Assembly (NCBI RefSeq): GCF_000012865.1
Contig: NC_007503.1
Location: 1,400,001 to 1,464,000 of the forward strand
Length of the DNA stretch: 64,000 nt
Source: Carboxydothermus hydrogenoformans Z-2901
Lineage (GTDB): Bacteria; Bacillota; Z-2901; Carboxydothermales; Carboxydothermaceae
Direction: 5' to 3'
Position 1 is the first letter of the stretch; every line of letters starts with the position of its first letter. A model generated the notes under the pieces. That model was given only the letters and a program-made list of their open reading frames with translations, did no database searches and was not told where the DNA came from. The position numbers were made by a program, and so were the translations under genes. Of the stretch, positions 1-64,000 are shown piece after piece.

Positions 1-127
1 TTACCCTTAAAGGCTTTCCTTCATTTAAGGATTTTTTTAGCTTTTCTACTAATTCCTCTTCCGGAACGATTTCTGCAACTCCCCTTTTAATTATCTCAAG
101 TTGACGCTTTAATTCGTCCACTGGCAT
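1..127 (-). CDS. tyrS: Tyrosyl-tRNA synthetase, N-terminal 42 residues (partial)
   Basis: The gene runs off the left edge, so only its 5' end is present. The peptide starts MPVDELKRQL and contains RGVAEIVPEEEL and EGKPLRV, which match the N-terminal helix of bacterial tyrosyl-tRNA synthetases just before the nucleotide-binding fold. The enzyme charges tRNA-Tyr in the cytoplasm. The ATG at 127 has a GGAAGGAG ribosome site directly upstream. An in-frame ATG at 142 lacks one. No T-box sequence is visible in the short upstream region. The catalytic motifs lie outside the window. Confidence 0.8.
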   Translation of the reverse strand, partial: MPVDELKRQLEIIKRGVAEIVPEEELVEKLKKSLNEGKPLRV

Positions 128-165
128 CTCCTTCCTATGCATGGTATATTCTAAGCTTAATATTT

Positions 166-195
166 ATTATGTATTATTCCTTAATTTTCCGTCAA
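166..195 (-). promoter_or_regulatory. Candidate sigma-A promoter for tyrS
   Basis: On the minus strand TTGACG (190-195) and CATAAT (166-171) are separated by 18 bp and lie about 40 bp upstream of the tyrS start. The spacing fits a vegetative promoter; the match is by eye only. Confidence 0.5.
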
Positions 196-229
196 GGTAA
201 AACTTTTTCAATACATCTTTCCCAAGATA

Positions 230-238
230 TGTTATAAT
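230..238 (+). promoter_or_regulatory. Candidate extended -10 promoter for the PBP gene
   Basis: TGTTATAAT (230-238) combines a TG extension with a perfect TATAAT, 27 bp before the GTG start of the penicillin-binding protein. No convincing -35 box was found at 16-18 bp, which is common for extended -10 promoters. Confidence 0.45.
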
Positions 239-265
239 TTTTTTTAAGTAAAAGGAGGTCTTAAA

Positions 266-2683
266 GTGGAAAAACAACGAAAAAGAATGCCAAAGTGGCT
301 TTTAGTTTCCCTGCTGGTATTTACTCTATTATTTTTTATTGGAACAATTGCCGTGGGTAGTTATATTTATTATTGTTTAAAAGACGTACCCTCTTTCTCT
401 CCCAAAATGCTGGAGTTGTCTGGAACCACTTTAATTTTTGATAAAGACAATAATATAATTGCTGAAGTCCATGGCAGTGAAAATCGGATACCTGTAAAAA
501 TAAAAGAAGTTCCGGAGGTTGTTAAGAAAGCAATAATCGGTGCTGAAGATGCCCGCTTTTACCAACATCACGGTATTGATTTAAAAGCTATTTTAAGAGC
601 AGCCCTGGAAGATTTAAAATATGGAGCTCCGAAAGAGGGAGCAAGCACAATTACCCAGCAGTTAGTTAAACTTACCTTTTTAACCTCAGAAAAAACCCTA
701 AAAAGAAAAATTCAAGAGGCATATTTAGCTATCCAGCTCGAAAGAGCTTTTACCAAAGATGAAATCCTCGAAATGTATTTAAACCGTAGTTATTTCGGTG
801 AAGGCGCTTACGGAATAAAGGCCGCCGCCCAAACTTACTTTGGCAAAGATTTAGATGAATTAACTTTAAGTGAAGCAGCTCTTTTAGCAGGCCTACTTCC
901 AGCACCAAGTCGTTATTCTCCTTTAAACAACAAGGAGCTGGCGCTAAACCGGCGCAACATTGTCTTAAATAAAATGGTTCGAGCAGGCTTGATAACTGAA
1001 GACCAAGCCAGAAAAGCTAAAAGCGAACCTTTAATCTTAAACCCCAATCTTATAGACAAAAGTCACCATAAATATAAATATCCCTATTTTGTAGAATATG
1101 TAATCGAACAGCTTACAGAAAAGTTTGGAAGTGACCGGGTTTTTCGCGGTGGACTTAGAGTTTATACAACCTTAGACCCCAAAATTCAAGAAGCTGCAGA
1201 AAAAGCGTTATCAGATCCCAAGAACTTCCCCAAATCCAAGCGGGATAAAGATGGAATTTTACAACCTCAGGGTGCAGTGGTAGTTCTTGATCCTAAAACA
1301 GGTGAAATTAAAGCAATCGTTGGAGGGCGTGAACATAATCAGCTACGGCAGTGGAATAGAGCTACCAGGACCAAAAGGCAACCGGGTTCAGCCTTTAAGC
1401 CAATCATTGCCTACGGTCCGGCCATTGAAAACGGCATGTCTCCGGCTACAGTAATTGATGATAGACCTATTAAATACGGCAAACATTCTTTTGTCAATTC
1501 CAATGGCAAATATCGGGGATTAATCACTTTAAGGACTGCTCTTACTTATTCAGTAAATACCGTTGCCGTACAACTTCTCGATAAAGTTGGCTTTGCTGAA
1601 GCATTTAAATTTGCAAAAAAGCTTGGCATTGAGCTAAATCCTAAGCTTGAATCAAACCTCGGGGTTGCCCTTGGCGGTCTTACGGACGGAGTTACCCCTC
1701 TTCAAATGGCAGCCGCTTACGGAGCCTTTGCCAATAATGGAATTTATGTAGAACCATCGGCGATAATCAAAGTCGAATCAGCCACCGGCGAAATACTCTA
1801 TGAAAATAAACCCAAAAAGCGGATAGCCATGAAACCGGAAACCGCTTTTATGATTACTTCAATGCTCGAAGACGTTATTTTTAAACCGGGAGGTACTGGT
1901 TCCGCTGCACGGTTAGACCGACCGGTTGCCGGAAAAACGGGTACAACCGATGAAGGAAAAGACCTCTGGTTTGTGGGTTATACTCCCGATTTAGTCGCTG
2001 CCGTCTGGGTTGGCCATGATAAACCTCAACCGATTCCCGGAGGATTCGGCGGTATCTATCCAGCCAGAATTTTTAAAGCAATAATGACTGAAGCTTTAAA
2101 AGGAGTACCAAAATCTGACTTCGAAAAGCCCAACGGTATTATCAAAGCCACTGTATGTGGAAAATCAGGACTTTTACCGAGTAGTGACTGCCCTCAGAAC
2201 CAGTTGGTTTATGATTATTTTGCCAAAGGAACAGTACCAACCAAAATTTGTAATGTCCATGTAAAAGCAGAAATTTGCGCTGATTCCCATTTGCTGGCAA
2301 CAGAGTATTGTCCCAATAAGCTGACCGTCAGCTTAATTGATCTACCCTATGAAGTTCCGAGTTACGTTTTAGACTACTCATTAAGGTTACCCAAAGAAAA
2401 ATGTAATATTCACGGTCCGGGAAGCCAGTCTTCAACTCAAGAGGTAGAAGTGCCCATTTGCACCGATCCATCCCACAACGGTCAGGACTTCTTGGCTCTA
2501 ATTCCCAAAGCCGGTGAAAGCGGAGGTTGTCCACCCCAATATGTTACCGTTAAAAAGTTTCCCAAAGATAAGGTACCAAAAGTTTACTGTGATATACCGG
2601 AACATCAAATAAAACCTGCCCAAGGTAATGACAATCAAACAACACCTCCCGGCAATAATCAAACAACCCCTCCTAACAATTAG
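266..2683 (+). CDS. mrcA: Class A penicillin-binding protein 1A (transglycosylase/transpeptidase)
   Basis: This bifunctional cell-wall enzyme polymerises glycan strands and cross-links peptides at the outer face of the membrane. A transmembrane anchor lies near residues 13-35. The GT51 glycosyltransferase domain follows, with the EDARFYQHHG motif near residue 93. The transpeptidase has the catalytic SxxK tetrad SAFK (Ser375), an SVN triad and KTGTT near residue 556. After it comes a Cys-rich extension of about 200 residues and an Asn/Thr/Pro tail, longer than the minimal family. The GTG start is preceded by AAAGGAGG. It diverges from tyrS and stands alone. The symbol could equally be ponA or pbpF; the class is secure. 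Confidence 0.93.
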   Translation: MEKQRKRMPKWLLVSLLVFTLLFFIGTIAVGSYIYYCLKDVPSFSPKMLELSGTTLIFDKDNNIIAEVHGSENRIPVKIKEVPEVVKKAIIGAEDARFYQHHGIDLKAILRAALEDLKYGAPKEGASTITQQLVKLTFLTSEKTLKRKIQEAYLAIQLERAFTKDEILEMYLNRSYFGEGAYGIKAAAQTYFGKDLDELTLSEAALLAGLLPAPSRYSPLNNKELALNRRNIVLNKMVRAGLITEDQARKAKSEPLILNPNLIDKSHHKYKYPYFVEYVIEQLTEKFGSDRVFRGGLRVYTTLDPKIQEAAEKALSDPKNFPKSKRDKDGILQPQGAVVVLDPKTGEIKAIVGGREHNQLRQWNRATRTKRQPGSAFKPIIAYGPAIENGMSPATVIDDRPIKYGKHSFVNSNGKYRGLITLRTALTYSVNTVAVQLLDKVGFAEAFKFAKKLGIELNPKLESNLGVALGGLTDGVTPLQMAAAYGAFANNGIYVEPSAIIKVESATGEILYENKPKKRIAMKPETAFMITSMLEDVIFKPGGTGSAARLDRPVAGKTGTTDEGKDLWFVGYTPDLVAAVWVGHDKPQPIPGGFGGIYPARIFKAIMTEALKGVPKSDFEKPNGIIKATVCGKSGLLPSSDCPQNQLVYDYFAKGTVPTKICNVHVKAEICADSHLLATEYCPNKLTVSLIDLPYEVPSYVLDYSLRLPKEKCNIHGPGSQSSTQEVEVPICTDPSHNGQDFLALIPKAGESGGCPPQYVTVKKFPKDKVPKVYCDIPEHQIKPAQGNDNQTTPPGNNQTTPPNN

Positions 2684-2691
2684 GAGGGGTT
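2665..2691. terminator. Perfect hairpin between convergent PBP and mutS2 genes
   Basis: A 12-bp perfect stem (AACCCCTCCTAA / TTAGGAGGGGTT) with a 3-nt loop overlaps the stop codon of the PBP gene. It could act on both strands, because mutS2 converges on it. It lacks a long T run on either side, so termination may be weak or factor-assisted. Confidence 0.55.
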
Positions 2692-2714
2692 TACTTTAAA
2701 TATACCTCCGTTGC
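2684..2714. repeat. 31-bp direct repeat, copy 1
   Basis: This stretch is identical to 2752-2782. It begins GAGGGGTTTACTTTAAATAT and ends ACCTCCGTTGC. Its left end is part of the hairpin after the PBP gene. On the minus strand it reads as a second copy of the last mutS2 codons (ATEVYLK, then stop). Confidence 0.9.
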
Positions 2715-2751
2715 TTAATTTTCTCTTGTTGTAGGGCAATTTAGAGGCCTT

Positions 2752-2782
2752 GAGGGGTTTACTTTAAATATACCTCCGTTGC
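2752..2782. repeat. 31-bp direct repeat, copy 2 (overlaps the 3' end of mutS2)
   Basis: Identical to 2684-2714 and separated from it by 37 bp. This copy contains the functional stop codon of mutS2 (2759-2761) and its last seven codons, so the other copy looks like a duplicated gene end. Confidence 0.9.
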
Positions 2783-5092
2783 ACCATCTCCCCCTTGATT
2801 TTGCGGTGCAAAATTAAATTTTTTCACAAAAGGAACTTCCCGTAAATAATCCCATAAAAATTTTTTTAACGCACCGGTACCCTTCCCGTGAATAATTCTA
2901 ACCTTCTCTACCCCGGCTAAGTAAGCATTATCTAAATATTTTTCCACCACCGGTTCGGCCTCAAGGGTATTCATACCCCGAATATCAAGCTCTAAATTAA
3001 AATTTTGTTTTTTGGTTAATTCTAAGCCTGCTTTTTTAACCTGCCCCTTCTCGTTTTCTTTTTCCTGTTTTTGCGCGGGCCTTATTTGATCAAAACTTAC
3101 ATTTAACTTCATTATCCCCGCTTGGACTATGGCATAATTTTCTCCAACAGCTAAAACTTCCGCTTTTTGTCCAACTTCAACCAATTCCACCGTTTCTCCT
3201 ACTTTGGGCCGATAAGGTTTTATTGGTTCAAAAGGCAAGGCAAAATTTTGCGAGAACTCTTTAGTTTTCTGGCGTGCCTCTTCAAGAAGTTTTGCCAAAT
3301 TTTTTTCCTCATAAGTCTTAATCTTTTCTTTTATTTCCTCAATAACAAGCTTACCTTTCCGTTCAATTTCCAAAAGCTTCTGCTGATACTTTTCCCGGTA
3401 CTTTCTAATAATTTCTTCTTTTGTTTTTTCAAGATTTTCTAATTCATCATTAAGCTTAGCTTCTTTTTCTTTGAGGGATATTAGAAGATTTGCTACTTCT
3501 TCTTTAGCCTTTTCTAACTGCCGCTTCTCTTGCTCAACGTCAAAAATAAGCTTATCAAGTTTCAACTCTTCTTCCTTCAAAAAGCTTTTAGCTTTTTCAA
3601 TTATTTGTTCTTTTAGTCCCAAGCCCTGGGCAATATACAAAGCATTACTCCGTCCCGGTTTTCCAATGTGTAAACGATAAGTCGGTTTTAAGCTTTCAGG
3701 ATCAAATTCGACCGAGGCATTTTCAACCCGCTCGGTCTCTATGGCATAAGCCGCAAGTTCACTGGTATGGGTGGTTGCAACTACTTTTACCTTTTTTCCC
3801 CGAAGTTCTTCCAGAATTGCTTTGGCCAATGCAGCTCCTTCCCGGGGGTCAGTACCGGTCCCCAGCTCGTCTAACAATACCAAGTCTCCTTCCCGGGCAT
3901 TTTCTAAAATAAATTTTAAATTTAGCAAATGAGAAGAAAAAGTACTTAACGATTGAACGATACTTTGCTCATCGCCAATATCAACATAAACTTCTCCAAA
4001 AAGGCCAATTTCTGTCTCCGGGGAGGCAGGAATAAACAAGCCAGCCCGAGCCATAATGGTTAAAATCCCTATAGTTTTTAAAGTAACAGTCTTACCGCCC
4101 GTATTGGGTCCGGTAATAATTAATAGGTCAAATTCTTTCCCCAGAGTTAAGTCAAAAGGTACCGCCTTCTTTCCCAGAAGGGGATGACGGGCCTGTTTAA
4201 AAGATAAAACACCGTTTTCAGAAATTCTTGGTTTATACGCATCTAACTCTAAAGCAAGACGCGCTTTTGCCACAATCAGGTCAATTTCCCCCAAAAGCTC
4301 ATAAGTACGTTTGATTTCCGTTAAATTACAAGCTAAACGTTGGGTAAAATCTTTGAGGATTTTTTCAATTATTTCCTTTTCCTGTAATTCTAAGGTTTTA
4401 AGTTCGTTTCCCGCTTCTACTGCACTGTACGGCTCAATAAATAAAGTTTGGCCTGTATTAGAACGATCGTGGATAATTCCCGGTACCTGACTTTTATAAG
4501 AAGCTTTTACCGGTAAAACGAACCTATCTCCGCGTACGGAAATAAGAGGCTCCTGCAAATATTTAGCAAGTTCAGGTTCTTTTAGATATTTTTCCACTGC
4601 TTCTCTCATTTTGTCCTTTAAACGGGCTATCTGCCCCCGAATCCTTTTTAATTCTGGAGATGCTTCATCTTTAACAGTTCCTTCAGGCCAAAAACTTCTT
4701 TCAATATCTTTTACAAGAGCTTCATCAAAAAAAAGCAATTTAACTATTTGCTTTAGCCGTGGAAATGCACCGCGACTAATCTCAAAAAAAGTATCTTTAG
4801 AAACTTTAAGCAACTGACCTAAACGATATATTTCTTGCCCGGTTAACATGCTTTCTTTAGAAAGTTTTAGAAAAATTTCGGAGAAATCCGAAAGCACACT
4901 TAAATCTACCGTTTTAAATCGCAAATAGGAAAGTCCTTCTTCAACCTCCAAAAGCTTTTCCTCAATAATCTTGCTATCGGATAGCGGTCTAACTTTTAAA
5001 GCCAGTTGTTTTCCAGGAAAAGATTCGGCTTTCTGCCAGAGTTTATTAATAATATCCGGAAATTCAATTTTTTCCAAGGTTTTTTGATTCAT
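2759..5092 (-). CDS. mutS2: MutS2 family endonuclease/ATPase with Smr domain
   Basis: MutS2 is an ABC-type ATPase that binds branched DNA or stalled collided ribosomes and limits homologous recombination; it is distinct from mismatch-repair MutS. The Walker A motif GPNTGGKT is near residue 328, followed by STFSSHLLN and the Walker B region LVLLDELGTGTDP. A long coiled coil spans about residues 500-620. The C-terminal Smr nuclease domain (about 700-777) has LDIRGMNTLEAE and HGKGTGALK. At 777 residues it is full length. GGAG precedes the ATG and lies in the end of the U32 gene, 3 nt away, which suggests translational coupling. The 3' codons are duplicated downstream. Confidence 0.94.
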   Translation of the reverse strand: MNQKTLEKIEFPDIINKLWQKAESFPGKQLALKVRPLSDSKIIEEKLLEVEEGLSYLRFKTVDLSVLSDFSEIFLKLSKESMLTGQEIYRLGQLLKVSKDTFFEISRGAFPRLKQIVKLLFFDEALVKDIERSFWPEGTVKDEASPELKRIRGQIARLKDKMREAVEKYLKEPELAKYLQEPLISVRGDRFVLPVKASYKSQVPGIIHDRSNTGQTLFIEPYSAVEAGNELKTLELQEKEIIEKILKDFTQRLACNLTEIKRTYELLGEIDLIVAKARLALELDAYKPRISENGVLSFKQARHPLLGKKAVPFDLTLGKEFDLLIITGPNTGGKTVTLKTIGILTIMARAGLFIPASPETEIGLFGEVYVDIGDEQSIVQSLSTFSSHLLNLKFILENAREGDLVLLDELGTGTDPREGAALAKAILEELRGKKVKVVATTHTSELAAYAIETERVENASVEFDPESLKPTYRLHIGKPGRSNALYIAQGLGLKEQIIEKAKSFLKEEELKLDKLIFDVEQEKRQLEKAKEEVANLLISLKEKEAKLNDELENLEKTKEEIIRKYREKYQQKLLEIERKGKLVIEEIKEKIKTYEEKNLAKLLEEARQKTKEFSQNFALPFEPIKPYRPKVGETVELVEVGQKAEVLAVGENYAIVQAGIMKLNVSFDQIRPAQKQEKENEKGQVKKAGLELTKKQNFNLELDIRGMNTLEAEPVVEKYLDNAYLAGVEKVRIIHGKGTGALKKFLWDYLREVPFVKKFNFAPQNQGGDGATEVYLK

Positions 5093-5095
5093 TTC

Positions 5096-7585
5096 TTACT
5101 CCGCTCCTCGAAAATAATGCCCGGTGGTAAAACCTTCAGGATAAAGGTGTTTAAGAGTTTCCAGACTTGTAATCTCCGGTTCATATTTTTCGCCCAAGTT
5201 ATTTAAACGTTTAATTTCTTTTCGCCAAATTTCCACCACTTTATACACTTTATCCGGATCTTCTGCAGGAAGTTCAAGGCGTAAATATTCTATACCTGGA
5301 AGTTCGGTGAATTCCGAGAGATTTTTTAAAATGTTTAACTTTTTATTATTAAAAATATGCATTCGGCAAAATTGGTCAGTTTTTACAGGAAATTTGACCC
5401 CTAACCGGTCTTTTAAGTAATAATCCCCCAAAAAGCATGCCTTACCACATCCTTTTTCCCGGGTCATTCCTCCCGCCACAGATCCTATAACGCAGTATTC
5501 ACTTACCATTAAAGGTAAATCCCCAAAAACCACTGCTTCCTTAGCCATTCCAGCAAATCTTGCCGTTTCCTTAAGCATTTTAAAGGAAAGCTCGAGGGAA
5601 AGTGTTGCTCTATCTATCGACCAGCCGTGCAAAACCACCTCGGTCAGTGAATTAAAAACATTAAAAGAAAAATCCGCAGCAAGCCTGTATCCGAATTTAT
5701 TGGCATAAAAAATAATACCGGGATTTCCCGCTAAGATTCCCGAAAAGTTGTGATCCTTTTGCATTTCTTCGAAAAATAATTCTAATTCCTGGTCTTTAGT
5801 AATCCTTGGGACGTGAAGCCAAACTTCTTGATAATCCTTTTTCACTGAAAATATTTCCGCATAATTATACGGTTTTTTAAAAAACCTTTCCCCCGCTAAA
5901 TAAACAATATCGGCCCCTGCCCGCAAAGCATTAATGGCTGCCTCGTTACTTCCAACTTTTACCGTAAGTTTAAAAATGTTTTGTTTTTGCTTATTACTTA
6001 CCGGTAAAAAAAGCTTTTGGCTTGTAATCTGTCTCTTATACTTATTTATAATCATAGCCGAAAGTTTTTCAATTGCTTTTCGGCGAAGTTTATTTAATTC
6101 ACTTGCGGGAACTAAAACCCCTTCCTCCAAGCCTTCCGCAACTGTTTCACTGAGTGAAAATGGGGTATTACCAAGGCGATTAAGCTGGTCCTGCAAGTAC
6201 TTCAAATTTGCAGGATGTTTTAATGCAGTTTCAACAACATACTCCGACTCAACTTCCACCCGGTGGCCAAAGCCGTCAGAAAGAATTAATCTCAATGGCT
6301 CTCCCCTTCGGGCAATTACTTTCGCCAAAAGCGGAAATTTTCTTATTTCCCGCTCCCTGGTAAAACTTTCCCTCGCCTCTTCCAGCAAGCGCCGACTGGA
6401 AGTCTTAAATACCCGGTCCTGGGGAAATACCCGCTCCGGAAGATAAAATTCCACGAGGTCACCTTTTTCTGCCCTATCTACTTTTTCCTTACCCCGGTAG
6501 AGGGAGCCAATTTCTACTCCAACCCTTCCTCCTTTTTTAACCCAAATTTCTACCCCGTCTCCTTCTTCCAGACGGTCCTCTAACTTCACCCGAACGCTAT
6601 TTTTACGTTCATCATACCCTACAACCCGTCCGACAAAAACCCCTCGATTATTGGGACGCTGGTAACTCATTAATTCCTGCCCGGGTTTTCCCAAAAGATA
6701 TGCTGTTGAAAAATTTCTATTAAAAATTTCACGTAGCTTTCTATCCTGTTCTTCACTAACCCGGAAATTTTGCGGGTCATTAAAATATAAATCTATCAAT
6801 TCACGATAAACTTTAACCACCGTCGCCACATACTCCGGTCGTTTCATCCGCCCTTCAATTTTAAAGGAATCCACACCGGCTTTTATTAGTTCGGGCAAAA
6901 ACGCACTTAGATTTATGTCTCGAGTACTCAAGAGATACTCGCCTAAATTCTCCCCGATTTCTTTTTCATCTTTAATTAACCTATAAGGTAAGCGGCAGGG
7001 TTGAGCGCACTTCCCCCGATTACCACTGCGCTGGCCAATTATACTGCTCATTAAGCACTGGCCCGAGTAAGAGATGCACAAAGCTCCATGGATAAAATGC
7101 TCAATTTCTATCCCAGTTTTCTTCTTTACCTCCTGAATTTCAAAAAGCGATAACTCCCTGGCTAAAACAACCCTTTTTATTCCCAGCTGTTTAATTAAGG
7201 AAATCGCCTCACTGTTATGAAGCGTCATTTGGGTACTGGCATGAATATTTAAGTCAGGAAAATACTCTCTAATTACTTTCGCCAGCCCTAAATCCTGGAC
7301 AATTACAGCATCTGCCCCTTCTTTATAGATAAGTTGTAAAAACCTGAATACTTCTTTTAACTCGTAATCAGTAACTAAAGTATTTAAAGTAATGTAAGCC
7401 TTTACTCCCCGTAAATGACAGTAATCAATGGCTTTAACTATTTCTTCATCAGTAAAATTTTCGGAAAAATGACGGGCATTAAAAAATTTACCCCCAAAAT
7501 ATACCGCATCTGCTCCATTTTGCACAGCAGCTATTAAATTTTCATAAGCTCCTACTGGTGCTAAAAGCTCTGGTTTTTTTAACAT
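5096..7585 (-). CDS. U32 family peptidase-like protein with DUF3656
   Basis: The family includes collagenase-like proteins and the RNA-hydroxylation factors RlhA and TrhP. The N-terminal barrel opens with PELLAPVGAYENLIAAVQNG, and the conserved Cys cluster GKCAQPCRLPYR lies near residue 200. A middle DUF3656-like part (about 330-500) follows. The C-terminal region begins VGSNEAAINALRAGADIVYL, which resembles the N-terminus and suggests a second diverged barrel; it carries its own Cys motif near CGKACFLGDYY. At 829 residues it is a long form. GGGGG precedes the ATG. Family membership is clear. Whether it hydroxylates rRNA like RlhA or acts on peptides is not resolved. Confidence 0.85.
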   Translation of the reverse strand: MLKKPELLAPVGAYENLIAAVQNGADAVYFGGKFFNARHFSENFTDEEIVKAIDYCHLRGVKAYITLNTLVTDYELKEVFRFLQLIYKEGADAVIVQDLGLAKVIREYFPDLNIHASTQMTLHNSEAISLIKQLGIKRVVLARELSLFEIQEVKKKTGIEIEHFIHGALCISYSGQCLMSSIIGQRSGNRGKCAQPCRLPYRLIKDEKEIGENLGEYLLSTRDINLSAFLPELIKAGVDSFKIEGRMKRPEYVATVVKVYRELIDLYFNDPQNFRVSEEQDRKLREIFNRNFSTAYLLGKPGQELMSYQRPNNRGVFVGRVVGYDERKNSVRVKLEDRLEEGDGVEIWVKKGGRVGVEIGSLYRGKEKVDRAEKGDLVEFYLPERVFPQDRVFKTSSRRLLEEARESFTREREIRKFPLLAKVIARRGEPLRLILSDGFGHRVEVESEYVVETALKHPANLKYLQDQLNRLGNTPFSLSETVAEGLEEGVLVPASELNKLRRKAIEKLSAMIINKYKRQITSQKLFLPVSNKQKQNIFKLTVKVGSNEAAINALRAGADIVYLAGERFFKKPYNYAEIFSVKKDYQEVWLHVPRITKDQELELFFEEMQKDHNFSGILAGNPGIIFYANKFGYRLAADFSFNVFNSLTEVVLHGWSIDRATLSLELSFKMLKETARFAGMAKEAVVFGDLPLMVSEYCVIGSVAGGMTREKGCGKACFLGDYYLKDRLGVKFPVKTDQFCRMHIFNNKKLNILKNLSEFTELPGIEYLRLELPAEDPDKVYKVVEIWRKEIKRLNNLGEKYEPEITSLETLKHLYPEGFTTGHYFRGAE

Positions 7586-7603
7586 TTTTTTACCCCCTAA
7601 ATA

Positions 7604-7635
7604 GGTAAAAGAGCGTGGCCTAAACCACGCTTACC
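7604..7635 (-). terminator. Hairpin after the NIF3-like gene
   Basis: On the minus strand AAGCGTGG / CCACGCTT forms a stem with a TTTAGG loop, followed by CTTTTACC. It overlaps the stop codon of the NIF3-like gene and precedes the U32 gene. The T run is short, so it may be a partial terminator. Confidence 0.5.
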
Positions 7636-8581
7636 TTTTAACCCTAATTAAACCTGAAGTTGCAATTACCTTAATTCCATTTTCCTCAAGCTTGTCAAGC
7701 CACAAATTCATCCCCAGGGAGTCGCTGGCCATATGCCCGGCAACTACTACATTTATATTATGCTTTTCTGCCTCTTTTTTATGTTTTTCCGATATATGCA
7801 TGGTCACAATGGTGCCTACATCGGTAGTAGAAAGTTTGGCAAACATTTCATCGGAACCACTGGTTCCTCCGGTCATATCTACAAAGATTTTGCCGCATCT
7901 TCTTTCCGGTGCGCCCACAACTATGGTGGGACCAGCCCCAATTTTGGTCGCTTCTTTATATTCCGGTAACTCCTTCAAGAAATCAACAACTTCTCCTACC
8001 GTTTCAGGTTTTTTCTCGTTAAAATAATTGGTTAAATAAGTAGTTACAAGATTATCCGCAGGAGTATGGACGCTCATAAAAGCAAAGCCCAAAAGCTTCG
8101 CCGCATCAATGGCGCGGTTATGGTTTAAAGGCATTAAACCGCGCTTTACCTCGCCAATTCTCGGTGCCATTATTCCTTCAGCTACATTTATGGGTACGCC
8201 AAGCTGATGTAAAATATCTTCCTGAAGATGCATTACTTCATAAAGCTTGGCAATCCCCGAACCTTCCGGGTGGTGGGTTATTATTAAATCTATTTTTGTC
8301 CCCTTTTCGGTAAGGCGATCAGCCAGTAATACTTCACCAACTTCCATATCAATCCCAACCAATGCGGTATGTATCTCTTGCTCTAAATCGCCCAAGTATA
8401 CCCGGGTATCGCTATAAGGATTGGTCAGGTTTTCTAAGTCATACTCTTCTTTTTCCTTTTCCGAAAGCTTTTCATAACGCTTTTTTTCTTTTTCTAAAGC
8501 TTTTAATACTTGTTCTTTACCCCGTGGGTCACTTTCCATCCCCATTTTTACTGCTAACTCATAAATTTCTTTTAATTTCAT
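7631..8581 (-). CDS. NIF3-like putative metal-binding protein
   Basis: The 316-residue protein contains LIITHHPEG near residue 100, like the metal-binding His pair of NIF3/DUF34 proteins, then VHTPADN, and near the C-terminus VVAGHMASDSLGMN. These are arranged as in the NIF3 fold (GTP cyclohydrolase I type 2), whose function is poorly defined. The first 60 residues are a charged Lys/Glu-rich helical extension that is not typical of the family. GGAGTG precedes the ATG. It lies between the glycosylase gene and the U32 gene. The family call is from motif recognition and moderate. Confidence 0.6.
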   Translation of the reverse strand: MKLKEIYELAVKMGMESDPRGKEQVLKALEKEKKRYEKLSEKEKEEYDLENLTNPYSDTRVYLGDLEQEIHTALVGIDMEVGEVLLADRLTEKGTKIDLIITHHPEGSGIAKLYEVMHLQEDILHQLGVPINVAEGIMAPRIGEVKRGLMPLNHNRAIDAAKLLGFAFMSVHTPADNLVTTYLTNYFNEKKPETVGEVVDFLKELPEYKEATKIGAGPTIVVGAPERRCGKIFVDMTGGTSGSDEMFAKLSTTDVGTIVTMHISEKHKKEAEKHNINVVVAGHMASDSLGMNLWLDKLEENGIKVIATSGLIRVKR

Positions 8582-8596
8582 TTTCCCACTCCTTAT

Positions 8597-9172
8597 TTAT
8601 TTTTTTGAAACATACTTATTATTCTTTAGGTAAAATCTATAAGGCAAATCCTTCCCCGCATTAATTCCTATCCGCGTCGTCACAACAATATCTTCTTCAG
8701 CTACCGGCTCCCCTTTGGTAATATATAAAATTTTACCCCCGGTCAAATCATGTCCGTTTAATTTTAAATCAATCGCCAAACCCTGGGTTAATTTTGCCGG
8801 TCCACTTAAAAGTTCTCTTTCACTTTTACCTCCACGTAAAGTTTTAATGATATCAATACCTTTTACCGGTTCTAAAGCTCGAATTAATACTGCTTCAGCC
8901 CGGCCTATAGCGCCGGTTACCACATTAAAACAATAATGCATCCCGTAAGTAAAGTACACATACGCATGTCCCGGCGGTCCAAACATCACTTCATTTCTTT
9001 TGGTTTTGCCCCTGTAAGCATGACAGGCCGGGTCATTTTGATGATAAGCTTCTGTTTCGACAATTTTGCCAATTAACAAATGTCCGTTATATTCCCGGAC
9101 AAGATAACAATTTAGTAAATCTTTGGCGACAATTAAAACATCTCTGGCATAAAACTGTCTTGGTAAGAGCAT
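8597..9172 (-). CDS. 3-methyladenine DNA glycosylase (AAG/MPG family)
   Basis: This base-excision repair enzyme removes alkylated purines such as 3-methyladenine from DNA. Visible motifs are LLGxxIVETEAY-like GKIVETEAYHQNDPA with the catalytic Glu, MFGPPGHAYVYFTYGMHYC, and LLSGPAKLTQGLAI. At about 190 residues it has the usual bacterial length. An upstream GTG at 9178 overlaps the AGAGGTG ribosome site, so the ATG at 9172 is the better start. It sits 48 bp downstream of polX, another repair enzyme, and may share its transcript. Confidence 0.9.
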   Translation of the reverse strand: MLLPRQFYARDVLIVAKDLLNCYLVREYNGHLLIGKIVETEAYHQNDPACHAYRGKTKRNEVMFGPPGHAYVYFTYGMHYCFNVVTGAIGRAEAVLIRALEPVKGIDIIKTLRGGKSERELLSGPAKLTQGLAIDLKLNGHDLTGGKILYITKGEPVAEEDIVVTTRIGINAGKDLPYRFYLKNNKYVSKK

Positions 9173-9221
9173 AAGCACCTCTATTATAATAAAAAACTTA
9201 AATCAATTTGGCAATATTTTC

Positions 9222-10874
9222 TTATTTTCTCCTTAAAAATTTTTTTAGGGATTTTAAATCTTTGGCGTTTAAAACATCTTTTTTTGTTAAAAGAGCCTTT
9301 CTGGCTACAGTAACTCCAAATTGCAGGTCATTGGCCAGACGGTTGGTATCATGAGCATCGGTATTGATAGCAATTAAGACACCTTCACGGCGGGCATGGC
9401 TTACATATTCATCATTTAAATCTAATCTTTCCGGAGAGCTATTTATTTCCAAAGCCGTACTGTATTTTGCCGCCTGGGCAATTATTTCTTCAACATCAAC
9501 ATCATATTGTTCACGCCGTCCTAGCAACCTGCCGGTAGGATGACCGATAATATCCACATGTTCATTTTTAATTGCCTCAATTATCCGCGCCGTTTGTTCT
9601 TCTTTGGGGAGTTTAAAACCGGTATGCACCGATGCTACCACCACGTCAAGCTGCGCCAGCAATTTATCCGGTAAATCCAGAGAACCATCTTTTAAAATAT
9701 CAACCTCGATACCTTTTAACACAGTAATTCCTTCTAATTCCCGATTTAACGCTTCTATTTCTGCAATTTGAGCTAATAACCTTTCTTCGTCAAGGCCTTT
9801 GGCCACGGTTAAACTTTTTGAATGATCGTTTACAGAGATATATTCATAGCCAAGCTTTTGTGCCGCTAAAGCTAAATCTTTAATAGAATTTATTCCATCA
9901 CTGTGCTGCGAATGAACATGTAAATCCCCCTTAATATCGGAAGCAGTAATTAAATCATCCGTATCCGCTTCTTTTAAAAATTCCAGCAATCCCTCAGCAG
10001 TCCGCAATTCCGGTTCAACATAAGGTAAGCCTATGGATTGAAAAATCATTTCTTCATCACTATAACTTTTATCCAAAACCCCAATAGCTTTTACAAAATT
10101 TTCAGGACCAGTGGTCAAGAATAACTTATTCCCCCAGCTATTAAAAGTGGCAAAATCAATTTTAACCTTATATCCTTCCGGGGCTAAAAAGAGCAGTCCA
10201 TCGTTTTGGTCAAGGAGCTTAAAACCAAAATTCCCCATAAGTTCTGTAAATTTTTCCTTCGATCCATTAAAAATTATCAAAAAATGATAATAGGGAATTA
10301 TTTCTTCTTTTAATCTTAAACTACCTGTACTACTTACTTTTTCTACACCGGGTAAGCTTTTAATAAACTCTAAAATTTCCGTTTGATTACGGCTATACAA
10401 GCTAATGGTGATTTTTTCCTGCCATTCCCGCGCTGAAGCTATCCCCACTAAAATTTGTTGCTCGGTTTTACTGCCTATTCCCGGAATTTCCTTTAGTTTA
10501 TGAGCTTTTGCTAAACTTTCTACCTCATCGAGGGTATTAGGTCGGTAAGTTTCATATATTTGCTTAGCTGTTTTTACCCCAATCCCCGGTATTTTCAATA
10601 AATCAAAAATAATTAGCGGAATTTCCTCTCTTAGTTTTTCATACTCACCAATACGTCCCGTTCGGTAAAATTCCAAGATTTTTTCTCTTAAATTTTTTCC
10701 AATCCCCGGCAATTCTTCAAGGCGGTCTTCGCTGATAAAGCGTTCAAGGTCCTTAATATTCCGCAATATTCTGGCAGCCTGGCGATACGCATTAATTTTA
10801 AAAAAATTTTCCTCCTTATATTCAAGCATCAAGGCCATTTCATCAAAAATACGACTTAGTTGTAAACTTATCAT
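9222..10874 (-). CDS. polX: PolX-family protein with PHP exonuclease domain
   Basis: Bacterial PolX joins a polymerase-beta-like domain to a PHP-type 3'-5' exonuclease/AP endonuclease for gap repair. Three helix-hairpin-helix motifs are visible: LPGIGKNLREKI (about 55), IPGIGVKTAKQI (95) and IPGIGSKTEQQI (130). The PHP domain is intact: GDLHVHSQHSDG (His319, His321, Asp326), NDHS (350), SVHTG, GHPTGR and NTDAHD (506-508). The polymerase motif near 183 reads GSLRLKEEIIPYYHFLI; the catalytic DxD expected there is missing. At 550 residues it is only slightly short. The start overlaps zapA by 4 nt. It may act only as a nuclease. Confidence 0.88.
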   Translation of the reverse strand: MISLQLSRIFDEMALMLEYKEENFFKINAYRQAARILRNIKDLERFISEDRLEELPGIGKNLREKILEFYRTGRIGEYEKLREEIPLIIFDLLKIPGIGVKTAKQIYETYRPNTLDEVESLAKAHKLKEIPGIGSKTEQQILVGIASAREWQEKITISLYSRNQTEILEFIKSLPGVEKVSSTGSLRLKEEIIPYYHFLIIFNGSKEKFTELMGNFGFKLLDQNDGLLFLAPEGYKVKIDFATFNSWGNKLFLTTGPENFVKAIGVLDKSYSDEEMIFQSIGLPYVEPELRTAEGLLEFLKEADTDDLITASDIKGDLHVHSQHSDGINSIKDLALAAQKLGYEYISVNDHSKSLTVAKGLDEERLLAQIAEIEALNRELEGITVLKGIEVDILKDGSLDLPDKLLAQLDVVVASVHTGFKLPKEEQTARIIEAIKNEHVDIIGHPTGRLLGRREQYDVDVEEIIAQAAKYSTALEINSSPERLDLNDEYVSHARREGVLIAINTDAHDTNRLANDLQFGVTVARKALLTKKDVLNAKDLKSLKKFLRRK

Positions 10875-11125
10875 TCTTTGTCCCTACTTTCTTCGTTTAA
10901 AGCAGAAGCCAACTGGTCATATTTTTGTTTTAAATCCTTCAGTTCTTTTTCTAAGGTTAAACCAAGCAAGACATAGTTCCAGTGCCAGGGAAGCTTCGGG
11001 TACTTTTCCTTTAGCTCTCTAATTCTTTCATCCAAATTCCGAGCAAGCTCCACCACTTCTTCTTCCGGTAACTCACTTTTTAAATAGTATTTTTCCCCGT
11101 CAATCTCCACTTCAATTCGTTTCAA
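10871..11125 (-). CDS. zapA: Cell division protein ZapA-like
   Basis: ZapA is a small cytoplasmic protein that bundles FtsZ filaments at the division site. The 84 residues comprise a strand-rich N-terminus (RIEVEIDGEKYYLKSELPEE), the ARNLDERIRELKEKYP helix and a C-terminal coiled coil, as in the family. The start is a TTG at 11125 with GAGGTG upstream. Its last codons overlap the polX start by 4 nt, so the two are coupled. The zapA-polX-mutS2 neighbourhood is common in Firmicutes and supports the call. Confidence 0.8.
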   Translation of the reverse strand: MKRIEVEIDGEKYYLKSELPEEEVVELARNLDERIRELKEKYPKLPWHWNYVLLGLTLEKELKDLKQKYDQLASALNEESRDKE

Positions 11126-11157
11126 TTTACCACCTCGTTTTCTAAAGAAAGTTTTTT

Positions 11158-11189
11158 AAAAATACCCCCGAAAAGCCGGGGGTATTTTT
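11158..11189 (-). terminator. Intrinsic terminator after pheT
   Basis: On the minus strand a stem AAAAATACCCCCG / CGGGGGTATTTTT encloses a short GCTTTT loop and ends in TTTTTAAAAAA. It begins at the pheT stop and separates the pheST unit from zapA. Confidence 0.9.
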
Positions 11190-13584
11190 AAAAGGTCCTC
11201 AATTTTGCACCAGTTTTAGCCTCTAAAGCTTTCAGGACTTGGGCCATGAAATTATTAATTTCTTCCTCGCTTAAAGTCTTTTCAGTTGAGCTAAAGGTTA
11301 GTGAAATAGCAATACTCTTTTTGTTTGGACCAAGCTTTTCGCCTTCGTAAACATCAAAAATCTCAATATTTTTCAATGTATTAATTGCTAAACCTTTTAT
11401 GACCTCAATGAAAGTGGCAGCAGGAATTTCCCGTTCCACCAAAAGTGCAATATCCCTTTTGACCTCGGGATAGGGGGATAAAGGAGTATATTTTTTCTCC
11501 GCCGGAATCAAAGTTTTTAAAAGGTCATAATTTAATTCAAACACAAGGGGAGTATTTTTAAATTCATACTTTTTTTGGACAAGAGGATGCAGTTCACCAA
11601 GATAGCCAATTTCCGTATTTTCTAAATAAACCCGGGCTGCCTTTCCTGGATGAAGAAAGGGCAGGTCTTTGGCCGCAGAAAAACTAAAGTTATTAATCCC
11701 CAGGGAAGTAAACAGGCTTTCTAAAATACCTTTAACATAATAAAAATCGTATTTTCTGGGCTTATTATACCAATCGCCATATCTATAACCAAGGGCAATA
11801 CCGCCAATTAGTTTGGTTTCTTTGGGTAAGTCTTCGCCATTTTTTTCAAATACATTTCCCATTTCAAAAAGTAACAAATTTTCCTGTTGACGATTTTCAT
11901 TTCTTTTAGCAATATCCAAGAGTCCGGGTAACAAAGTAGTACGCATGACCGACTGTTCAATGCTTAATGGATTTAAAAGTACTACACTTTTTGTAAGCAC
12001 CTCGTCCACAGAAAGTCCTAATTTATTATAAGAGTCCGGATTAATAAAACTATAAGTAATGATTTCCTGCATTCCCAAAGCGGTTAAGAGATTTTTTACT
12101 TTATACTCAAAATTATACTCCGGAGAAAAGCCAGTGGTGGTTATACCAATGGGCATGGTATCCGGAAAATTATTATATCCCAGATAACGGGCAATTTCTT
12201 CATAAATATCAGCTTCCAAAGAAACATCCGGACGGTAACTCGGAACTTCGACAAAAATTTTCTTTTCACCTATAGTAACTCTAAATCCCAAAGACTCCAA
12301 AATTTCAACAACCCGTTTGGCATCCAAAGAAATACCTAAAAACTCTTCGGCTCTGGAAAGGCTAACAGCAATTACCTTTGGTGTAAATTTTTTGGGATAC
12401 ACATCCCCATATCGACCCTGTATAGTTCCCCCAGCTAATTCGCAAATCATTAGTGCCGCTTTAATTAATGCCCTTTTAATCCCTTCGATATCCACATTTT
12501 TTTCAAACCTCTGCGACGCATCGGTGCGAAGCCCGAGTTTTCGGGCAGTTTTCCGGACCGACACCGGATTAAACCAGGCTGCTTCAATAAAAACAGTTTT
12601 TGTATCATCATCCACTTCGGTATTTTGCCCGCCCATAATTCCGGCTACCGCAATGGGTTTTTCCCGGTCAGCAATTACCAACATTTCGGAAGTTAATTCC
12701 CTTTCTACACCATCTAATGTAGTAATTTTTTCTCCCGCTCTGGCGTTTCTAACAATTATTTCCGGCGAAGCAAGCTTATCTAAGTCAAAAGCATGTAAAG
12801 GCTGACCGTATTCCAGCAAAATATAATTGGTTACGTCAACGATATTATTAATTGGGCGAATCCCGGCCTTTCGCAGTCTCTGTTCGAGCCATAATGGCGA
12901 AGGACCTACCTTTACATTTTTAATCACAATACCCATGTACCGCCCACAAAGTTCAGGATTTTGAATCTCAATGGAAACCGGACAGCTACCATTATCAAGA
13001 GGCAATTCCGGCTCAGCCAGTTTTAACCTGTGGCCGGTCAAAGCTGCTACCTCCCGGGCTACACCCAAAACCGATAAGCAATCTCCGCGATTCGGGGTTA
13101 AATCCAGTTCTAAAAGGTAATCGTCAAGCTCCAGAACTTTTTCTATTTTTTCACCCACCGGTGCTTCCGGGGGTAAAAGCATTAAACCAGGCTCCGCACC
13201 TTTTCTTTCCAAAAGTCCCAGTTCCTCCGCCGAAAGTAACATTCCCTGGGAAACAACTCCCCTAATTCGCCGTTCCTCAATTGTTATACCGTTAGGCAGT
13301 TTAGCCCCGGGAAGAGCAAAAGGATATTTAAAACCGGCAAAAACATTTTTGGCACCGGTAACAACTTCAAAAATTTCTTTTCCGGTAGAAACCTTTGTTT
13401 TAAAAAGCTCCGTTCCAGGAAGATTTTCTACTTCAAGCACTTCACCAACAACAACTTTTTCATAATTTCCTATATAGGTAACTTTTTCTACCGCAATTCC
13501 CACCGAAGTGAGCTTTTCTCCCAGTTCCTGGGCGGTATACGGTATCTCACAAAACTCCTGCAACCAGTTATAGGAAATATTCAC
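11188..13584 (-). CDS. pheT: Phenylalanyl-tRNA synthetase beta subunit
   Basis: The beta subunit of the heterotetrameric enzyme charges tRNA-Phe and edits mischarged tyrosine. The 798 residues show the tRNA-binding EMAP-like domain (about 40-150, VVVGEVLEVENLPGTELFK), the B3/4 editing domain (about 210-380, with YGQPLHAFDLDKL), the B5 domain with RPDVSLEADIYEEIARYLGY (about 460) and the C-terminal anticodon-binding domain (SPYPEVKRDIALLV). The start is a GTG with GGGGGG 7 nt upstream. It follows pheS by 13 bp and is terminated by a strong hairpin, so pheST form one T-box-controlled unit. Confidence 0.97.
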   Translation of the reverse strand: MNISYNWLQEFCEIPYTAQELGEKLTSVGIAVEKVTYIGNYEKVVVGEVLEVENLPGTELFKTKVSTGKEIFEVVTGAKNVFAGFKYPFALPGAKLPNGITIEERRIRGVVSQGMLLSAEELGLLERKGAEPGLMLLPPEAPVGEKIEKVLELDDYLLELDLTPNRGDCLSVLGVAREVAALTGHRLKLAEPELPLDNGSCPVSIEIQNPELCGRYMGIVIKNVKVGPSPLWLEQRLRKAGIRPINNIVDVTNYILLEYGQPLHAFDLDKLASPEIIVRNARAGEKITTLDGVERELTSEMLVIADREKPIAVAGIMGGQNTEVDDDTKTVFIEAAWFNPVSVRKTARKLGLRTDASQRFEKNVDIEGIKRALIKAALMICELAGGTIQGRYGDVYPKKFTPKVIAVSLSRAEEFLGISLDAKRVVEILESLGFRVTIGEKKIFVEVPSYRPDVSLEADIYEEIARYLGYNNFPDTMPIGITTTGFSPEYNFEYKVKNLLTALGMQEIITYSFINPDSYNKLGLSVDEVLTKSVVLLNPLSIEQSVMRTTLLPGLLDIAKRNENRQQENLLLFEMGNVFEKNGEDLPKETKLIGGIALGYRYGDWYNKPRKYDFYYVKGILESLFTSLGINNFSFSAAKDLPFLHPGKAARVYLENTEIGYLGELHPLVQKKYEFKNTPLVFELNYDLLKTLIPAEKKYTPLSPYPEVKRDIALLVEREIPAATFIEVIKGLAINTLKNIEIFDVYEGEKLGPNKKSIAISLTFSSTEKTLSEEEINNFMAQVLKALEAKTGAKLRTF

Positions 13585-13597
13585 TGAGAAGCCCCCC

Positions 13598-14614
13598 TTA
13601 AAACATCTGCAAAAACCTTATGTCATTATCGTAAAAAAGGCGTAAGTCATCAATGCCGTACAAAAGCATGGCAATCCGTTCTAACCCCATTCCAAAAGCA
13701 AATCCTGTAACCACACTGCTATCATATCCGGCCATTTCTAAAACCCGGGGATGCACCATACCGGAACCTAAGATCTCCAGCCACCCCGAACCTTTGCAAA
13801 CTTTACAGCCAATACCGCCGCAAATAACGCAAGAAATATCCACCTCAGCGCTGGGTTCGGTAAACGGAAAGTAACTGGGTCTTAACCGCATTTTAGTTTT
13901 GGGTCCAAACAATTCTTTAATAAAGGTTAATAAAACTCCCTTTAAATCGGAAAAACGAATATTTTTATCAACCGCAAGTCCCTCACACTGGGCAAACATC
14001 GGTGAATGGGTAGCATCATCATCCCGGCGATAAACTTTACCCGGCGAAATTATTCTTATAGGCAGGTTAGGCGCATACTTTTCCATTACCCGTACCTGTA
14101 CCGGGGAAGTATGAGTCCGTAACAACACTTCCTCGGTAATATAAAAGGAGTCCTGCATATCCCGGGCAGGGTGGTCTTTAGGTAAGTTAAGGGCTTCAAA
14201 ATTGTAGTAATCTTTTTCAATTTCCGGGCCCGTAGCCACAGAAAACCCCATTGAAGTAAAGATTTCTACTATCCGATGCTGTACTTGAGTCAGAGGATGG
14301 AGCTTGCCGAGTTTCAGAGAATAACCGGGTAGTGTCACATCAATTGCCTCTTTACTCAGTTTCTCTTCCAGGGCCTTCTGCAAAAGCTCCTGCTCTCGTT
14401 TCTCCAAATCTTCCTCTATTAACTTTTTTACGGTATTAATCTTGTGCCCCGCTTCGGGCCTTAGTTCCGGAGGTAAATTTTTTAAATTTTTAAGAGCAAG
14501 GGTCACTTCTCCTTTTTTCCCCAAAAACTTGACCTTTACCGTCTGCAGTTCATTTAAATCGGAAACTCTAATTACTTCTCCTAAGTATTTCTGCCACAGT
14601 TCTTCATTATGCAA
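13598..14614 (-). CDS. pheS: Phenylalanyl-tRNA synthetase alpha subunit
   Basis: This catalytic subunit forms phenylalanyl-tRNA. Motif 2 is visible as [21 protein letters not shown], with the preceding [12 protein letters not shown]. Motif 3 is [16 protein letters not shown] near the C-terminus, and a Cys-rich insert [17 protein letters not shown] lies between them. The N-terminal coiled coil is intact. Two TTG starts are possible. The one at 14620 is only 1 nt from the GGAGGG site. The one at 14614 is 7 nt away and preferred, giving 338 residues. Its leader is a T-box that reads uncharged tRNA-Phe. Confidence 0.96.
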
Positions 14615-14641
14615 ATTCAATCCCTCCTATATAAAATTAAA

Positions 14642-14900
14642 AGCTTTCGCCCGTTTTAGGGACGAAAGCTAAAGTTCCGCGGTACCACCCTACTTAGCCA
14701 TAAAGCTCACTCTGCAGAAAGGGTTATCCCTTTCTTACTTGCTAACGGAAGAATCCGTTGCCGCCTACTTACCTTTCAGCGGAAAGCTCACGGGCGAACT
14801 TCAGTCGGCCTGCCATAAAAGGGCTTTCAGTCCGCGGCCCTTTCTCCCTGGATGGTCAGCATCCAACTTACTCCTCCCGGTCATTGCCTTTTATAGCTAA
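14642..14900 (-). promoter_or_regulatory. T-box leader of pheST (tRNA-Phe sensing)
   Basis: The minus strand carries the canonical T-box sequence AGGGTGGTACCGCGGAA (14675-14691) followed by a terminator: stem AGCTTTCGTCCC / GGGCGAAAGCT (14642-14670) and a T-rich tail. The 5' end has the stem I signature TGACCGGGAGGAGTAAG (about 14867-14883). In GACTGAAGTTCGCCCG the likely specifier TTC (14796-14798) is a Phe codon, as expected for pheS. Uncharged tRNA-Phe would stabilise the antiterminator and turn on pheST. Confidence 0.93.
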
Positions 14901-14985
14901 TTAACTTTTTATAAATTAAGTAAGCTGTCAAGGAACCGGTAGCCTCAAATACGCTCCACCAAAACTTTGCTAAATACTCCCCCAT
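14881..14985 (-). CDS. Small YqzL-like protein (34 aa)
   Basis: A short frame too small for routine calling encodes 34 residues starting MGEYLAKFWWSVFEATGS. The pattern F-W-x-x-F-x-x-T-G-S followed by AYLIYKKL is characteristic of the YqzL family of Firmicutes, whose function is unknown. AAGGGGTGGG precedes the ATG. The stop codon overlaps the start of the T-box stem I, so this gene abuts the pheS leader. In Bacillus yqzL lies near era and recO; here it lies between the rRNA methyltransferase and pheS. Confidence 0.6.
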   Translation of the reverse strand: MGEYLAKFWWSVFEATGSLTAYLIYKKLISYKRQ

Positions 14986-15037
14986 GCCACCCACCCCTTG
15001 AAAATTCTACGTTAATTATAGCACAATTCAAAAAATA

Positions 15038-15814
15038 CTACAAGTTATACCTGTTTTTTGCCCATTCATATATAATAATTCCGCCAGCAAGTGCAGCATT
15101 TAAAGATTCTATTTTTCCCGGCATGGGGATAGATATTTTTTGATGCGGAAGACTCTTTAACGTTGTGCTGATGCCTTGACCTTCGTTGCCAACAGCAACA
15201 AAAAATTTTGCCGGAAAGTCAATAGCAGTTAGAGGTATCCCTCCTTCGCTTTCCGCTAAAAATAACGGTATATTATTTTTTAAGATTATATCTTTTAGTT
15301 CGTCCGCTTCCATCCTCAATACGGGAAACTTAAAAGCGGTCCCCGCGGAAGCCCTTATAACTTTTGGATTATAAATATCAACTGCGGGAGGTAACAAAAT
15401 TACCCCGGAAACACCAAACCCAAAAGCAGCTCTTAGTAACGTGCCTACATTTCCGGGGTCCTGAAGACCGTCAAGAACCAAAAAAGCACCATCTTTACCG
15501 GCGGGCCAGGATAAAGACTTCATACAAGCTACCGCCAGAATCCCCGGTGGCGTAACTAATTCGGAAATTTTGTTAAACAACTGGTCCGTTAAAACCACAA
15601 TCTTCACACCGTCATCATCAATTTTTTTGGCCTGCCAGTAGCTTTCACTTACAACTAAATATTTTAGAGGCCAATTATCAGTAATTAATTCAAAAACAAG
15701 CTTTTCACCTTCCACAATAAACATTCCATTTTTGCGCCGAAAGGCACTATCTTGATATAATTTTTTCAACTCTTTATAAAATGAGTTTTCCGGGCTGGAT
15801 ATTTTCTTAATCAC
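15038..15814 (-). CDS. TrmH/SpoU-family RNA 2'-O-methyltransferase
   Basis: The enzyme transfers a methyl group from SAM to a ribose in rRNA or tRNA. The N-terminal RNA-binding part contains FIVEGEKLVFELI. The SPOUT knot is shown by LVLDGLQDPGNVGTLLRAA, VGNEGQGIS and the final SLNAALAGGIIIYEW. The frame extends upstream, but the best start is GTG 15814 (or TTG 15817) with GGAG upstream, overlapping ktrA by about 8 nt. Presence near rplT and pheS is typical for Firmicutes. The target base cannot be read from the sequence; RlmB-like or TsnR-like activity is likely. Confidence 0.88.
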   Translation of the reverse strand: MIKKISSPENSFYKELKKLYQDSAFRRKNGMFIVEGEKLVFELITDNWPLKYLVVSESYWQAKKIDDDGVKIVVLTDQLFNKISELVTPPGILAVACMKSLSWPAGKDGAFLVLDGLQDPGNVGTLLRAAFGFGVSGVILLPPAVDIYNPKVIRASAGTAFKFPVLRMEADELKDIILKNNIPLFLAESEGGIPLTAIDFPAKFFVAVGNEGQGISTTLKSLPHQKISIPMPGKIESLNAALAGGIIIYEWAKNRYNL

Positions 15815-16469
15815 CAATATCCCGCTCCAACTTTTTAAAGTTTTCGTTCCGCCCAATTAACACTAAAATATCTCCCACTTGCAGCACCTCATCGGACGAC
15901 GGAGAAATTACCAACTGCTCCCCGCGTTTTATCGCCAAAATGGTAAAACCATATTTAGCCCGAACATCAATTTCCTTGATTGTTTTCCCAGCATAACGCG
16001 GTGGAATGTTTATTTCCAAAATAGAATATTCATCGGACAGGTCAATAAATTCCAATATGTTGTTTGCCACCATTTTATTTGCTACTTTTACTCCCATTTC
16101 TTTTTCCGGATAAACCACCACATCAGCCCCAACTTTAGCCAATATCTTACCGTGCAAGTCGTTCTGAGCTTTTGCCCAAACCTTCTTTATTCCCAATTCC
16201 TTCAAAATCAGAGTAATTAAGATACTGTTGTGCATTTCCTGTCCGATTGCTACAACCACTTCATCACAATTTTTTATACCAACGGCTTTCAGAGTTTGCT
16301 CATCCGTTGCATCGGCACATACTGCGTGGGTGACAAAATCTTTTACTTCCTCCACCCGCTCTTCACTACTATCAATAGCCAAAACCTCATACCCCAAATC
16401 ACTTAGAGTCTTGGCCACACTGGAACCAAAACGGCCAAGACCGATAACTCCAAACTGTTTGGACTCCAT
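15807..16469 (-). CDS. ktrA: Potassium uptake regulatory subunit KtrA/TrkA
   Basis: This cytoplasmic RCK protein gates the KtrB membrane pore in response to nucleotides. The Rossmann motif GVIGLGRFGSSVA starts near residue 5, with the acidic strand LAIDSSEERVE. The C-terminal RCK_C domain follows from about residue 135 (KTIKEIDVRAKYGFTILAIK). The ATG at 16478 abuts the GGAG site, so the ATG at 16469 (8 nt spacing) is preferred, giving 220 residues. It is 12 nt downstream of ktrB and overlaps the methyltransferase start. Confidence 0.92.
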   Translation of the reverse strand: MESKQFGVIGLGRFGSSVAKTLSDLGYEVLAIDSSEERVEEVKDFVTHAVCADATDEQTLKAVGIKNCDEVVVAIGQEMHNSILITLILKELGIKKVWAKAQNDLHGKILAKVGADVVVYPEKEMGVKVANKMVANNILEFIDLSDEYSILEINIPPRYAGKTIKEIDVRAKYGFTILAIKRGEQLVISPSSDEVLQVGDILVLIGRNENFKKLERDIGD

Positions 16470-16481
16470 AAATTTCATCTC

Positions 16482-17846
16482 CTATCCAACCATTACCTTT
16501 TCTTCCGGCAAAGTAAACAAAGCTTTTTTCCGCCGCTGCGCAAGGGCATAAGTAATGGTAAGCGGACCAACCCTGCCAAAAAACATCATTAATATTATTA
16601 AAATCCTGCCAAGTTCCGATAACTTCGGCGTTAAACCCATCGATAGCCCTACCGTGCCAAAAGCGGAAACAGTTTCAAACATATTCATCAAAATATTGTG
16701 TCCTTCAGTAAAGGTGAGAATAAAAGTAACAATATTTATTAATGACAGGGAAATCATGACAATGGCAATTGCTTTAAAAATTTGTTCCCTGGGCAAACGC
16801 CGGTTATAAACCAGGATCTCATCCCGACCAAGAATAATATTGATCACCGCTAATGTTAATACCGCAAAAGTAGTGGTTTTAACACCACCTCCTGTCGACC
16901 CCGGTGAAGCCCCGATAAACATCAGGATAATAATAAAATACTGGGTTGCCGGATGAAGAGCCGCAATATCTACAGTATTAAATCCAGCCGTTCGAGGCGT
17001 AACCGCTTGGAAAAAAGCCGCCAAAATTTTCTCACCAAAAGGTAAAGCTCCCAGGGTTTTATCGTTGTTGTATTCCATGACAAAGATAACCAAAGTACCG
17101 ACCAAAAGTAAAAGTCCGGTAGTCATTAACGTTATTTTGGAATGCAGGGATAACCGTCCTTTTTTTCTCAAATTAAAAAGCTCGGAAATAACGTAAAAAC
17201 CAATTCCTCCGGCAATAATCAAAATAGCAATTGAAAGGTTAACTATAACATCCCCAACATAAGGGGTTAAGCTTTTAAAATTTCCGATTAAATCAAAACC
17301 AGCGTTATTAAAGGCGGACACCGCATGAAAAACTCCAAACCACATTCCCTTAATAAAGCCGTAATCTAAAGAAAATCTTAACCCCAAAATAACTGCAAAA
17401 ACTCCCTCAAAACTAAAGGTAAATAAAATAACCTGTTTGGTTAATTTAATAATTCCCTCTAAACTGGCCTGATTTAATGCTTCCTGAATAACTATCCGCT
17501 CACGTAAGTTAATCCGGCGGCCCAAAAGAATAGCAAACAGCGTTGCAATAGTCATAAAACCCAGGCCGCCCACCTGGATTAACAGCAGGATAACAATTTG
17601 CCCAAAAAGCGACCAGTACGTTCCCGTATCAACTACCACAAGACCTGTAACGCAGACCGCCGAAGTGGCGGTAAATAAGGCATCTAAGAAGGGAGTAACC
17701 GTACCATCTTTGGTTGAAATCGGCAGCATTAATAAAACTGTACCTAAAAGAATAACTCCTGCAAATCCCAATACCAGGATTTGCGAAGGAGTTAATCGTC
17801 TAAAAAAGTTTATTTCTTTTTTCGTATTGATTGCCAACACTTTCAC
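16482..17846 (-). CDS. ktrB: Potassium uptake membrane subunit KtrB/TrkH
   Basis: This integral membrane protein conducts K+ with Na+ or H+ coupling. It shows four repeated pore segments with the degenerate selectivity signature: TSAVCVTGLVVVDTG (about residue 65), AFNNAGFDLIG (about 185), TPRTAGFNTVDI (about 290) and SAFGTVGLSMGLTP (about 390). About 454 residues is normal. The GTG at 17846 is preceded by GAAGGG; a TTG lies one codon earlier. It follows rplT by 14 bp, so K+ uptake may be transcribed with the ribosomal protein genes. Confidence 0.92.
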   Translation of the reverse strand: MKVLAINTKKEINFFRRLTPSQILVLGFAGVILLGTVLLMLPISTKDGTVTPFLDALFTATSAVCVTGLVVVDTGTYWSLFGQIVILLLIQVGGLGFMTIATLFAILLGRRINLRERIVIQEALNQASLEGIIKLTKQVILFTFSFEGVFAVILGLRFSLDYGFIKGMWFGVFHAVSAFNNAGFDLIGNFKSLTPYVGDVIVNLSIAILIIAGGIGFYVISELFNLRKKGRLSLHSKITLMTTGLLLLVGTLVIFVMEYNNDKTLGALPFGEKILAAFFQAVTPRTAGFNTVDIAALHPATQYFIIILMFIGASPGSTGGGVKTTTFAVLTLAVINIILGRDEILVYNRRLPREQIFKAIAIVMISLSLINIVTFILTFTEGHNILMNMFETVSAFGTVGLSMGLTPKLSELGRILIILMMFFGRVGPLTITYALAQRRKKALFTLPEEKVMVG

Positions 17847-17860
17847 CAAAACCCTTCATT

Positions 17861-18214
17861 TTATAAATTTTTCTTGGCAATTTCCACAAGCTCGGCAAAT
17901 GCATTTTTATCGTTAACCGCTAAATCCGCAAGCATTTTCCGGTTAATTTCTACCCCGGCTTTCTTTAAGCCATTCATCATCCTGCTGTAAGTAAGTCCAT
18001 GCATTCTTGCGGCAGCATTGATTCGGGTAATCCAAAGCTTTCTAAACTCTCTTTTTCTAGCCCTTCTATCCCGATAGGCATACATTAAGGACTTCATTAC
18101 TTGCTGTTTGGCTACTCTAAAAAGTTTACTTTTGGCCCCAAAATAACCTTTTGCTAACTTTAATATTTTTTTATGGCGTTTTCTTGAAACTACACTACTT
18201 TTTGCTCTTGGCAT
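17861..18214 (-). CDS. rplT: Ribosomal protein L20
   Basis: L20 is needed for early 50S assembly and in many bacteria represses its own operon by binding the infC leader. The 117 residues match the family throughout, for example [39 protein letters not shown] and [18 protein letters not shown]. It is the last gene of infC-rpmI-rplT. Confidence 0.98.
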
Positions 18215-18255
18215 AATAAAACCTCCTTATGCTTCTTTAATAAAGAAAGTATCCT

Positions 18256-18450
18256 TTAATACGGTAAAATCTTTTTGATAATCTTCATATCCCCTTTGCT
18301 GACTATAGCAGACTTTCTAAGTCTTCTCTTTCTTTTAGACGTTTTGTGACCTAATAGGTGGCTGTGAAAAGCATGAAAATGCTTAACTTTGCCAGAACCG
18401 GTTTTCTTAAACCGCTTGGCTGCAGCTTTTTTGGTTTTAATTTTAGGCAT
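18256..18450 (-). CDS. rpmI: Ribosomal protein L35
   Basis: The 64-residue basic protein of the 50S subunit starts [20 protein letters not shown] and contains [19 protein letters not shown], diagnostic of L35. It lies between infC and rplT in the conserved order, with 15 bp to infC. Confidence 0.98.
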
Positions 18451-18465
18451 AATGTTTCCTCCTCC

Positions 18466-18975
18466 TTATGACTTTGGTGCTAATATCATAATCATATTTC
18501 TACCCTCAAGTTTGGCAGGTCGTTCAACTACCGCAATACTGCCAACCTCTTGGGCCATTTTATTTAAAAGTTCATAAGCAATTTCCGGGTGGGACAACTC
18601 TCTTCCGCGAAACATTACGGTAACTTTTACTTTATCCCCGTCTTCCAAAAACCGAAGGACGTTTCTTAACTTTACCTGAAAATCGTGTTCCTCAATTGTG
18701 GGACGTATCTTAATTTCTTTGACGTTAATGATCTTTTGCTTTTTTCGGGCTTCTTTTTCTTTCTTGCTCTGCTGGTAACGATACTTGCCGTAATCCATGA
18801 TCTTGCAAACCGGCGGCTTTGCTGTAGGTGCAATTTCCACTAAGTCAAGCTCCATTTCTTCAGCAATTTTCAGGGCTTCTTTTAACGGCATAATACCAAG
18901 TTGAGTGCCATCTTCCTTTACTACCCGCACTTCCTTAGCCCTGATTTCTTCATTAATCCGTAAATCCTTGGTAAT
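18466..18975 (-). CDS. infC: Translation initiation factor IF-3, AUU start
   Basis: IF-3 prevents premature subunit joining and checks the start codon-anticodon pair. The coding frame upstream of the first GTG (18930) continues as [17 protein letters not shown], the conserved N-terminus of IF-3, back to an ATT codon at 18975. GGAGG lies 9 nt upstream of it. An AUU start is the classical self-regulating feature of infC. The result is 169 residues. The linker [19 protein letters not shown] and the C-terminal domain ([15 protein letters not shown]) are intact. Confidence 0.95.
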
Positions 18976-19000
18976 AACTGTCCACCTCCAGAAAAAATGT

Positions 19001-19033
19001 TAAAAATAAAAAGCGGGCTTCCACCCGCTTTTT
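19001..19033 (-). terminator. Attenuator terminator in the infC leader
   Basis: The minus strand has AAAAAGCGGG / CCCGCTTTTT as a perfect 10-bp stem with a TGGAAG loop, followed by ATTTTTA. It lies 25-60 nt upstream of infC, so it can act as a regulated terminator. Confidence 0.85.
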
Positions 19034-19045
19034 CCCAAAAGTAGC

Positions 19046-19074
19046 TGAAAAGCAGACACACGTTGCTTTTCAAT
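19046..19074 (-). other. Hairpin within the infC leader
   Basis: The minus strand sequence GAAAAGCA, then ACGTGTGTC, then TGCTTTTC forms an 8-bp stem (AAAGCAAC region) just upstream of the terminator. It may be the competing structure or a folding scaffold for the leader. Confidence 0.4.
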
Positions 19075-19145
19075 ATTAACCCAAAGCCTCAAACGGCTTT
19101 CAGGTGAGAAGCAGGTGGCTTCTACTTTGTTTTCTTTCCCTTGAA

Positions 19146-19174
19146 ATGATAACACGGTTAATTTTTACTGTCAA
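19146..19174 (-). promoter_or_regulatory. Promoter of the infC operon
   Basis: TTGACA (19169-19174) and TATCAT (19146-19151) are separated by exactly 17 bp on the minus strand. Predicted transcription starts near 19139, at the beginning of the L20-type leader and just after the thrS stop codon. Confidence 0.75.
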
Positions 19175-21079
19175 CTATCTTTTCTCCCTTATCTCTGCCA
19201 GAAGCTCCTCTATAAATTCCGCAAAGGGTTTTTGGCCAAGATCGCCAACACCTCTTTTTCTGACCGCCACTGATCCTTGTTCAATTTCCTTATCACCAAC
19301 AATTAAAAGATACGGTATTTTTTGCATTTGCCCTTCCCGGATTTTATACCCAATAGTTTCATTCCGGTCATCTAATTCAACCCTTACCCCTTGATTAAAA
19401 AGTTTTTGGTAAATCTCCTGCCCGTATTCCCGATGGCGTTCGGCCACGGTAATTACCCTTACCTGCACCGGAGAAAGCCAAACCGGAAAAGCCCCGGCGT
19501 AGTGCTCAATTAAAATGCCGATAAATCTTTCAATACTCCCAAAAACCACCCGGTGAATCATTACCGGCCGATGTTTTTGCCCATCTTCACCAATGTAGGT
19601 TAAATCAAATTTTTCCGGCATCTGGAAGTCAAGCTGGATGGTTCCACACTGCCAGGTCCGTCCAAGACAGTCTTTTAAGTGGAAGTCGATCTTAGGACCA
19701 TAAAATGCTCCGTCCCCTTCGTTAATTTTATAAGGCAATCCCCTTTCCTCTAAAGCCTCTTTTAAAGAATTGGTTGCCAACTCCCATAATTCGTCGCTAC
19801 CCATGGAATTTTCCGGTCGGGTACTGAGTTCAACGTGATATTCAAATCCAAACAGCCGGTAAAACTCATCTATTAAATTAATTACCCCGATAATCTCATC
19901 TTTAACCTGTTCCGGCAACATAAAAATGTGAGCATCATCCTGGGTAAAGCACCGAACCCTCATCAACCCATGGAGAACACCGGATAATTCGTGCCGGTGT
20001 ACCAGACCCAACTCAGCAAGCCTTATTGGAAACTCCCGGTAGCTGTGAAGCTTATTCTTATAAACCAAAATACTTCCCGGACAGTTCATCGGCTTTATCG
20101 CATAATCCTGGTCGTCGATCTTGGTAAAGTACATATTCTCTTTATAATGCGCCCAGTGACCGCTTCTCTCCCATAATTCCCGGTTTAAGATTATTGGAGT
20201 TTTTATTTCCTGATATCCCGCCAAACGATGTTTTTCCCGCCAGAAATTTTCCAGCTCGTTTCTAATCACCATCCCTTTGGGATGGAAAAAGGGAAAGCCG
20301 GGGCCTTCTTCTTGCAGGCTAAAAAGATCCAGTTCCTGACCAATTTTGCGATGATCCCGCTTTTTAGCTTCTTCCAAAAAGTTTAAGTAGTCAGTAAGCA
20401 TGCTCTTTTTCGGAAAGGATACACCATAAATCCTTTGCAACATTTTATTTTTTTCATTTCCCCGCCAGTAAGCTCCGGCAATATTTAAAAGTTTAAAAGC
20501 CTTAAGATACCCGGTTGAAGGCACATGGGGCCCTGTGCATAAATCCACAAACTCTCCCTGACGGTAAAAAGATATTTCCACTCCTTCAGGAATATCCTTT
20601 ACTAATTCCACTTTATAAATTTCGCCTTTTTCTTCAAAAAACTTTATTGCCTCATCCCGGGAGAGAACAAAGCGTTCAATAGGCAAGTCTTCTTTTACGA
20701 TTTTTTCCATTTCCGCCTCAATTTTTTCTAAATCTTCCGGAGAAAAACTTTCTTCCGGGTCAAAATCATAATAAAATCCGTCCTTAATAGCCGGACCAAT
20801 AGCAAGTTTGGTCTTGGGGAAAAGCCTTTTAACCGCTTGCGCCATAAGGTGTGCCGAACTATGCCGGAAAACATCTTTACCCTCGTCATCTTCAAAGGTA
20901 TAAAGGCGAAATTCTCCGCTTTCGGAAATCTTCTGACTTAAATCAATTAATTTACCGTTTATCGAAGCACAAAGGGCTTCCTTGGCCAATCTGGGACTTA
21001 ACGTTTTAGCTACTTCCAGAGCGGTAATATTCTCAGGAAATTCCCGTACCTCATTATTGGGAAACTTCAAACTTATCAT
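19175..21079 (-). CDS. thrS: Threonyl-tRNA synthetase
   Basis: The enzyme charges tRNA-Thr. The 634 residues show the N-terminal TGS domain (1-60), the editing domain with HSSAHLMAQAVKRLFP (about 75) and its downstream C-x3-H region, the class II core with KPMNCPGSILVYK (about 330), RVRCFTQDDAHIF and the motif 3 segment VIHRVVFGSIERFIGILIEH, and the C-terminal anticodon-binding domain. GGAGG precedes the ATG. It is 15 bp downstream of the DUF445 gene. No T-box is present in front. Confidence 0.97.
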   Translation of the reverse strand: MISLKFPNNEVREFPENITALEVAKTLSPRLAKEALCASINGKLIDLSQKISESGEFRLYTFEDDEGKDVFRHSSAHLMAQAVKRLFPKTKLAIGPAIKDGFYYDFDPEESFSPEDLEKIEAEMEKIVKEDLPIERFVLSRDEAIKFFEEKGEIYKVELVKDIPEGVEISFYRQGEFVDLCTGPHVPSTGYLKAFKLLNIAGAYWRGNEKNKMLQRIYGVSFPKKSMLTDYLNFLEEAKKRDHRKIGQELDLFSLQEEGPGFPFFHPKGMVIRNELENFWREKHRLAGYQEIKTPIILNRELWERSGHWAHYKENMYFTKIDDQDYAIKPMNCPGSILVYKNKLHSYREFPIRLAELGLVHRHELSGVLHGLMRVRCFTQDDAHIFMLPEQVKDEIIGVINLIDEFYRLFGFEYHVELSTRPENSMGSDELWELATNSLKEALEERGLPYKINEGDGAFYGPKIDFHLKDCLGRTWQCGTIQLDFQMPEKFDLTYIGEDGQKHRPVMIHRVVFGSIERFIGILIEHYAGAFPVWLSPVQVRVITVAERHREYGQEIYQKLFNQGVRVELDDRNETIGYKIREGQMQKIPYLLIVGDKEIEQGSVAVRKRGVGDLGQKPFAEFIEELLAEIREKR

Positions 21080-21094
21080 TATCCTGCCTCCTAT

Positions 21095-21691
21095 CTATTT
21101 TAAAAAAATATTAAGCATGACCTGTATTATCCCAATAATAAACCCTATTACTCCACCAAAAACTTCTATGTAGGAAAGTTCCGTTTTCATTAAAGAAGTT
21201 AAGATTTTTTCCAGGGTTTTTAAATCAAATTGCAATACTTTTTCTTCCACTATTTTTCCAATTTTAACCTTATTTTGCAAATCAGTTTCCAAAGATAAAA
21301 TTATTTTATTTACTACTGAAGGCAGTTCATTTTTAAAATAATTTAAAAGAGTTCTAATTACAATTTGTCGCAAGTATTCCGGTAATACCGGAAAAAGAGT
21401 GCTAAGCTTTTCTTTTACCGCCAGTAGAATTTTTTCAGCAAATAATTGTTTATTTTCTTCAGAAGTCAATAACTCAATAAGCTCTCTCTGGGATAACAAC
21501 TGTTCTTCGACTAACTCCCCTAACGCTTTAGCAATTTCCCAGTGACGTTTAGGAATAACCCCTTGAAAAGTGAGAAAACCTATTTTTAAAGGACGATACG
21601 GACGGAAAAGCATTAAAATTGCCAAATAATTCGTAAGCCAACCTATAAAGCCACCGATTAATGGTGGAAGGATTAGTTCGGATATTTTCAC
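21095..21691 (-). CDS. DUF445 family membrane protein
   Basis: The N-terminus LPPLIGGFIGWLTNYLAILMLF and the segment GFLTFQGVIPKRHWEIAKAL are diagnostic of DUF445 proteins (Bacillus YheB group). A soluble helical middle part follows and a second membrane segment closes the C-terminus (EVFGGVIGFIIGIIQVML). At 198 residues it is shorter than most YheB proteins. The function is unknown. The start is a GTG with a rather distant GAGGAGG site. It appears to be co-transcribed with thrS. Confidence 0.8.
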   Translation of the reverse strand: MKISELILPPLIGGFIGWLTNYLAILMLFRPYRPLKIGFLTFQGVIPKRHWEIAKALGELVEEQLLSQRELIELLTSEENKQLFAEKILLAVKEKLSTLFPVLPEYLRQIVIRTLLNYFKNELPSVVNKIILSLETDLQNKVKIGKIVEEKVLQFDLKTLEKILTSLMKTELSYIEVFGGVIGFIIGIIQVMLNIFLK

Positions 21692-21756
21692 GATAATTCT
21701 TTTTACCTCCTCAATTATTTAAAATATAGCAAATAATTGTTTCAAAAGCAATAAAT

Positions 21757-21801
21757 AAAAATACCGCATAAGCTCGTTTAATTTTTAGAGCCTCTGCGGT
21801 A
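21757..21801 (-). terminator. Terminator of the trp operon
   Basis: On the minus strand TACCGCA and TGCGGTA (21795-21801 and 21762-21768) form the base of a hairpin with inner GGCTC/GAGC pairs, followed by TTTTTATTTA. It lies 25 bp past the trpA stop. Confidence 0.85.
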
Positions 21802-21825
21802 GTAGATTTTTTTATAATAAAGCAA

Positions 21826-22632
21826 TTATGAAACTGATTTTAATGTTTGTACTTTTGTGGCTATTAATTCTAAAACCTTATCTTTCTCCATCCTATTTTG
21901 AACATAGTTTTCAATAATCTCTACTAATGCACTTCCCACAATTACACCATCGCAGTAATCTTTAATGTATGCTATCTGCTCTGGTTTCCCAATCCCAAAT
22001 CCTAAACAAACGGGTAACTCGGTTAACTTTTTTACGTTTTGCAATAAAGATATAACCTCTGCTGGCAAACTATCCCGTGCCCCCGTGACCCCGGTTACAG
22101 ACACACAATAAATAAATCCTGAAGCTTGACCCACAATCTTTTCAAGCCGCTTTTGCCCGGTTGTGGGAGCAACCAAAGGAATTAAGTCAAGGCCGTATCC
22201 CGCGGCCGACACCCTTATTTCTTCTCCTTCTTCCACCGGAAGGTCGGGAATTATCAGACCATCAGCTCCAGCCCCCGCTGCCCGCCGCAAAAACTCGTCT
22301 ACACCTATTTGGAGAATCGGATTGAGGTAGGACATAATGACCAGCGGCAAAGATAGCTCCTGGCGGGCAGCCGCTATCAGTGCCAGTACTTCTTCCGGAC
22401 CGCTACCGGCAGCCAGAGCCCGCTGCCCGGCTCTCTGAATCACCGGTCCATCGGCTAAAGGGTCAGAAAAAGGTAAGCCCACTTCAATAAGGTCGGCTCC
22501 AGCCGCCGCCAGGGTTTTGATAATTTCCAGAGAAAAAGTAAGATTTGGGTCTCCTCCCATCGTATAGGCAATAAGGGCTTTTTCCCCTCGACTCCGTTTT
22601 TCCGCAAATACTTGACCAATCCTACTCACCAA
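21826..22632 (-). CDS. trpA: Tryptophan synthase alpha chain
   Basis: TrpA cleaves indole-3-glycerol phosphate to indole, which is channelled to TrpB. The 268-residue TIM barrel contains the catalytic Glu in [19 protein letters not shown] (about residue 47), the catalytic Asp in [11 protein letters not shown] (about 128), and the phosphate-binding [10 protein letters not shown] and GVIVGSALV segments. The start is TTG 22632 or GTG 22629, overlapping the end of trpB, so translation is coupled. It is the last gene before the terminator. Confidence 0.97.
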
Positions 22633-23830
22633 GGGTCACCCCCAATTCGCGGGCCACGGTGTAGACATCCTTATCACCACGGCCGGAAAGGTTGATTACT
22701 ACTATTTTTTCTGACTCAAGCTCCCGGGCAAGCTCCACTCCCTTGGCCACAGCATGGGCGCTTTCCAGAGCCGGCAGAATACCCTCCGTTTTCGCCAGAA
22801 GTTTGAATGCTTCTAAAGCTTCTTCATCGGTAACTGCTGTATACTCCACTCTACCAATATCTTTAAGGTACGCATGTTCCGGTCCTACCCCGGGGTAGTC
22901 CAATCCTGCCGAAATGGAATGAGCCTCTACAATTTGGCCTCGATCATCCTGTAAAACATAAGATTTAGCTCCGTGTAAAACTCCCACCTTACCCCGGCTT
23001 AAGGTAGCAGCATGCCGCCCGCTTTCCAGCCCTAATCCGGCCGCTTCTACTCCAACTAACCGCACATCCTCTTCAAGAAAAGGATAAAACATCCCTATAG
23101 CATTACTTCCCCCACCAACACACGCTACAATTAAGTCAGGGAGTCTTCCTTCCTGCGCTAAGATTTGCGCTTTGGTTTCCTCCCCGATCACCTTTTGAAA
23201 ATCCCGAACAATCGTGGGATAGGGATGTGGTCCGCCAACCGAACCAAGGACATAGTAAGTATCCCGAACATGAGTAACCCAGTAGCGAATGGCCTCATTC
23301 ATAGCATCTTTAAGAGTACGACTACCGGAAGTTACACTTTCCACTTGCGCACCTAAAAGGCGCATGCGGTACACATTCAATTCCTGCCGGCGGACATCCT
23401 CTGCCCCCATAAAAATAGTACACTCCAATCCAAACTTTGCCGCCGCCGTAGCGGTAGCTACTCCATGCTGGCCGGCCCCGGTTTCCGCCACTACCTTTTT
23501 TTTGCCCATGCGCCGCGCCAGCAGAACCTGCCCTATGGTATTGTTAATTTTGTGGGCACCGGTATGGGCAAGGTCTTCCCGTTTTAGATAAATCTTTGCC
23601 CCTCCTACATACCGGGACAGGCTCTCAGCAAAATAAAGAGGCGTAGGACGTCCGGCATAATGTTGCAAATAAAAGGTTAATTCAGCTTGAAATGAACGAT
23701 CATTTTTAACTTCCTCGTAAGCCTCTATCAGCTCTTCTAAAGCTGCCATTAAAGTTTCTGGTACAAACTGCCCACCGTAGGGGCCAAAATACCCTCGTGC
23801 ATCTGGCAATTTATAGTTTTTTAAACTCAT
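22622..23830 (-). CDS. trpB: Tryptophan synthase beta chain
   Basis: TrpB condenses indole and serine with pyridoxal phosphate. The 402 residues contain the PLP lysine in [16 protein letters not shown] (about residue 93), the phosphate-binding [10 protein letters not shown], and the C-terminal NLSGRGDKD. It begins [15 protein letters not shown] as in the TrpB1 group that partners with TrpA. Its ATG overlaps trpF by 20 nt and has AGGAGG upstream. Confidence 0.98.
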
Positions 23831-24473
23831 TTTCCGACCTCCTGACCGCTTGGATAAATGCTTCTATCCGGATATAATCCTTGATTCCCGGGGCTTTTTC
23901 CACCCCGCTGGAAACATCAACACCATAAGGTTTGACCTGCTGTAAGGCTTTCCCAACATTTTCAGGATTTAGGCCTCCGGCTAAAAACCAGGGCTTTTCT
24001 ATCTTCAGCCCCTGAAGAATTTGCCAGTTAAAGGTTTTCCCGCTACCACCAAATGTATTGCCGGAAGACGTATCAAAAAGAAAAGCGTGAACATACTTTT
24101 CGTAAATTGCTATTTGCCTCTTAAGTTCTTCGGTATCAGTTTCTATCGGTACAGGGATACTTTTAATAATTTTCGCGCGAATTTTCTCCTTAAGCTTACC
24201 GCAATATTCAGGACTTTCGCCACCGTGAAGCTGAACAACATCTAAATTGCAGGACACTGCTATTTGAGCCACATCCTCCACATCCATATTAGCCACAACT
24301 CCTACGGTGGCAACAAAGGGGGGGAGAATTTCCGTTATTTCCCTGACTACTTCTGGCTTAACCTGCCGCGGACTATTAGCGAAGACAAAACCTATGGCGT
24401 CAGCTCCAGCCAGGGAAGCTTTCAGGGCAGTTTCCTTATCTTTAATCCCGCAAATTTTTACCCTTACCCTCAT
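23811..24473 (-). CDS. trpF: Phosphoribosylanthranilate isomerase
   Basis: TrpF converts phosphoribosylanthranilate to CdRP by Amadori rearrangement. The 220-residue barrel starts [16 protein letters not shown] with the catalytic Cys, has [13 protein letters not shown], the catalytic Asp in [18 protein letters not shown], and [16 protein letters not shown] at the C-terminus. Its ATG overlaps trpC by 4 nt. Confidence 0.97.
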
Positions 24474-25267
24474 GCCAGCAACACCTCCAATGCTTTCCCG
24501 GGATCTGGAGCCCGCACTAAAGCTTCACCGATGAGAATTCCGTGATAACCTGCAGTCATTAAAGCCTTGATATCCTCTTTGCTTCGAATACCGCTTTCAC
24601 TTACCATCACTACTCCCGCCTCTTTTAGAACGGGGGCCAGTTTTAACGAAACATCAATGTTAGTGGCAAAGGTACGTAAGTCGCGGTTGTTTATGCCAAT
24701 TAGCCTTGCTCCTGCTGTTAAAGCTTTCTCGACTTCCTCTAAACTGTGAGCCTCAACCAACGCCTCCATGCCAAGGCCTTCGGTTATTTTAATCATTTCC
24801 TTTAATTCTACTGACGCCAAAAGAGAAGTTATAAGAAGAACGGCATCTGCACCCAGTACCTTAGCTTCATAAATTTGGTAGGGGTCCAAAATAAAATCTT
24901 TTCGTAAAATGGGCAACGAAACTACCGCCCTCACAGCCTTAAGATACTCCGGTGACCCCAAGAAATAATCCTCCTCCGTTAAAACTGAAATCGCTGCCGC
25001 CCCACTTTTAGCGTATACCTGAGCTACTTCTTCCGGATCAAGCTGCTCCCGTAACACACCTTTGGAAGGAGACGCCTTTTTAATCTCGGCAATTACTCCC
25101 ACCTTCCCTTTTGCATTTTCTCTAAGTAAAGCTTGACGGAGGGAAAGGGGCAAACGGTGGCTGACCTGTTCTTCCGCCATCTTTCGCATTTCCCAAAAAG
25201 GAATTTTATTTTTGGCCTGTCTAACCTTTTCCCGACGAACCTGGACAATTTTTTCGAGGAACATCAC
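24470..25267 (-). CDS. trpC: Indole-3-glycerol phosphate synthase
   Basis: TrpC closes the indole ring with loss of CO2 and water. The 265 residues contain [15 protein letters not shown] (catalytic Lys and Glu, about residue 58), [27 protein letters not shown] and [10 protein letters not shown], all family landmarks. It is a stand-alone TrpC, not fused to TrpF. Its ATG overlaps trpD by 4 nt. Confidence 0.97.
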
Positions 25268-26286
25268 CCCGCCTCCTTTATTTCATGACTTAGACGGCGC
25301 AATTTTTCCAGCTTCTCTGCTGCCAACCCCTTATCAATACTTTCCCGGGCCATTACAAGCGCTTCCCGAAAATCATTTACACCCCCGGCCATTATGCCAA
25401 AAGCAGCATTTAAAAGTACTACATCCCTCAATGGTCCCGGTTTCCCATCTAAAATTTCCTGCAATAACCGGGCATTTTCGAAAGCATCTCCCCCTTGTAA
25501 ATCTCTTAAACTGCAGTAAGAAAAACCGTAAGAAAGCGGATCAAAAAGGTAACTATCTATTTTACCCCGGTTTAATTCAAAAACCCGGGTAGGACCAGTT
25601 AGCGAAACCTCATCCAGTCCTCCGTGTCCGTGAACTACAAAAGCTCGTTCCACCCCCAAATTATTTAAAACTTTCGCCAGGGTTTCCTGCAGCTCAGGAG
25701 TAAAAACCCCTAATACCTGGCCCACAATATTTGCCGGGTTTGCTAAAGGTCCCAAAATATTAAAGACGGTCCGTACCCCTATCTCCCGCCGAGTTTTAGC
25801 CACATGCCGCATAGCTGGGTGCAAATTTGGAGCAAAAAGAAAACCAATACCTATTTCATCAACACAGCGGGCCGTGCCTTTAGCATCTAAATCAATGTTC
25901 ACCCCCAGAGCTTCTAAAACATCGGCACTACCGGAACGACTGGAAACGCTTCGGTTTCCGTGTTTTGCCACAGGTATACCGGCACCGGCAACGACAAAAG
26001 CAGCTGCAGTAGAGATATTGAAAGTTTGCCGACCGTCTCCACCGGTTCCACAGGTATCCACCAATCCTTCAGTTTGAGTAATTACCCGTCTTGCTTTTTC
26101 CCGCAGCGCCAGCGCAAAAGCGGAAATTTCTTCTTCCGTTTCCCCTTTCATTTTTAACGCCACCAAAAATGCCGCCACCTGCGCCTCGGTATACTTTCCC
26201 TCCATGAGTTCGTTCATTGTGGCCAGTGCTTCAGAAAAATTTAAGTTTTCTCCTCTCATCAATCTCTCTAATACTTCTCTCACCAA
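25264..26286 (-). CDS. trpD: Anthranilate phosphoribosyltransferase
   Basis: TrpD joins anthranilate to PRPP. The 340 residues show [14 protein letters not shown] (about residue 80), [39 protein letters not shown] and [11 protein letters not shown]. The start is TTG 26286 or GTG 26283, with GGAGG 6-9 nt upstream. It is separate from trpG, unlike the fused enterobacterial form. Confidence 0.97.
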
Positions 26287-26307
26287 AACTCGCCTCCCCT
26301 TTTTACC

Positions 26308-26877
26308 TTAAGCTTGATACTCAAGAAAATTAAGCAATAATTCTTTACCATACTCGGTCATTATCGATTCCGGATGAAACTGTACCCCTTCTATTGCCCA
26401 AGTCCGGTGGCGGATTCCCATGATTGTTCCCTCTGCAGTAGTTGCAGTTATTATAAGTTCCTGGGGTAACCCCTCTTTTTCTACGACCAGGGAATGATAA
26501 CGCGTAGCTCGAAAAGGATTTGGTAACCCTTTATAAATTCCCTGACCATCATGGTATATTAGAGAAGTTTTCCCATGCACCGGAATTTTATCCTGGATAA
26601 CCTTTCCACCAAAGGCCTGACCTATCACCTGGTGCCCCAGACAAACTCCTAAAATTGGTATTTTCCCGGCAAAAAAGCGTACTACATCCAACGAAATCCC
26701 CGCTTCATTAGGAGTACACGGCCCGGGAGAAATAATGATATGGGTTGGCTTCATCTCTCTAATCTCCGAAAGGGTTATGCGATCATTACGCCGGACCACT
26801 ACCCGGTGCCCTAATTCACCCAAATATTGCACCAAGTTGTAGGTAAAAGAATCGTAATTATCTATCAGTAAAATCAC
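26308..26877 (-). CDS. trpG: Anthranilate synthase glutaminase subunit
   Basis: TrpG is a class I glutamine amidotransferase that feeds ammonia to TrpE. The nucleophile Cys is in [15 protein letters not shown] (about residue 80) and the His-Glu pair in [13 protein letters not shown] near the C-terminus; [11 protein letters not shown] is also typical. At 189 residues it is a complete subunit. In this lineage the same protein may serve para-aminobenzoate synthesis as PabA. The ATG overlaps trpE by 4 nt. Confidence 0.95.
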
Positions 26878-28337
26878 TTATTAACCCCCCCGTTACAACG
26901 AAATTCAGCTGCACCCGTTATCGCTTCCACCATTGCCTGGGCCTTATTTATTGTTTCTTGGTATTCTCGCTCGGGATCCGAATCCCAAACAATCCCGGCC
27001 CCGGCTTGAAAATAAACCATTTCATCTTTTATCCAGAGGGTTCGAATGGTAATGCACGTATTCATTTCCCCTGTAAAGCTTATATATCCTACCGCTCCCG
27101 CATAAGGCCCTCGAGGTACCGGTTCTAACTCATCAATAATTTCCATTGCCCTAATCTTAGGTGCTCCGGAAACGGTTCCTGCAGGAAACACCGCTTTTAG
27201 TGCATCAACGGGATTAAATTTCTTTTCTACTTCTCCTTGAACGGTGGAAACAAGGTGCATTACGTGAGAAAACTCCTCAACTTTAAAAAACTCAGTTACT
27301 TTAACGCTGCCCGGTCGACAAACTTTGCCCAGGTCGTTTCGTCCCAAATCTACCAACATCAAATGTTCTGCCCGTTCTTTTTCATCGGCCAGAAGTTCCC
27401 GCGCAAGGCGTAAATCTTCCTCCGGCTGACCGGTTCTTGGTCTGGTGCCGGCAATTGGCCTGGTCTCTACTATCCCCCCTTCCAGCCGCACCAGCATTTC
27501 CGGTGAAGCCCCTATAAGTTTGAGCTCGCCAAAATCCAAGAAAAACATGTAGGGAGAAGGGTTAAGCCGCCGCAAACGCCGGTAAATATTAAAAGGCGCT
27601 TCCAGGCAAGGGAAGGAAAAACGCTGGGATAAAACTACCTGAAAAATATCTCCCGCTTTAATATAATCCTTGGCCTTTTCCACCATCGTGCAAAAATCCC
27701 TTTTAGTCATAGTCGCATTACAAATACTTCGTTCTGGCTTAATAGTTAATGCCCAATTTTCAGAAGTTGTTAGATTAGTTAACTTACCGATTATCTCTTT
27801 AATTGAATCCTGTGCCCGCCGGTATGCGGTTTTTTCACCTTCTTTTTGAGGAAGGGTATTTATCACGATTTTCAGGGTATGATAACGGTGGTCAAATACC
27901 AAAACTTTCTCCGGAAACATTAAACGAAAAAGCTCTTCATCATCCCGGGCATGTCGGCAACTCCGCAAATTTTCCAGTTCATATACAAGGCCGTAACTAA
28001 AATACCCTACAGCTCCTCCGTAAAAAGGTAACCCGGCTATAGGCGGTCCTTTTAAGTTAAAAAGCTGTGACGAAACAACCTCCAGATTGCGACCGGTTAA
28101 CACTTTAAACGGATCATAACCAATAAAGGAAAAACGGGCCATTTTTTCATTCCCCGGTGCACTTTCCAGTAAAAAGGAAATTCCTTTATCCAGTGCCAAA
28201 TGTTGATATAAGGTAATAGGGGTAAAAGTGTCGGCTAAAAGTTCAACCATAACCGGCACAACCTGGTAATGTTTTGCGTAAGCGCAATACTCTTCCCAAT
28301 TAGGAGTTAAATCTAACTCCGAATAAACTTTGCTCAT
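26874..28337 (-). CDS. trpE: Anthranilate synthase component I
   Basis: TrpE makes anthranilate from chorismate, the committed step of tryptophan synthesis. The 487 residues contain the tryptophan feedback motif LLESAPG near residue 58, [39 protein letters not shown] and the C-terminal [19 protein letters not shown] with [30 protein letters not shown] precedes the ATG. It is 21 bp downstream of aroF. Confidence 0.97.
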
Positions 28338-28358
28338 CTCGTCCCTTCTCCTCTCTTT

Positions 28359-29138
28359 TTATAACCTTTTTCCCGCTACATGCACCCATGGCTTTAATTC
28401 GTTTATCAACTGTTCGTATTCCTGAAAATTTAAAGACTGCTGACCATCACTTAACGCTCTTTCTGGCTCCGGATGAATCTCTATTAAGAGCCCATCCGCT
28501 CCCGCCGCAACCGCTGCTTTAGCTAACGACGGTATAATATCCCTGCGCCCGGCAGCATGGCTGGGATCAACAATTACCGGATAAGGAGTTAGCTTTTTTA
28601 GTAACGGAACCGCACTGATGTCAAGCGTATTTCGCGTCATCGTTTCAAAAGTTCTAATACCTCTTTCACATAGAATTATTTTTCTGTTACCTCCTTTTTC
28701 AAGATACGCAACCGCTCCCAACCATTCTTCCAGGGTAGCAGCTAAACCTCTTTTTAAAAGTACCGGTTTATCAACTTTTGCTAAAAGTTTTAACAAAGCA
28801 TAATTTTGCATATTTCGACTGCCTACCTGTAAGATGTCGGCTACAGGTAAAGCTTTATTAAGAGAATCTTCATCTATAACTTCCGTTACCACTAAAAGTC
28901 CTGTTTCGGCTTTGGCTAATGCCAAATATTTCAAAGCCTCCTCGCCTAACCCCTGAAAACTTTCTGGCCGGGTTCTCGGCTTAAAAGCTCCTCCCCTTAA
29001 ACCAACAGCTCCACTGTCCTTAACAATTTTTGCCGTCTCTATTATTTGCTCTAAATTTTCCACAGCACAAGGACCGGCAAAAACTAAAAACCGATTACTT
29101 TTCAGTAAATCTTCCCAAATCTTTAAATCCACAAACAA
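28359..29138 (-). CDS. aroF: 3-deoxy-7-phosphoheptulonate synthase
   Basis: DAHP synthase condenses PEP and erythrose 4-phosphate, the first shikimate step. The protein belongs to the KDO8P-related AroA-beta type: FAGPCAVEN near residue 18, [34 protein letters not shown] and the metal-binding [10 protein letters not shown]. The open frame runs back to an ATG at 29171, but that lies just past the attenuator. TTG at 29138 has AAAGGAGGT 7 nt upstream and is the better start, giving 259 residues. No regulatory ACT or FLD domain is present at the N-terminus, so control may come from the TRAP-type leader. Confidence 0.93.
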
Positions 29139-29177
29139 CCTCGTACCTCCTTTAAAACCATTTTTTACCACAGAAAC

Positions 29178-29210
29178 AAAAAACCAGCACCAAACTGAGT
29201 GCTGGTTTTA
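29178..29210 (-). terminator. Attenuator terminator of the aro-trp operon
   Basis: The minus strand has AAACCAGCAC / GTGCTGGTTT as a 10-bp perfect stem with an 8-nt loop, followed by TTTTTTGTTT, 40 bp before the aroF start. A CTCAG in its 5' arm and loop (29195-29199) can pair with the CTGAG units of the upstream triplet array, giving a candidate antiterminator. Confidence 0.9.
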
Positions 29211-29212
29211 CT

Positions 29213-29276
29213 CTAATCCCGTACTAACCCGCCCTCAGCTCAGCTCCTCTAAACTCAACTCGTCTCAACTCGTCTC
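29213..29276 (-). promoter_or_regulatory. TRAP-binding site: phased (G/T)AG triplet array
   Basis: Minus-strand triplets start every 5 nt: GAG at 29274-29276, 29269, 29264, 29259, 29254, then TAG 29249, GAG 29244, 29239 and 29234. The next slot (29229) reads CGG and the eleventh (29224) is TAG; coordinates are the left ends. Another TAG at 29213-29215 is 1 nt out of phase. Eleven slots match the eleven subunits of the TRAP ring, which binds (G/U)AG repeats in tryptophan excess. The array precedes the attenuator. Confidence 0.93.
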
Positions 29277-29303
29277 TTAGAAATATTTTATTTTTATTGC
29301 AAA

Positions 29304-29333
29304 AGTTTACCTTATAAACTAACCCCAAGTCAA
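29304..29333 (-). promoter_or_regulatory. Promoter of the aro-trp operon
   Basis: TTGACT (29328-29333) and TAAACT (29304-29309) are 18 bp apart on the minus strand. Transcription would start near 29297, about 20 nt before the first triplet of the array. Confidence 0.65.
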
Positions 29334-29349
29334 TAATTTTTTTCTTTTT

Positions 29350-30177
29350 TTACCCTTCCCGGTAACCCTCACATTTTGTACATATCTCAACCCTCTCCTC
29401 AAAAATATCTTTAATTGGTTTAAGATCAAAATTTATCGAGTCATCATGCCGGTGAATAATAATTTTTTCTGGAGCTAAAGATATTAATGCGCTAATTAAG
29501 ATATCTTCAAGAAATAACCTCTGTCTTTGGGTTAATAAATTTTCAATAAACTTGTCCTCAACTTTCCTTTGGTGTTCATCGACTAATACTAAATATCCAT
29601 TGACCCAAAAAACCTGAACCATTCTTACTTTAACCGGCTGAATTTCAAGAAAACACTTTACTACCTTTATAAACTCCTGATATTCTTTTTCCAAAATTTG
29701 TTCTTCCACCGCCAGGTCAAGGGAATGATAAATTTCACTTACCTCTTTTTGCAAACGAAAAAGAATAAAGCCATCAAGATTAATCAGGGAATTTTCCAGC
29801 AAAAACTCATAAATCTTTTTTCCGATTTCTCTCTCGCGGTCCATTGTTAATATTTTTACAGCGTTATTTTTTATTCTTTCTAACTCCTCCCTTTTAAAGT
29901 AAGGATATTCAAAGGCGGCAATTTTTGAAATTAAATCTTTCTCCCAAAAATCAACATAAATCTTTGCCAAAATCGAGCTCACTTTTGTCAAAAAACAGTC
30001 GTTTGTAGAAGATAATAAATTTGTCTTAATAATATTTAAAGCCAGGAATTTATACTTCCCGGCTTGATATTTGTCCAAGTTTAATAAACCATTTTTGATT
30101 TGCTCGGCTAATCCAATCTTTAGGAGCGCTTCTATTTCCTCACCATAACGACTTGTAGCAATTATAATTTGGTTCAT
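29350..30177 (-). CDS. ytxC: YtxC-like putative sporulation protein
   Basis: The 275-residue protein lacks membrane segments and is mostly helical. It ends with a strand region IIIHRHDDSINF, then IKDIFEERVEICTKCEGYREG; this C-terminal NIFEGRVxxCxxC pattern is what I recognise from YtxC (Bacillus), encoded next to thrS there. A role in sporulation is only presumed for the family. A GTG at 30186 overlaps the AGAGGTG ribosome site, so ATG 30177 is preferred. The trp operon and the DUF445 gene separate it from thrS here. Confidence 0.62.
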   Translation of the reverse strand: MNQIIIATSRYGEEIEALLKIGLAEQIKNGLLNLDKYQAGKYKFLALNIIKTNLLSSTNDCFLTKVSSILAKIYVDFWEKDLISKIAAFEYPYFKREELERIKNNAVKILTMDREREIGKKIYEFLLENSLINLDGFILFRLQKEVSEIYHSLDLAVEEQILEKEYQEFIKVVKCFLEIQPVKVRMVQVFWVNGYLVLVDEHQRKVEDKFIENLLTQRQRLFLEDILISALISLAPEKIIIHRHDDSINFDLKPIKDIFEERVEICTKCEGYREG

Positions 30178-30298
30178 TAAAATCACCTCTTCTACTGGTA
30201 TTATATGAGTTTAAAAATAAGCGTATACACTAAAAAAATGGCTAAAAAGCTATAAAAAAACAAAAAAACCGGCAAATGCCGGTTGCCGTCCTTTATTC

Positions 30299-30373
30299 TG
30301 GTGGGCGGGACAGGGATCGAACCTGTGACCTTCTGCGCGTCAAGCAGACGTTCTCCCACTGAACTACCCGCCC
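30299..30373 (-). tRNA. tRNA-Val (GAC)
   Basis: The minus strand folds as a 75-nt cloverleaf with CCA encoded. The acceptor stem is GGGCGGG / CCCGCCC, the T arm contains GGTTCGATCC, and the anticodon arm is TCTGC-TTGACGC-GCAGA, with anticodon GAC for Val codon GUC. It stands alone between the ytxC-like gene and pdaB. Confidence 0.95.
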
Positions 30374-30488
30374 GTCTGCTCTTTTATTATTACTTATTTT
30401 ATAAATAAAGTCAAGTAGGAAAATAAATCATAATTTTAACTTTTAGTACATAAGTTTTATACAAAACCCACCGAAAGGAGAATTTTAG

Positions 30489-31235
30489 ATGAAAGTTTTT
30501 TTCTTTAATTACAAAAACCTCTGGCAATATACCCTTATCCTCATTTTTGCCATCTTAATTGGATTGGTATTTTACCATTATTTAACCGAACCGGTAATAA
30601 AACCGCAAATTATCGATTTTTACCCGGTATACAAAGTGGAAACCAGTAAAAAAGTTGTAGCCCTAACCTTTGATTTGAGCTGGGGAACAAAAACTTATAA
30701 ACCAATTCTCAATACTCTAAAAAAAGAAAATATTAAAGCAACCTTTTTTCTTTCCGGCCCCTGGGCCAAACAACATCCGGAAATAGTTCGGGAAATTGTC
30801 AAGGACGGCCATGAAATCGGTAGCCACGGACACCGTCATGTAAATTACACCGGGTTAAGTCCCGAGGAGATTAAAAAAGAAGTGGTCCTGGCTCATGAAG
30901 CCATAAAAGAAGCAAGTAATAAGACTCCAACAATCATCCGCCTACCTAACGGAGATTATAACAAAACTGTTATCAAAACCTTAAGAGAAATAGGTTATAC
31001 TGCCATTCAATGGAGCGTAGATTCTTTAGATTGGAAAAATCCCGGAGAAGAGATAATTTTAAAACGCGTTTTAGACAGTATTCACCCCGGAGCTATAATT
31101 TTAATGCATGCCAGTGATACCTGTAAACAAACCGGTCAGGTATTGCCAGAAATTATAAAAGAATTAAAAAAACAAGGCTATACTTTCATTACCATTTCCC
31201 GGTTGCTCACCCTTGGTCCCGCTGCAATTCAGTAA
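30489..31235 (+). CDS. pdaB: PdaB-like polysaccharide deacetylase
   Basis: An N-terminal membrane anchor (about residues 13-32) is followed by a NodB carbohydrate esterase 4 domain. Motif 1 reads ALTFDLSWGTKT; the usual second Asp of TFDD is changed to Leu, as in the PdaB subgroup of spore cortex proteins. Motif 2 is GSHGHRHVNYT with the metal His residues. Further motifs are RLPNGDYN and ILMHAS. PdaB helps maintain the spore cortex peptidoglycan. AAAGGAG precedes the ATG. Its 3' end overlaps the convergent MATE gene by 29 nt. Confidence 0.85.
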   Translation: MKVFFFNYKNLWQYTLILIFAILIGLVFYHYLTEPVIKPQIIDFYPVYKVETSKKVVALTFDLSWGTKTYKPILNTLKKENIKATFFLSGPWAKQHPEIVREIVKDGHEIGSHGHRHVNYTGLSPEEIKKEVVLAHEAIKEASNKTPTIIRLPNGDYNKTVIKTLREIGYTAIQWSVDSLDWKNPGEEIILKRVLDSIHPGAIILMHASDTCKQTGQVLPEIIKELKKQGYTFITISRLLTLGPAAIQ

Positions 31236-32535
31236 CCGACCACCAATGGCCTTTCTGAAAAAGGTAAAGATAGATTGACATCAAGATGCTCCATTGAAGC
31301 ACGCTAACCATCCAGGCATAGGAAACATCGTATTTATTTAAAACGAACAAATACCAAAATAACGGAAGTCTAAAAAGCCACATCCCCGCGGTGGTAAGGT
31401 AAAAAGGTATTTTTGTGTTACCAACTCCCCGATACACCGACCCAAGCACCATTTCAATTCCGGTAGGAATCTGTTCAAAAGCACCAATCTTAAGGCATAC
31501 TTTTATTTTTTCAAGCACATCAACGTCTTTGGTAAACAACAACCCCAATTGCTGGGGAAGGAAAAAAAAGATTATTCCCATTAAACCCATCCCCAAAATT
31601 GTTAAATTTAGCGTTTTTTCAATGTAGCTTTTTGCCTTTTGATAATTCCCTTCACCGTAAAATCTCGCAGCAAAAGAATAGGCAGCAATTGCCAGGCCGT
31701 AACCGGGCATATAAGCAAGGGACTCAATGTAAATGGCAATCTCGTTTGCCGCAAAACTAACTGCTCCAAGCTTAACCAGAATAAAACTTACCACCACCCG
31801 CCCTAACGAAAAACTGCCTTCTTCTAAAGCCGCAGGAATACTAATTTGTATAATCTTCTTTAAATATACTCTTATTTCAAGCCATTGAAATTTTAAACTT
31901 AATTTTTTTTCAATTAATCCAATGTAACCCAAAGCGATAATCGACCCCAAAGTTAGAGAAATTCCAGAAGCTAATGCAGCTCCTCCCGGCCCCAGTTTCG
32001 GGAAACCAAGCTTTCCAAATATTAAAACATAATCTAAAAAAATATTTAAACAATTAATAACAACAGCTGTATAAAGGGGAACCCTGGTTTGGCCTATAGC
32101 CCGCAGTAAACCATTTCCAACAAAAACCAGAAGAGCAAAAACAGCAAACTTTCCTATTGTTTTTAAATAACTTATAGTTACCAGGGCAACATTTTTATCG
32201 ATTTTAAGGGCAGGCAAGATTATCTCTACTATGTACGGTAAGAAAAATAACAAAAACCCGGCAAAAAAAGCCAAAAGCAACGAGTAAGAAAAAAACTTTT
32301 TTACCTCTTCCTTTTTTTTTGCCCCCAATGCCTGAGCAGCCAAAGCTCCACCACCGGTACCAATTGCTGCAAAGACAAAAAATGTACTAAAAATTATCTG
32401 CGCGCCAAGACTAACACCTGCTACTGCAGTTGCCCCAAGCCTTCCAACCATCGCTGTATCAACTATACCTACAACCATGTGTAAAATCATTTCCAGAACC
32501 GCTGGTAAAGCTACTTTAATAATCTCAAAATACAC
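31207..32535 (-). CDS. MATE family multidrug/sodium antiporter
   Basis: Twelve membrane segments form two similar halves: VALPAVLEMILHMVVGIVDT near the N-terminus and ISIPAALEEGSFSLGRVVVS near residue 245. MATE proteins export cationic drugs using Na+ or H+ gradients. The frame opens further upstream, but GTG 32535 has GGAGGGAGGG just in front and gives 442 residues, a normal length. The substrate is unknown. Confidence 0.88.
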   Translation of the reverse strand: MYFEIIKVALPAVLEMILHMVVGIVDTAMVGRLGATAVAGVSLGAQIIFSTFFVFAAIGTGGGALAAQALGAKKKEEVKKFFSYSLLLAFFAGFLLFFLPYIVEIILPALKIDKNVALVTISYLKTIGKFAVFALLVFVGNGLLRAIGQTRVPLYTAVVINCLNIFLDYVLIFGKLGFPKLGPGGAALASGISLTLGSIIALGYIGLIEKKLSLKFQWLEIRVYLKKIIQISIPAALEEGSFSLGRVVVSFILVKLGAVSFAANEIAIYIESLAYMPGYGLAIAAYSFAARFYGEGNYQKAKSYIEKTLNLTILGMGLMGIIFFFLPQQLGLLFTKDVDVLEKIKVCLKIGAFEQIPTGIEMVLGSVYRGVGNTKIPFYLTTAGMWLFRLPLFWYLFVLNKYDVSYAWMVSVLQWSILMSIYLYLFQKGHWWSVTELQRDQG

Positions 32536-32599
32536 TTCCCTCCCTCCTTTCTCTTTAGCCACCTTTTTCGATTTTACCATATAAAGGGTGGTAAATAAA

Positions 32600-32630
32600 A
32601 GAAAAACCCGGGCCACTTTACACCCGGGCT
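32600..32630 (-). terminator. Terminator after the spore lipoprotein gene
   Basis: On the minus strand AGCCCGGG / CCCGGGTT forms an 8-bp stem with loop TGTAAAGTGG, followed by TTTTTCTTTT. It overlaps the stop codon of the lipoprotein gene. Confidence 0.85.
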
Positions 32631-33096
32631 ACTTACTTTTAGGGACCATCCGTCTTTTTATTTCATCCAGCTCCCGCATTAAGGACGATAACGGCCTTCC
32701 TTTAGCCAAACCCTCGGCCACATGGCGAATTCTTGTTACTGTATCGGCATCAGTAGTAACATAAACCCTTTTTAAGCGTGGCTCCGCTGATTTAACACGG
32801 TTAGCTGCTTCTTCTTTAATTTTATCAGTTTCGCTTTTTTCCACTCCCGCCACCAAATCCAGTCCCACATACGCTGTACTGCCGGTTATTACCGCGGTAG
32901 CCTTTTTCACTTTTTCTGTTTTTGCTGCTTCCCGAGCAATTTTCTTTGCAATTTTGTTTAACTCCGTTTGATTAGTGGGTAGAGTAGTGGGTGAACCTCC
33001 CGGAGGAACTGTTGGCGCCGGCTTTCGCGCTGGAGTACAAGCCACAGCAGCAAAGAACAAAGCCAAAAGCAGCAATATATGTAACCCTTTTTTCAT
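32629..33096 (-). CDS. YhcN/YlaJ family sporulation lipoprotein
   Basis: A lipoprotein signal peptide ends in the lipobox AAVAC (Cys20). After a Pro-rich linker the domain has KKATAVITGSTAYVGLDLVA and KRVYVTTDADTVTRIRHVAE, both typical of YhcN/YlaJ proteins found in spore membranes of Firmicutes. At 155 residues it is a usual size. The exact role in germination or spore structure is not established. Its ribosome site GGAGGTGG lies in a hairpin that could block translation. Confidence 0.82.
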   Translation of the reverse strand: MKKGLHILLLLALFFAAVACTPARKPAPTVPPGGSPTTLPTNQTELNKIAKKIAREAAKTEKVKKATAVITGSTAYVGLDLVAGVEKSETDKIKEEAANRVKSAEPRLKRVYVTTDADTVTRIRHVAEGLAKGRPLSSLMRELDEIKRRMVPKSK

Positions 33097-33105
33097 ATAA
33101 CTCCA

Positions 33106-33136
33106 CCTCCGAAAATAGCATAACCATTTCCGGAGG
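33106..33136 (-). other. Hairpin covering the lipoprotein ribosome site
   Basis: On the minus strand CCTCCGGAAA / TTTTCGGAGG can form a 10-bp stem with one wobble pair and an 11-nt loop. Its 3' arm contains part of the GGAGG ribosome site of the downstream lipoprotein gene. It also lies just past the ilvN stop. Confidence 0.5.
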
Positions 33137-33152
33137 TTATATGCAAAGCTTT

Positions 33153-33647
33153 TTATAATTCCTTGGCAGGACGCGGTCCTCGGTTCAAGGCTACTTTTCC
33201 GGTGCGAACAATTTCTACAATACCATGATCGGTTAAAACTTCACATAACGCATTAATTTTATCTTCATCACCGGTAAGTTCAATCACCATGGTTTCCCGG
33301 TTTACATCGACAATATTGGCACGAAAGATATTTACAATATTAACAATGTCGGCCCGTTTTTCCGGAAGAGCTCGCACCTTAATTAAAGCTAACTCCCGAG
33401 CAATAGTCTCTTCCATCGGCAGTTCTTTAATCTTAATTACATCAATTAATTTTGATAACTGATTAATTACCTGTTCTAAGACAAGATCATCCCCCTGGAC
33501 AACAATTGTTATCCTTGTAATGTTGGGTTCTTCGGAATATCCTGCCGTTATACTTTCGATGTTAAACATTCTACGACTTAACAAACCCGAAATTCGCGCC
33601 AGTACCCCTGGTTTGTTTAACACCAGGACAGATAAAGTATGCTTCAT
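33153..33647 (-). CDS. ilvN: Acetolactate synthase small (regulatory) subunit
   Basis: This subunit confers branched-chain amino acid feedback on acetolactate synthase. The N-terminal ACT domain shows HTLSVLVLNKPGVLARISGL and SRRMFNIESITAG; the C-terminal domain has ALIKVRALPEKRADIV and VELTGDEDKINAL. At 164 residues it is complete. The catalytic subunit gene, usually directly upstream, is absent: the upstream neighbour is divergent. The partner must be elsewhere in the genome. Confidence 0.95.
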   Translation of the reverse strand: MKHTLSVLVLNKPGVLARISGLLSRRMFNIESITAGYSEEPNITRITIVVQGDDLVLEQVINQLSKLIDVIKIKELPMEETIARELALIKVRALPEKRADIVNIVNIFRANIVDVNRETMVIELTGDEDKINALCEVLTDHGIVEIVRTGKVALNRGPRPAKEL

Positions 33648-33727
33648 ATTATGCCCTCCCCAATCTTTTCATTTTAAAAGTTCTTTGCTAAAATTTTGCT
33701 TGAAGTTTTAATATGGAGAAGAGTAAA

Positions 33728-34387
33728 ATGCAAAAAAAGTGGTTGTATTCTACTGCAATCCTACTAATACTATTTTTAATTCTTTTTATTGCTGTGGCAT
33801 TTAATTTGGGTCATTTTTTTCGACAATTTTCTTCTCCTGCCGAACTTGCTCGCTATTTACGTTCTTTCGGTCTTTTAACAGTATTTATTAGCATTTTACT
33901 CCTCATAATTCAAACCTTGTTTACGCCAGTACCGTTATTTATCTTAGTGGCTGCCAACGGGTTTATTTTCGGTGTTTTGGGTGGAATAATAATTTCACTA
34001 TCTGGGAGCGTTCTGGGTGCAACCATTGCCTTTTTAGCAGCCAGATTTTTAGGAAGAAATTTTCTAAGCCGTTTTTTAAAACCAGAATATTTAGACAAAG
34101 TCCACTCATTTAGCTGCAAGGATGGCCCTAAAGTTGTATTTTTTGCGCGGTTAATTCCCGTATTACCATCAAGTATCGTAAGCTACTTAGCAGGACTTAG
34201 CAACATGCGATTTACCCCATACTTTTTGGCCACTACTTTAGGAAAACTCCCGGAAATTGTAGTGTATTCCCTTCTCGGTCACGGTTTTGGTCATTTAGAC
34301 AATCTGCCAGCTCAACTTTTTCTGGCAATCCTCATAACACTTATCGCCTACTTTTTTTACCGCTGGCACAAGAAAACCGGTATTTAA
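33728..34387 (+). CDS. TVP38/TMEM64 (VTT domain) membrane protein
   Basis: The protein has five to six membrane segments. The diagnostic VTT/SNARE-associated core includes PVPLFILVAANGFIFGVLGG, SGSVLGATIAFLAARFLGR and FFARLIPVLPSSIVSYLAGL. Relatives are linked to lipid scrambling or membrane transport, but the bacterial role is unclear. ATG 33728 with GGAGAAGAG upstream is preferred to ATG 33713. It diverges from ilvN. Confidence 0.85.
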   Translation: MQKKWLYSTAILLILFLILFIAVAFNLGHFFRQFSSPAELARYLRSFGLLTVFISILLLIIQTLFTPVPLFILVAANGFIFGVLGGIIISLSGSVLGATIAFLAARFLGRNFLSRFLKPEYLDKVHSFSCKDGPKVVFFARLIPVLPSSIVSYLAGLSNMRFTPYFLATTLGKLPEIVVYSLLGHGFGHLDNLPAQLFLAILITLIAYFFYRWHKKTGI

Positions 34388-34395
34388 CAATATTT

Positions 34396-34427
34396 AAAAA
34401 AAAATCGCTCACACGAGCGATTTTTTT
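34396..34427. terminator. Bidirectional terminator
   Basis: AAAATCGCTC / GAGCGATTTT forms a stem with an ACAC loop flanked by an A run and a T run. It ends both the VTT gene on the plus strand and the DUF1858 gene on the minus strand. Confidence 0.92.
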
Positions 34428-34635
34428 ATGATTGTGCTTGTTCTGCCACTACTTTATTTAAATCAGCAATTAACTCATCAATATTAATCCCGTGAGCTCG
34501 AGCTCCCTGTTCAATATTTTCAAATTGGGCCGCAGCACACCCGAGGCACCCCATACCGTGCTTATAAAAAATTGGGATAGTTTTGGGATATTTTGTGACT
34601 ACTTCTGTAATGGTCATTTCTTTTGTAATGGTCAT
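34426..34635 (-). CDS. DUF1858 domain protein
   Basis: The 69-residue protein begins MTITKEMTITEVVTKYPKTI and contains the redox-type pair GMGCLGCAAAQ, as in DUF1858 proteins sometimes associated with hybrid-cluster proteins. The two Cys residues may form a disulfide or bind a metal. The function is unknown. GGAGGTG precedes the ATG. It lies 30 bp downstream of the metallo-hydrolase gene, likely in the same transcript. Confidence 0.88.
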   Translation of the reverse strand: MTITKEMTITEVVTKYPKTIPIFYKHGMGCLGCAAAQFENIEQGARAHGINIDELIADLNKVVAEQAQS

Positions 34636-34665
34636 AAGCTACACCTCCATTTCTTACTCCTTATT

Positions 34666-35667
34666 TTAAAATTCTTCCTCCGGTTTGTAAAGATAAAAGT
34701 ACTTTTCATTTAACAGTTTTTTACCTTCTAAAATTTTGTCTGAGCTCACAACATATTCTCCATGTTTAACCCCTACAAGTTCTGCTTCCCGGAGAAGGTC
34801 AAGACAACCTAATACTTTGCTTATAACCAGGTAAGTTTGCTCATTGATTTCATCGGGGTAAATTTTCTGCGCAATTTCAAACAAATTTGCCTTCTTTAGC
34901 TCTTTAACTTTCTCATAAACCTCAAAGGTTTTCTGGAAGTAATGGATTTTTATTTTATCTATTACCTCTTGTAAATTAGAAAATTTATCCTGGTGTGCCG
35001 GAAAAACCATTTTCACCGGAAAATTGTAAACCTCATTTAAACTTTCCAAAAAAAGGGGCAAAGTAGCAATCCTTTGCCCCTCAACCTGGTATATCAGGGG
35101 ATTGGGGAAAATATTTTTTAAGATAAAATCACCGCTGAAGAAATATTTGTTTTTCATTTCATACAATGAAATATGGCCCAGGGAATGTCCAGGAGTATAA
35201 ATAACTTTAAATGCAAACTCTCCCGTCTTTATTGTTTCGCCGGGAAAAAGGGGTATAATGGAAAAATGATTTTGAAAATATTTTGGAGGTATTCTATATT
35301 GGTGCTGAACAACCGCATCAACCAGTTGTTGTGGTAATCCCCAACCATCAACCACTTTTAATACCTTTTCTCTATCCTCATTGAGAAAGTAAATCTCCAG
35401 AGGATGAATACGTACTGGAATATCAAACATCCTTGATATAAAACCTGCCAAGCCAAAATGATCCGGATGAAAATGAGTTACAATTATTTCCGACACGTCC
35501 CGGATTTCATACCCGAAATTTTTTAATTTAGCTTCCAATGCTAAATAAGAATCATCCGTGGGCGCTCCTGTATCAATTAAAACAAGCTTTTCATCTTCGA
35601 CCAAATATACGTTTACATCACCCACTAAATAAGGTGTAGGCAAAGTTATTGTTGAAATCCGGGCCAT
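34666..35667 (-). CDS. Metallo-beta-lactamase fold hydrolase
   Basis: The metal site THFHPDHFGLAG is near residue 66, followed by TPGHSLGHISLY (about 165), SGDFIL and FPAHQDKF, so the dinuclear zinc or iron centre is intact. A C-terminal winged-helix-like part (about 250-333, with LFEIAQKIYPD) resembles that of LACTB2-like hydrolases. The start is ATG 35667 with AAAGAGGTG upstream; the earlier GTG overlaps that site. It lies 13 bp after the Etf oxidoreductase, and may act on an acyl-thioester, but the substrate cannot be inferred. Confidence 0.85.
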   Translation of the reverse strand: MARISTITLPTPYLVGDVNVYLVEDEKLVLIDTGAPTDDSYLALEAKLKNFGYEIRDVSEIIVTHFHPDHFGLAGFISRMFDIPVRIHPLEIYFLNEDREKVLKVVDGWGLPQQLVDAVVQHQYRIPPKYFQNHFSIIPLFPGETIKTGEFAFKVIYTPGHSLGHISLYEMKNKYFFSGDFILKNIFPNPLIYQVEGQRIATLPLFLESLNEVYNFPVKMVFPAHQDKFSNLQEVIDKIKIHYFQKTFEVYEKVKELKKANLFEIAQKIYPDEINEQTYLVISKVLGCLDLLREAELVGVKHGEYVVSSDKILEGKKLLNEKYFYLYKPEEEF

Positions 35668-35680
35668 TACTTTCACCTCT

Positions 35681-37726
35681 TTAAAGCTTCTCAGCCACTA
35701 ACTCTGCAATATCGTAAACTTTAACTTCCTCGGTCTTATCAAATGCCTTTATCCCATCTTCCAGCATGGTAAGGCAGTACGGACAGTTTACCGCAATTCC
35801 CTCCGGGTTGGTAGCTAAAGCTTGCCGCGTACGCTCAACGTTAATCCGTTCCCCTAAAGTTTCCTCCATCCACATCCGTCCACCACCGGCGCCGCAGCAA
35901 AAACTGGTTTCTCTGTTCCTGCTCATTTCGGTTAATTTTACTCCTACATTCTTTAATACTTCCCTTGGCTCATTAAATACCCGGTTATACCGTCCCAGGT
36001 AACAGGAATCATGATAGGTAAAGCGACGGTTATCGGTGCTGTTTAACTTTATCTTATTTTCCGAAAGGAGCTTGGCAATTAGCTCGCTGTGGTGGATCAC
36101 CTCATAATTACCGCCTAACTGCGGGTAATCATTTTTCAGGGTATTATAGCAGTGGGGACAGGCGGTAATAATTTTCTTAACTTTATAATTATTCATGGTT
36201 TCAATATTTTCCTGGGCAAGCATCTGGTATAAATATTCATTACCAATTCTCCGGGCAGAGTCGCCACAGCATTTTTCTTCGGTACCTAAAATGGCAAACT
36301 TAATCCCTGCCGCTTTAAGGATTTTAACTAAGGCCCGAGAGACTTTTTTGTTTCTTTCATCAAAGGAACCGGCACAGCCAACCCAGTAGAGATATTCTAT
36401 TTCTTCGGGGTTTTCCATCTCTCCCAGGATTGGCACATCTAAACCTTCCGCCCAGTCCGCTCTACTGGCCCAGCCCACCCCCCAGGGGTTACCGTTATTC
36501 TCCATATTTCTAAAAGTAAGCTGTACTTCCTGCGGAAAGGAGCTTTCCATTAGGACTAAATTTCTTCTTAACTCTACTGTCTTGGGAATGTGTTCTACAT
36601 AGACCGGACAGACTTCCTGACATGCCCGGCAGGTAGTACACGACCAAATCGTATCTTCTTCAATTACCTCCCCGATTAATGCCCTTGTAACCGCACCTTC
36701 CACTTCACCGGTTGCCGCTTCTTCCCCCAATCCTTTTTTGGCCAGTTCGGCTTTGGCTCTGGCAATTATCACCGGTGCTCTTTCGTTTAGAGCCTCTTTC
36801 AGGTCCTGGGTCATTTTCTTGGGCGATAACGGCTTTTTCGTAAGGTAAGCAGGACAATTGTCCTGACACCGTCCGCAGCGGGTACAGCTATCCAAATCTA
36901 AAAGCTGTTTCTGGGTAAACTCTTCCACCGTCGATACCCCAAAAGATTCTGCATCTTCTGCTTCCAAATCAATTAACGGGAAGGTCTTGGCACTCTGGGG
37001 ATCCGCCAAAGCCTGGTTGATGGGAGCGGTGAAGAGGTGAATTAATTTGGAATACGGAATATAAGCAATAAAGCCAAAGGCTAAAAGCATATGCCCCCAC
37101 CAGAGAATAACATGCCACAGCCTGAGGATTCCTTCATCGGCTCCGGCAAATAGCTGGGCCACTAAATTACCAAAAGGCGAATAGGCTGCCCAGTTATCCC
37201 CGGCCACTGCCATGCGGATTCCTTCGACGATATAACCGGTAACCAAAATTGTTAAAATTAAAAGCAATGAAATTAAATCATCAGGCTTGTTATCGAGACG
37301 ATCTGGCTTTATAATATAGCGGCGAATAATAGCCATTAAAATACCAATGATTGCTGCAACCCCACCTACATCGGCTAAAAAGCTAAAAAGTAAATAAACG
37401 TTGCCGGTAAATACTTTAATACCGAAGTCTGCCTGAATTGCCACTATTAAAGTGGTTAAAAACAAAACAGTAAAACCCCAGAAGATACCAAAATGCATTA
37501 AGCCGGGATACAGTTCGTTTAAGATTCTTCTTTGGAAAAAGGTTTCTTTTAAGAATCTTCCGAAATCCCACTTAACACTGGCTTTTTGCCCTATTTTCCA
37601 GTATTGATACCGCTGGTACATTCCATAGGCGAAAATTGCCAGGGCGATTAAAAACAACGGGTACATTAAAAACTTGGCTGTGTGGTTTATATTCCAGTAA
37701 AGTTCCCGCTGGGGAATTCCATTCAC
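35681..37726 (-). CDS. Membrane FeS oxidoreductase (putative Etf:menaquinone oxidoreductase)
   Basis: The N-terminal third (about 1-230) has NarI/HdrE-like membrane segments that could bind heme and quinone. Then come two [4Fe-4S] motifs, CTRCGRCQDNCPAYL and CTTCRACQEVCPVYV, and two HdrD-type CCG domains with CCGDSARRIGNEY and CCGAGGGRMWMEE. This layout matches the membrane FeS proteins that move electrons from EtfAB to menaquinone in beta-oxidising anaerobes. It lies directly after etfBA. GTG 37726 with GGGGAGGG is preferred over the upstream ATG, giving 681 residues. The reaction direction is inferred. Confidence 0.85.
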   Translation of the reverse strand: MNGIPQRELYWNINHTAKFLMYPLFLIALAIFAYGMYQRYQYWKIGQKASVKWDFGRFLKETFFQRRILNELYPGLMHFGIFWGFTVLFLTTLIVAIQADFGIKVFTGNVYLLFSFLADVGGVAAIIGILMAIIRRYIIKPDRLDNKPDDLISLLLILTILVTGYIVEGIRMAVAGDNWAAYSPFGNLVAQLFAGADEGILRLWHVILWWGHMLLAFGFIAYIPYSKLIHLFTAPINQALADPQSAKTFPLIDLEAEDAESFGVSTVEEFTQKQLLDLDSCTRCGRCQDNCPAYLTKKPLSPKKMTQDLKEALNERAPVIIARAKAELAKKGLGEEAATGEVEGAVTRALIGEVIEEDTIWSCTTCRACQEVCPVYVEHIPKTVELRRNLVLMESSFPQEVQLTFRNMENNGNPWGVGWASRADWAEGLDVPILGEMENPEEIEYLYWVGCAGSFDERNKKVSRALVKILKAAGIKFAILGTEEKCCGDSARRIGNEYLYQMLAQENIETMNNYKVKKIITACPHCYNTLKNDYPQLGGNYEVIHHSELIAKLLSENKIKLNSTDNRRFTYHDSCYLGRYNRVFNEPREVLKNVGVKLTEMSRNRETSFCCGAGGGRMWMEETLGERINVERTRQALATNPEGIAVNCPYCLTMLEDGIKAFDKTEEVKVYDIAELVAEKL

Positions 37727-37778
37727 CCTAATCCCTCCCCTTTTGTTTGCAATTTTTTCTAAACAAAATTTATTAGAG

Positions 37779-37802
37779 AAGGAAGGCAAAAATGCCTTCC
37801 TT
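37779..37802 (-). terminator. Hairpin between etfA and the FeS oxidoreductase
   Basis: On the minus strand AAGGAAGGC / GCCTTCCTT is a perfect 9-bp stem with an ATTTTT loop, overlapping the etfA stop. The tail TCTCTAATAAATT is weak, so it may only reduce read-through or stabilise the upstream message. Confidence 0.5.
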
Positions 37803-38758
37803 TACGATTTTAAAAGCTTTTTAAACTCTTCGGTTAAAAGCGGAACTATTTCAAACAAATCGCCAACTATGCCGTAATCGGCAACTTTAAAGATGTTAGC
37901 TTCCGGGTCTTTGTTGATGGCTACTATTACCTTGGAGCTGCCCATCCCGGCTAAGTGCTGAATTGCCCCGGAAATACCTACGGCGATATACAAACTGGGG
38001 GATACGGTCTTACCGGTCTGGCCTACCTGATACCGGTGCTCCCGCCAGCCGGCATCTACCGCTGCCCGGGAGGCCCCTACCGCTGCCCCTAAAACGTCCG
38101 CCAAATCTTCCAGCAGCTTGAAGTTCTCCGGACCTTTCATCCCCCGACCGCCCGATACTATGATATCCGCTTCGGTTAATTCGGGACGTCCGGATACCTG
38201 CTTGACTACTTCCTTTACTATGGCTTTTAAATCTTCCGGCATAAAGCTGACCGCTACTTCTTCAATTGCAGCTTGCCCGCCGGCTTTCTCCGCTGCCGGA
38301 AATACGTTGGGCCGTACCGTTACTATTAACGGATGGCTGGTGGCCCCCACTTTGGTATAAGCTTTCCCGGCGTAAATGGGTCGTACAAAGACTCCTTCTT
38401 CGTAACCGGTGATGTCGCTTACCTGTCCCGCTCCTACCCGCTGGGCTGTCCGCGGTGCAAAGTCCCTCCCCTGAGCGGAGTTGGCAATTAACACTACTTC
38501 CGGCTTTTCTTTATTGATTAATTCCGCCAGTACCCGGGTGTATTTGGCGGTGGTGTACTGCTCTAAATCCGGATGGTCGGCTACATATACTTTCCCTACT
38601 CCGTATTCCCCAAGCTCAGAAGCCAGGCCTTTTACGTCTTTTCCGATTACTACCCCTTCAACCTCTCCCCCTATTTGCCGGGCTAAAGTTACCATCTCAA
38701 AGGTTACTTTCTTTAACTTACCTTCCCTTTGCTCTGCTACTACCCATACTTTACCCAT
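37802..38758 (-). CDS. etfA: Electron transfer flavoprotein alpha subunit
   Basis: EtfA binds FAD and, with EtfB, accepts electrons from acyl-CoA dehydrogenases. The C-terminal FAD domain shows IIVSGGRGMKGPENFKLLED, VGASRAAVDAGW, QVGQTGKTVSPSLYIAVGIS and GSSKVIVAINKDPEANIF. The start is ATG 38758; the upstream GTG overlaps the GGGGGTGG ribosome site. It is 12 bp downstream of etfB. Codons are visibly GC-richer here than in the neighbouring small genes. Confidence 0.95.
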   Translation of the reverse strand: MGKVWVVAEQREGKLKKVTFEMVTLARQIGGEVEGVVIGKDVKGLASELGEYGVGKVYVADHPDLEQYTTAKYTRVLAELINKEKPEVVLIANSAQGRDFAPRTAQRVGAGQVSDITGYEEGVFVRPIYAGKAYTKVGATSHPLIVTVRPNVFPAAEKAGGQAAIEEVAVSFMPEDLKAIVKEVVKQVSGRPELTEADIIVSGGRGMKGPENFKLLEDLADVLGAAVGASRAAVDAGWREHRYQVGQTGKTVSPSLYIAVGISGAIQHLAGMGSSKVIVAINKDPEANIFKVADYGIVGDLFEIVPLLTEEFKKLLKS

Positions 38759-38770
38759 TAGCTCCACCCC

Positions 38771-39532
38771 CTATATTACCTTGGCTTCTTCCCGTAAGGC
38801 TTTAACTAACTTGGCTACCGCTACTGCCGGCTCATCGGTGAAAATTTTCCCCGCTTGCTTGCCTTTGGGAAGAAAGATTTCTTTTATCTCTACTTTAGGA
38901 GTAGCATTTACCCCGAGGTCCACAGCGTTTATGACCTTTAACTCTTTTTTCTTGGCCTGCATGATGCCTTTCATGGAAGGATACCGCGGCTCATTTAACC
39001 CCCGCTGGGCGGTAACAAGGGCCGGTAGAGGCACTTCTACCACTTCGGTACCACCTTCGATTTCCCGGTGGCCGGTAATCTTGCCTTCCCCTACTTCTAA
39101 TTTGGTGACAAGGTTAATTTGGGGTAAGCCTAAAATCTCGGCTACCCGTACCCCTACCTGGGCGGAACTGTCGTCAATGGCCCGCCAGCCGGCTAAAATA
39201 AGGTCGTATTCCATTTGCTGCAGCACTTTCGCCAGTACTTCGGCTACCACCATTTCATCTAACTGCAAACCGTCGGTTTTGACCAGCACCGCCCGGTCGG
39301 CTCCCATGGCTAAGGCCTGCCGTAATGCTTCCTGGGCTCGGTCACTGCCCGCCGAGACTACCACTACCTCCCCCTGCCCAAGTTTTTCTTTGATCCTTAA
39401 TGCTTCTTCTACCGCAAATTCGTCGTAGGGGTTAATGATTAAGGTTACCCCGCTGTCGTCAATTTTCCCGTCCTTTAATACTATCTTCGCTTCGGTGTCA
39501 AAGGTTTGCTTTAAAAGGACTACCAGTTTCAC
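38771..39532 (-). CDS. etfB: Electron transfer flavoprotein beta subunit
   Basis: EtfB pairs with EtfA. The 253 residues show VLLKQTFDTEAKI, NPYDEFAVEEALRIKE, ALAMGADRAVLVK, LILAGWRAIDDSSAQVG and PALVTAQRGLNEPRYPSMKG, all family landmarks. The start is a GTG with GGAGGG upstream. It lies 13 bp after the crotonase gene, in the typical butyryl-CoA gene order. Whether it contains the extra bifurcating FAD cannot be decided from sequence alone. Confidence 0.95.
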   Translation of the reverse strand: MKLVVLLKQTFDTEAKIVLKDGKIDDSGVTLIINPYDEFAVEEALRIKEKLGQGEVVVVSAGSDRAQEALRQALAMGADRAVLVKTDGLQLDEMVVAEVLAKVLQQMEYDLILAGWRAIDDSSAQVGVRVAEILGLPQINLVTKLEVGEGKITGHREIEGGTEVVEVPLPALVTAQRGLNEPRYPSMKGIMQAKKKELKVINAVDLGVNATPKVEIKEIFLPKGKQAGKIFTDEPAVAVAKLVKALREEAKVI

Positions 39533-39545
39533 CTAATCTCCCTCC

Positions 39546-40328
39546 TTACTCTCCTTTAAATTCGGGTTTTCTTTTATTTAAGAAGGCATCCATGCCTTCT
39601 TTTTGATCACTGGTCGTAAAGCAGAGGGCAAACATCTCCGCTTCATACGCCAGTGCCCGTTCCAAATCCATGTTTAACCCTTCGTTTAAGGCAGCCTTGG
39701 AATAAAATACCGCAAGTTTTGCTTTAGCTGCTATTTTCTGAGCAATTTCTAAAGCTGTTGGCATCAGTTCTTCCGGTTCTACTACCCTGTTAACCAATCC
39801 TATTCTCAGGGCTTCCTGAGCATCTATCATCTCACCGGTATATAAGAGCTCGGCTGCCATACCTTTTCCTACCAATCGCGGCAACCTCTGAGTACCGCCA
39901 AAGCCTGCAGTAACCCCTAATCCTACTTCCGGTTGTCCAAATTTTGCTTTAGTTGAAGCAATCCTGAAATCACAGGCCATTGCTATTTCACAGCCACCAC
40001 CAAGGGCGAACCCGTTAACCGCAGCGATAACCGGTTGAGGAATTCTTTCAAGTTTTGATAACACCTTTTGCCCAAGCTTAGCAAAATACCTGGCTTGCCG
40101 GGGAGTAAAATTCCTCATTTGCGAAATGTCGGCTCCCGCCACAAAACTCTTTTCTCCCGCACCGGTTAAAATTACCACCGTAATGCTTTCATCCTCAGCT
40201 ATTTTATCCAGTAAAGAATCTAACTCTTCTAACACTTCAGAATTTAAAGCATTTAATACCTGGGGTCGGTTTATGGTTATAATACCGACCTGGTCTTTCT
40301 TTTCAAACAAAATCGTTTTGTATTCCAT
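39546..40328 (-). CDS. crt: Enoyl-CoA hydratase (crotonase)
   Basis: Crotonase hydrates crotonyl-CoA to 3-hydroxybutyryl-CoA. The oxyanion-hole motifs are GAGEKSFVAGADISQM (about residue 60) and NGFALGGGCEIAMACDFR (about 105), the first catalytic Glu region; the second catalytic Glu lies in FGQPEVGLGVTAGFGGTQRL. At 260 residues it is complete. It is followed by etfB and preceded by the acyl-CoA dehydrogenase gene. Confidence 0.95.
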   Translation of the reverse strand: MEYKTILFEKKDQVGIITINRPQVLNALNSEVLEELDSLLDKIAEDESITVVILTGAGEKSFVAGADISQMRNFTPRQARYFAKLGQKVLSKLERIPQPVIAAVNGFALGGGCEIAMACDFRIASTKAKFGQPEVGLGVTAGFGGTQRLPRLVGKGMAAELLYTGEMIDAQEALRIGLVNRVVEPEELMPTALEIAQKIAAKAKLAVFYSKAALNEGLNMDLERALAYEAEMFALCFTTSDQKEGMDAFLNKRKPEFKGE

Positions 40329-40346
40329 ACTTTCCCCCCTGTTCCC

Positions 40347-41489
40347 CTATTTTAAGAGGTGGCGAGCAATTACAATTCTCTGAATCTGATTGGTCCCCTC
40401 GTAAATCTGCGTGATCTTGGCATCCCTCATGTAGCGCTCTACGGGATACTCCTTGGTATAACCGTAACCGCCGAGCAGTTGTACGCAATCGGTAGTTACC
40501 CGCATTGCTGTATCGGTTGCATATTTTTTGGCCATCGCCGCTTCTTTGCTGTGGGGTAACCCATTATTTTTCAGCCAGGCAGCCCGGTAAACTAATAACT
40601 TCGCCGCTTCAATCTCCGTTGCCATATCCGCCACCATCCACTGAATCCCCTGGTTTGCGGCAATAGGCCGGCCAAATTGCTCCCGCTGTTTAATGTAGTT
40701 AAGGGTATACTCAAAAGCGCCTTCCGCAATGCCTAAACCCTGGGCTCCAATCGCAATCCGCCCGCCATCTAAAAGTTGCATGGCAACTTTAAAGCCCTCG
40801 CCAATTTTCCCCAGAACATTTTCTTTTGGGACTATGGCATTTTCAAAATACAGCTCGCAGGTAACCGAACCATTCAGTCCCATTTTTTCTACCGGTTTAG
40901 AAATGGTAAGTCCCGGTGTATTTTTTTCAACTATCAAACAGGTAATCCCTTCCGCCCCTTTGGTAGCGGGGTCAGTTCTTGCAAAGGTAATAAAAACGTC
41001 GGCATAGCTTCCATTGGTGATGAAAATTTTACTGCCATTTAAGACAAAGTGATCACCTTTATCTACCGCTGAAAGCCTCAAGCTGGCCGCATCGGAACCG
41101 GAATTAGGCTCCGTTAAAGCATAAGCTCCAAGCATTCTCCCCTGAGCCATTGGAACTAAATATTTCTGTTTCTGTTCTTCGGTACCAAACATATAGATAC
41201 TCATGCAGCCAAGCCCAATGTGTACAGCTAAAATCACCGCAGTTGAGGCACAAACCTTGGCAATTTCTTCAATAAACAAAATGTAGGAAAAGTAGTCAGC
41301 TCCTGCTCCTCCGTACTCTTCGGAAATGGGAATTCCCATTAAACCTAATTCCGCCAATTTATCTAACGTCTCCTTGGGAAAACGATGCTCCCGGTCGGTC
41401 TTTTCCGCAATTGGTGCAATTTCTCTTTGGGCAAATTTTCGCACCATGTCAACAAACATCTGCTGTTCTTCCGAAAGCTGAAAATCCAT
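40347..41489 (-). CDS. Short-chain acyl-CoA dehydrogenase (butyryl-CoA type)
   Basis: The enzyme oxidises acyl-CoA to enoyl-CoA with FAD and passes electrons to Etf. The 380 residues contain YALTEPNSGSDAASLRL, FITNGSYADVF, QLLGGYGYTKEYPVERYMRD and the catalytic region RDAKITQIYEGTNQIQ near the C-terminus, where the base Glu lies in YEGTNQI. ATG 41489 with GGGGAGGGG is preferred over the upstream in-frame start. It belongs to the thl-hbd-acd-crt-etfBA unit. Confidence 0.94.
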   Translation of the reverse strand: MDFQLSEEQQMFVDMVRKFAQREIAPIAEKTDREHRFPKETLDKLAELGLMGIPISEEYGGAGADYFSYILFIEEIAKVCASTAVILAVHIGLGCMSIYMFGTEEQKQKYLVPMAQGRMLGAYALTEPNSGSDAASLRLSAVDKGDHFVLNGSKIFITNGSYADVFITFARTDPATKGAEGITCLIVEKNTPGLTISKPVEKMGLNGSVTCELYFENAIVPKENVLGKIGEGFKVAMQLLDGGRIAIGAQGLGIAEGAFEYTLNYIKQREQFGRPIAANQGIQWMVADMATEIEAAKLLVYRAAWLKNNGLPHSKEAAMAKKYATDTAMRVTTDCVQLLGGYGYTKEYPVERYMRDAKITQIYEGTNQIQRIVIARHLLK

Positions 41490-41522
41490 CTTTCCCCTCC
41501 CCCCGTATGACCCCAAAAAGGA

Positions 41523-42374
41523 TTAAGAATAGTTATAAAACCCTCTACCGGTTTTTCGTCCGAGCCATCCCGCTTTAACATATTGCCGCAACAGCGGACA
41601 AGGACGGTATTTGGGGTCACCATAACCGTTATATAGAACTTCTAAAATAGCAAGAACTGTATCAAGTCCAATTAAGTCAGCCAGGGCCAGAGGACCCATC
41701 GGATGATTCATACCAAGTTTCATAATGGTATCGATTCCCTCTACCGATGCTACCCCTTCATAGAGGCACCAAATAGCTTCATTAATCATTACCTGCAAAA
41801 CTCTATTGGACACGAAACCAGGAACATCTTTACATTCTACCGGCACTTTATCCATTTTGCGGCTAAGTTCCTCAATTACCTGATAAACCTCATCGGAGGT
41901 TTGCAAACCGCGAATTATTTCCACCAATTTCATCAATGGTACGGGATTCATAAAATGCATGCCGATAACCCGTTCAGGACGCTTGGTTGTTGCCGCAATT
42001 TCGGTAATCGGCAAAGACGAGGTGTTGGTAGCCAAAATCGCATGAGGTGGGGCAATTTGATCCAGTTCAGCAAAGATTTTAGCCTTAACTTCCATTTTTT
42101 CCACAACCGCCTCAATTACCAAATCACAATCGGCAGCATTTTTTAAGCTATCGGAAGGCTTAATTCTTCCTAAAATTTCATTTTTTTCTGCTTCAGTTAT
42201 TTTCCCTTTTTCAACAAACTTAGCAAGGCTCTTTTTTATCGTTTCTAACCCTTTATTCACAATATCAAGATTTAAATCATGTAATACCGTTTCAAAACCC
42301 GCTTGCGCTGCAACCTGGGCTATCCCACTGCCCATTTGTCCGGCCCCAACAACCATAATTTTTTTAATATCCAT
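41523..42374 (-). CDS. hbd: 3-hydroxybutyryl-CoA dehydrogenase
   Basis: This NAD(P)-dependent enzyme interconverts 3-hydroxybutyryl-CoA and acetoacetyl-CoA. The Rossmann motif [19 protein letters not shown] starts near residue 8. The catalytic His is in [13 protein letters not shown] (about 139), followed by [10 protein letters not shown] and [18 protein letters not shown]. The 283-residue stand-alone form is the clostridial type. It starts 12 bp after thl. Confidence 0.96.
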
Positions 42375-42385
42375 TTAAATCCCTC

Positions 42386-43567
42386 CTATTCCACTTTAAT
42401 CAACATGGCATCCCCTTGGGCCGCTCCGCTGCAAATGGCAGCTATTCCTGTTCCCCCACCCCGACGTCTTAACTCATAAATCAGGGTCATTAAAATACGG
42501 GCCCCGCTTGCACCGATGGGATGACCAAAAGCTACAGCTCCACCGTTAACATTAACTTTTTCAAGGTTATACCCGGCAATTTTTTGACTGACCAAAACTA
42601 CCGCCGCAAAAGCTTCATTAACTTCTAAAAGATCTATTTGTTCAATTTTCATTCCTTTCTTCGCTAAAAGCTTGTTAATCGCCTGTCCCGGTGCAGTTGC
42701 AATATATTTGGCATCTAAAGCTACTTCGGCATGGTTAAGGTAAGTCGCCAGAGGTTTAATTCCAAGTTCCCGGGCTTTTTCTCTACTCATTAGGACCAAA
42801 GCTCCTGCTCCATCATTTACACCGGGAGCATTTCCGGCAGTAACGGTCCCGTTGGCATCAAAAACCGGCGGAAGTTTAGAAAGAGCTTCAATCGTTGTAT
42901 TGGGACGCGGCTGTTCATCTTTTTCAATGACAACAACCTCTCCTTTTTTCCCGGGTACCTCAACTTTGACAATTTCATCGTTCAGCCGTCCTTTTTCCAT
43001 TGCTTCTTTAGCCCTCATTTGACTAATATATGCCCATTCATCCTGAGCTTGCCGGGAAATACCATATTCCTTGGCAACTTCCGAGCCGTGAACCGCCATG
43101 TGCCGGTCATAAAAAGCACACCAGAGACCATCATGCACCATTAAATCTATAGCTTCAAAATTAAACATTCTCTGTCCCCAGCGGGCACTGGGCAATATAT
43201 ATGGGGCATTACTCATGCTTTCCATTCCGCCTGCAACTGCCACGTCAATTTCGCCTAAAGCAATCATCTTTGCCGCCATAGCTACCGCGATTAAACCGCT
43301 GGCACATACTTTATTTACCGTTACTGACGGAACTTCCCAGGGTAGACCCGCTTTTCTTGCCGCCTGCCGGGAAGGTATTTGACCCGCTCCTCCCTGTAAA
43401 ACCTGACCCATGTAAACATAGTCAAACTCTTCCGGACTTACTCCGCTTCTCTCTACCGCTGCCTTGATAGCTATTGCCCCCAGGTCAACCGCTTTTAAAG
43501 CCGAAAGTCCTCCACCAAACTTCCCAAAGGGTGTTCGGGCCGCACTTACAATAACTACTTCTCTCAT
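42386..43567 (-). CDS. thlA: Acetyl-CoA acetyltransferase (thiolase)
   Basis: Thiolase condenses or cleaves acetoacetyl-CoA. The acyl-accepting Cys is in [18 protein letters not shown] (about residue 88), the His in [17 protein letters not shown], and the second Cys in [13 protein letters not shown]; the latter is usually CxGGGxG, so the Gly-to-Ala changes are notable but conservative. At 393 residues it is complete. It is the first gene of the short-chain module, and the 196 bp in front hold no clear palindromic operator. Confidence 0.94.
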
Positions 43568-43763
43568 TTTCTCCCCTCCTCAAACTCCCAATGATTAAAA
43601 ATACAAAAAATTCCGTTTTTTCTCTTTCTAATCCACCACCCCTCGTAAAAGAGTAAAGCGAAAACCATATTATTTTAAATACGTAACTTAAGATAAAATT
43701 CCTGCTGGTTTGACTAAATATTTTTTATATTGTTAATTTTTGAAATTGTTTGTGTATTTTAAT
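43568..43763. other. Intergenic region between thlA and the TetR gene
   Basis: This 196-bp AT-rich stretch presumably carries the thlA promoter. Apart from the GAGGAGGGGAG ribosome site before thlA I see no confident -35/-10 pair, no hairpin and no FadR-type palindrome. Confidence 0.5.
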
Positions 43764-44360
43764 CTACTCGTTATTTTGCTTAATTATACCGTAGCAAAAC
43801 AGTTGAAAAACATCATCGCTAAGTTTAGCCAGACTATAACGGCGGGACGATAATAACCAGGAAGAAACTGTTTCATCCAAAGTTCCGAAAATCATCCGCC
43901 GAATGACCTTTGTAGAAATATCTTTACGAAAAATTCCCTGTTCTTTTCCTTCTTCTATGACACTTTCAATAATATAAAAATAATCCTTTAATAACTCCGA
44001 CAATTTTTGCCGCAAATCTCTATCAGCCTGACGTAATTCAATCTGGGTAACCTGGGCAAAATTGCGGTCCTTTTCGGAGTTCTCCAAGTGCATAGTTATA
44101 AGTTTTTTTAGTTTATCAAGTGGCGTTTTAGCAGCAGCTATCTCGACTTTTAAGTTAGAAATAAACTCCCCATATCTCTTTTGAAAAAGGGATAAAAGTA
44201 AATCCTGTTTATTTTTAAAATAAAGATAAATTGTTCCTTCAGCTACGTTAGCTTCCCGTGCTATTTTTGAAATTTGGGCTTTATGATAGCCAACTTCCCC
44301 GATGATTTTTGCAGCAGCATCTAAGATAGCTTCATATTTATCTATGCTCTTTTTGGCCAT
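43764..44360 (-). CDS. fadR: TetR family regulator, FadR (YsiA)-like
   Basis: The N-terminal helix-turn-helix reads QISKIAREANVAEGTIYLYF (about residues 25-45), typical of TetR proteins. The C-terminal ligand domain is divergent. In Bacillus, FadR is a TetR repressor of beta-oxidation released by long-chain acyl-CoA. Here the gene lies between the two beta-oxidation modules, and an 18-bp palindrome matching the Bacillus FadR consensus overlaps its own -35 region and also lies in front of fadN. GGAGGG precedes the ATG. Orthology to FadR is inferred from operator and context. Confidence 0.85.
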   Translation of the reverse strand: MAKKSIDKYEAILDAAAKIIGEVGYHKAQISKIAREANVAEGTIYLYFKNKQDLLLSLFQKRYGEFISNLKVEIAAAKTPLDKLKKLITMHLENSEKDRNFAQVTQIELRQADRDLRQKLSELLKDYFYIIESVIEEGKEQGIFRKDISTKVIRRMIFGTLDETVSSWLLSSRRYSLAKLSDDVFQLFCYGIIKQNNE

Positions 44361-44383
44361 ATTACCCTCCGTTTTTTCTTTAA

Positions 44384-44426
44384 ATTATAACACAATAATT
44401 TAAAAAAGTGAATGAGTATTCATTCA
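44384..44426 (-). promoter_or_regulatory. fadR promoter with overlapping FadR-type operator
   Basis: The palindrome TGAATGAGTATTCATTCA spans 44409-44426. On the minus strand the operator is followed by TATAAT (44384-44389), with a weak TTCACT at -35 that lies inside the operator. A repressor bound here would occlude the polymerase, giving autoregulation. Confidence 0.85.
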
Positions 44427-44499
44427 GAATTTAAGATTTTTTTCATAATTTTTAAAAGTTTTAAGATCTAAAACAAAATTAGGACTGCCAGCTTGTTAT

Positions 44500-44517
44500 T
44501 TTTGAGGAGCTTTTCTC
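44500..44517. other. GAGGAG/CTCCTC hairpin
   Basis: The plus strand sequence GAGGAGCTTTTCTCCTC can form a 6-bp stem with a 5-nt loop. It is the third consecutive inverted repeat downstream of fadE and lacks a T run on the minus strand. Confidence 0.4.
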
Positions 44518-44525
44518 CTCCGGCT

Positions 44526-44561
44526 AAAAAATAGGCACTTACCGGCAATCGGTAAGTGCCT
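44526..44561 (-). terminator. Terminator of the fadNAE operon
   Basis: AGGCACTTACCG / CGGTAAGTGCCT is a perfect 12-bp stem with a 5-nt loop. On the minus strand it is followed by ATTTTTT, a proper intrinsic terminator 60 bp past the fadE stop. Confidence 0.92.
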
Positions 44562-44570
44562 AAGAACAAG

Positions 44571-44590
44571 GCGGGAGCGGTTACTCCCGC
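44571..44590 (-). other. GCGGGAG/CTCCCGC hairpin upstream of the terminator
   Basis: A 7-bp perfect stem with a 6-nt loop lies between the fadE stop and the main terminator. It has no T run; it may protect the 3' end of the message. Confidence 0.55.
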
Positions 44591-44619
44591 AATTATTAAA
44601 TGGGAGAGGAGAAAATAAG

Positions 44620-46362
44620 CTAAGCTTTATAGCCAAGGTTATCAATAATAACCTCTGCTACCTCCCGGGCTAACTTAATTGTATTAACCGGCGGAAGTTT
44701 CGCAAACTTTCTAACCACCGCCAGATAAGTTCTCTGCTCATCTCCTTCGGAAACATACGCCAGGAGGTCTTTAGCAAGTTTTTCAATTTTAGCAAAGCTC
44801 TCAGCCACAAAGATCTTAACATACTTTTCCTGCAATTCAGATCCGGTCTTTACAGCCCTTAAATAAGAGCTTTCCATAGCATAAATTTCAATTGCCATAT
44901 CAGCTATCATTCCCAGAACTTCCTGTTCTTGTTCAATTTTCTCCTTAAATTTCTGAACTGCCAGCCCTGCAGCCATTAAAGCTAACTTTTTAGCCCGGCT
45001 AATTGCTTCTTTTTCCCGGTTAAGTCCTGACACATCTTCCACCGGCGGCAGTGGAGCTACAATTTCACCCATCAACTTCTGGACAGCAGCCAGAAGCGGA
45101 AGCTGACCCTTTTGGGCTTTTCGCAGTAACTGGGCCGGAATAATTAGCCTGTTAATTTCATTGGTACCCTCAAAAATCCGGTTAATTCTTGCATCCCGGT
45201 ACATTCTTTCCGCCGGATATTCCTGGGTATAGCCGTAACCGCCAAAAATTTGAACGGTCTCATCCACTACAAAATCTAAAGCTTCGGAAGCAAACACTTT
45301 GTTTATAGAATACTCAATAGCATATTCCTCAATGCCTTTAGCCACTTCAGCACCGGATTTGCCTTTAACATCACCTAAAATCTTATCCATCATTCCGGCA
45401 GTGCGATAAACCATACTTTCTGCAGCAAAAGTATAAGCTGCCATTCTGCCGATTTTGTTCTTAATTAAACCAAAGTTGGCAATGGGTTGACCAAATTGAC
45501 TTCTTTCGTTGGCATACTTAACAGCAGTACTTAAGGCTAATTTGCAGGAGCCAGCACATCCAGCTCCAAGCTTAAACCGCCCGATATTTAAAATGTTAAA
45601 AGCAATTACATGACCTTTACCAACTTCGCCCAAAACGTTTTCCACCGGAACTTTGACATCTTCTAAAATAACCTGCCGGGTAGAAGACCCTTTAATACCC
45701 ATCTTCTTTTCTTCCGGTCCGAAAGATACCCCGGGAAAATCCCGTTCCACGATAAAAGCTGTAAACTTATCTCCATCAACTTTGGCATAAACAATAAATA
45801 CGTCTGCAAAGCCCGCATTGGTTATAAACTGTTTGGTACCGTTCAAAATGTAATATTTCCCATCTTCACTTAACACAGCTTTAGTTTTTGCTGCCAGAGC
45901 ATCGGAACCGGAACCAGGCTCGGTTAAACAGTAAGCTGCAAGTTTTTCACCGCTGGCAAGTCCGGGTAAGTACTTTTTCTTCTGTTCCTCAGTACCGAAA
46001 TATACAATTGGTAAAGTACCTATACCGGTATGTGCCCCATGCGCTGTGGCAAAGCTACCCTGGCCAGAAACATTTTCTGTAACAATAACAGTACTTACTT
46101 TGTCCAGTTCCATACCACCATATGCTTCGGGAATATCTACCGACAAAAGTCCTAATTCCCCGGCTTTACGCAATAATGCTGGAACTACACCTTCAACTTG
46201 ATTTTCTATTTCTTCACTTTTTGGCAATACTTCATTGTTAATAAAATCTTTAACCATTTTTGCCATCATGCGGTGCTCTTCGGTAAAATCTTCCGGTGTA
46301 AAAATCGATTGAGGCTCAGCATCTTTAATTAAAAATTCGCCACCTTTTAAAACTTCAGACAT
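44620..46362 (-). CDS. fadE: Long-chain acyl-CoA dehydrogenase FadE
   Basis: At 580 residues this is the long type of acyl-CoA dehydrogenase, with a C-terminal extension of about 180 residues as in Bacillus FadE and mitochondrial VLCAD. It contains YCLTEPGSGSDALAAKTKAV, FITNAGFADVFIVYAKVDG, QIFGGYGYTQEYPAERMYRD and the catalytic Glu in IFEGTNEINRL. It would feed electrons to EtfAB encoded nearby. It is the last gene of fadN-fadA-fadE, 21 bp after fadA. Confidence 0.93.
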   Translation of the reverse strand: MSEVLKGGEFLIKDAEPQSIFTPEDFTEEHRMMAKMVKDFINNEVLPKSEEIENQVEGVVPALLRKAGELGLLSVDIPEAYGGMELDKVSTVIVTENVSGQGSFATAHGAHTGIGTLPIVYFGTEEQKKKYLPGLASGEKLAAYCLTEPGSGSDALAAKTKAVLSEDGKYYILNGTKQFITNAGFADVFIVYAKVDGDKFTAFIVERDFPGVSFGPEEKKMGIKGSSTRQVILEDVKVPVENVLGEVGKGHVIAFNILNIGRFKLGAGCAGSCKLALSTAVKYANERSQFGQPIANFGLIKNKIGRMAAYTFAAESMVYRTAGMMDKILGDVKGKSGAEVAKGIEEYAIEYSINKVFASEALDFVVDETVQIFGGYGYTQEYPAERMYRDARINRIFEGTNEINRLIIPAQLLRKAQKGQLPLLAAVQKLMGEIVAPLPPVEDVSGLNREKEAISRAKKLALMAAGLAVQKFKEKIEQEQEVLGMIADMAIEIYAMESSYLRAVKTGSELQEKYVKIFVAESFAKIEKLAKDLLAYVSEGDEQRTYLAVVRKFAKLPPVNTIKLAREVAEVIIDNLGYKA

Positions 46363-46383
46363 TATAAACCCCTCCCGTTTGAA

Positions 46384-47556
46384 TTAAATTAATTCAAAGA
46401 CTCCGGCAGCTCCCATACCGCCACCGATACACATTGAAACCACACCGTATTTTGCTCTACGCCGCTGCATTTCCGAAAGAAGAGTTGCCGTCAGTTTAGC
46501 ACCGGTACAGCCCAGCGGGTGACCGAGGGCAATAGCACCGCCGTTGGGATTAACTTTTGCAGGATCAATTTCTAAAGTTTTTATTACAGCCAGTGCTTGA
46601 GCCGCAAAAGCTTCATTTAACTCAAATACGTCGACCTGATCTAAGGTAATCCCGGCTAATTTTAAGGCTTTAGGTATAGCTACCACAGGACCAATACCCA
46701 TAATTTCCGGCTCCACTCCGCCTACGGCAAAGGAGCGAAATACAGCAATTGGTTTTAAGCCAAGCTCTTCGGCTTTTTCCGCCGACATTAATAAGGCTGC
46801 AGCAGCACCGTCACTGGTTTGCGAAGAATTCCCTGCAGTAACCGTACCACCCTGCCGAAAAACCGGCTTTAACCGGGCCAGAGCCTCAAGGGTAGTATCA
46901 AAGCGCGGACCTTCATCTACTTCAAACATTTCGGTTTTTTCAATAACTTTCTTACCGTCAAAGATTTTTTCAACTACCGGTACCGGAACAATTTCATCTT
47001 TAAATTTACCGCCCAATATTGCTTCCTTTGCTTTCATGTGACTTTTATAGGCAAACTCGTCCTGTTCTTCCCGGGAAATATTATAGCGAGAAGCCACATT
47101 TTCAGCAGTAAGACCCATGCTGAGATAAGCATCGGGCATTACATTCATTAATTCCGGGTTGGGCAAAAGGTCATTTCCGCCCATCGGTACCATACTCATA
47201 CTTTCGATACCGCCAGCTATTACCACATCGCTCATTCCGGTCATAATCTTCATTGCCGCATCGGCAATGGCATTTAAACCGGAAGAGCAAAAGCGGTTAA
47301 CAGTAACACCGGGAACTGAGTAGGGCAAACCAGCTCTTAAAGCAACCACCCGTCCTAAATTCATCCCCTGTTCCGCTTCGGGAAAAGCACAACCAATGAT
47401 AACATCTTCAATAATCTCCGGGTTAATTCCCGTCTGGTTGATAATTTCCTTTATAACCAATGCTCCCAGATCCTCCGGGCGAGTATTTCTTAGTTTTCCC
47501 CTGGGAGCTTTTCCTACCGGAGTTCTTAATGCTTTTACAATTACCGCTTCACGCAT
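46384..47556 (-). CDS. fadA: 3-ketoacyl-CoA thiolase FadA
   Basis: FadA cleaves 3-ketoacyl-CoA with CoA in the last step of beta-oxidation. The active Cys is in [18 protein letters not shown] (about residue 89), the His in [17 protein letters not shown] and the second Cys in [14 protein letters not shown]. It is distinct from the thiolase in the short-chain module, which has the VNKVCASG form. Gene order fadN-fadA-fadE is as in Bacillus. Confidence 0.94.
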
Positions 47557-47567
47557 AGCATCACCTC

Positions 47568-49985
47568 CTAATTTCTAAGCGGTTTATTTTTAAGAAGCAT
47601 ATGGCGAATCCGTTCCTGTGTTTTCCGTTCGCCGGCTAAACTTAAAAACGCTTCCCTTTCCAAATCTAAGAGATACTGTTCAGTTACATAGGTTCCCGGA
47701 TGGACATTTCCACCGGTTAAAACATAGGCAATCTTCTTGGCAATATGAGCATCGTATTCAGTAATGAAATTGCCTTCTTTCATATTGTGAATAACCGAAG
47801 CTAAAGCTGCATAACCGGAGGTACCTAAAACTTTTACGGGCTTGGGAACCGGCGGACGGTAACCCATCTTCGACATATAAAGAACCCGTTCTTTGGCATC
47901 ATGAATGAGATAATCCCGATTCATCGTGACACCATCACAGGGTCTCAAGAAGCCGAGTTTTTTTGCTTCCTGACCGCTGGTAGATACGCGTGCGGTTGCC
48001 GCCAGTTCAAAAGCTCTAAAGATAAACGGCTTGTAATCTACCGCTCCGGCTACTCTCCAGCCACCGGTATCGCTGGCGTATTCGGTCATGCGGTAGACCA
48101 ACTCTTTAAGTCCGCCGCCAGCTGGTACCAGGCCTACTCCCACTTCAACTAAGCCCATGTACGTTTCCGCTGCCGCCTGAATACCATCGGAAGCCAAACA
48201 AACCTCGCAGCCACCACCCACAGTCATCCCAAAAGGTGCAGCTACCACCGGTTTGTCGCAGTACTTCAACGTTAAGAGGCTGTCCTGGAAGGTCTTTACC
48301 ATGTAATCTAATTCATCCCAATCTTCATCTTCAATGGTCATGAGAATTAAAGCCAGGTTAGCACCCACGGAAAAGTTTTTGCCATCATTGCCAATAACCA
48401 GACCCCGCCAGTTCCTGCTGACCTCTTCGGTAGCTCTTCTAATCATGGAAAGTATGTCATCACCAATAGCGTTGCTTTTGGAATGGAATTCCAAGAGAGC
48501 CACATCATCCCCGATATCAATTAACGACGCTCCCTGATTTTCAAAAATAACTTTATTTTGAGCTTTTAAGTCCTTAATCACATAAAATTCTTTCGGCAGC
48601 TCAACTGGCTTATAATCTTCGGTAGCAAGATCAAAGTAGTAAGTCACGCCCTTTTCATATTTGTAGAAACTCTTGTACCCTTTTGCCAGGAGCTTTTCCA
48701 CAATCGGCGGAATTACTTCTCCTTCTTCCCTCATTCGGGCTACAGTTTTTTCTACCCCAATAGCATCCCAGGTTTCAAAGGGACCCAACTGCCAGTTAAA
48801 GCCCCAGCGCATGGCCCGGTCGATATTAACAATATCATCGGCAATTTCGGGAATCTTAGATGCAGCATACAGCAGGGTCTTTTTCATTATTCTCCAGACC
48901 AGAGCGGCCCCTTCATCTTTTCCAGAAATTAAGGTTTGCAGTTTGGCTTTTAACCCTTCCGCTGCTTTAGCCGCTTCTAACGATGGGTAATTAACTTTTT
49001 CCTGGGGCTTGTATTGGAGAGTTTTGACATCCAGGCTTAAGATTTCTTTACCTTCCTCGGTTTTAACTTTTTTGTAAAATCCCTGACCGGTCTTATCCCC
49101 TAAAAGCTTATTGGCAACCATTTTTTCTAAGAATTCCGGCACCCGGAAAAGTTCTTTTTCCGCAGGATCGGTAACATTATCATAAACGTTTTTTGCTACG
49201 TGAACTAATGTATCTAATCCAACCAAATCAGCGGTACGGAAAGTTGCACTCTTCGGACGGCCCATGACAGGACCGGTAAGAGCATCGATTGCTTCTACAG
49301 TATAGCCTTCTTCTAAAGCTTTCATTATTTGTAAAATCCCGTAGACTCCAATGCGGTTACCGATAAAGTTCGGAGTATCCTTGGCAAAAACAATACCTTT
49401 GCCCAGTACCCGTTCGCCAAATTTAGCCATGAAATCCACTATTTCCGGTTTGGTCTCATTTCCCGGGATGATTTCTAATAGCTTCATGTAACGAGGAGGG
49501 TTAAAGAAGTGCGTTCCCAGGAACCGTTCCCGGAACTCTTTGGGCATGTGTTCAACCATTTTGTTAACGGAAATTCCGGAAGTATTGGTACTGATGATTG
49601 CCGTCGGCTTTAAATAGGGAGCAATCTTGGTAAATAAATTTTTCTTAATCTCAAGGTTTTCTACCACAACCTCGATAACCCAATCACAGTCCTTTAACAG
49701 GTGTAAATCATCTTCTAAATTACCAATAGTAATTAAATCAGCATTTTCCGGTACGGCAAAAGCTGCCGGGGATGCTTTTTTCGCCGCTTCCAATCCCCCT
49801 TTAACAATCCGGTACCGAACCTCAGGACTTTCTAAAGTAAGTCCCTTTTTTTCCTCTTCGGGGGTCAAGTTAAAAGGTACGATGTCCAACAAAACCACCG
49901 GGATACCGGCATTGGTTAAAAGTGCGGCAATACCGCTTCCCATTATCCCGGAACCTATAACCCCTACTTTGTTAATCTTGTACAC
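47568..49985 (-). CDS. fadN: 3-hydroxyacyl-CoA dehydrogenase/enoyl-CoA hydratase FadN
   Basis: This bifunctional enzyme hydrates enoyl-CoA and oxidises the product. The N-terminal dehydrogenase has the Rossmann motif [17 protein letters not shown] and the catalytic His in [13 protein letters not shown]; the C-terminal hydratase has [16 protein letters not shown] and [19 protein letters not shown]. This order (dehydrogenase first) is that of Bacillus FadN, reversed from E. coli FadB. The ATG at 49991 abuts GGAGGG, so GTG 49985 is preferred, giving 805 residues. A FadR-type operator lies 24 bp upstream. Confidence 0.94.
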
Positions 49986-50009
49986 CCTCATCCCTCCTTG
50001 AGTTAAAAT

Positions 50010-50029
50010 ATGAATGAATACTCATTCAT
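50010..50029 (-). promoter_or_regulatory. FadR-type operator of the fadNAE operon
   Basis: The palindrome at 50011-50028 reads TGAATGAATACTCATTCA, extended by one pair each side. It fits the Bacillus consensus TGAATGANTANTCATTCA and matches the site in front of the TetR gene at all positions but one in the centre, on reading the same strand. It lies downstream of the promoter, where a repressor could block elongation. Confidence 0.92.
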
Positions 50030-50065
50030 TATGCTGGTAAAAAAAGAAAACCTTCTTACTTTGTA

Positions 50066-50094
50066 ATTATATTCTTAATTGCCGCAAAATTCAA
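50066..50094 (-). promoter_or_regulatory. Promoter of the fadNAE operon
   Basis: TTGAAT (50089-50094) and a perfect TATAAT (50066-50071) are exactly 17 bp apart on the minus strand. Transcription would start near 50059, 30 bp before the operator. Confidence 0.8.
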
Positions 50095-50109
50095 TATATT
50101 GTCCTAAAA

Positions 50110-50586
50110 TTATTCTAAATCTTTCAGATCTCCTTTTGCCACATAAATAATCGCCCATTTGCTTTCCTCACTATCCCGCCAGAGTTCAAATAGGAAGTTT
50201 TCCCCTTCCAGATTTACCTGCACCCAGCTGGTATTTTTACTTTCAGACACAGCGGTAACTTCAAAGTTTATCTTCTTATTCTTCATTATATCTTCAAATT
50301 TTTTAAAACTTTCATCTCCGGAGAAGTAAATCTGGGCAACTTTTTTCTTACCCTTTTTGAAGTTTTCTAAAGCTTTTTTTACCACCTCTTTACTATCTTC
50401 AGGGTAATTTTTTATGGCTTCTTCAAGTTGAGCTTTACCTGAAAGCTTGCTGGCTATTTTATCTAAAATCTGGATATCCGGAAGCTTATTACCCAGACTC
50501 TCAAAAGGTGTACCTTCTAAAATGGTGCATCCCGAAAGATATGTACTTAAGATAAGTAAAACTAATAGTTTAAGTATATTTTTCAT
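50110..50586 (-). CDS. Hypothetical lipoprotein
   Basis: A signal peptide with lipobox TYLSGC (Cys20) is followed by a 138-residue acidic/basic mixed domain containing KKVAQIYFSGDESFKKFEDI and WVQVNLEGENFLFELWRDSE. I do not recognise a family; the second half could be an NTF2-like or DUF4878-type fold. GGAGGG precedes the ATG. It lies downstream of the dodecaheme cytochrome gene, separated by a strong terminator, so expression may be by read-through. Confidence 0.8.
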   Translation of the reverse strand: MKNILKLLVLLILSTYLSGCTILEGTPFESLGNKLPDIQILDKIASKLSGKAQLEEAIKNYPEDSKEVVKKALENFKKGKKKVAQIYFSGDESFKKFEDIMKNKKINFEVTAVSESKNTSWVQVNLEGENFLFELWRDSEESKWAIIYVAKGDLKDLE

Positions 50587-50606
50587 TTAACTCCCTCCAA
50601 AAGGTT

Positions 50607-50637
50607 AAAAGCCGGGGTGCCAGAAGCTGGCACCCCG
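50607..50637 (-). terminator. Terminator after the cytochrome gene
   Basis: CGGGGTGCCAG / CTGGCACCCCG is a perfect 11-bp stem with a 3-nt loop, followed on the minus strand by GCTTTTAACC. Confidence 0.88.
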
Positions 50638-50651
50638 AAAAGTTCAATTTA

Positions 50652-53120
50652 TCACTTTAAGTTATTTAAATCATATCTGTAATGTTCTGTAGCATCATCA
50701 GTATAGGTTGCATCGCCAACTGTGTAGCTAAAGACGTGAGCAGCAGTTGGGAGATACTTGTAAGCATCCGCCGGCGGAGTGCCCACAGCGCTGTCGTGGC
50801 AGCTCTGGCAGAGAGCGGTGTAGCTTGTAGCCTTAATCTGCTGGCCTTTGGCATTTTCTTTGTGCGGATCGTGGCAGGTAGTACAGCTCATCGCACCTAC
50901 ACCAAAGTGCTTGCTCTTGTAATAAAAACCATTATGGCCAGCAATATTTTTACCAGGACCATGGCAGGAACCGCAGGACATTGCATAATTGTCGGTATTA
51001 TAGCCAATCATTGTGGTAATATCGGTAATATCTTTCCATCGTAAATCCTGACCAACCTGGAGATAGTAGGGTAAGTTCTTCCATCCAGTGATGTTCCTGG
51101 AGCTTGGAGATTTGACGTGGAATTCTCCAGGTCCGTGGCAGGATTCACAGCCAATACCTACTTCAATTACACCTCTATTGTTTGAACCTTTTCCTCCGTT
51201 TTCAAGTAAGCTCTTTAAAGTAGTAGAACCTTGAGAATTATTCACAACATAATTTCCGATGTTTTTCTTGGTTCCAACCCCACCCAGGCTGTTGTTAATG
51301 GAGGAAGTATTCTTCCAGGTGACGTTGTTAACAATATGGCAGTTACCGCAATTATATTTTGAGTCATTTTTCTCTTTCTTATTGTTTATAGTTCTATAGA
51401 GTTCAGAAGGATCGTTGGTGTTAGGAGTTAATAGATAAAAGTCGGTACTCAAATCTTTTCCAACAATATAGATTTTCGTCGGATCACTTGTATCATAATT
51501 TTCTCCAACTGTTGTTTTAATATAATTTGCAATATCATTGTTTAAATACCAGCTATAAATTTCTGCAACCGAAGTAAGCGGCCGGATGATATTGGCATGC
51601 CAGGTTTCTTTCCAGCCTTCGTATTCCGCTTTATGGCACTCAGCGCAGGCTTTAGAGCCTACATACTTGGCGTTAGCTTGAGAAGTACCATCGCTAACTC
51701 CTGGGATTGGAGTTACTGCATTGGAAGCACCAGCATTGGCAGCATAACCTTCGCTAGCAGGGCCTTTCCGGTGGCAGGTTTCACAGGTACCCATATTGGG
51801 TGCCCGCTTTAACGCTGAAGAACCGGCAATCTCATCAATTACCTGACCGGACCAGTAATCATTGGTTAGTGTTCTTGTCCAGAAATCTTTGGAAGTACCG
51901 TGAGCATAATGACAGGTGAGACAGGTCATGACATCGCCGTCACTCCGCTTTTCGTAGACCATGTTGGTTAAAGGCAAGAAGGCTTTAAACTCGTCAACCT
52001 TAAAGCCAACCTGGTGCCGGTATGCTTCCGTATACTGACCGGTTAACTTATCCGAAGAACCGGTACTGGTAGCTATATTTCCGGTATCGGTATTGTAATC
52101 GGTGTGACAGGCACCGCAGAATTGATTGATTCCGTAAGTGTGCTGGACGAACTCGCTGGATTTTAGGTAGTCTTTTACTTCCATTTTGACCTTCAAAGCG
52201 GGATAGAAGTAAGCGTACACCACCGTCACGCTTCCATTTTCCTGGAGTAATTTAATCTTGGTTTCGCCGCTGGTACCATCTAAAATATAGTCCACGCCTT
52301 CAGTTTTCAACTGCCCATTTACCCAAACCTGAGTCCCTTTGTTATATGGATAGCTTCTGACCCACTGGAATTTTTGGGCGTTTTCATAATACCCTGTTAC
52401 TTCATTATAGATATACTCTACATTTGACTTATAGTTAAGGTAACTGTAAGCATTAACGTTGGGGTTTAAGATTCGGGCATTACCACCTAAACCGTGGGGG
52501 CTGTGGCAGGATTCGCAACCAAAGGTGATGTCCCAGGCAGTTGCATTAGCTTTGTCCGGAGTATTGTTGATTTCATAATTACCGGTAGTGTTTCCGCCTG
52601 GAGCTGCAAAAATTTGGACAGAACCGACCACATTGTGGCGAGATAGCGAAGATTCAGCACCGGTACCAAACATACCACCAAAGGTAGCTTTCCCGGTGCT
52701 GGCAATGTAACCCTCTTCCACGTTATAAGTAGTTCCAATAGTACCGTCATGGCAGGCCATACAGGTATCATATACTGTTCCCCACTGCAAAAGGGTTTGG
52801 CCTACTGCGGTGTGGGTAGCATGGCAGGCTGCACAGGCGTCGGTATTTTTGGAGTAGTTGCTGTGAATGCGGTAACTGGCAGGATTTTGTTCATTGGGGA
52901 GGTAAATTTCATTGGGATAATAAGTTGTACCATCATAGGTAAATTTCTTTACGGTAGCTTCATACTGACCTATGCCGTCTTTATAGACGCTGGAATAAAC
53001 GTTATTTGTAATAGTAGAATCCGTTTTATCATACGGCACCAGCACCTGAGCGGCATAAGCCGTGGCGGTAAAAATAATTAGCATTAATACCGCCAGGATT
53101 AAAACAAGCCCTTTTCTCAT
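50652..53120 (-). CDS. Secreted dodecaheme c-type cytochrome
   Basis: A cleavable signal peptide (MRKGLVLILAVLML... ending TAYA-AQ) is followed by about 800 residues with twelve CXXCH heme motifs between residues 96 and 775: CAACH, CMACH, CESCH, CGACH, CLTCH, CETCH, CAECH, CGNCH, CESCH, CGSCH, CTTCH and CQSCH. The segment KYVGSKACAECHKAEYEGW resembles cytochrome c554-type proteins. A heme-free beta region near 215-275 separates the third and fourth hemes. It has no membrane anchor or S-layer domain visible. The open frame extends 93 codons upstream, but AAGGAGG before ATG 53120 and the signal peptide fix the start. It probably carries electrons to extracellular acceptors. Confidence 0.93.
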   Translation of the reverse strand: MRKGLVLILAVLMLIIFTATAYAAQVLVPYDKTDSTITNNVYSSVYKDGIGQYEATVKKFTYDGTTYYPNEIYLPNEQNPASYRIHSNYSKNTDACAACHATHTAVGQTLLQWGTVYDTCMACHDGTIGTTYNVEEGYIASTGKATFGGMFGTGAESSLSRHNVVGSVQIFAAPGGNTTGNYEINNTPDKANATAWDITFGCESCHSPHGLGGNARILNPNVNAYSYLNYKSNVEYIYNEVTGYYENAQKFQWVRSYPYNKGTQVWVNGQLKTEGVDYILDGTSGETKIKLLQENGSVTVVYAYFYPALKVKMEVKDYLKSSEFVQHTYGINQFCGACHTDYNTDTGNIATSTGSSDKLTGQYTEAYRHQVGFKVDEFKAFLPLTNMVYEKRSDGDVMTCLTCHYAHGTSKDFWTRTLTNDYWSGQVIDEIAGSSALKRAPNMGTCETCHRKGPASEGYAANAGASNAVTPIPGVSDGTSQANAKYVGSKACAECHKAEYEGWKETWHANIIRPLTSVAEIYSWYLNNDIANYIKTTVGENYDTSDPTKIYIVGKDLSTDFYLLTPNTNDPSELYRTINNKKEKNDSKYNCGNCHIVNNVTWKNTSSINNSLGGVGTKKNIGNYVVNNSQGSTTLKSLLENGGKGSNNRGVIEVGIGCESCHGPGEFHVKSPSSRNITGWKNLPYYLQVGQDLRWKDITDITTMIGYNTDNYAMSCGSCHGPGKNIAGHNGFYYKSKHFGVGAMSCTTCHDPHKENAKGQQIKATSYTALCQSCHDSAVGTPPADAYKYLPTAAHVFSYTVGDATYTDDATEHYRYDLNNLK

Positions 53121-53335
53121 GGTAAACCTCCTTGTTTTTATTACTACCCCAAGAAACCCGCTTCCTCTTCTCCTCTCCCCCCTTTCCGGAAGTAGACTGG
53201 GTCCCTCTGGGGCGGAATGTACCTCCTTGTGTAACTTTTCTCTTTTTAAACCCACTAATATATTTACGCCAATTGTAAATATTTTCCTCCTATTATTAAA
53301 AAAAATTTTAGTAAAACTATATTTAAAAAAACGAC
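53121..53335 (-). other. Long 5' leader of the cytochrome gene
   Basis: This 215-bp stretch precedes the cytochrome start and holds no confident gene. It contains three GGAGG-like sites on the minus strand, including GGAGGAAAATATT and AAGGAGGTACATT, and a purine-rich GGGGGGAGAGGAGAAGAGG tract. An open frame in phase with the cytochrome runs through it, without an ATG at those sites. No known riboswitch class is recognised. Confidence 0.6.
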
Positions 53336-53365
53336 AAAACCCCTCACATCTTTTGACATGAGGGG
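53336..53365 (-). terminator. Terminator after the acyl-CoA ligase gene
   Basis: On the minus strand CCCCTCATGTC / GATGTGAGGGG forms an 11-bp stem with wobble pairs and an AAAA loop, followed by TTTTGTCG. It separates the ligase gene from the cytochrome gene. Confidence 0.8.
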
Positions 53366-53376
53366 AATAAAATAAA

Positions 53377-54852
53377 CTATTTATTTGTATTTTCGCCACG
53401 CAATACCTTTTTCATTATTTTTCCGGTAGCATTTTTCGGGAGCTCCGGCAAAACCTCTACATAACGCGGAATTTTATAAGCAGCAAGTTTATCTCTTAAA
53501 AATTCGGAAAGTTCTTTGCGGGTAAGATTATTATACCCTTCTTTCAAGGTTATAAAAGCTTTTACCGCTTCTCCCCGCACTCCATCCGGAACTCCCACCA
53601 CCGCCACTTCCCTGACTGCAGGGTGATCAAGTATCGCCCTTTCCACTTCTGTAGGATAAACATTAAAGCCGCTTACTATTATTAAATCTTTTTTCCTATC
53701 CACAATATAGAGATATCCCTGTTCATCCTTTTTGCCCAGGTCACCGGTCAAAAGACCGCCATTTACCAGGACTTTTGCCGTTTCCTCGGGTTTATTATAA
53801 TAGCCTTTCATGACGTTTTTACCAAAAACCATTAACTCGCCAACTTCTCCAGGAGGAAGCTCATTTAAGTTTTCATCTACTATTTTTACCTCCATCCCCG
53901 GCAGCACTTTGCCGATAGAGCCGGGAATTCGAGGCCCCCTTCTTGGGTTCAATGTAACAATTGGAGATGCTTCGGTTAGCCCGTAGCCTTCGACAAGGGG
54001 AACCCCAAATTTTTCCTCAAAGGCATAAAAAAATTGCGGAGGCAGAGATGAGCCGCCTGATACGGCCAAATGTACTGAATTAAAGGCTTCCCGGGGTAAA
54101 TATTCAAGAAGGTACACAAACATCGAAGGTACACCCAGAAAAATCGTAATTTTTTCCGCTACCAGTACTTTCCCGATCTCCCGGGGATTAAAACCATCTT
54201 CAATGGTACAGGTTGCACCGGTATAAAGGGGTGCCAGTAAACAGGCGGTCCAAGCAAAAGAATGGAATAAAGGCAATACCGCCAGGTAGTTATCATTTTC
54301 ATCAACTTCCGCAAAGCGCGTAACCGAATCGGTATCAAAAATTAAATTTTCGTGGGTAAGCATGGCACCCTTGGGAAAGCCGGTAGTGCCGGAAGTATAC
54401 AGTATGGTACAAACATCATTATATGTTGGTTCAATAAACTTTGCCTCCAAATTCATTATTTCCGAAGTCAAAGCTTCATTTAACACTATTACCATTTCTT
54501 CGGGTAACGGAAAACGCTCCTTTAATGTAAGCCAAATTTTTTCCTGAATTGCAACAAAACGGGCCTGAGCGTCACCAAAAATATATCTAATCTCTTCCGG
54601 AGCTAAACCCATGTTTACCGGTATGATAATACCCCCGGCTTTGACTACACCAAAATAAGTATAGACAAATTCCGGAGAATTACCTGAGACTAAGAGAACT
54701 TTATCTCCCGGCTTTAATCCTTTTTGCTGCCAAAAAACTGCATACTTTTCAATAATTTTCGCCATTTCCCGATAGGTTACTTTCCTTCCCCGAAAACTTA
54801 AAGCCGGATGCTCTGGACGAAAATTATTTTTAAAAATTTCGTGTAGATACAT
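53377..54852 (-). CDS. AMP-dependent (long-chain) acyl-CoA ligase
   Basis: The enzyme activates a carboxylic acid to acyl-AMP and then acyl-CoA. The P-loop-like motif is TILYTSGTTGFPKGAML (about residue 150), with the core motifs GYGLTEASPIVTLNPRRG, LTGDLGKKDEQGYLYIVDR and GFNVYPTEVERAI; the catalytic Lys lies in LPKNATGKIMKKVLR. At 491 residues it is typical of FadD-like or short/medium-chain ligases. It would supply acyl-CoA to the beta-oxidation enzymes encoded to the left. GGAGG precedes the ATG. It follows the LysE gene by 24 bp. Confidence 0.92.
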   Translation of the reverse strand: MYLHEIFKNNFRPEHPALSFRGRKVTYREMAKIIEKYAVFWQQKGLKPGDKVLLVSGNSPEFVYTYFGVVKAGGIIIPVNMGLAPEEIRYIFGDAQARFVAIQEKIWLTLKERFPLPEEMVIVLNEALTSEIMNLEAKFIEPTYNDVCTILYTSGTTGFPKGAMLTHENLIFDTDSVTRFAEVDENDNYLAVLPLFHSFAWTACLLAPLYTGATCTIEDGFNPREIGKVLVAEKITIFLGVPSMFVYLLEYLPREAFNSVHLAVSGGSSLPPQFFYAFEEKFGVPLVEGYGLTEASPIVTLNPRRGPRIPGSIGKVLPGMEVKIVDENLNELPPGEVGELMVFGKNVMKGYYNKPEETAKVLVNGGLLTGDLGKKDEQGYLYIVDRKKDLIIVSGFNVYPTEVERAILDHPAVREVAVVGVPDGVRGEAVKAFITLKEGYNNLTRKELSEFLRDKLAAYKIPRYVEVLPELPKNATGKIMKKVLRGENTNK

Positions 54853-54876
54853 TACTTTGCCTCCTTAGAATTGGAT

Positions 54877-55527
54877 TTACATTATTTTTAAACGGGTAAT
54901 CCCATCGCCAATAAATTTTGCTCCCAAAACAACTAAAAAAATGCCACAGATAAATATTATAAAAAGATAAGCCGTTTGTTTAAGATGTTTTCGACCGCGG
55001 GCAATCAAGTACGAAATAAAACCATACCAGCTAAAATCCGCGAGCAAGTGACCAAGTAAAAAGGCACCTACTCCAAAAACTCCAACAATCAGGGACCTGG
55101 TTAAATAGCTTAAACCAATTGTCGCCCACCAAAGGGACCAGTAGGGATTTGCCAAAGAAACCAAGGCCCCATTAAGCATTAACCGACCCGGCTTTTGGGG
55201 TATTGAAGCACTTCCGGTTAAATCAAGGGAAATTTTTTTATAACCGGCATCTCTGGTCATGGTAAACCCAAAATAAATAAGCATCACTCCGCCCAATAGT
55301 CCAATGGCTCCAGAGACGTAAGAATTTGTAAGGATTTTCCCCAAACCCAAAAGTATTACCACCACAAGCGCAGTCTCTAATAGCGCATGTCCCAGGATTA
55401 AAAGCGGGCCTGCCCAAAATCCCCGCCGTAAACTCTCGTTGATATTTACCGTTAGAAGCGGGCCCGGCATCATCGCCCCGGAAAAGCCAACAATAAACGC
55501 CGTAACAAACAGACCAAATACTTCCAC
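54877..55527 (-). CDS. LysE/RhtB family transporter
   Basis: The 216-residue protein has about six membrane segments. The N-terminal AFIVGFSGAMMPGPLLTVNI is the family signature. The family exports amino acids or other small solutes; the substrate is unknown here. The start is a GTG. A promoter lies 55 bp upstream, and the acyl-CoA ligase gene follows in the same direction. Confidence 0.85.
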   Translation of the reverse strand: MEVFGLFVTAFIVGFSGAMMPGPLLTVNINESLRRGFWAGPLLILGHALLETALVVVILLGLGKILTNSYVSGAIGLLGGVMLIYFGFTMTRDAGYKKISLDLTGSASIPQKPGRLMLNGALVSLANPYWSLWWATIGLSYLTRSLIVGVFGVGAFLLGHLLADFSWYGFISYLIARGRKHLKQTAYLFIIFICGIFLVVLGAKFIGDGITRLKIM

Positions 55528-55580
55528 CTCTTTTCCCCCTGTCTCTTAACATTAAATTTAATATTTATTATATTCTATAT

Positions 55581-55608
55581 CTTATAAAAAACAGAGTTTT
55601 TCCGTCAA
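55581..55608 (-). promoter_or_regulatory. Candidate promoter for the LysE-ligase unit
   Basis: TTGACG (55603-55608) and TATAAG (55581-55586) are 16 bp apart on the minus strand, just after the tRNA cluster terminator. Confidence 0.6.
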
Positions 55609-55621
55609 ATCGTTTTTAAAA

Positions 55622-55647
55622 AACAAAAAAACCTGCATTGCTGCAGG
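55622..55647 (-). terminator. Terminator of the tRNA cluster
   Basis: On the minus strand CCTGCA / TGCAGG with a GCAA loop is followed by TTTTTTTG, 13 bp after the CCA end of tRNA-Leu. Confidence 0.9.
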
Positions 55648-55660
55648 CTTTTCTTTCAAG

Positions 55661-55751
55661 TGGTGCCGGAGACCGGAATCGAACCGGTACGGGCCTTTAA
55701 GGGCCCCCGGGATTTTAAGTCCCGTGCGTCTGCCAGTTCCGCCACCCCGGC
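55661..55751 (-). tRNA. tRNA-Leu (TAA)
   Basis: A 91-nt class II tRNA with encoded CCA. The anticodon arm CGGGA-CTTAAAA-TCCCG gives anticodon UAA. A long variable arm (GGGGGCCC...GGGCCC region) is present, and the T arm contains GGTTCGATTCC. It is the last of five tRNA genes. Confidence 0.95.
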
Positions 55752-55785
55752 GAATTTATAAAAAATTATTTGATTGTTTTCATTG

Positions 55786-55860
<75 letters not shown>

Positions 55861-55875
55861 AGGTTAGATAAATAA

Positions 55876-55950
55876 TGGAGCGGAAGACGGGATTCGAACC
55901 CGCGACCCTCGCCTTGGCAAGGCGATGCTCTACCCCTGAGCCACTTCCGC
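55876..55950 (-). tRNA. tRNA-Gly (GCC)
   Basis: A 75-nt cloverleaf with encoded CCA. The acceptor stem is GCGGAAG / CTTCCGC, the anticodon arm TCGCC-TTGCCAA-GGCGA gives anticodon GCC, and the T arm has GGTTCGAATCC. Confidence 0.95.
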
Positions 55951-55961
55951 CCGTTTTTTAA

Positions 55962-56037
<76 letters not shown>

Positions 56038-56045
56038 AAGCTTTA

Positions 56046-56122
56046 TGGCGGAGCTGACGGGATTCGAACCCGCGATCTCCTGCGTGACAGGCAGGCATGT
56101 TAGGCCCCTACACCACAGCTCC
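56046..56122 (-). tRNA. tRNA-Asp (GTC)
   Basis: A 77-nt cloverleaf with encoded CCA. The acceptor stem is GGAGCTG / CAGCTCC with discriminator G, and the anticodon arm CCTGC-CTGTCAC-GCAGG gives anticodon GUC. It is the first gene of the cluster. Confidence 0.95.
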
Positions 56123-56137
56123 GCATCTTTATCTGCC

Positions 56138-56154
56138 TGTCGGCCCAACCGACA
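56138..56154 (-). other. Short hairpin in the tRNA precursor leader
   Basis: TGTCGG / CCGACA forms a 6-bp stem with a 5-nt loop right at the predicted transcription start of the tRNA cluster. It may shape the 5' end for RNase processing. Confidence 0.4.
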
Positions 56155-56160
56155 TTTATT

Positions 56161-56189
56161 ATAATACATGACATTTACTTAGAAGTCAA
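56161..56189 (-). promoter_or_regulatory. Promoter of the tRNA cluster
   Basis: TTGACT (56184-56189) and TATTAT (56161-56166) are 17 bp apart on the minus strand, 39 bp before tRNA-Asp. This is close to the vegetative consensus, as expected for a stable RNA operon. Confidence 0.8.
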
Positions 56190-56229
56190 CTACTTTTTTT
56201 GAGTTTTTTATTTTTTCAATGTTTTGATA

Positions 56230-57093
56230 TTACCTGGTAATATTAAAAGATAACAATGCCCGGCGCAAAATTTTGGCCGCCAAGAGCGATGTACGTTCCG
56301 AAGGATCATAGACGGGCAATACTTCAACTAAATCCATGCCAACAATATTTAAAGAACTAAGTTTTACAATGGCTTCCATTATCTCAATGCTGGTAGCTCC
56401 CCCCGGTTCCGGGGTTCCGGTTCCCGGGGCAAAGGCCGGATCTACCACATCAATATCCAGGGAAATAAACACCGGCTTTTGCCCAAGTTTTTCCAACGCT
56501 TTTTCTACGCCCGCCAATACGTTTTGGCCAAGATAGTTTGATTTTTTTGTAATAAACTCCTTTTCCTCTTGGGTACCGGAACGGATACCGATATGATAAA
56601 TGTTTTGCGGCCCAATAATTTCCGCTACACGCCGCATAACCGTTGCATGGGAAAGTTTTTCTCCCTGATAATGATCCCGCAAATCCGCATGAGCGTCAAA
56701 GTGAACTACAGCTAAATCGGGATACTTTTCGGCAAATTCCAGGATCACCGGATAAGTAATTAAATGTTCGCCACCGATAATTAGCGGAATTTTACCGTCA
56801 CTCAACACTTTTTTCGTTACTGTCCGGATGCTGGTAAAGCTTTCTTCAATCCTGCCCAAAGTAAGCGCTACATCTCCCATATCGTAAAAGTTTACGTCAT
56901 TAAGACTTTTTTCCAAATCCCAGTCATACTCCTCTAAACCAAAGGAAACCTGACGGATATGCTGGGGAGCCATGCGGGCACCTGGCCGAAAACTGACGGT
57001 AAAATCCATAGGAATACCAAATAAAACAAAGGCAGCACCTTCATAATTGTCGGAACTGCCCATAAAACCAGTAAATTTTTCAACAGGAAGCAT
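56230..57093 (-). CDS. speB: Agmatinase (ureohydrolase family)
   Basis: Agmatinase hydrolyses agmatine to putrescine and urea with a dinuclear Mn site. The metal ligands are visible in GGEHLITYP (about residue 110), VVHFDAHADLRDHY (about 132) and SLDIDVVDPAFAPGTGTPEP (about 213). At 287 residues it is complete. It lies 11 bp after speE in a pdaD-speE-speB operon. In thermophiles this enzyme may instead act on N1-aminopropylagmatine, which the gene order would allow. Confidence 0.93.
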   Translation of the reverse strand: MLPVEKFTGFMGSSDNYEGAAFVLFGIPMDFTVSFRPGARMAPQHIRQVSFGLEEYDWDLEKSLNDVNFYDMGDVALTLGRIEESFTSIRTVTKKVLSDGKIPLIIGGEHLITYPVILEFAEKYPDLAVVHFDAHADLRDHYQGEKLSHATVMRRVAEIIGPQNIYHIGIRSGTQEEKEFITKKSNYLGQNVLAGVEKALEKLGQKPVFISLDIDVVDPAFAPGTGTPEPGGATSIEIMEAIVKLSSLNIVGMDLVEVLPVYDPSERTSLLAAKILRRALLSFNITR

Positions 57094-57104
57094 TATCTCA
57101 CCTT

Positions 57105-57938
57105 CTATTTGATTATCTCGGCAATAAAGTTTGGCAGCATAAAAGCCCCAAAGTGAACCTCAGCATTATAGTATTTATTGCTCGGATCAACAAATATATC
57201 TTCTTTTTTTACCGCCAGCGGGTCGTATTTCTTCGAACCTAAAGTAAAAGTCCAAACTCCGCTGGGGTAGGTGGGAACAGTAGCAAAGTAAAGCCTGGTA
57301 ATGGGAAAATTCTTTCCTATTCTTGTAAAAGAATTTTTAATTATATCTCGATTGAAAAAAGGGGATTCGGTCTGGGCCACCATAATCCCGTCATCTTTTA
57401 AGCTCTCATAAACATTTTTATAAAAATCTTCACTAAAAAGTTCAACCGCCGGTCCTACCGGTTCGGTTGAATCAATGATTATGACATCATATTCCCCTTT
57501 ATGTTCTTTTACATGTTTAATCCCATCTTCGACTCTTACTTCAACTTTAGGGTTCCCCATTAATGCAACGGCAATTTCCGGTAAATACTGCTTACTTACC
57601 TCAATTACTCTTTCATCAATTTCCACCAAAACTGCTTTTTTTACCTTGGGATGTTTTACTATTTCCCGAATAGTTCCGCCATCGCCGCCCCCAATTACCA
57701 TAACCTTTTCAGGGTTGGGATGGGTATTTAAAGCCACGTGGGCAATCATTTCATGATAGACAAACTCATCTACAACCGTGGTTTGAACCATCCCATCTAA
57801 AACGAGCATTCGTCCAAACTGCAGAGTTTCAATTACAGCTAACTCCTGGAAAGGTGTTGTTTCCGTGTGCAATGTCCTGGTAATTTTACAGGTAATACCC
57901 ACATTTGGAGTTTGTTTTTCGGTAAACCAGAGTTCCAT
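57105..57938 (-). CDS. speE: Spermidine synthase (polyamine aminopropyltransferase)
   Basis: SpeE transfers an aminopropyl group from decarboxylated SAM to an amine acceptor. The 277 residues show [19 protein letters not shown], the SAM-like motif [33 protein letters not shown] with the catalytic Asp and [14 protein letters not shown]. It lies between the arginine decarboxylase and agmatinase genes, 15 bp after the former. No speD (SAM decarboxylase) is present in the window, so its co-substrate must come from elsewhere. Confidence 0.94.
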
Positions 57939-57953
57939 CCTTATCCCCCTCTA

Positions 57954-58415
57954 TTAGTACCAGAGCGGTACCGCGGCGAAAGCACAGCCGATTTTTTCAA
58001 CCCTGTGTTCAGCAGACTTAATTATAGTTTTATTTAAAGCAATGCCCCTCACTTTAAAGGCTTCCTCTAACATTTGGGCAATTCTTTCTTCCGCCTCTTT
58101 GGCTGAACATTTACCCGAAAACTCCATAATTACCCCGAAATGATCAGCTTCTGAAATACCCACCCCTACAGCAGCAGCAATTAACTCACCGGGAGTGTCA
58201 GAAATTATTGCCCCATAAGCTGTTGGAACTAATGAACCCGGAGGAATCACAAGGTCATTATCCAGTTCGCAATTGGGCGGCAAAATTGAAGATACCCGCA
58301 GCAAGTTGACATTCCCAATCCGGGCTTTTAATAAGGCATTGTCAAAAGCATTTAATGCAGTTTCACCTTCCGCAGCGGCGGCTGTCACAAAGTATTTCTT
58401 TGGGGTTGGTAACAT
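57954..58415 (-). CDS. pdaD: Pyruvoyl-dependent arginine decarboxylase
   Basis: This enzyme makes agmatine from arginine with a pyruvoyl group formed by self-cleavage. The cleavage site is the Ser pair in NLLRVSSILPPNCE (Ser42-Ser43), followed by GSLVPTAYGAIISDTPGELI and the catalytic region with Glu in VIMEFSG. The 153-residue single chain is the archaeal/Chlamydia-like type, unlike the large PLP-dependent SpeA of most Firmicutes. AAGGAGG precedes the ATG. It is first in the polyamine operon. Confidence 0.93.
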   Translation of the reverse strand: MLPTPKKYFVTAAAAEGETALNAFDNALLKARIGNVNLLRVSSILPPNCELDNDLVIPPGSLVPTAYGAIISDTPGELIAAAVGVGISEADHFGVIMEFSGKCSAKEAEERIAQMLEEAFKVRGIALNKTIIKSAEHRVEKIGCAFAAVPLWY

Positions 58416-58558
58416 GTTTTTGCCTCCTTTTTTTAACTTTCCAAATTAAACAATGAATATTATAGCAAAAACCTGAAAAAAATAAACATCTTTTAACATT
58501 ATTCTTAAAAATTTTTCGTAATGGCTTAATAACCCGTAAATCTGCTCCCGAATTGCCA
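58416..58558 (-). other. Leader/promoter region of the polyamine operon
   Basis: A perfect TATAAT lies on the minus strand at 58459-58464, 44 bp before the pdaD start, with only a weak T-rich -35 region. An AATGGC / GCCATT inverted repeat lies further upstream. I see no recognised riboswitch. Confidence 0.45.
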
Positions 58559-58654
58559 TTAAATGCACAGTTTTAACGCCTTTTCGTAAAACTCCATGCC
58601 CCTTGCTTCCATGTTTTGAGCCAGTTTAATAAATTCATTAATCTTAGCCACCAT
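58559..58654 (-). CDS. Small reading frame of 31 residues, possibly a ferritin-like remnant
   Basis: Starting at ATG 58654 or GTG 58651, with GGAGGG upstream, a short frame encodes a peptide containing INEFIKLAQNMEARGMEFYE, then KALKLCI and stop. The pattern E-x-x-G-x-E-F-Y-E-K-A resembles the first helix of rubrerythrin/ferritin-like domains. The start overlaps the last codons of the glucoamylase gene. The peptide may be a real small protein or the stump of a decayed gene; I cannot decide between them. Confidence 0.35.
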   Translation of the reverse strand: MVAKINEFIKLAQNMEARGMEFYEKALKLCI

Positions 58655-60362
58655 AACCCTCCTGCTTTCCAATTGTATTGTCATAAAAAATTAGGGTACG
58701 AACCAGCTCTTCATGACTAAACCCCTGGGGGAAATTTCCCCACTGTTCGCCAGTACGCGGGTCATAATGCTCCGCCATTAATTTTAACGGACTTGCCGAT
58801 TTTAAAGTCCTTTCCAAAAATTTCTCAGCTTTCTCCAAGCATCCCATTCTTAAATACTGACGGATTAACCAAAACGTACAAAGATAAAAGGGCAAAACTG
58901 CTCCTTCAAACCGCAAAACCGCGCCGTGAAAATTAAGCTTTTGCTCAATATACTTTACTGTATTTATCATTCTTTCGTCCATCGCCGGCAGCACACCAAA
59001 CTCGGTTATTGCCAGAACCGAACTATCAGCAGGAGCATCAGGACCATAATGCTGGAGAAAAGCTTGCTTTTCTTCACTGTATCCCCTAGATAACAGATTT
59101 TCTTTTATTTCTCCGGCAGTTTTTAGATATTCCCTGGCCCGGGGATAATCTTTTAATGCCGACGCAATTTTAGCCCCGGCGATCATTCCGGCATAACACA
59201 TTACCTTGCCAAAAACCCACTGCCGTTTTTTATCCCTAAACTCCCAGATGCCGTGCTCCGGTTTATCCCAGTTGCGGGCGGTAAACTCTAAGGCTTTTTT
59301 TATTTTTGGATAGGCTTCCGCCAGAAAGTTCGCATCCCTGGTAAAAAGCCAGTGTTTCCACAAGCCATAAACGATATTCCCTTCATTATCGAGCTGCAGC
59401 TGTTCCGCCGCTTTGTTGCCAAAACGAATGGGTTTTTCACCCTCGGGCCCCGATAACTCCGGCAAAATTATTTCGTAGGAACACAATCCTTCAATGGTAT
59501 ATAAGGGGTTTTCAAAGTGATCCGCTTTCTCTAAAAGTTTTAGAGAAAACTCATAAAACTTTCGGGATTCTTGGTGAAATCCCGCCAGATCAAAGGCATA
59601 AGCGGTATAAAAACCGTCTCTTAACCAGCAAAAACGGTAGTCCCAATTATCCTCTCCATTGGGGTAGGCTGGGAACGAAGCGGTGGGAGCAGCAATAATA
59701 GCTCCCGTTGGTTCATAGGTCAAAAGTTTTAAAACCATTAAACTTCGCTCGTAAAACTCCTGCCAAGAAGCTGGAACATTTTTTAGCTCCTTTTTTGGTA
59801 AAAACCAGCGCTCCCAAAATGCCATTACCTCAAAAAGTTCTCTATCGCTTATCTTAACCAAAGCCTGATATGCCTGTTCCAAATTATTACCATAACTTAG
59901 CACAATCTGCAACCTGTCGTCGGAAATTTTCCTGAAATCAATAAAAAAACCCACTCCAGGCCCTTGCACCTGCCATTGCTGCTCAGTTTTTTTTACAGCA
60001 AACTCTAAGTGATTAAATTTTGTTAATTCTACCTCAACTTCAATTTTAGCCACGTCCCCAAAAACTTCGCGAACCAAGAGATTTTTTCCCCAGGGCATAT
60101 AATCCACAACTCTATATTCCCCGGAATTAGAAACAATTATTGTTTCTAATACCGCTCCCTTTCCCAAATACCGTTGGTCTTTTGTAAAAGTCTTTTCCCC
60201 TAATTTAAGGGTTATTCCCCCTCCAACTTGCGGCGATAGAGCTTTTGCAAATACTGGTAAGCCATCGAACTTAGGCAAGCAGAGCCAGCATATTTTGGCT
60301 TCGCTATCTATTAAAGCTGCTGTGATCCCATTACCGATAATTGCCCAACCCTTTTTCTCCAT
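58644..60362 (-). CDS. Glycoside hydrolase family 15 protein (glucoamylase-like)
   Basis: GH15 enzymes release glucose from alpha-glucans or trehalose by inversion. The N-terminal beta-sandwich starts YGLIGNG-like GWAIIGNGITAALIDSEAKI. The (alpha/alpha)6 barrel has the diagnostic NWDYRFCWLRDGFYTAYAF (about residue 240) and the acidic region GLWKHWLFTRDANFL. No signal peptide is present, so the enzyme is probably cytoplasmic and may act on internal glycogen or trehalose. ATG 60362 is preferred over an upstream GTG, giving 572 residues. It overlaps the NhaC gene end by 32 nt. Confidence 0.88.
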   Translation of the reverse strand: MEKKGWAIIGNGITAALIDSEAKICWLCLPKFDGLPVFAKALSPQVGGGITLKLGEKTFTKDQRYLGKGAVLETIIVSNSGEYRVVDYMPWGKNLLVREVFGDVAKIEVEVELTKFNHLEFAVKKTEQQWQVQGPGVGFFIDFRKISDDRLQIVLSYGNNLEQAYQALVKISDRELFEVMAFWERWFLPKKELKNVPASWQEFYERSLMVLKLLTYEPTGAIIAAPTASFPAYPNGEDNWDYRFCWLRDGFYTAYAFDLAGFHQESRKFYEFSLKLLEKADHFENPLYTIEGLCSYEIILPELSGPEGEKPIRFGNKAAEQLQLDNEGNIVYGLWKHWLFTRDANFLAEAYPKIKKALEFTARNWDKPEHGIWEFRDKKRQWVFGKVMCYAGMIAGAKIASALKDYPRAREYLKTAGEIKENLLSRGYSEEKQAFLQHYGPDAPADSSVLAITEFGVLPAMDERMINTVKYIEQKLNFHGAVLRFEGAVLPFYLCTFWLIRQYLRMGCLEKAEKFLERTLKSASPLKLMAEHYDPRTGEQWGNFPQGFSHEELVRTLIFYDNTIGKQEGYGG

Positions 60363-61707
60363 AAACCTCACCCTGCTTTCGCAAGCTTACCAGTAAATTA
60401 GTAAGTGGAGTCAGCCAAAGATAAAAAGCGTATAAAATGTAAGCTTTTGGGTTTACCTGTAAAGCCGCTCCTGATAAAATTGCTGCCATATTCCAGGGAA
60501 TAAGTGGCGCTAAAACTACTGCCGAATCCGCTAAAATTCTTGAAAGTTCGTTAGCATTAGCCTTACGTTTAAACTCATCCCTAAGGGTCATTCCGGGAAT
60601 CATTATAGCTAAAGCTTGGGTACAGGTCACCATTAAAAGCAATACTGCTAAAATCATTATGCCAAAGGTGAGGGAAAAATATGACTTAATATGAGCTAAA
60701 GGTCGAATTAACAAAGTAGTAAATACTCCCGTATTAATTAATATTCCTGCCATTGCTGATGCGACCAAAATAATCGAAACTAAAGATAAATACCTTAGCA
60801 CGCCACCTCCCGCAAGGGCTTTAAGCCCCTTAGGAGCTTCAAAACCAGTAAATGCCTCTAACAGAAGTTTTTGTATTGGAACCTTTTGATAAACAATTCC
60901 CAAAATAAAACTTAAAACTACATTTATAAAAAGGTTAATTTTTATGGAAACTCTAACCAACGCTAAAATAAGGAATAACAAAGGTAAGAGCAACAAAACC
61001 GGACTTAAGTAAAAGTTACTTTGTAAAAGTTTTAAATAAGTAGAAGTTATTCCCGCTTCTTTAGTTGGACTTAACATGCCGAAAACAAAGTAAAGAAAAA
61101 TTGTAAGTACAAAAGGAAGGTAAGTAGTTTTTAACATAAGTTTTAGATTATCCTCAACCTTGGTGCCGGTAACTTCAGCCGTCAAATAAAGGCTGGTAGA
61201 AACCGGCGATATCCGGTCACCAAAAAATGCTCCAGCAACCACCGCACCGGCTATCATTTCCGGAGGCAAGTTAAGCCCCCGGCCAATTCCCATCAATACA
61301 ACTCCTAAAGTACTAATGGTTCCAAGGGAAGTACCGATAACTAAAGATAAAAGAACACTTAATAAAAAAACCTCTACCAGGAAAAACTTTGGTTCAACCA
61401 ACTGTAAACCATAATAAATCATGGTGGCAATGGTACCACCGGCTAACCAAAGAGCAATTAAAGCCCCAAGCAAGGTAAACATTACAATGATCGTCCAAAC
61501 CGACTTAATTCCTTCTAACGCAGACCGATAAATAAATCGATAATCATAACCATCAATTAAAGCAAAAATTATTGTAAAGAAAAAAGCCAGTACCATCGGG
61601 TAAACCGGTGACAGGTTTAACACGGTTATCGCCAAGATTAAAGTAACAACTGCAATAAAAGGCGGTAAAAAAGTGAGTCGGGGTTTAATTGATGCTGTAT
61701 CCGTCAT
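60331..61707 (-). CDS. NhaC-type Na+/H+ antiporter
   Basis: The protein has about twelve membrane segments. Diagnostic parts are LLSLVIGTSLGTISTLGVVL and AGAVVAGAFFGDRISPVSTS, as in NhaC transporters that exchange Na+ (or organic acids) for protons. The open frame extends upstream, but ATG 61707 has CAAGGAG in front and gives 458 residues. It overlaps the small membrane protein gene by 23 nt and the GH15 gene by 32 nt, so the three form a tightly coupled set. Confidence 0.88.
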   Translation of the reverse strand: MTDTASIKPRLTFLPPFIAVVTLILAITVLNLSPVYPMVLAFFFTIIFALIDGYDYRFIYRSALEGIKSVWTIIVMFTLLGALIALWLAGGTIATMIYYGLQLVEPKFFLVEVFLLSVLLSLVIGTSLGTISTLGVVLMGIGRGLNLPPEMIAGAVVAGAFFGDRISPVSTSLYLTAEVTGTKVEDNLKLMLKTTYLPFVLTIFLYFVFGMLSPTKEAGITSTYLKLLQSNFYLSPVLLLLPLLFLILALVRVSIKINLFINVVLSFILGIVYQKVPIQKLLLEAFTGFEAPKGLKALAGGGVLRYLSLVSIILVASAMAGILINTGVFTTLLIRPLAHIKSYFSLTFGIMILAVLLLMVTCTQALAIMIPGMTLRDEFKRKANANELSRILADSAVVLAPLIPWNMAAILSGAALQVNPKAYILYAFYLWLTPLTNLLVSLRKQGEVYGEKGLGNYR

Positions 61708-62125
61708 TTTTAAGCTGCTCCTTGATTTTAAAACCGTTAGAAAATTGGTTAAGAGATATGTAAAAATTTTCTTGGGTAGTAGCAATTTTTAAACCTTCAT
61801 ATTTTCCATCTTTTAACAATATTATATTTTTAATCTCCTTTTTGGGAAAAACCTTTTTTCCTTCCTGACTTTCATAAATTAACATTTCCGGAGTTACCTC
61901 AAAAGTTACTGAAAGTTTTTTAAAGTTTTTCCGAGAAACAAGCCAGACCGGAATATTTATGAGATATAAACTAAGCACAATTAAAACAAATGCAGATACC
62001 GAAATTAAGCCACTTTTAACCCCTTGAGGGTATAATACCCCGGCTAAAACCAAAGGTGTACCCAGTAATAATATTAACGATGACAAAAGGTATTTATCTA
62101 TCCTACTCTTATTATCAAACTTCAT
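61685..62125 (-). CDS. Hypothetical membrane protein with PH-like C-terminus
   Basis: Two membrane segments (about residues 13-30 and 38-58) are followed by a short soluble beta-rich domain with KLSVTFEVTPEMLIYESQEG and FPKKEIKNIILLKDGKYEGL, which resembles bacterial PH/PrgI-like domains but is not a clear match. At 146 residues no function can be assigned. GGGGG precedes the ATG. It overlaps and probably couples to the NhaC gene. Confidence 0.75.
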   Translation of the reverse strand: MKFDNKSRIDKYLLSSLILLLGTPLVLAGVLYPQGVKSGLISVSAFVLIVLSLYLINIPVWLVSRKNFKKLSVTFEVTPEMLIYESQEGKKVFPKKEIKNIILLKDGKYEGLKIATTQENFYISLNQFSNGFKIKEQLKNDGYSIN

Positions 62126-62200
62126 CCCTATCCCCCTTTAACCTAAATATATCTTACTTCCGTTATCATTCCAACACCAAAAATATCATAACGCAATTTA

Positions 62201-62225
62201 AAACCTCCCAGAGAGCCAGGGAGGC
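62201..62225 (-). terminator. Terminator after truD
   Basis: On the minus strand CCTCCC / GGGAGG with a 9-nt loop is followed by TTTTAAATT, 12 bp past the truD stop. Confidence 0.8.
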
Positions 62226-62236
62226 TAAAGGTATAC

Positions 62237-63400
62237 CTAATAATTTACGCTCAAAGCTTTAATTAACATCGTGGCATAACTTCCCCGGGGAAGGAAAAAT
62301 TTTAACTGTAATTTTTGTTTTCCCGGGTAAAGTTCATCTTTGACAAGGTTTCCTACATGAAACCCTTCGGGAATTACCACCGCAGGTCTTAAAAACGATT
62401 TAAAATAAACCTTACGGATTTTTCGTAAATTAAAATCACCACTTTTCAAGCCTTCCCGTTCCAAGATTTTAAAGTACTCCCGCCGCACTTCCTCGTTGGG
62501 GAAGGGAACTTTTTGGGCTGCTGTTGGCAGCATTAAACTTTTTAAATAAGTAAAACTCTTTTTCGGTAGTGTTAAATAAAATAAATAGTCATCTACTACC
62601 CCCGGATACGCTCTTAGCTCAATTCCTTGATTTAAGAGGACTTCTTTTAATAAGTTATTGTAAAGGTAACCTTGATAAGCAGCAAAGTAAAGAGAAAGCT
62701 GTTCTTTAGGAATTAAATTTATCGCTCCCGCAAAGTTTTTTGGTTCCTTTTCTAATAAACTAAAAATTTCCCGTTCCACTCGAGTTTTAGAAGCTTCAAG
62801 ACACACGGACCAATTACCCCAGTTAGCCATAAAAAACCTTTTTCTTTCCTTTGCTTCCTTTGATTCTTCGGGATAAATCGAGGTTAAATAAATCTTTAAA
62901 GCTCCATTAAGATGACCCAGCAATAATTTTTTTGCAAAAAAGCCTTGTTCTTTATCGTAACTTCCAAAGCGCTGGTCATCAAAGTAATTGGGAAAACCGT
63001 ACTTTTTAACGTTTTCTCCCCTTTTTATCAGGTCGCGCCCCTCTTCTCCGGAAAGAGCCCGTAATGTTATCTCAAAATGATTTCCCGCAATTAATTCCGG
63101 GCTCATTGGCAAATTAAGATAACCCATTAAAGTCAACTTTAAATTTTTTTCCCGGGTCGTTAAATTTTTGGTAGCTCTGACTGTTATGTATTGAAAAGTA
63201 TGGCCATAGCGGTCCTTCCTTCCGCCATAACCAATTTCCGAAAGTCTTAAACCGTTTTCGGCAGCAATTCTCTGCAAGGCATCTAAAGTATTCCAATAGC
63301 GTTTTTCTAAAAGATAAACTTTAAAATCTCCTTCTTTTAAGATTGGTGCCTTGATTTCCTCTTTGACGATAAAATCGTCAGGTTTGACTTTAAGCTTCAT
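62237..63400 (-). CDS. truD: tRNA pseudouridine(13) synthase TruD
   Basis: TruD isomerises U13 of tRNA-Glu. The catalytic Asp lies in IGYGGRKDRYGHTFQYITV (about residue 63). The family segment GNHFEITLRALSGEE is near 120 and FPNYFDDQRFGSYDKEQGFF near 135. The open frame starts earlier, but ATG 63400 with GGAGGTCACAGG upstream and a KVKPDDFIVKEE N-terminus is the right start, giving 387 residues. TruD is uncommon in many Firmicutes, so its presence is mildly notable. Confidence 0.92.
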   Translation of the reverse strand: MKLKVKPDDFIVKEEIKAPILKEGDFKVYLLEKRYWNTLDALQRIAAENGLRLSEIGYGGRKDRYGHTFQYITVRATKNLTTREKNLKLTLMGYLNLPMSPELIAGNHFEITLRALSGEEGRDLIKRGENVKKYGFPNYFDDQRFGSYDKEQGFFAKKLLLGHLNGALKIYLTSIYPEESKEAKERKRFFMANWGNWSVCLEASKTRVEREIFSLLEKEPKNFAGAINLIPKEQLSLYFAAYQGYLYNNLLKEVLLNQGIELRAYPGVVDDYLFYLTLPKKSFTYLKSLMLPTAAQKVPFPNEEVRREYFKILEREGLKSGDFNLRKIRKVYFKSFLRPAVVIPEGFHVGNLVKDELYPGKQKLQLKFFLPRGSYATMLIKALSVNY

Positions 63401-63452
63401 CCTGTGACCTCCTGTCTTCTCTCTAATTTTATCATAACCTGGCAATAAACAA

Positions 63453-64000
63453 TTAAAAAATTGCTGTCCAAAGCAAAATTACATTGCAGCTTCCAATTAT
63501 TGCCGTTAAAAACCATCCCAAAATTAACAGATATTTATTGGCAATATTATTTAAAAACCAGAGGAGCACGATTAAAACAAACGGCAAAACAAAGCTCAAA
63601 ACCACCTGACTTAAAAGCAAAAGCTCTATTTCACCCAGGCCTTTTAAAAAGAAATACAGCGCCGGGGTTATGATTATCATTTTTCTCGAAAGTGCCGAAA
63701 GATTTACGGGTAAAAACTTTTCTAAAAGATTTTGTCCCGCTATCGTACCCGTGAGGGATGAACTAAGGCCGCATAGCACCAGGGCCAATCCAAAGATCAG
63801 TGCTGCCCAACCGTTTAACACCGGTTCAAGGGTATGATAGGCAAGCCTCAGGGAATCCACCGCTACTCCACAATCATAGAACATATCTTTGGCCACAACA
63901 ATCATCGCCGAATTAACCAAAAACGCCAGATTTAACGCAATTAAATTTTCTAAAAAAACCACTGGGAAATCTTTAGTAGTTATTATTCTCTGCTTTAGTT
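63453..64000 (-). CDS. Nramp-family divalent metal transporter, C-terminal part (partial)
   Basis: The gene enters from the right edge; the frame is open to base 64000. The visible part contains LNLAFLVNSAMIVVAKDMFY, then GLSSSLTGTIAGQNLLEKFL and IIITPALYFFLKGLGEIELL, typical of the last third of Nramp/MntH proteins (proton-coupled Mn/Fe uptake). Five membrane segments are visible. The first segments, with the metal-binding DPGN motif, are outside the window. Confidence 0.82.
   Translation of the reverse strand, partial: LKQRIITTKDFPVVFLENLIALNLAFLVNSAMIVVAKDMFYDCGVAVDSLRLAYHTLEPVLNGWAALIFGLALVLCGLSSSLTGTIAGQNLLEKFLPVNLSALSRKMIIITPALYFFLKGLGEIELLLLSQVVLSFVLPFVLIVLLWFLNNIANKYLLILGWFLTAIIGSCNVILLWTAIF

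Follow-up and report, generated by a model that had tools for sequence, protein, structure and literature searches.

How does Carboxydothermus hydrogenoformans Z-2901, an anaerobe, adjust the expression of its tryptophan biosynthesis genes to the supply of tryptophan? The DNA analyzed here is a 64,000-nucleotide stretch of contig NC_007503.1 (positions 1,400,001 to 1,464,000), referred to as the window, and its coordinates are used below unless stated otherwise. An initial annotation of the segment ahead of aroF-trp had proposed an attenuator controlled by the mtrB product TRAP, a textbook regulator mostly described in Bacillus.

Phased triplet array in the leader of the aroF-trp operon

The minus strand carries a TRAP-type array of 11 slots with an exact 5-nt period between positions 29276 and 29224. 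Ten of the 11 slots are filled by GAG or TAG and one reads CGG, as initially annotated; from 29276 down to 29224 the order is GAG GAG GAG GAG GAG TAG GAG GAG GAG CGG TAG, so that the deviating triplet occupies slot 10 (29231-29229), and the spacers within the 11 slots are all exactly 2 nt long, within the 2 to 3 nt typical of TRAP attenuators. Past slot 11, the phase continues with GGG and then TAG (29215-29213), which gives a total of 11 KAG triplets in 13 phased slots. Nowhere else within the 64-kb window were at least 7 of 11 slots filled, order-2 Markov simulations (n = 60, 64 kb each) reached a maximum of 5 of 11, and the chance expectation of at least 10 filled slots, calculated from the binomial distribution for both strands, is about 8e-9 per genome.

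The array is positioned between a promoter and an intrinsic terminator, ahead of aroF-trp. A consensus scan recovered the good promoter that had been described upstream of the array as TTGACT-18-TAAACT (29333-29304), with the −35 element at 29328-29333 and the −10 element, 18 nt away, at 29304-29309 on the minus strand; both elements are kept in two sister species, and transcription would start near 29298. Consensus scanning also located the terminator and its T run at 29209-29178 (minus strand), with a stem of 12 pairs (5 GC) rather than the 10 bp annotated originally and with a 6-nt loop. Directly upstream of the leader and on the same strand lies a gene of the YtxC family (PF08812, 29350-30186), which is preceded by a tRNA-Val (gac) gene at 30299-30373.

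The leader sits ahead of tryptophan biosynthesis genes, namely, aroF and trpE to trpA, all on the minus strand. The first gene, aroF (28359-29171; TIGR01361), encodes DAHP synthase and has an open frame from GTG 29171; a Shine-Dalgarno sequence, AAAGGAGG, at 29153-29146 suggests TTG 29138 instead of GTG 29171 as the real start, and we consider this TTG the likely start codon. It is followed by trpE (26874-28337), whose product served as the TrpE query in the survey described below, trpG (26308-26877), trpD (25264-26286), trpC (24470-25267), trpF (23811-24473), trpB (22622-23830; TIGR00263), and trpA (21826-22632); trpD, trpC, trpF, and trpA were named from their sequences, as was trpG, independently of a family-library scan. 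A mini-array of GAG, GAG, GGG, GAG, and GAG (four of five slots GAG) spans the trpE start region, from ribosome-binding site to ATG, at 28335-28362 on the minus strand; as a TRAP site it was dropped, since the sister species keep only part of it. Two leaders of other types were noted elsewhere on the minus strand of the window: a T-box leader (114.5 bits, 14655-14893) immediately before a gene reading as pheS and an L20 leader (60.7 bits, 18999-19133) before a gene reading as infC, with rpmI and rplT next.

Predicted competing structures in the leader RNA

Prefix folding was used to follow the leader RNA as it grows. Once the 5′ arm and the loop of the terminator have been made, GCUGAGCUGAG (29244-29234), which overlaps slots 7 to 9 of the array, pairs with CUCAGUUUGGU (29199-29189), which lies within the terminator. 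The pairing of CTGAG in the array with CTCAG in the terminator, already recognized in the initial annotation, extends to 11 bp. In the computed folds, this antiterminator is the minimum-energy structure for each of the three Carboxydothermus species when the leader is truncated, and in every case it overlaps both the array and the terminator and is mutually exclusive with the latter. When the array was forced to remain unpaired as a mimic of bound TRAP, the computed antiterminator was lost and the complete leader folded into the terminator. For the complete C. hydrogenoformans leader without TRAP, the terminator (−33.9 kcal/mol) is favored over the antiterminator (−28.9 kcal/mol) at 37°C, which implies that control must be cotranscriptional or partial. 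The fold energies computed for 70°C are small.

In an alignment of the three Carboxydothermus leaders, the array arm and the terminator are preserved. The changes between C. hydrogenoformans and Carboxydothermus islandicus that fall within the 11 slots keep KAG, and in the third species, by our reading of the alignment, the 11-slot array is shifted and one of its slots is defective. An automatic antiterminator test against shuffled arrays, which took the matched part of each array only and called some hairpins inside genes, gave a p value of ≤0.05 in 3 of 47 leaders and of 0.01 for the C. hydrogenoformans leader; its outcome speaks neither for nor against an antiterminator throughout the phylum, and we claim none.

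The putative regulator

A search for mtrB had been named as one check of the initial annotation, its absence counting as refutation, and a search of the genome (2,401,520 bp, one contig) identified a single mtrB (E = 1e-41, 142 bits). The 81-aa gene product matches Pfam PF02081 and the NCBIfam equivalog NF009724 above the curated cutoff and is identical to crystallized TRAP (1c9s) at 48 of 69 positions. It keeps the blocks GLTRG, FHH, EKLDKGEV, AQFTEHTSAIK, and RGK, which in TRAP structures form the RNA- and tryptophan-contacting parts. The MtrB protein of C. islandicus (contig NZ_BDJL01000132.1) is 94% identical. The neighbors of mtrB read as accD, accA, pfkA, and pyk; folE, which adjoins mtrB in B. 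subtilis, is not adjacent here. A further difference from B. subtilis concerns anti-TRAP: the genome search found no rtpA gene, its sole match being a zinc domain that scores below the cutoff and belongs to an apparent DnaJ protein, which was rejected as a candidate.

Candidate translational site at trpB2

Only one other site in the genome has five phased triplets. It is located at genome positions 663366 to 663388 on the minus strand (1501-1523 of locus L003), reads TAG AA GAG GT GAG TT TAG AT GAG, and extends over both the ribosome-binding site and the ATG start codon (genome position 663370) of trpB2, a TrpB-like gene (TIGR01415). Both sister species keep the site, one of them with a single spacer change. 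In an independent set, whose mtrB-positive genomes lay outside those used for discovery, at least four phased triplets were present at the trpB2 start in 15 of 23 genomes with mtrB versus 0 of 15 without it (P = 3e-5, an optimistic value given that the genomes are related). On sequence grounds, TRAP probably controls the translation of trpB2 directly. In Bacillus, TRAP represses translation at trpP, pabA, and ycbK. The trpB2 site resembles these in being a shorter run of triplets over the ribosome-binding site and the start codon and differs in its target. To our knowledge, control of trpB2 by TRAP has not been reported, and a search of the accessible literature returned no such case; as a TRAP target, trpB2 is likely a new element.

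Arrays and mtrB across the phylum

The initial annotation had regarded TRAP as mostly a Bacillus protein and the present locus as lying outside that range. The occurrence outside Bacillus stands, but it is not exceptional, since 200 of the 398 genomes sampled from the phylum carry mtrB. Six phased KAG triplets were found in 54 of 80 genomes with mtrB versus 4 of 80 without it (Fisher P = 6e-18) and, counted by genus, in 44 of 69 versus 3 of 66; because the genomes are related, the survey P values are optimistic. Genomes lacking mtrB provide a better control than the reversed pattern, which is not independent because GAG is the same read backwards. The exceptions, with arrays and no mtrB, are G083, G088, G122, and G109, the arrays of G088 and G122 being simple repeats. 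G083, scored as mtrB negative, has typical arrays at trpD and at a TrpP-like gene (L072 and L068), and these sites suggest that its assembly may have missed an mtrB gene. Arrays were absent from all 17 mtrB-lacking genomes in which a TrpE homologue had been identified. Scanning of trpE loci from mtrB-lacking genomes (n = 15) revealed nine clear T-boxes and one weak one, scored for presence.

Nearly all arrays are located at tryptophan biosynthesis or tryptophan transport genes. By manual count, the 66 catalogued sites are distributed over trpE, aroF, or trpG (32), TrpP-like transporters (12, with three representatives confirmed as PF17099), trpD (10, three of them with an unresolved gap to trpD), trpB2 (5), trpB (4), and iorA, a TrpX-like binding protein (below the NCBIfam cutoff), and a DctP binding protein (1 each); the survey sites given no target were mostly simple repeats or in genomes without mtrB. 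At three loci (L046, L081, and L088), an array and then a terminator precede, respectively, iorA (indolepyruvate oxidoreductase), the gene of a TrpX-like ABC binding protein, and that of a DctP-type binding protein, all of which are possible further TRAP targets. At L183 (position 5310), L214 (5263), and L200 (5366), mtrB itself lies directly before an array and trpE or aroF, and L034 has a similar layout; genomes with this arrangement are those of Halonatronum saccharophilum and Natroniella acetigena and a metagenome-assembled genome of Bacillota.

Alternative explanations

Two other types of attenuation and a trivial origin of the array were considered. If a T-box sensing tRNA-Trp controlled the operon, the triplets would be incidental; many genomes of the phylum that lack mtrB do have T-boxes before trpE, and the window contains a T-box elsewhere. 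The trp leader, however, is with about 120 nt shorter than the 219-position T-box model, and neither this model (RF00230) at a permissive threshold, in or near the leader, nor any other Rfam model matches it, which refutes a T-box at the sensitivity of Rfam and leaves this explanation a negligible probability. Ribosome-mediated attenuation through a tryptophan-rich leader peptide, to which the antiterminator/terminator architecture would be suited, is just as improbable and is refuted by the leader sequence, which has neither an ATG nor a TGG codon ahead of the terminator stem. That the array is a simple-sequence repeat or arose by chance is only marginally more credible. Perfect pentamer repeats do exist in some genomes (L041 and L078 in G105; L070 and L071 in genomes lacking mtrB), but the spacers of the C. 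hydrogenoformans leader vary while KAG is kept, the chance expectation given above is minute, and arrays are associated with mtrB and trp genes.

A different kind of alternative accepts that TRAP binds the leader and holds that it terminates transcription mainly by acting on the polymerase and not through a switch between RNA folds. In the trp leader of B. subtilis, termination by TRAP can occur even if the attenuator hairpin is missing (PMC3913778), and this precedent, together with the preference of the complete C. hydrogenoformans leader for the terminator even without TRAP, speaks for such a mechanism. A purely direct mechanism would need neither the 11-bp antiterminator nor the terminator, yet both are kept in three species, and we consider it unlikely, though less so than the three explanations above.

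Discussion

The best explanation of the locus, to which we assign a probability of roughly 0.93, is a TRAP-controlled transcription attenuator of aroF-trpEGDCFBA, accompanied by probable repression of trpB2. The single mtrB, the competition between antiterminator and terminator in the folds of three species, and the co-occurrence of arrays with mtrB all support the attenuator proposed initially. When tryptophan is scarce, the array RNA (slots 7 to 9) would pair with the terminator's 5′ half to form the antiterminator, and the polymerase would read through into the operon. When tryptophan is plentiful, the leader RNA would wrap via its (G/U)AG triplets around the ring of tryptophan-bound TRAP, whose gene lies elsewhere in the genome, and this wrapping would block the antiterminator, allow the terminator to form, and end transcription before aroF. 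By covering the ribosome-binding site and start codon, TRAP would probably also repress translation of trpB2. That TRAP binds the leader, that it does so in response to tryptophan, that transcription then terminates, and that trpB2 is repressed is what we infer from the DNA; the attenuator as predicted is of a known kind, every available sequence test agrees with it, and the comparative support is strong.

The C. hydrogenoformans leader shares with the B. subtilis trp leader the (G/U)AG triplets with spacers of 2 to 3 nt, the 11-slot array, and the overlapping antiterminator and terminator (PMC3913778), as well as mtrB in the genome and a trp operon downstream. Unlike that of B. subtilis, the operon begins with aroF, and slot 10 of its array is CGG. 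T-box trp leaders likewise attenuate trp operons in the same phylum; they differ in sensing tRNA, and they are absent from the C. hydrogenoformans leader and present before trpE in genomes without mtrB. Our literature search retrieved no paper that links TRAP with Carboxydothermus; an earlier mention in subscription journals is possible, and reviews of trp regulation reportedly name a few clostridial genomes, perhaps that of Carboxydothermus among them, as encoding TRAP homologues.

A device of the Bacillus type appears to be laid out in an anaerobe of another branch of the phylum, and the survey suggests that the same TRAP control is common across the phylum. For this phylum, whose members are mainly anaerobic Firmicutes, we think it fairly likely that TRAP is a principal tryptophan regulator, with a regulon broader than that described in Bacillus (attenuation of trp, translation of trpB2 and of internal trpD, and several types of tryptophan transporters), and that T-boxes take over where mtrB is lacking. 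With mtrB in roughly half of the genomes sampled, the phylum would offer many natural variants of the array, the antiterminator, and the ring protein, and trpB2, iorA, and the trpX-like and DctP genes are gained as candidate targets. The genomes in which mtrB lies directly before its would-be target operon should be useful for tracing the origin of the system.
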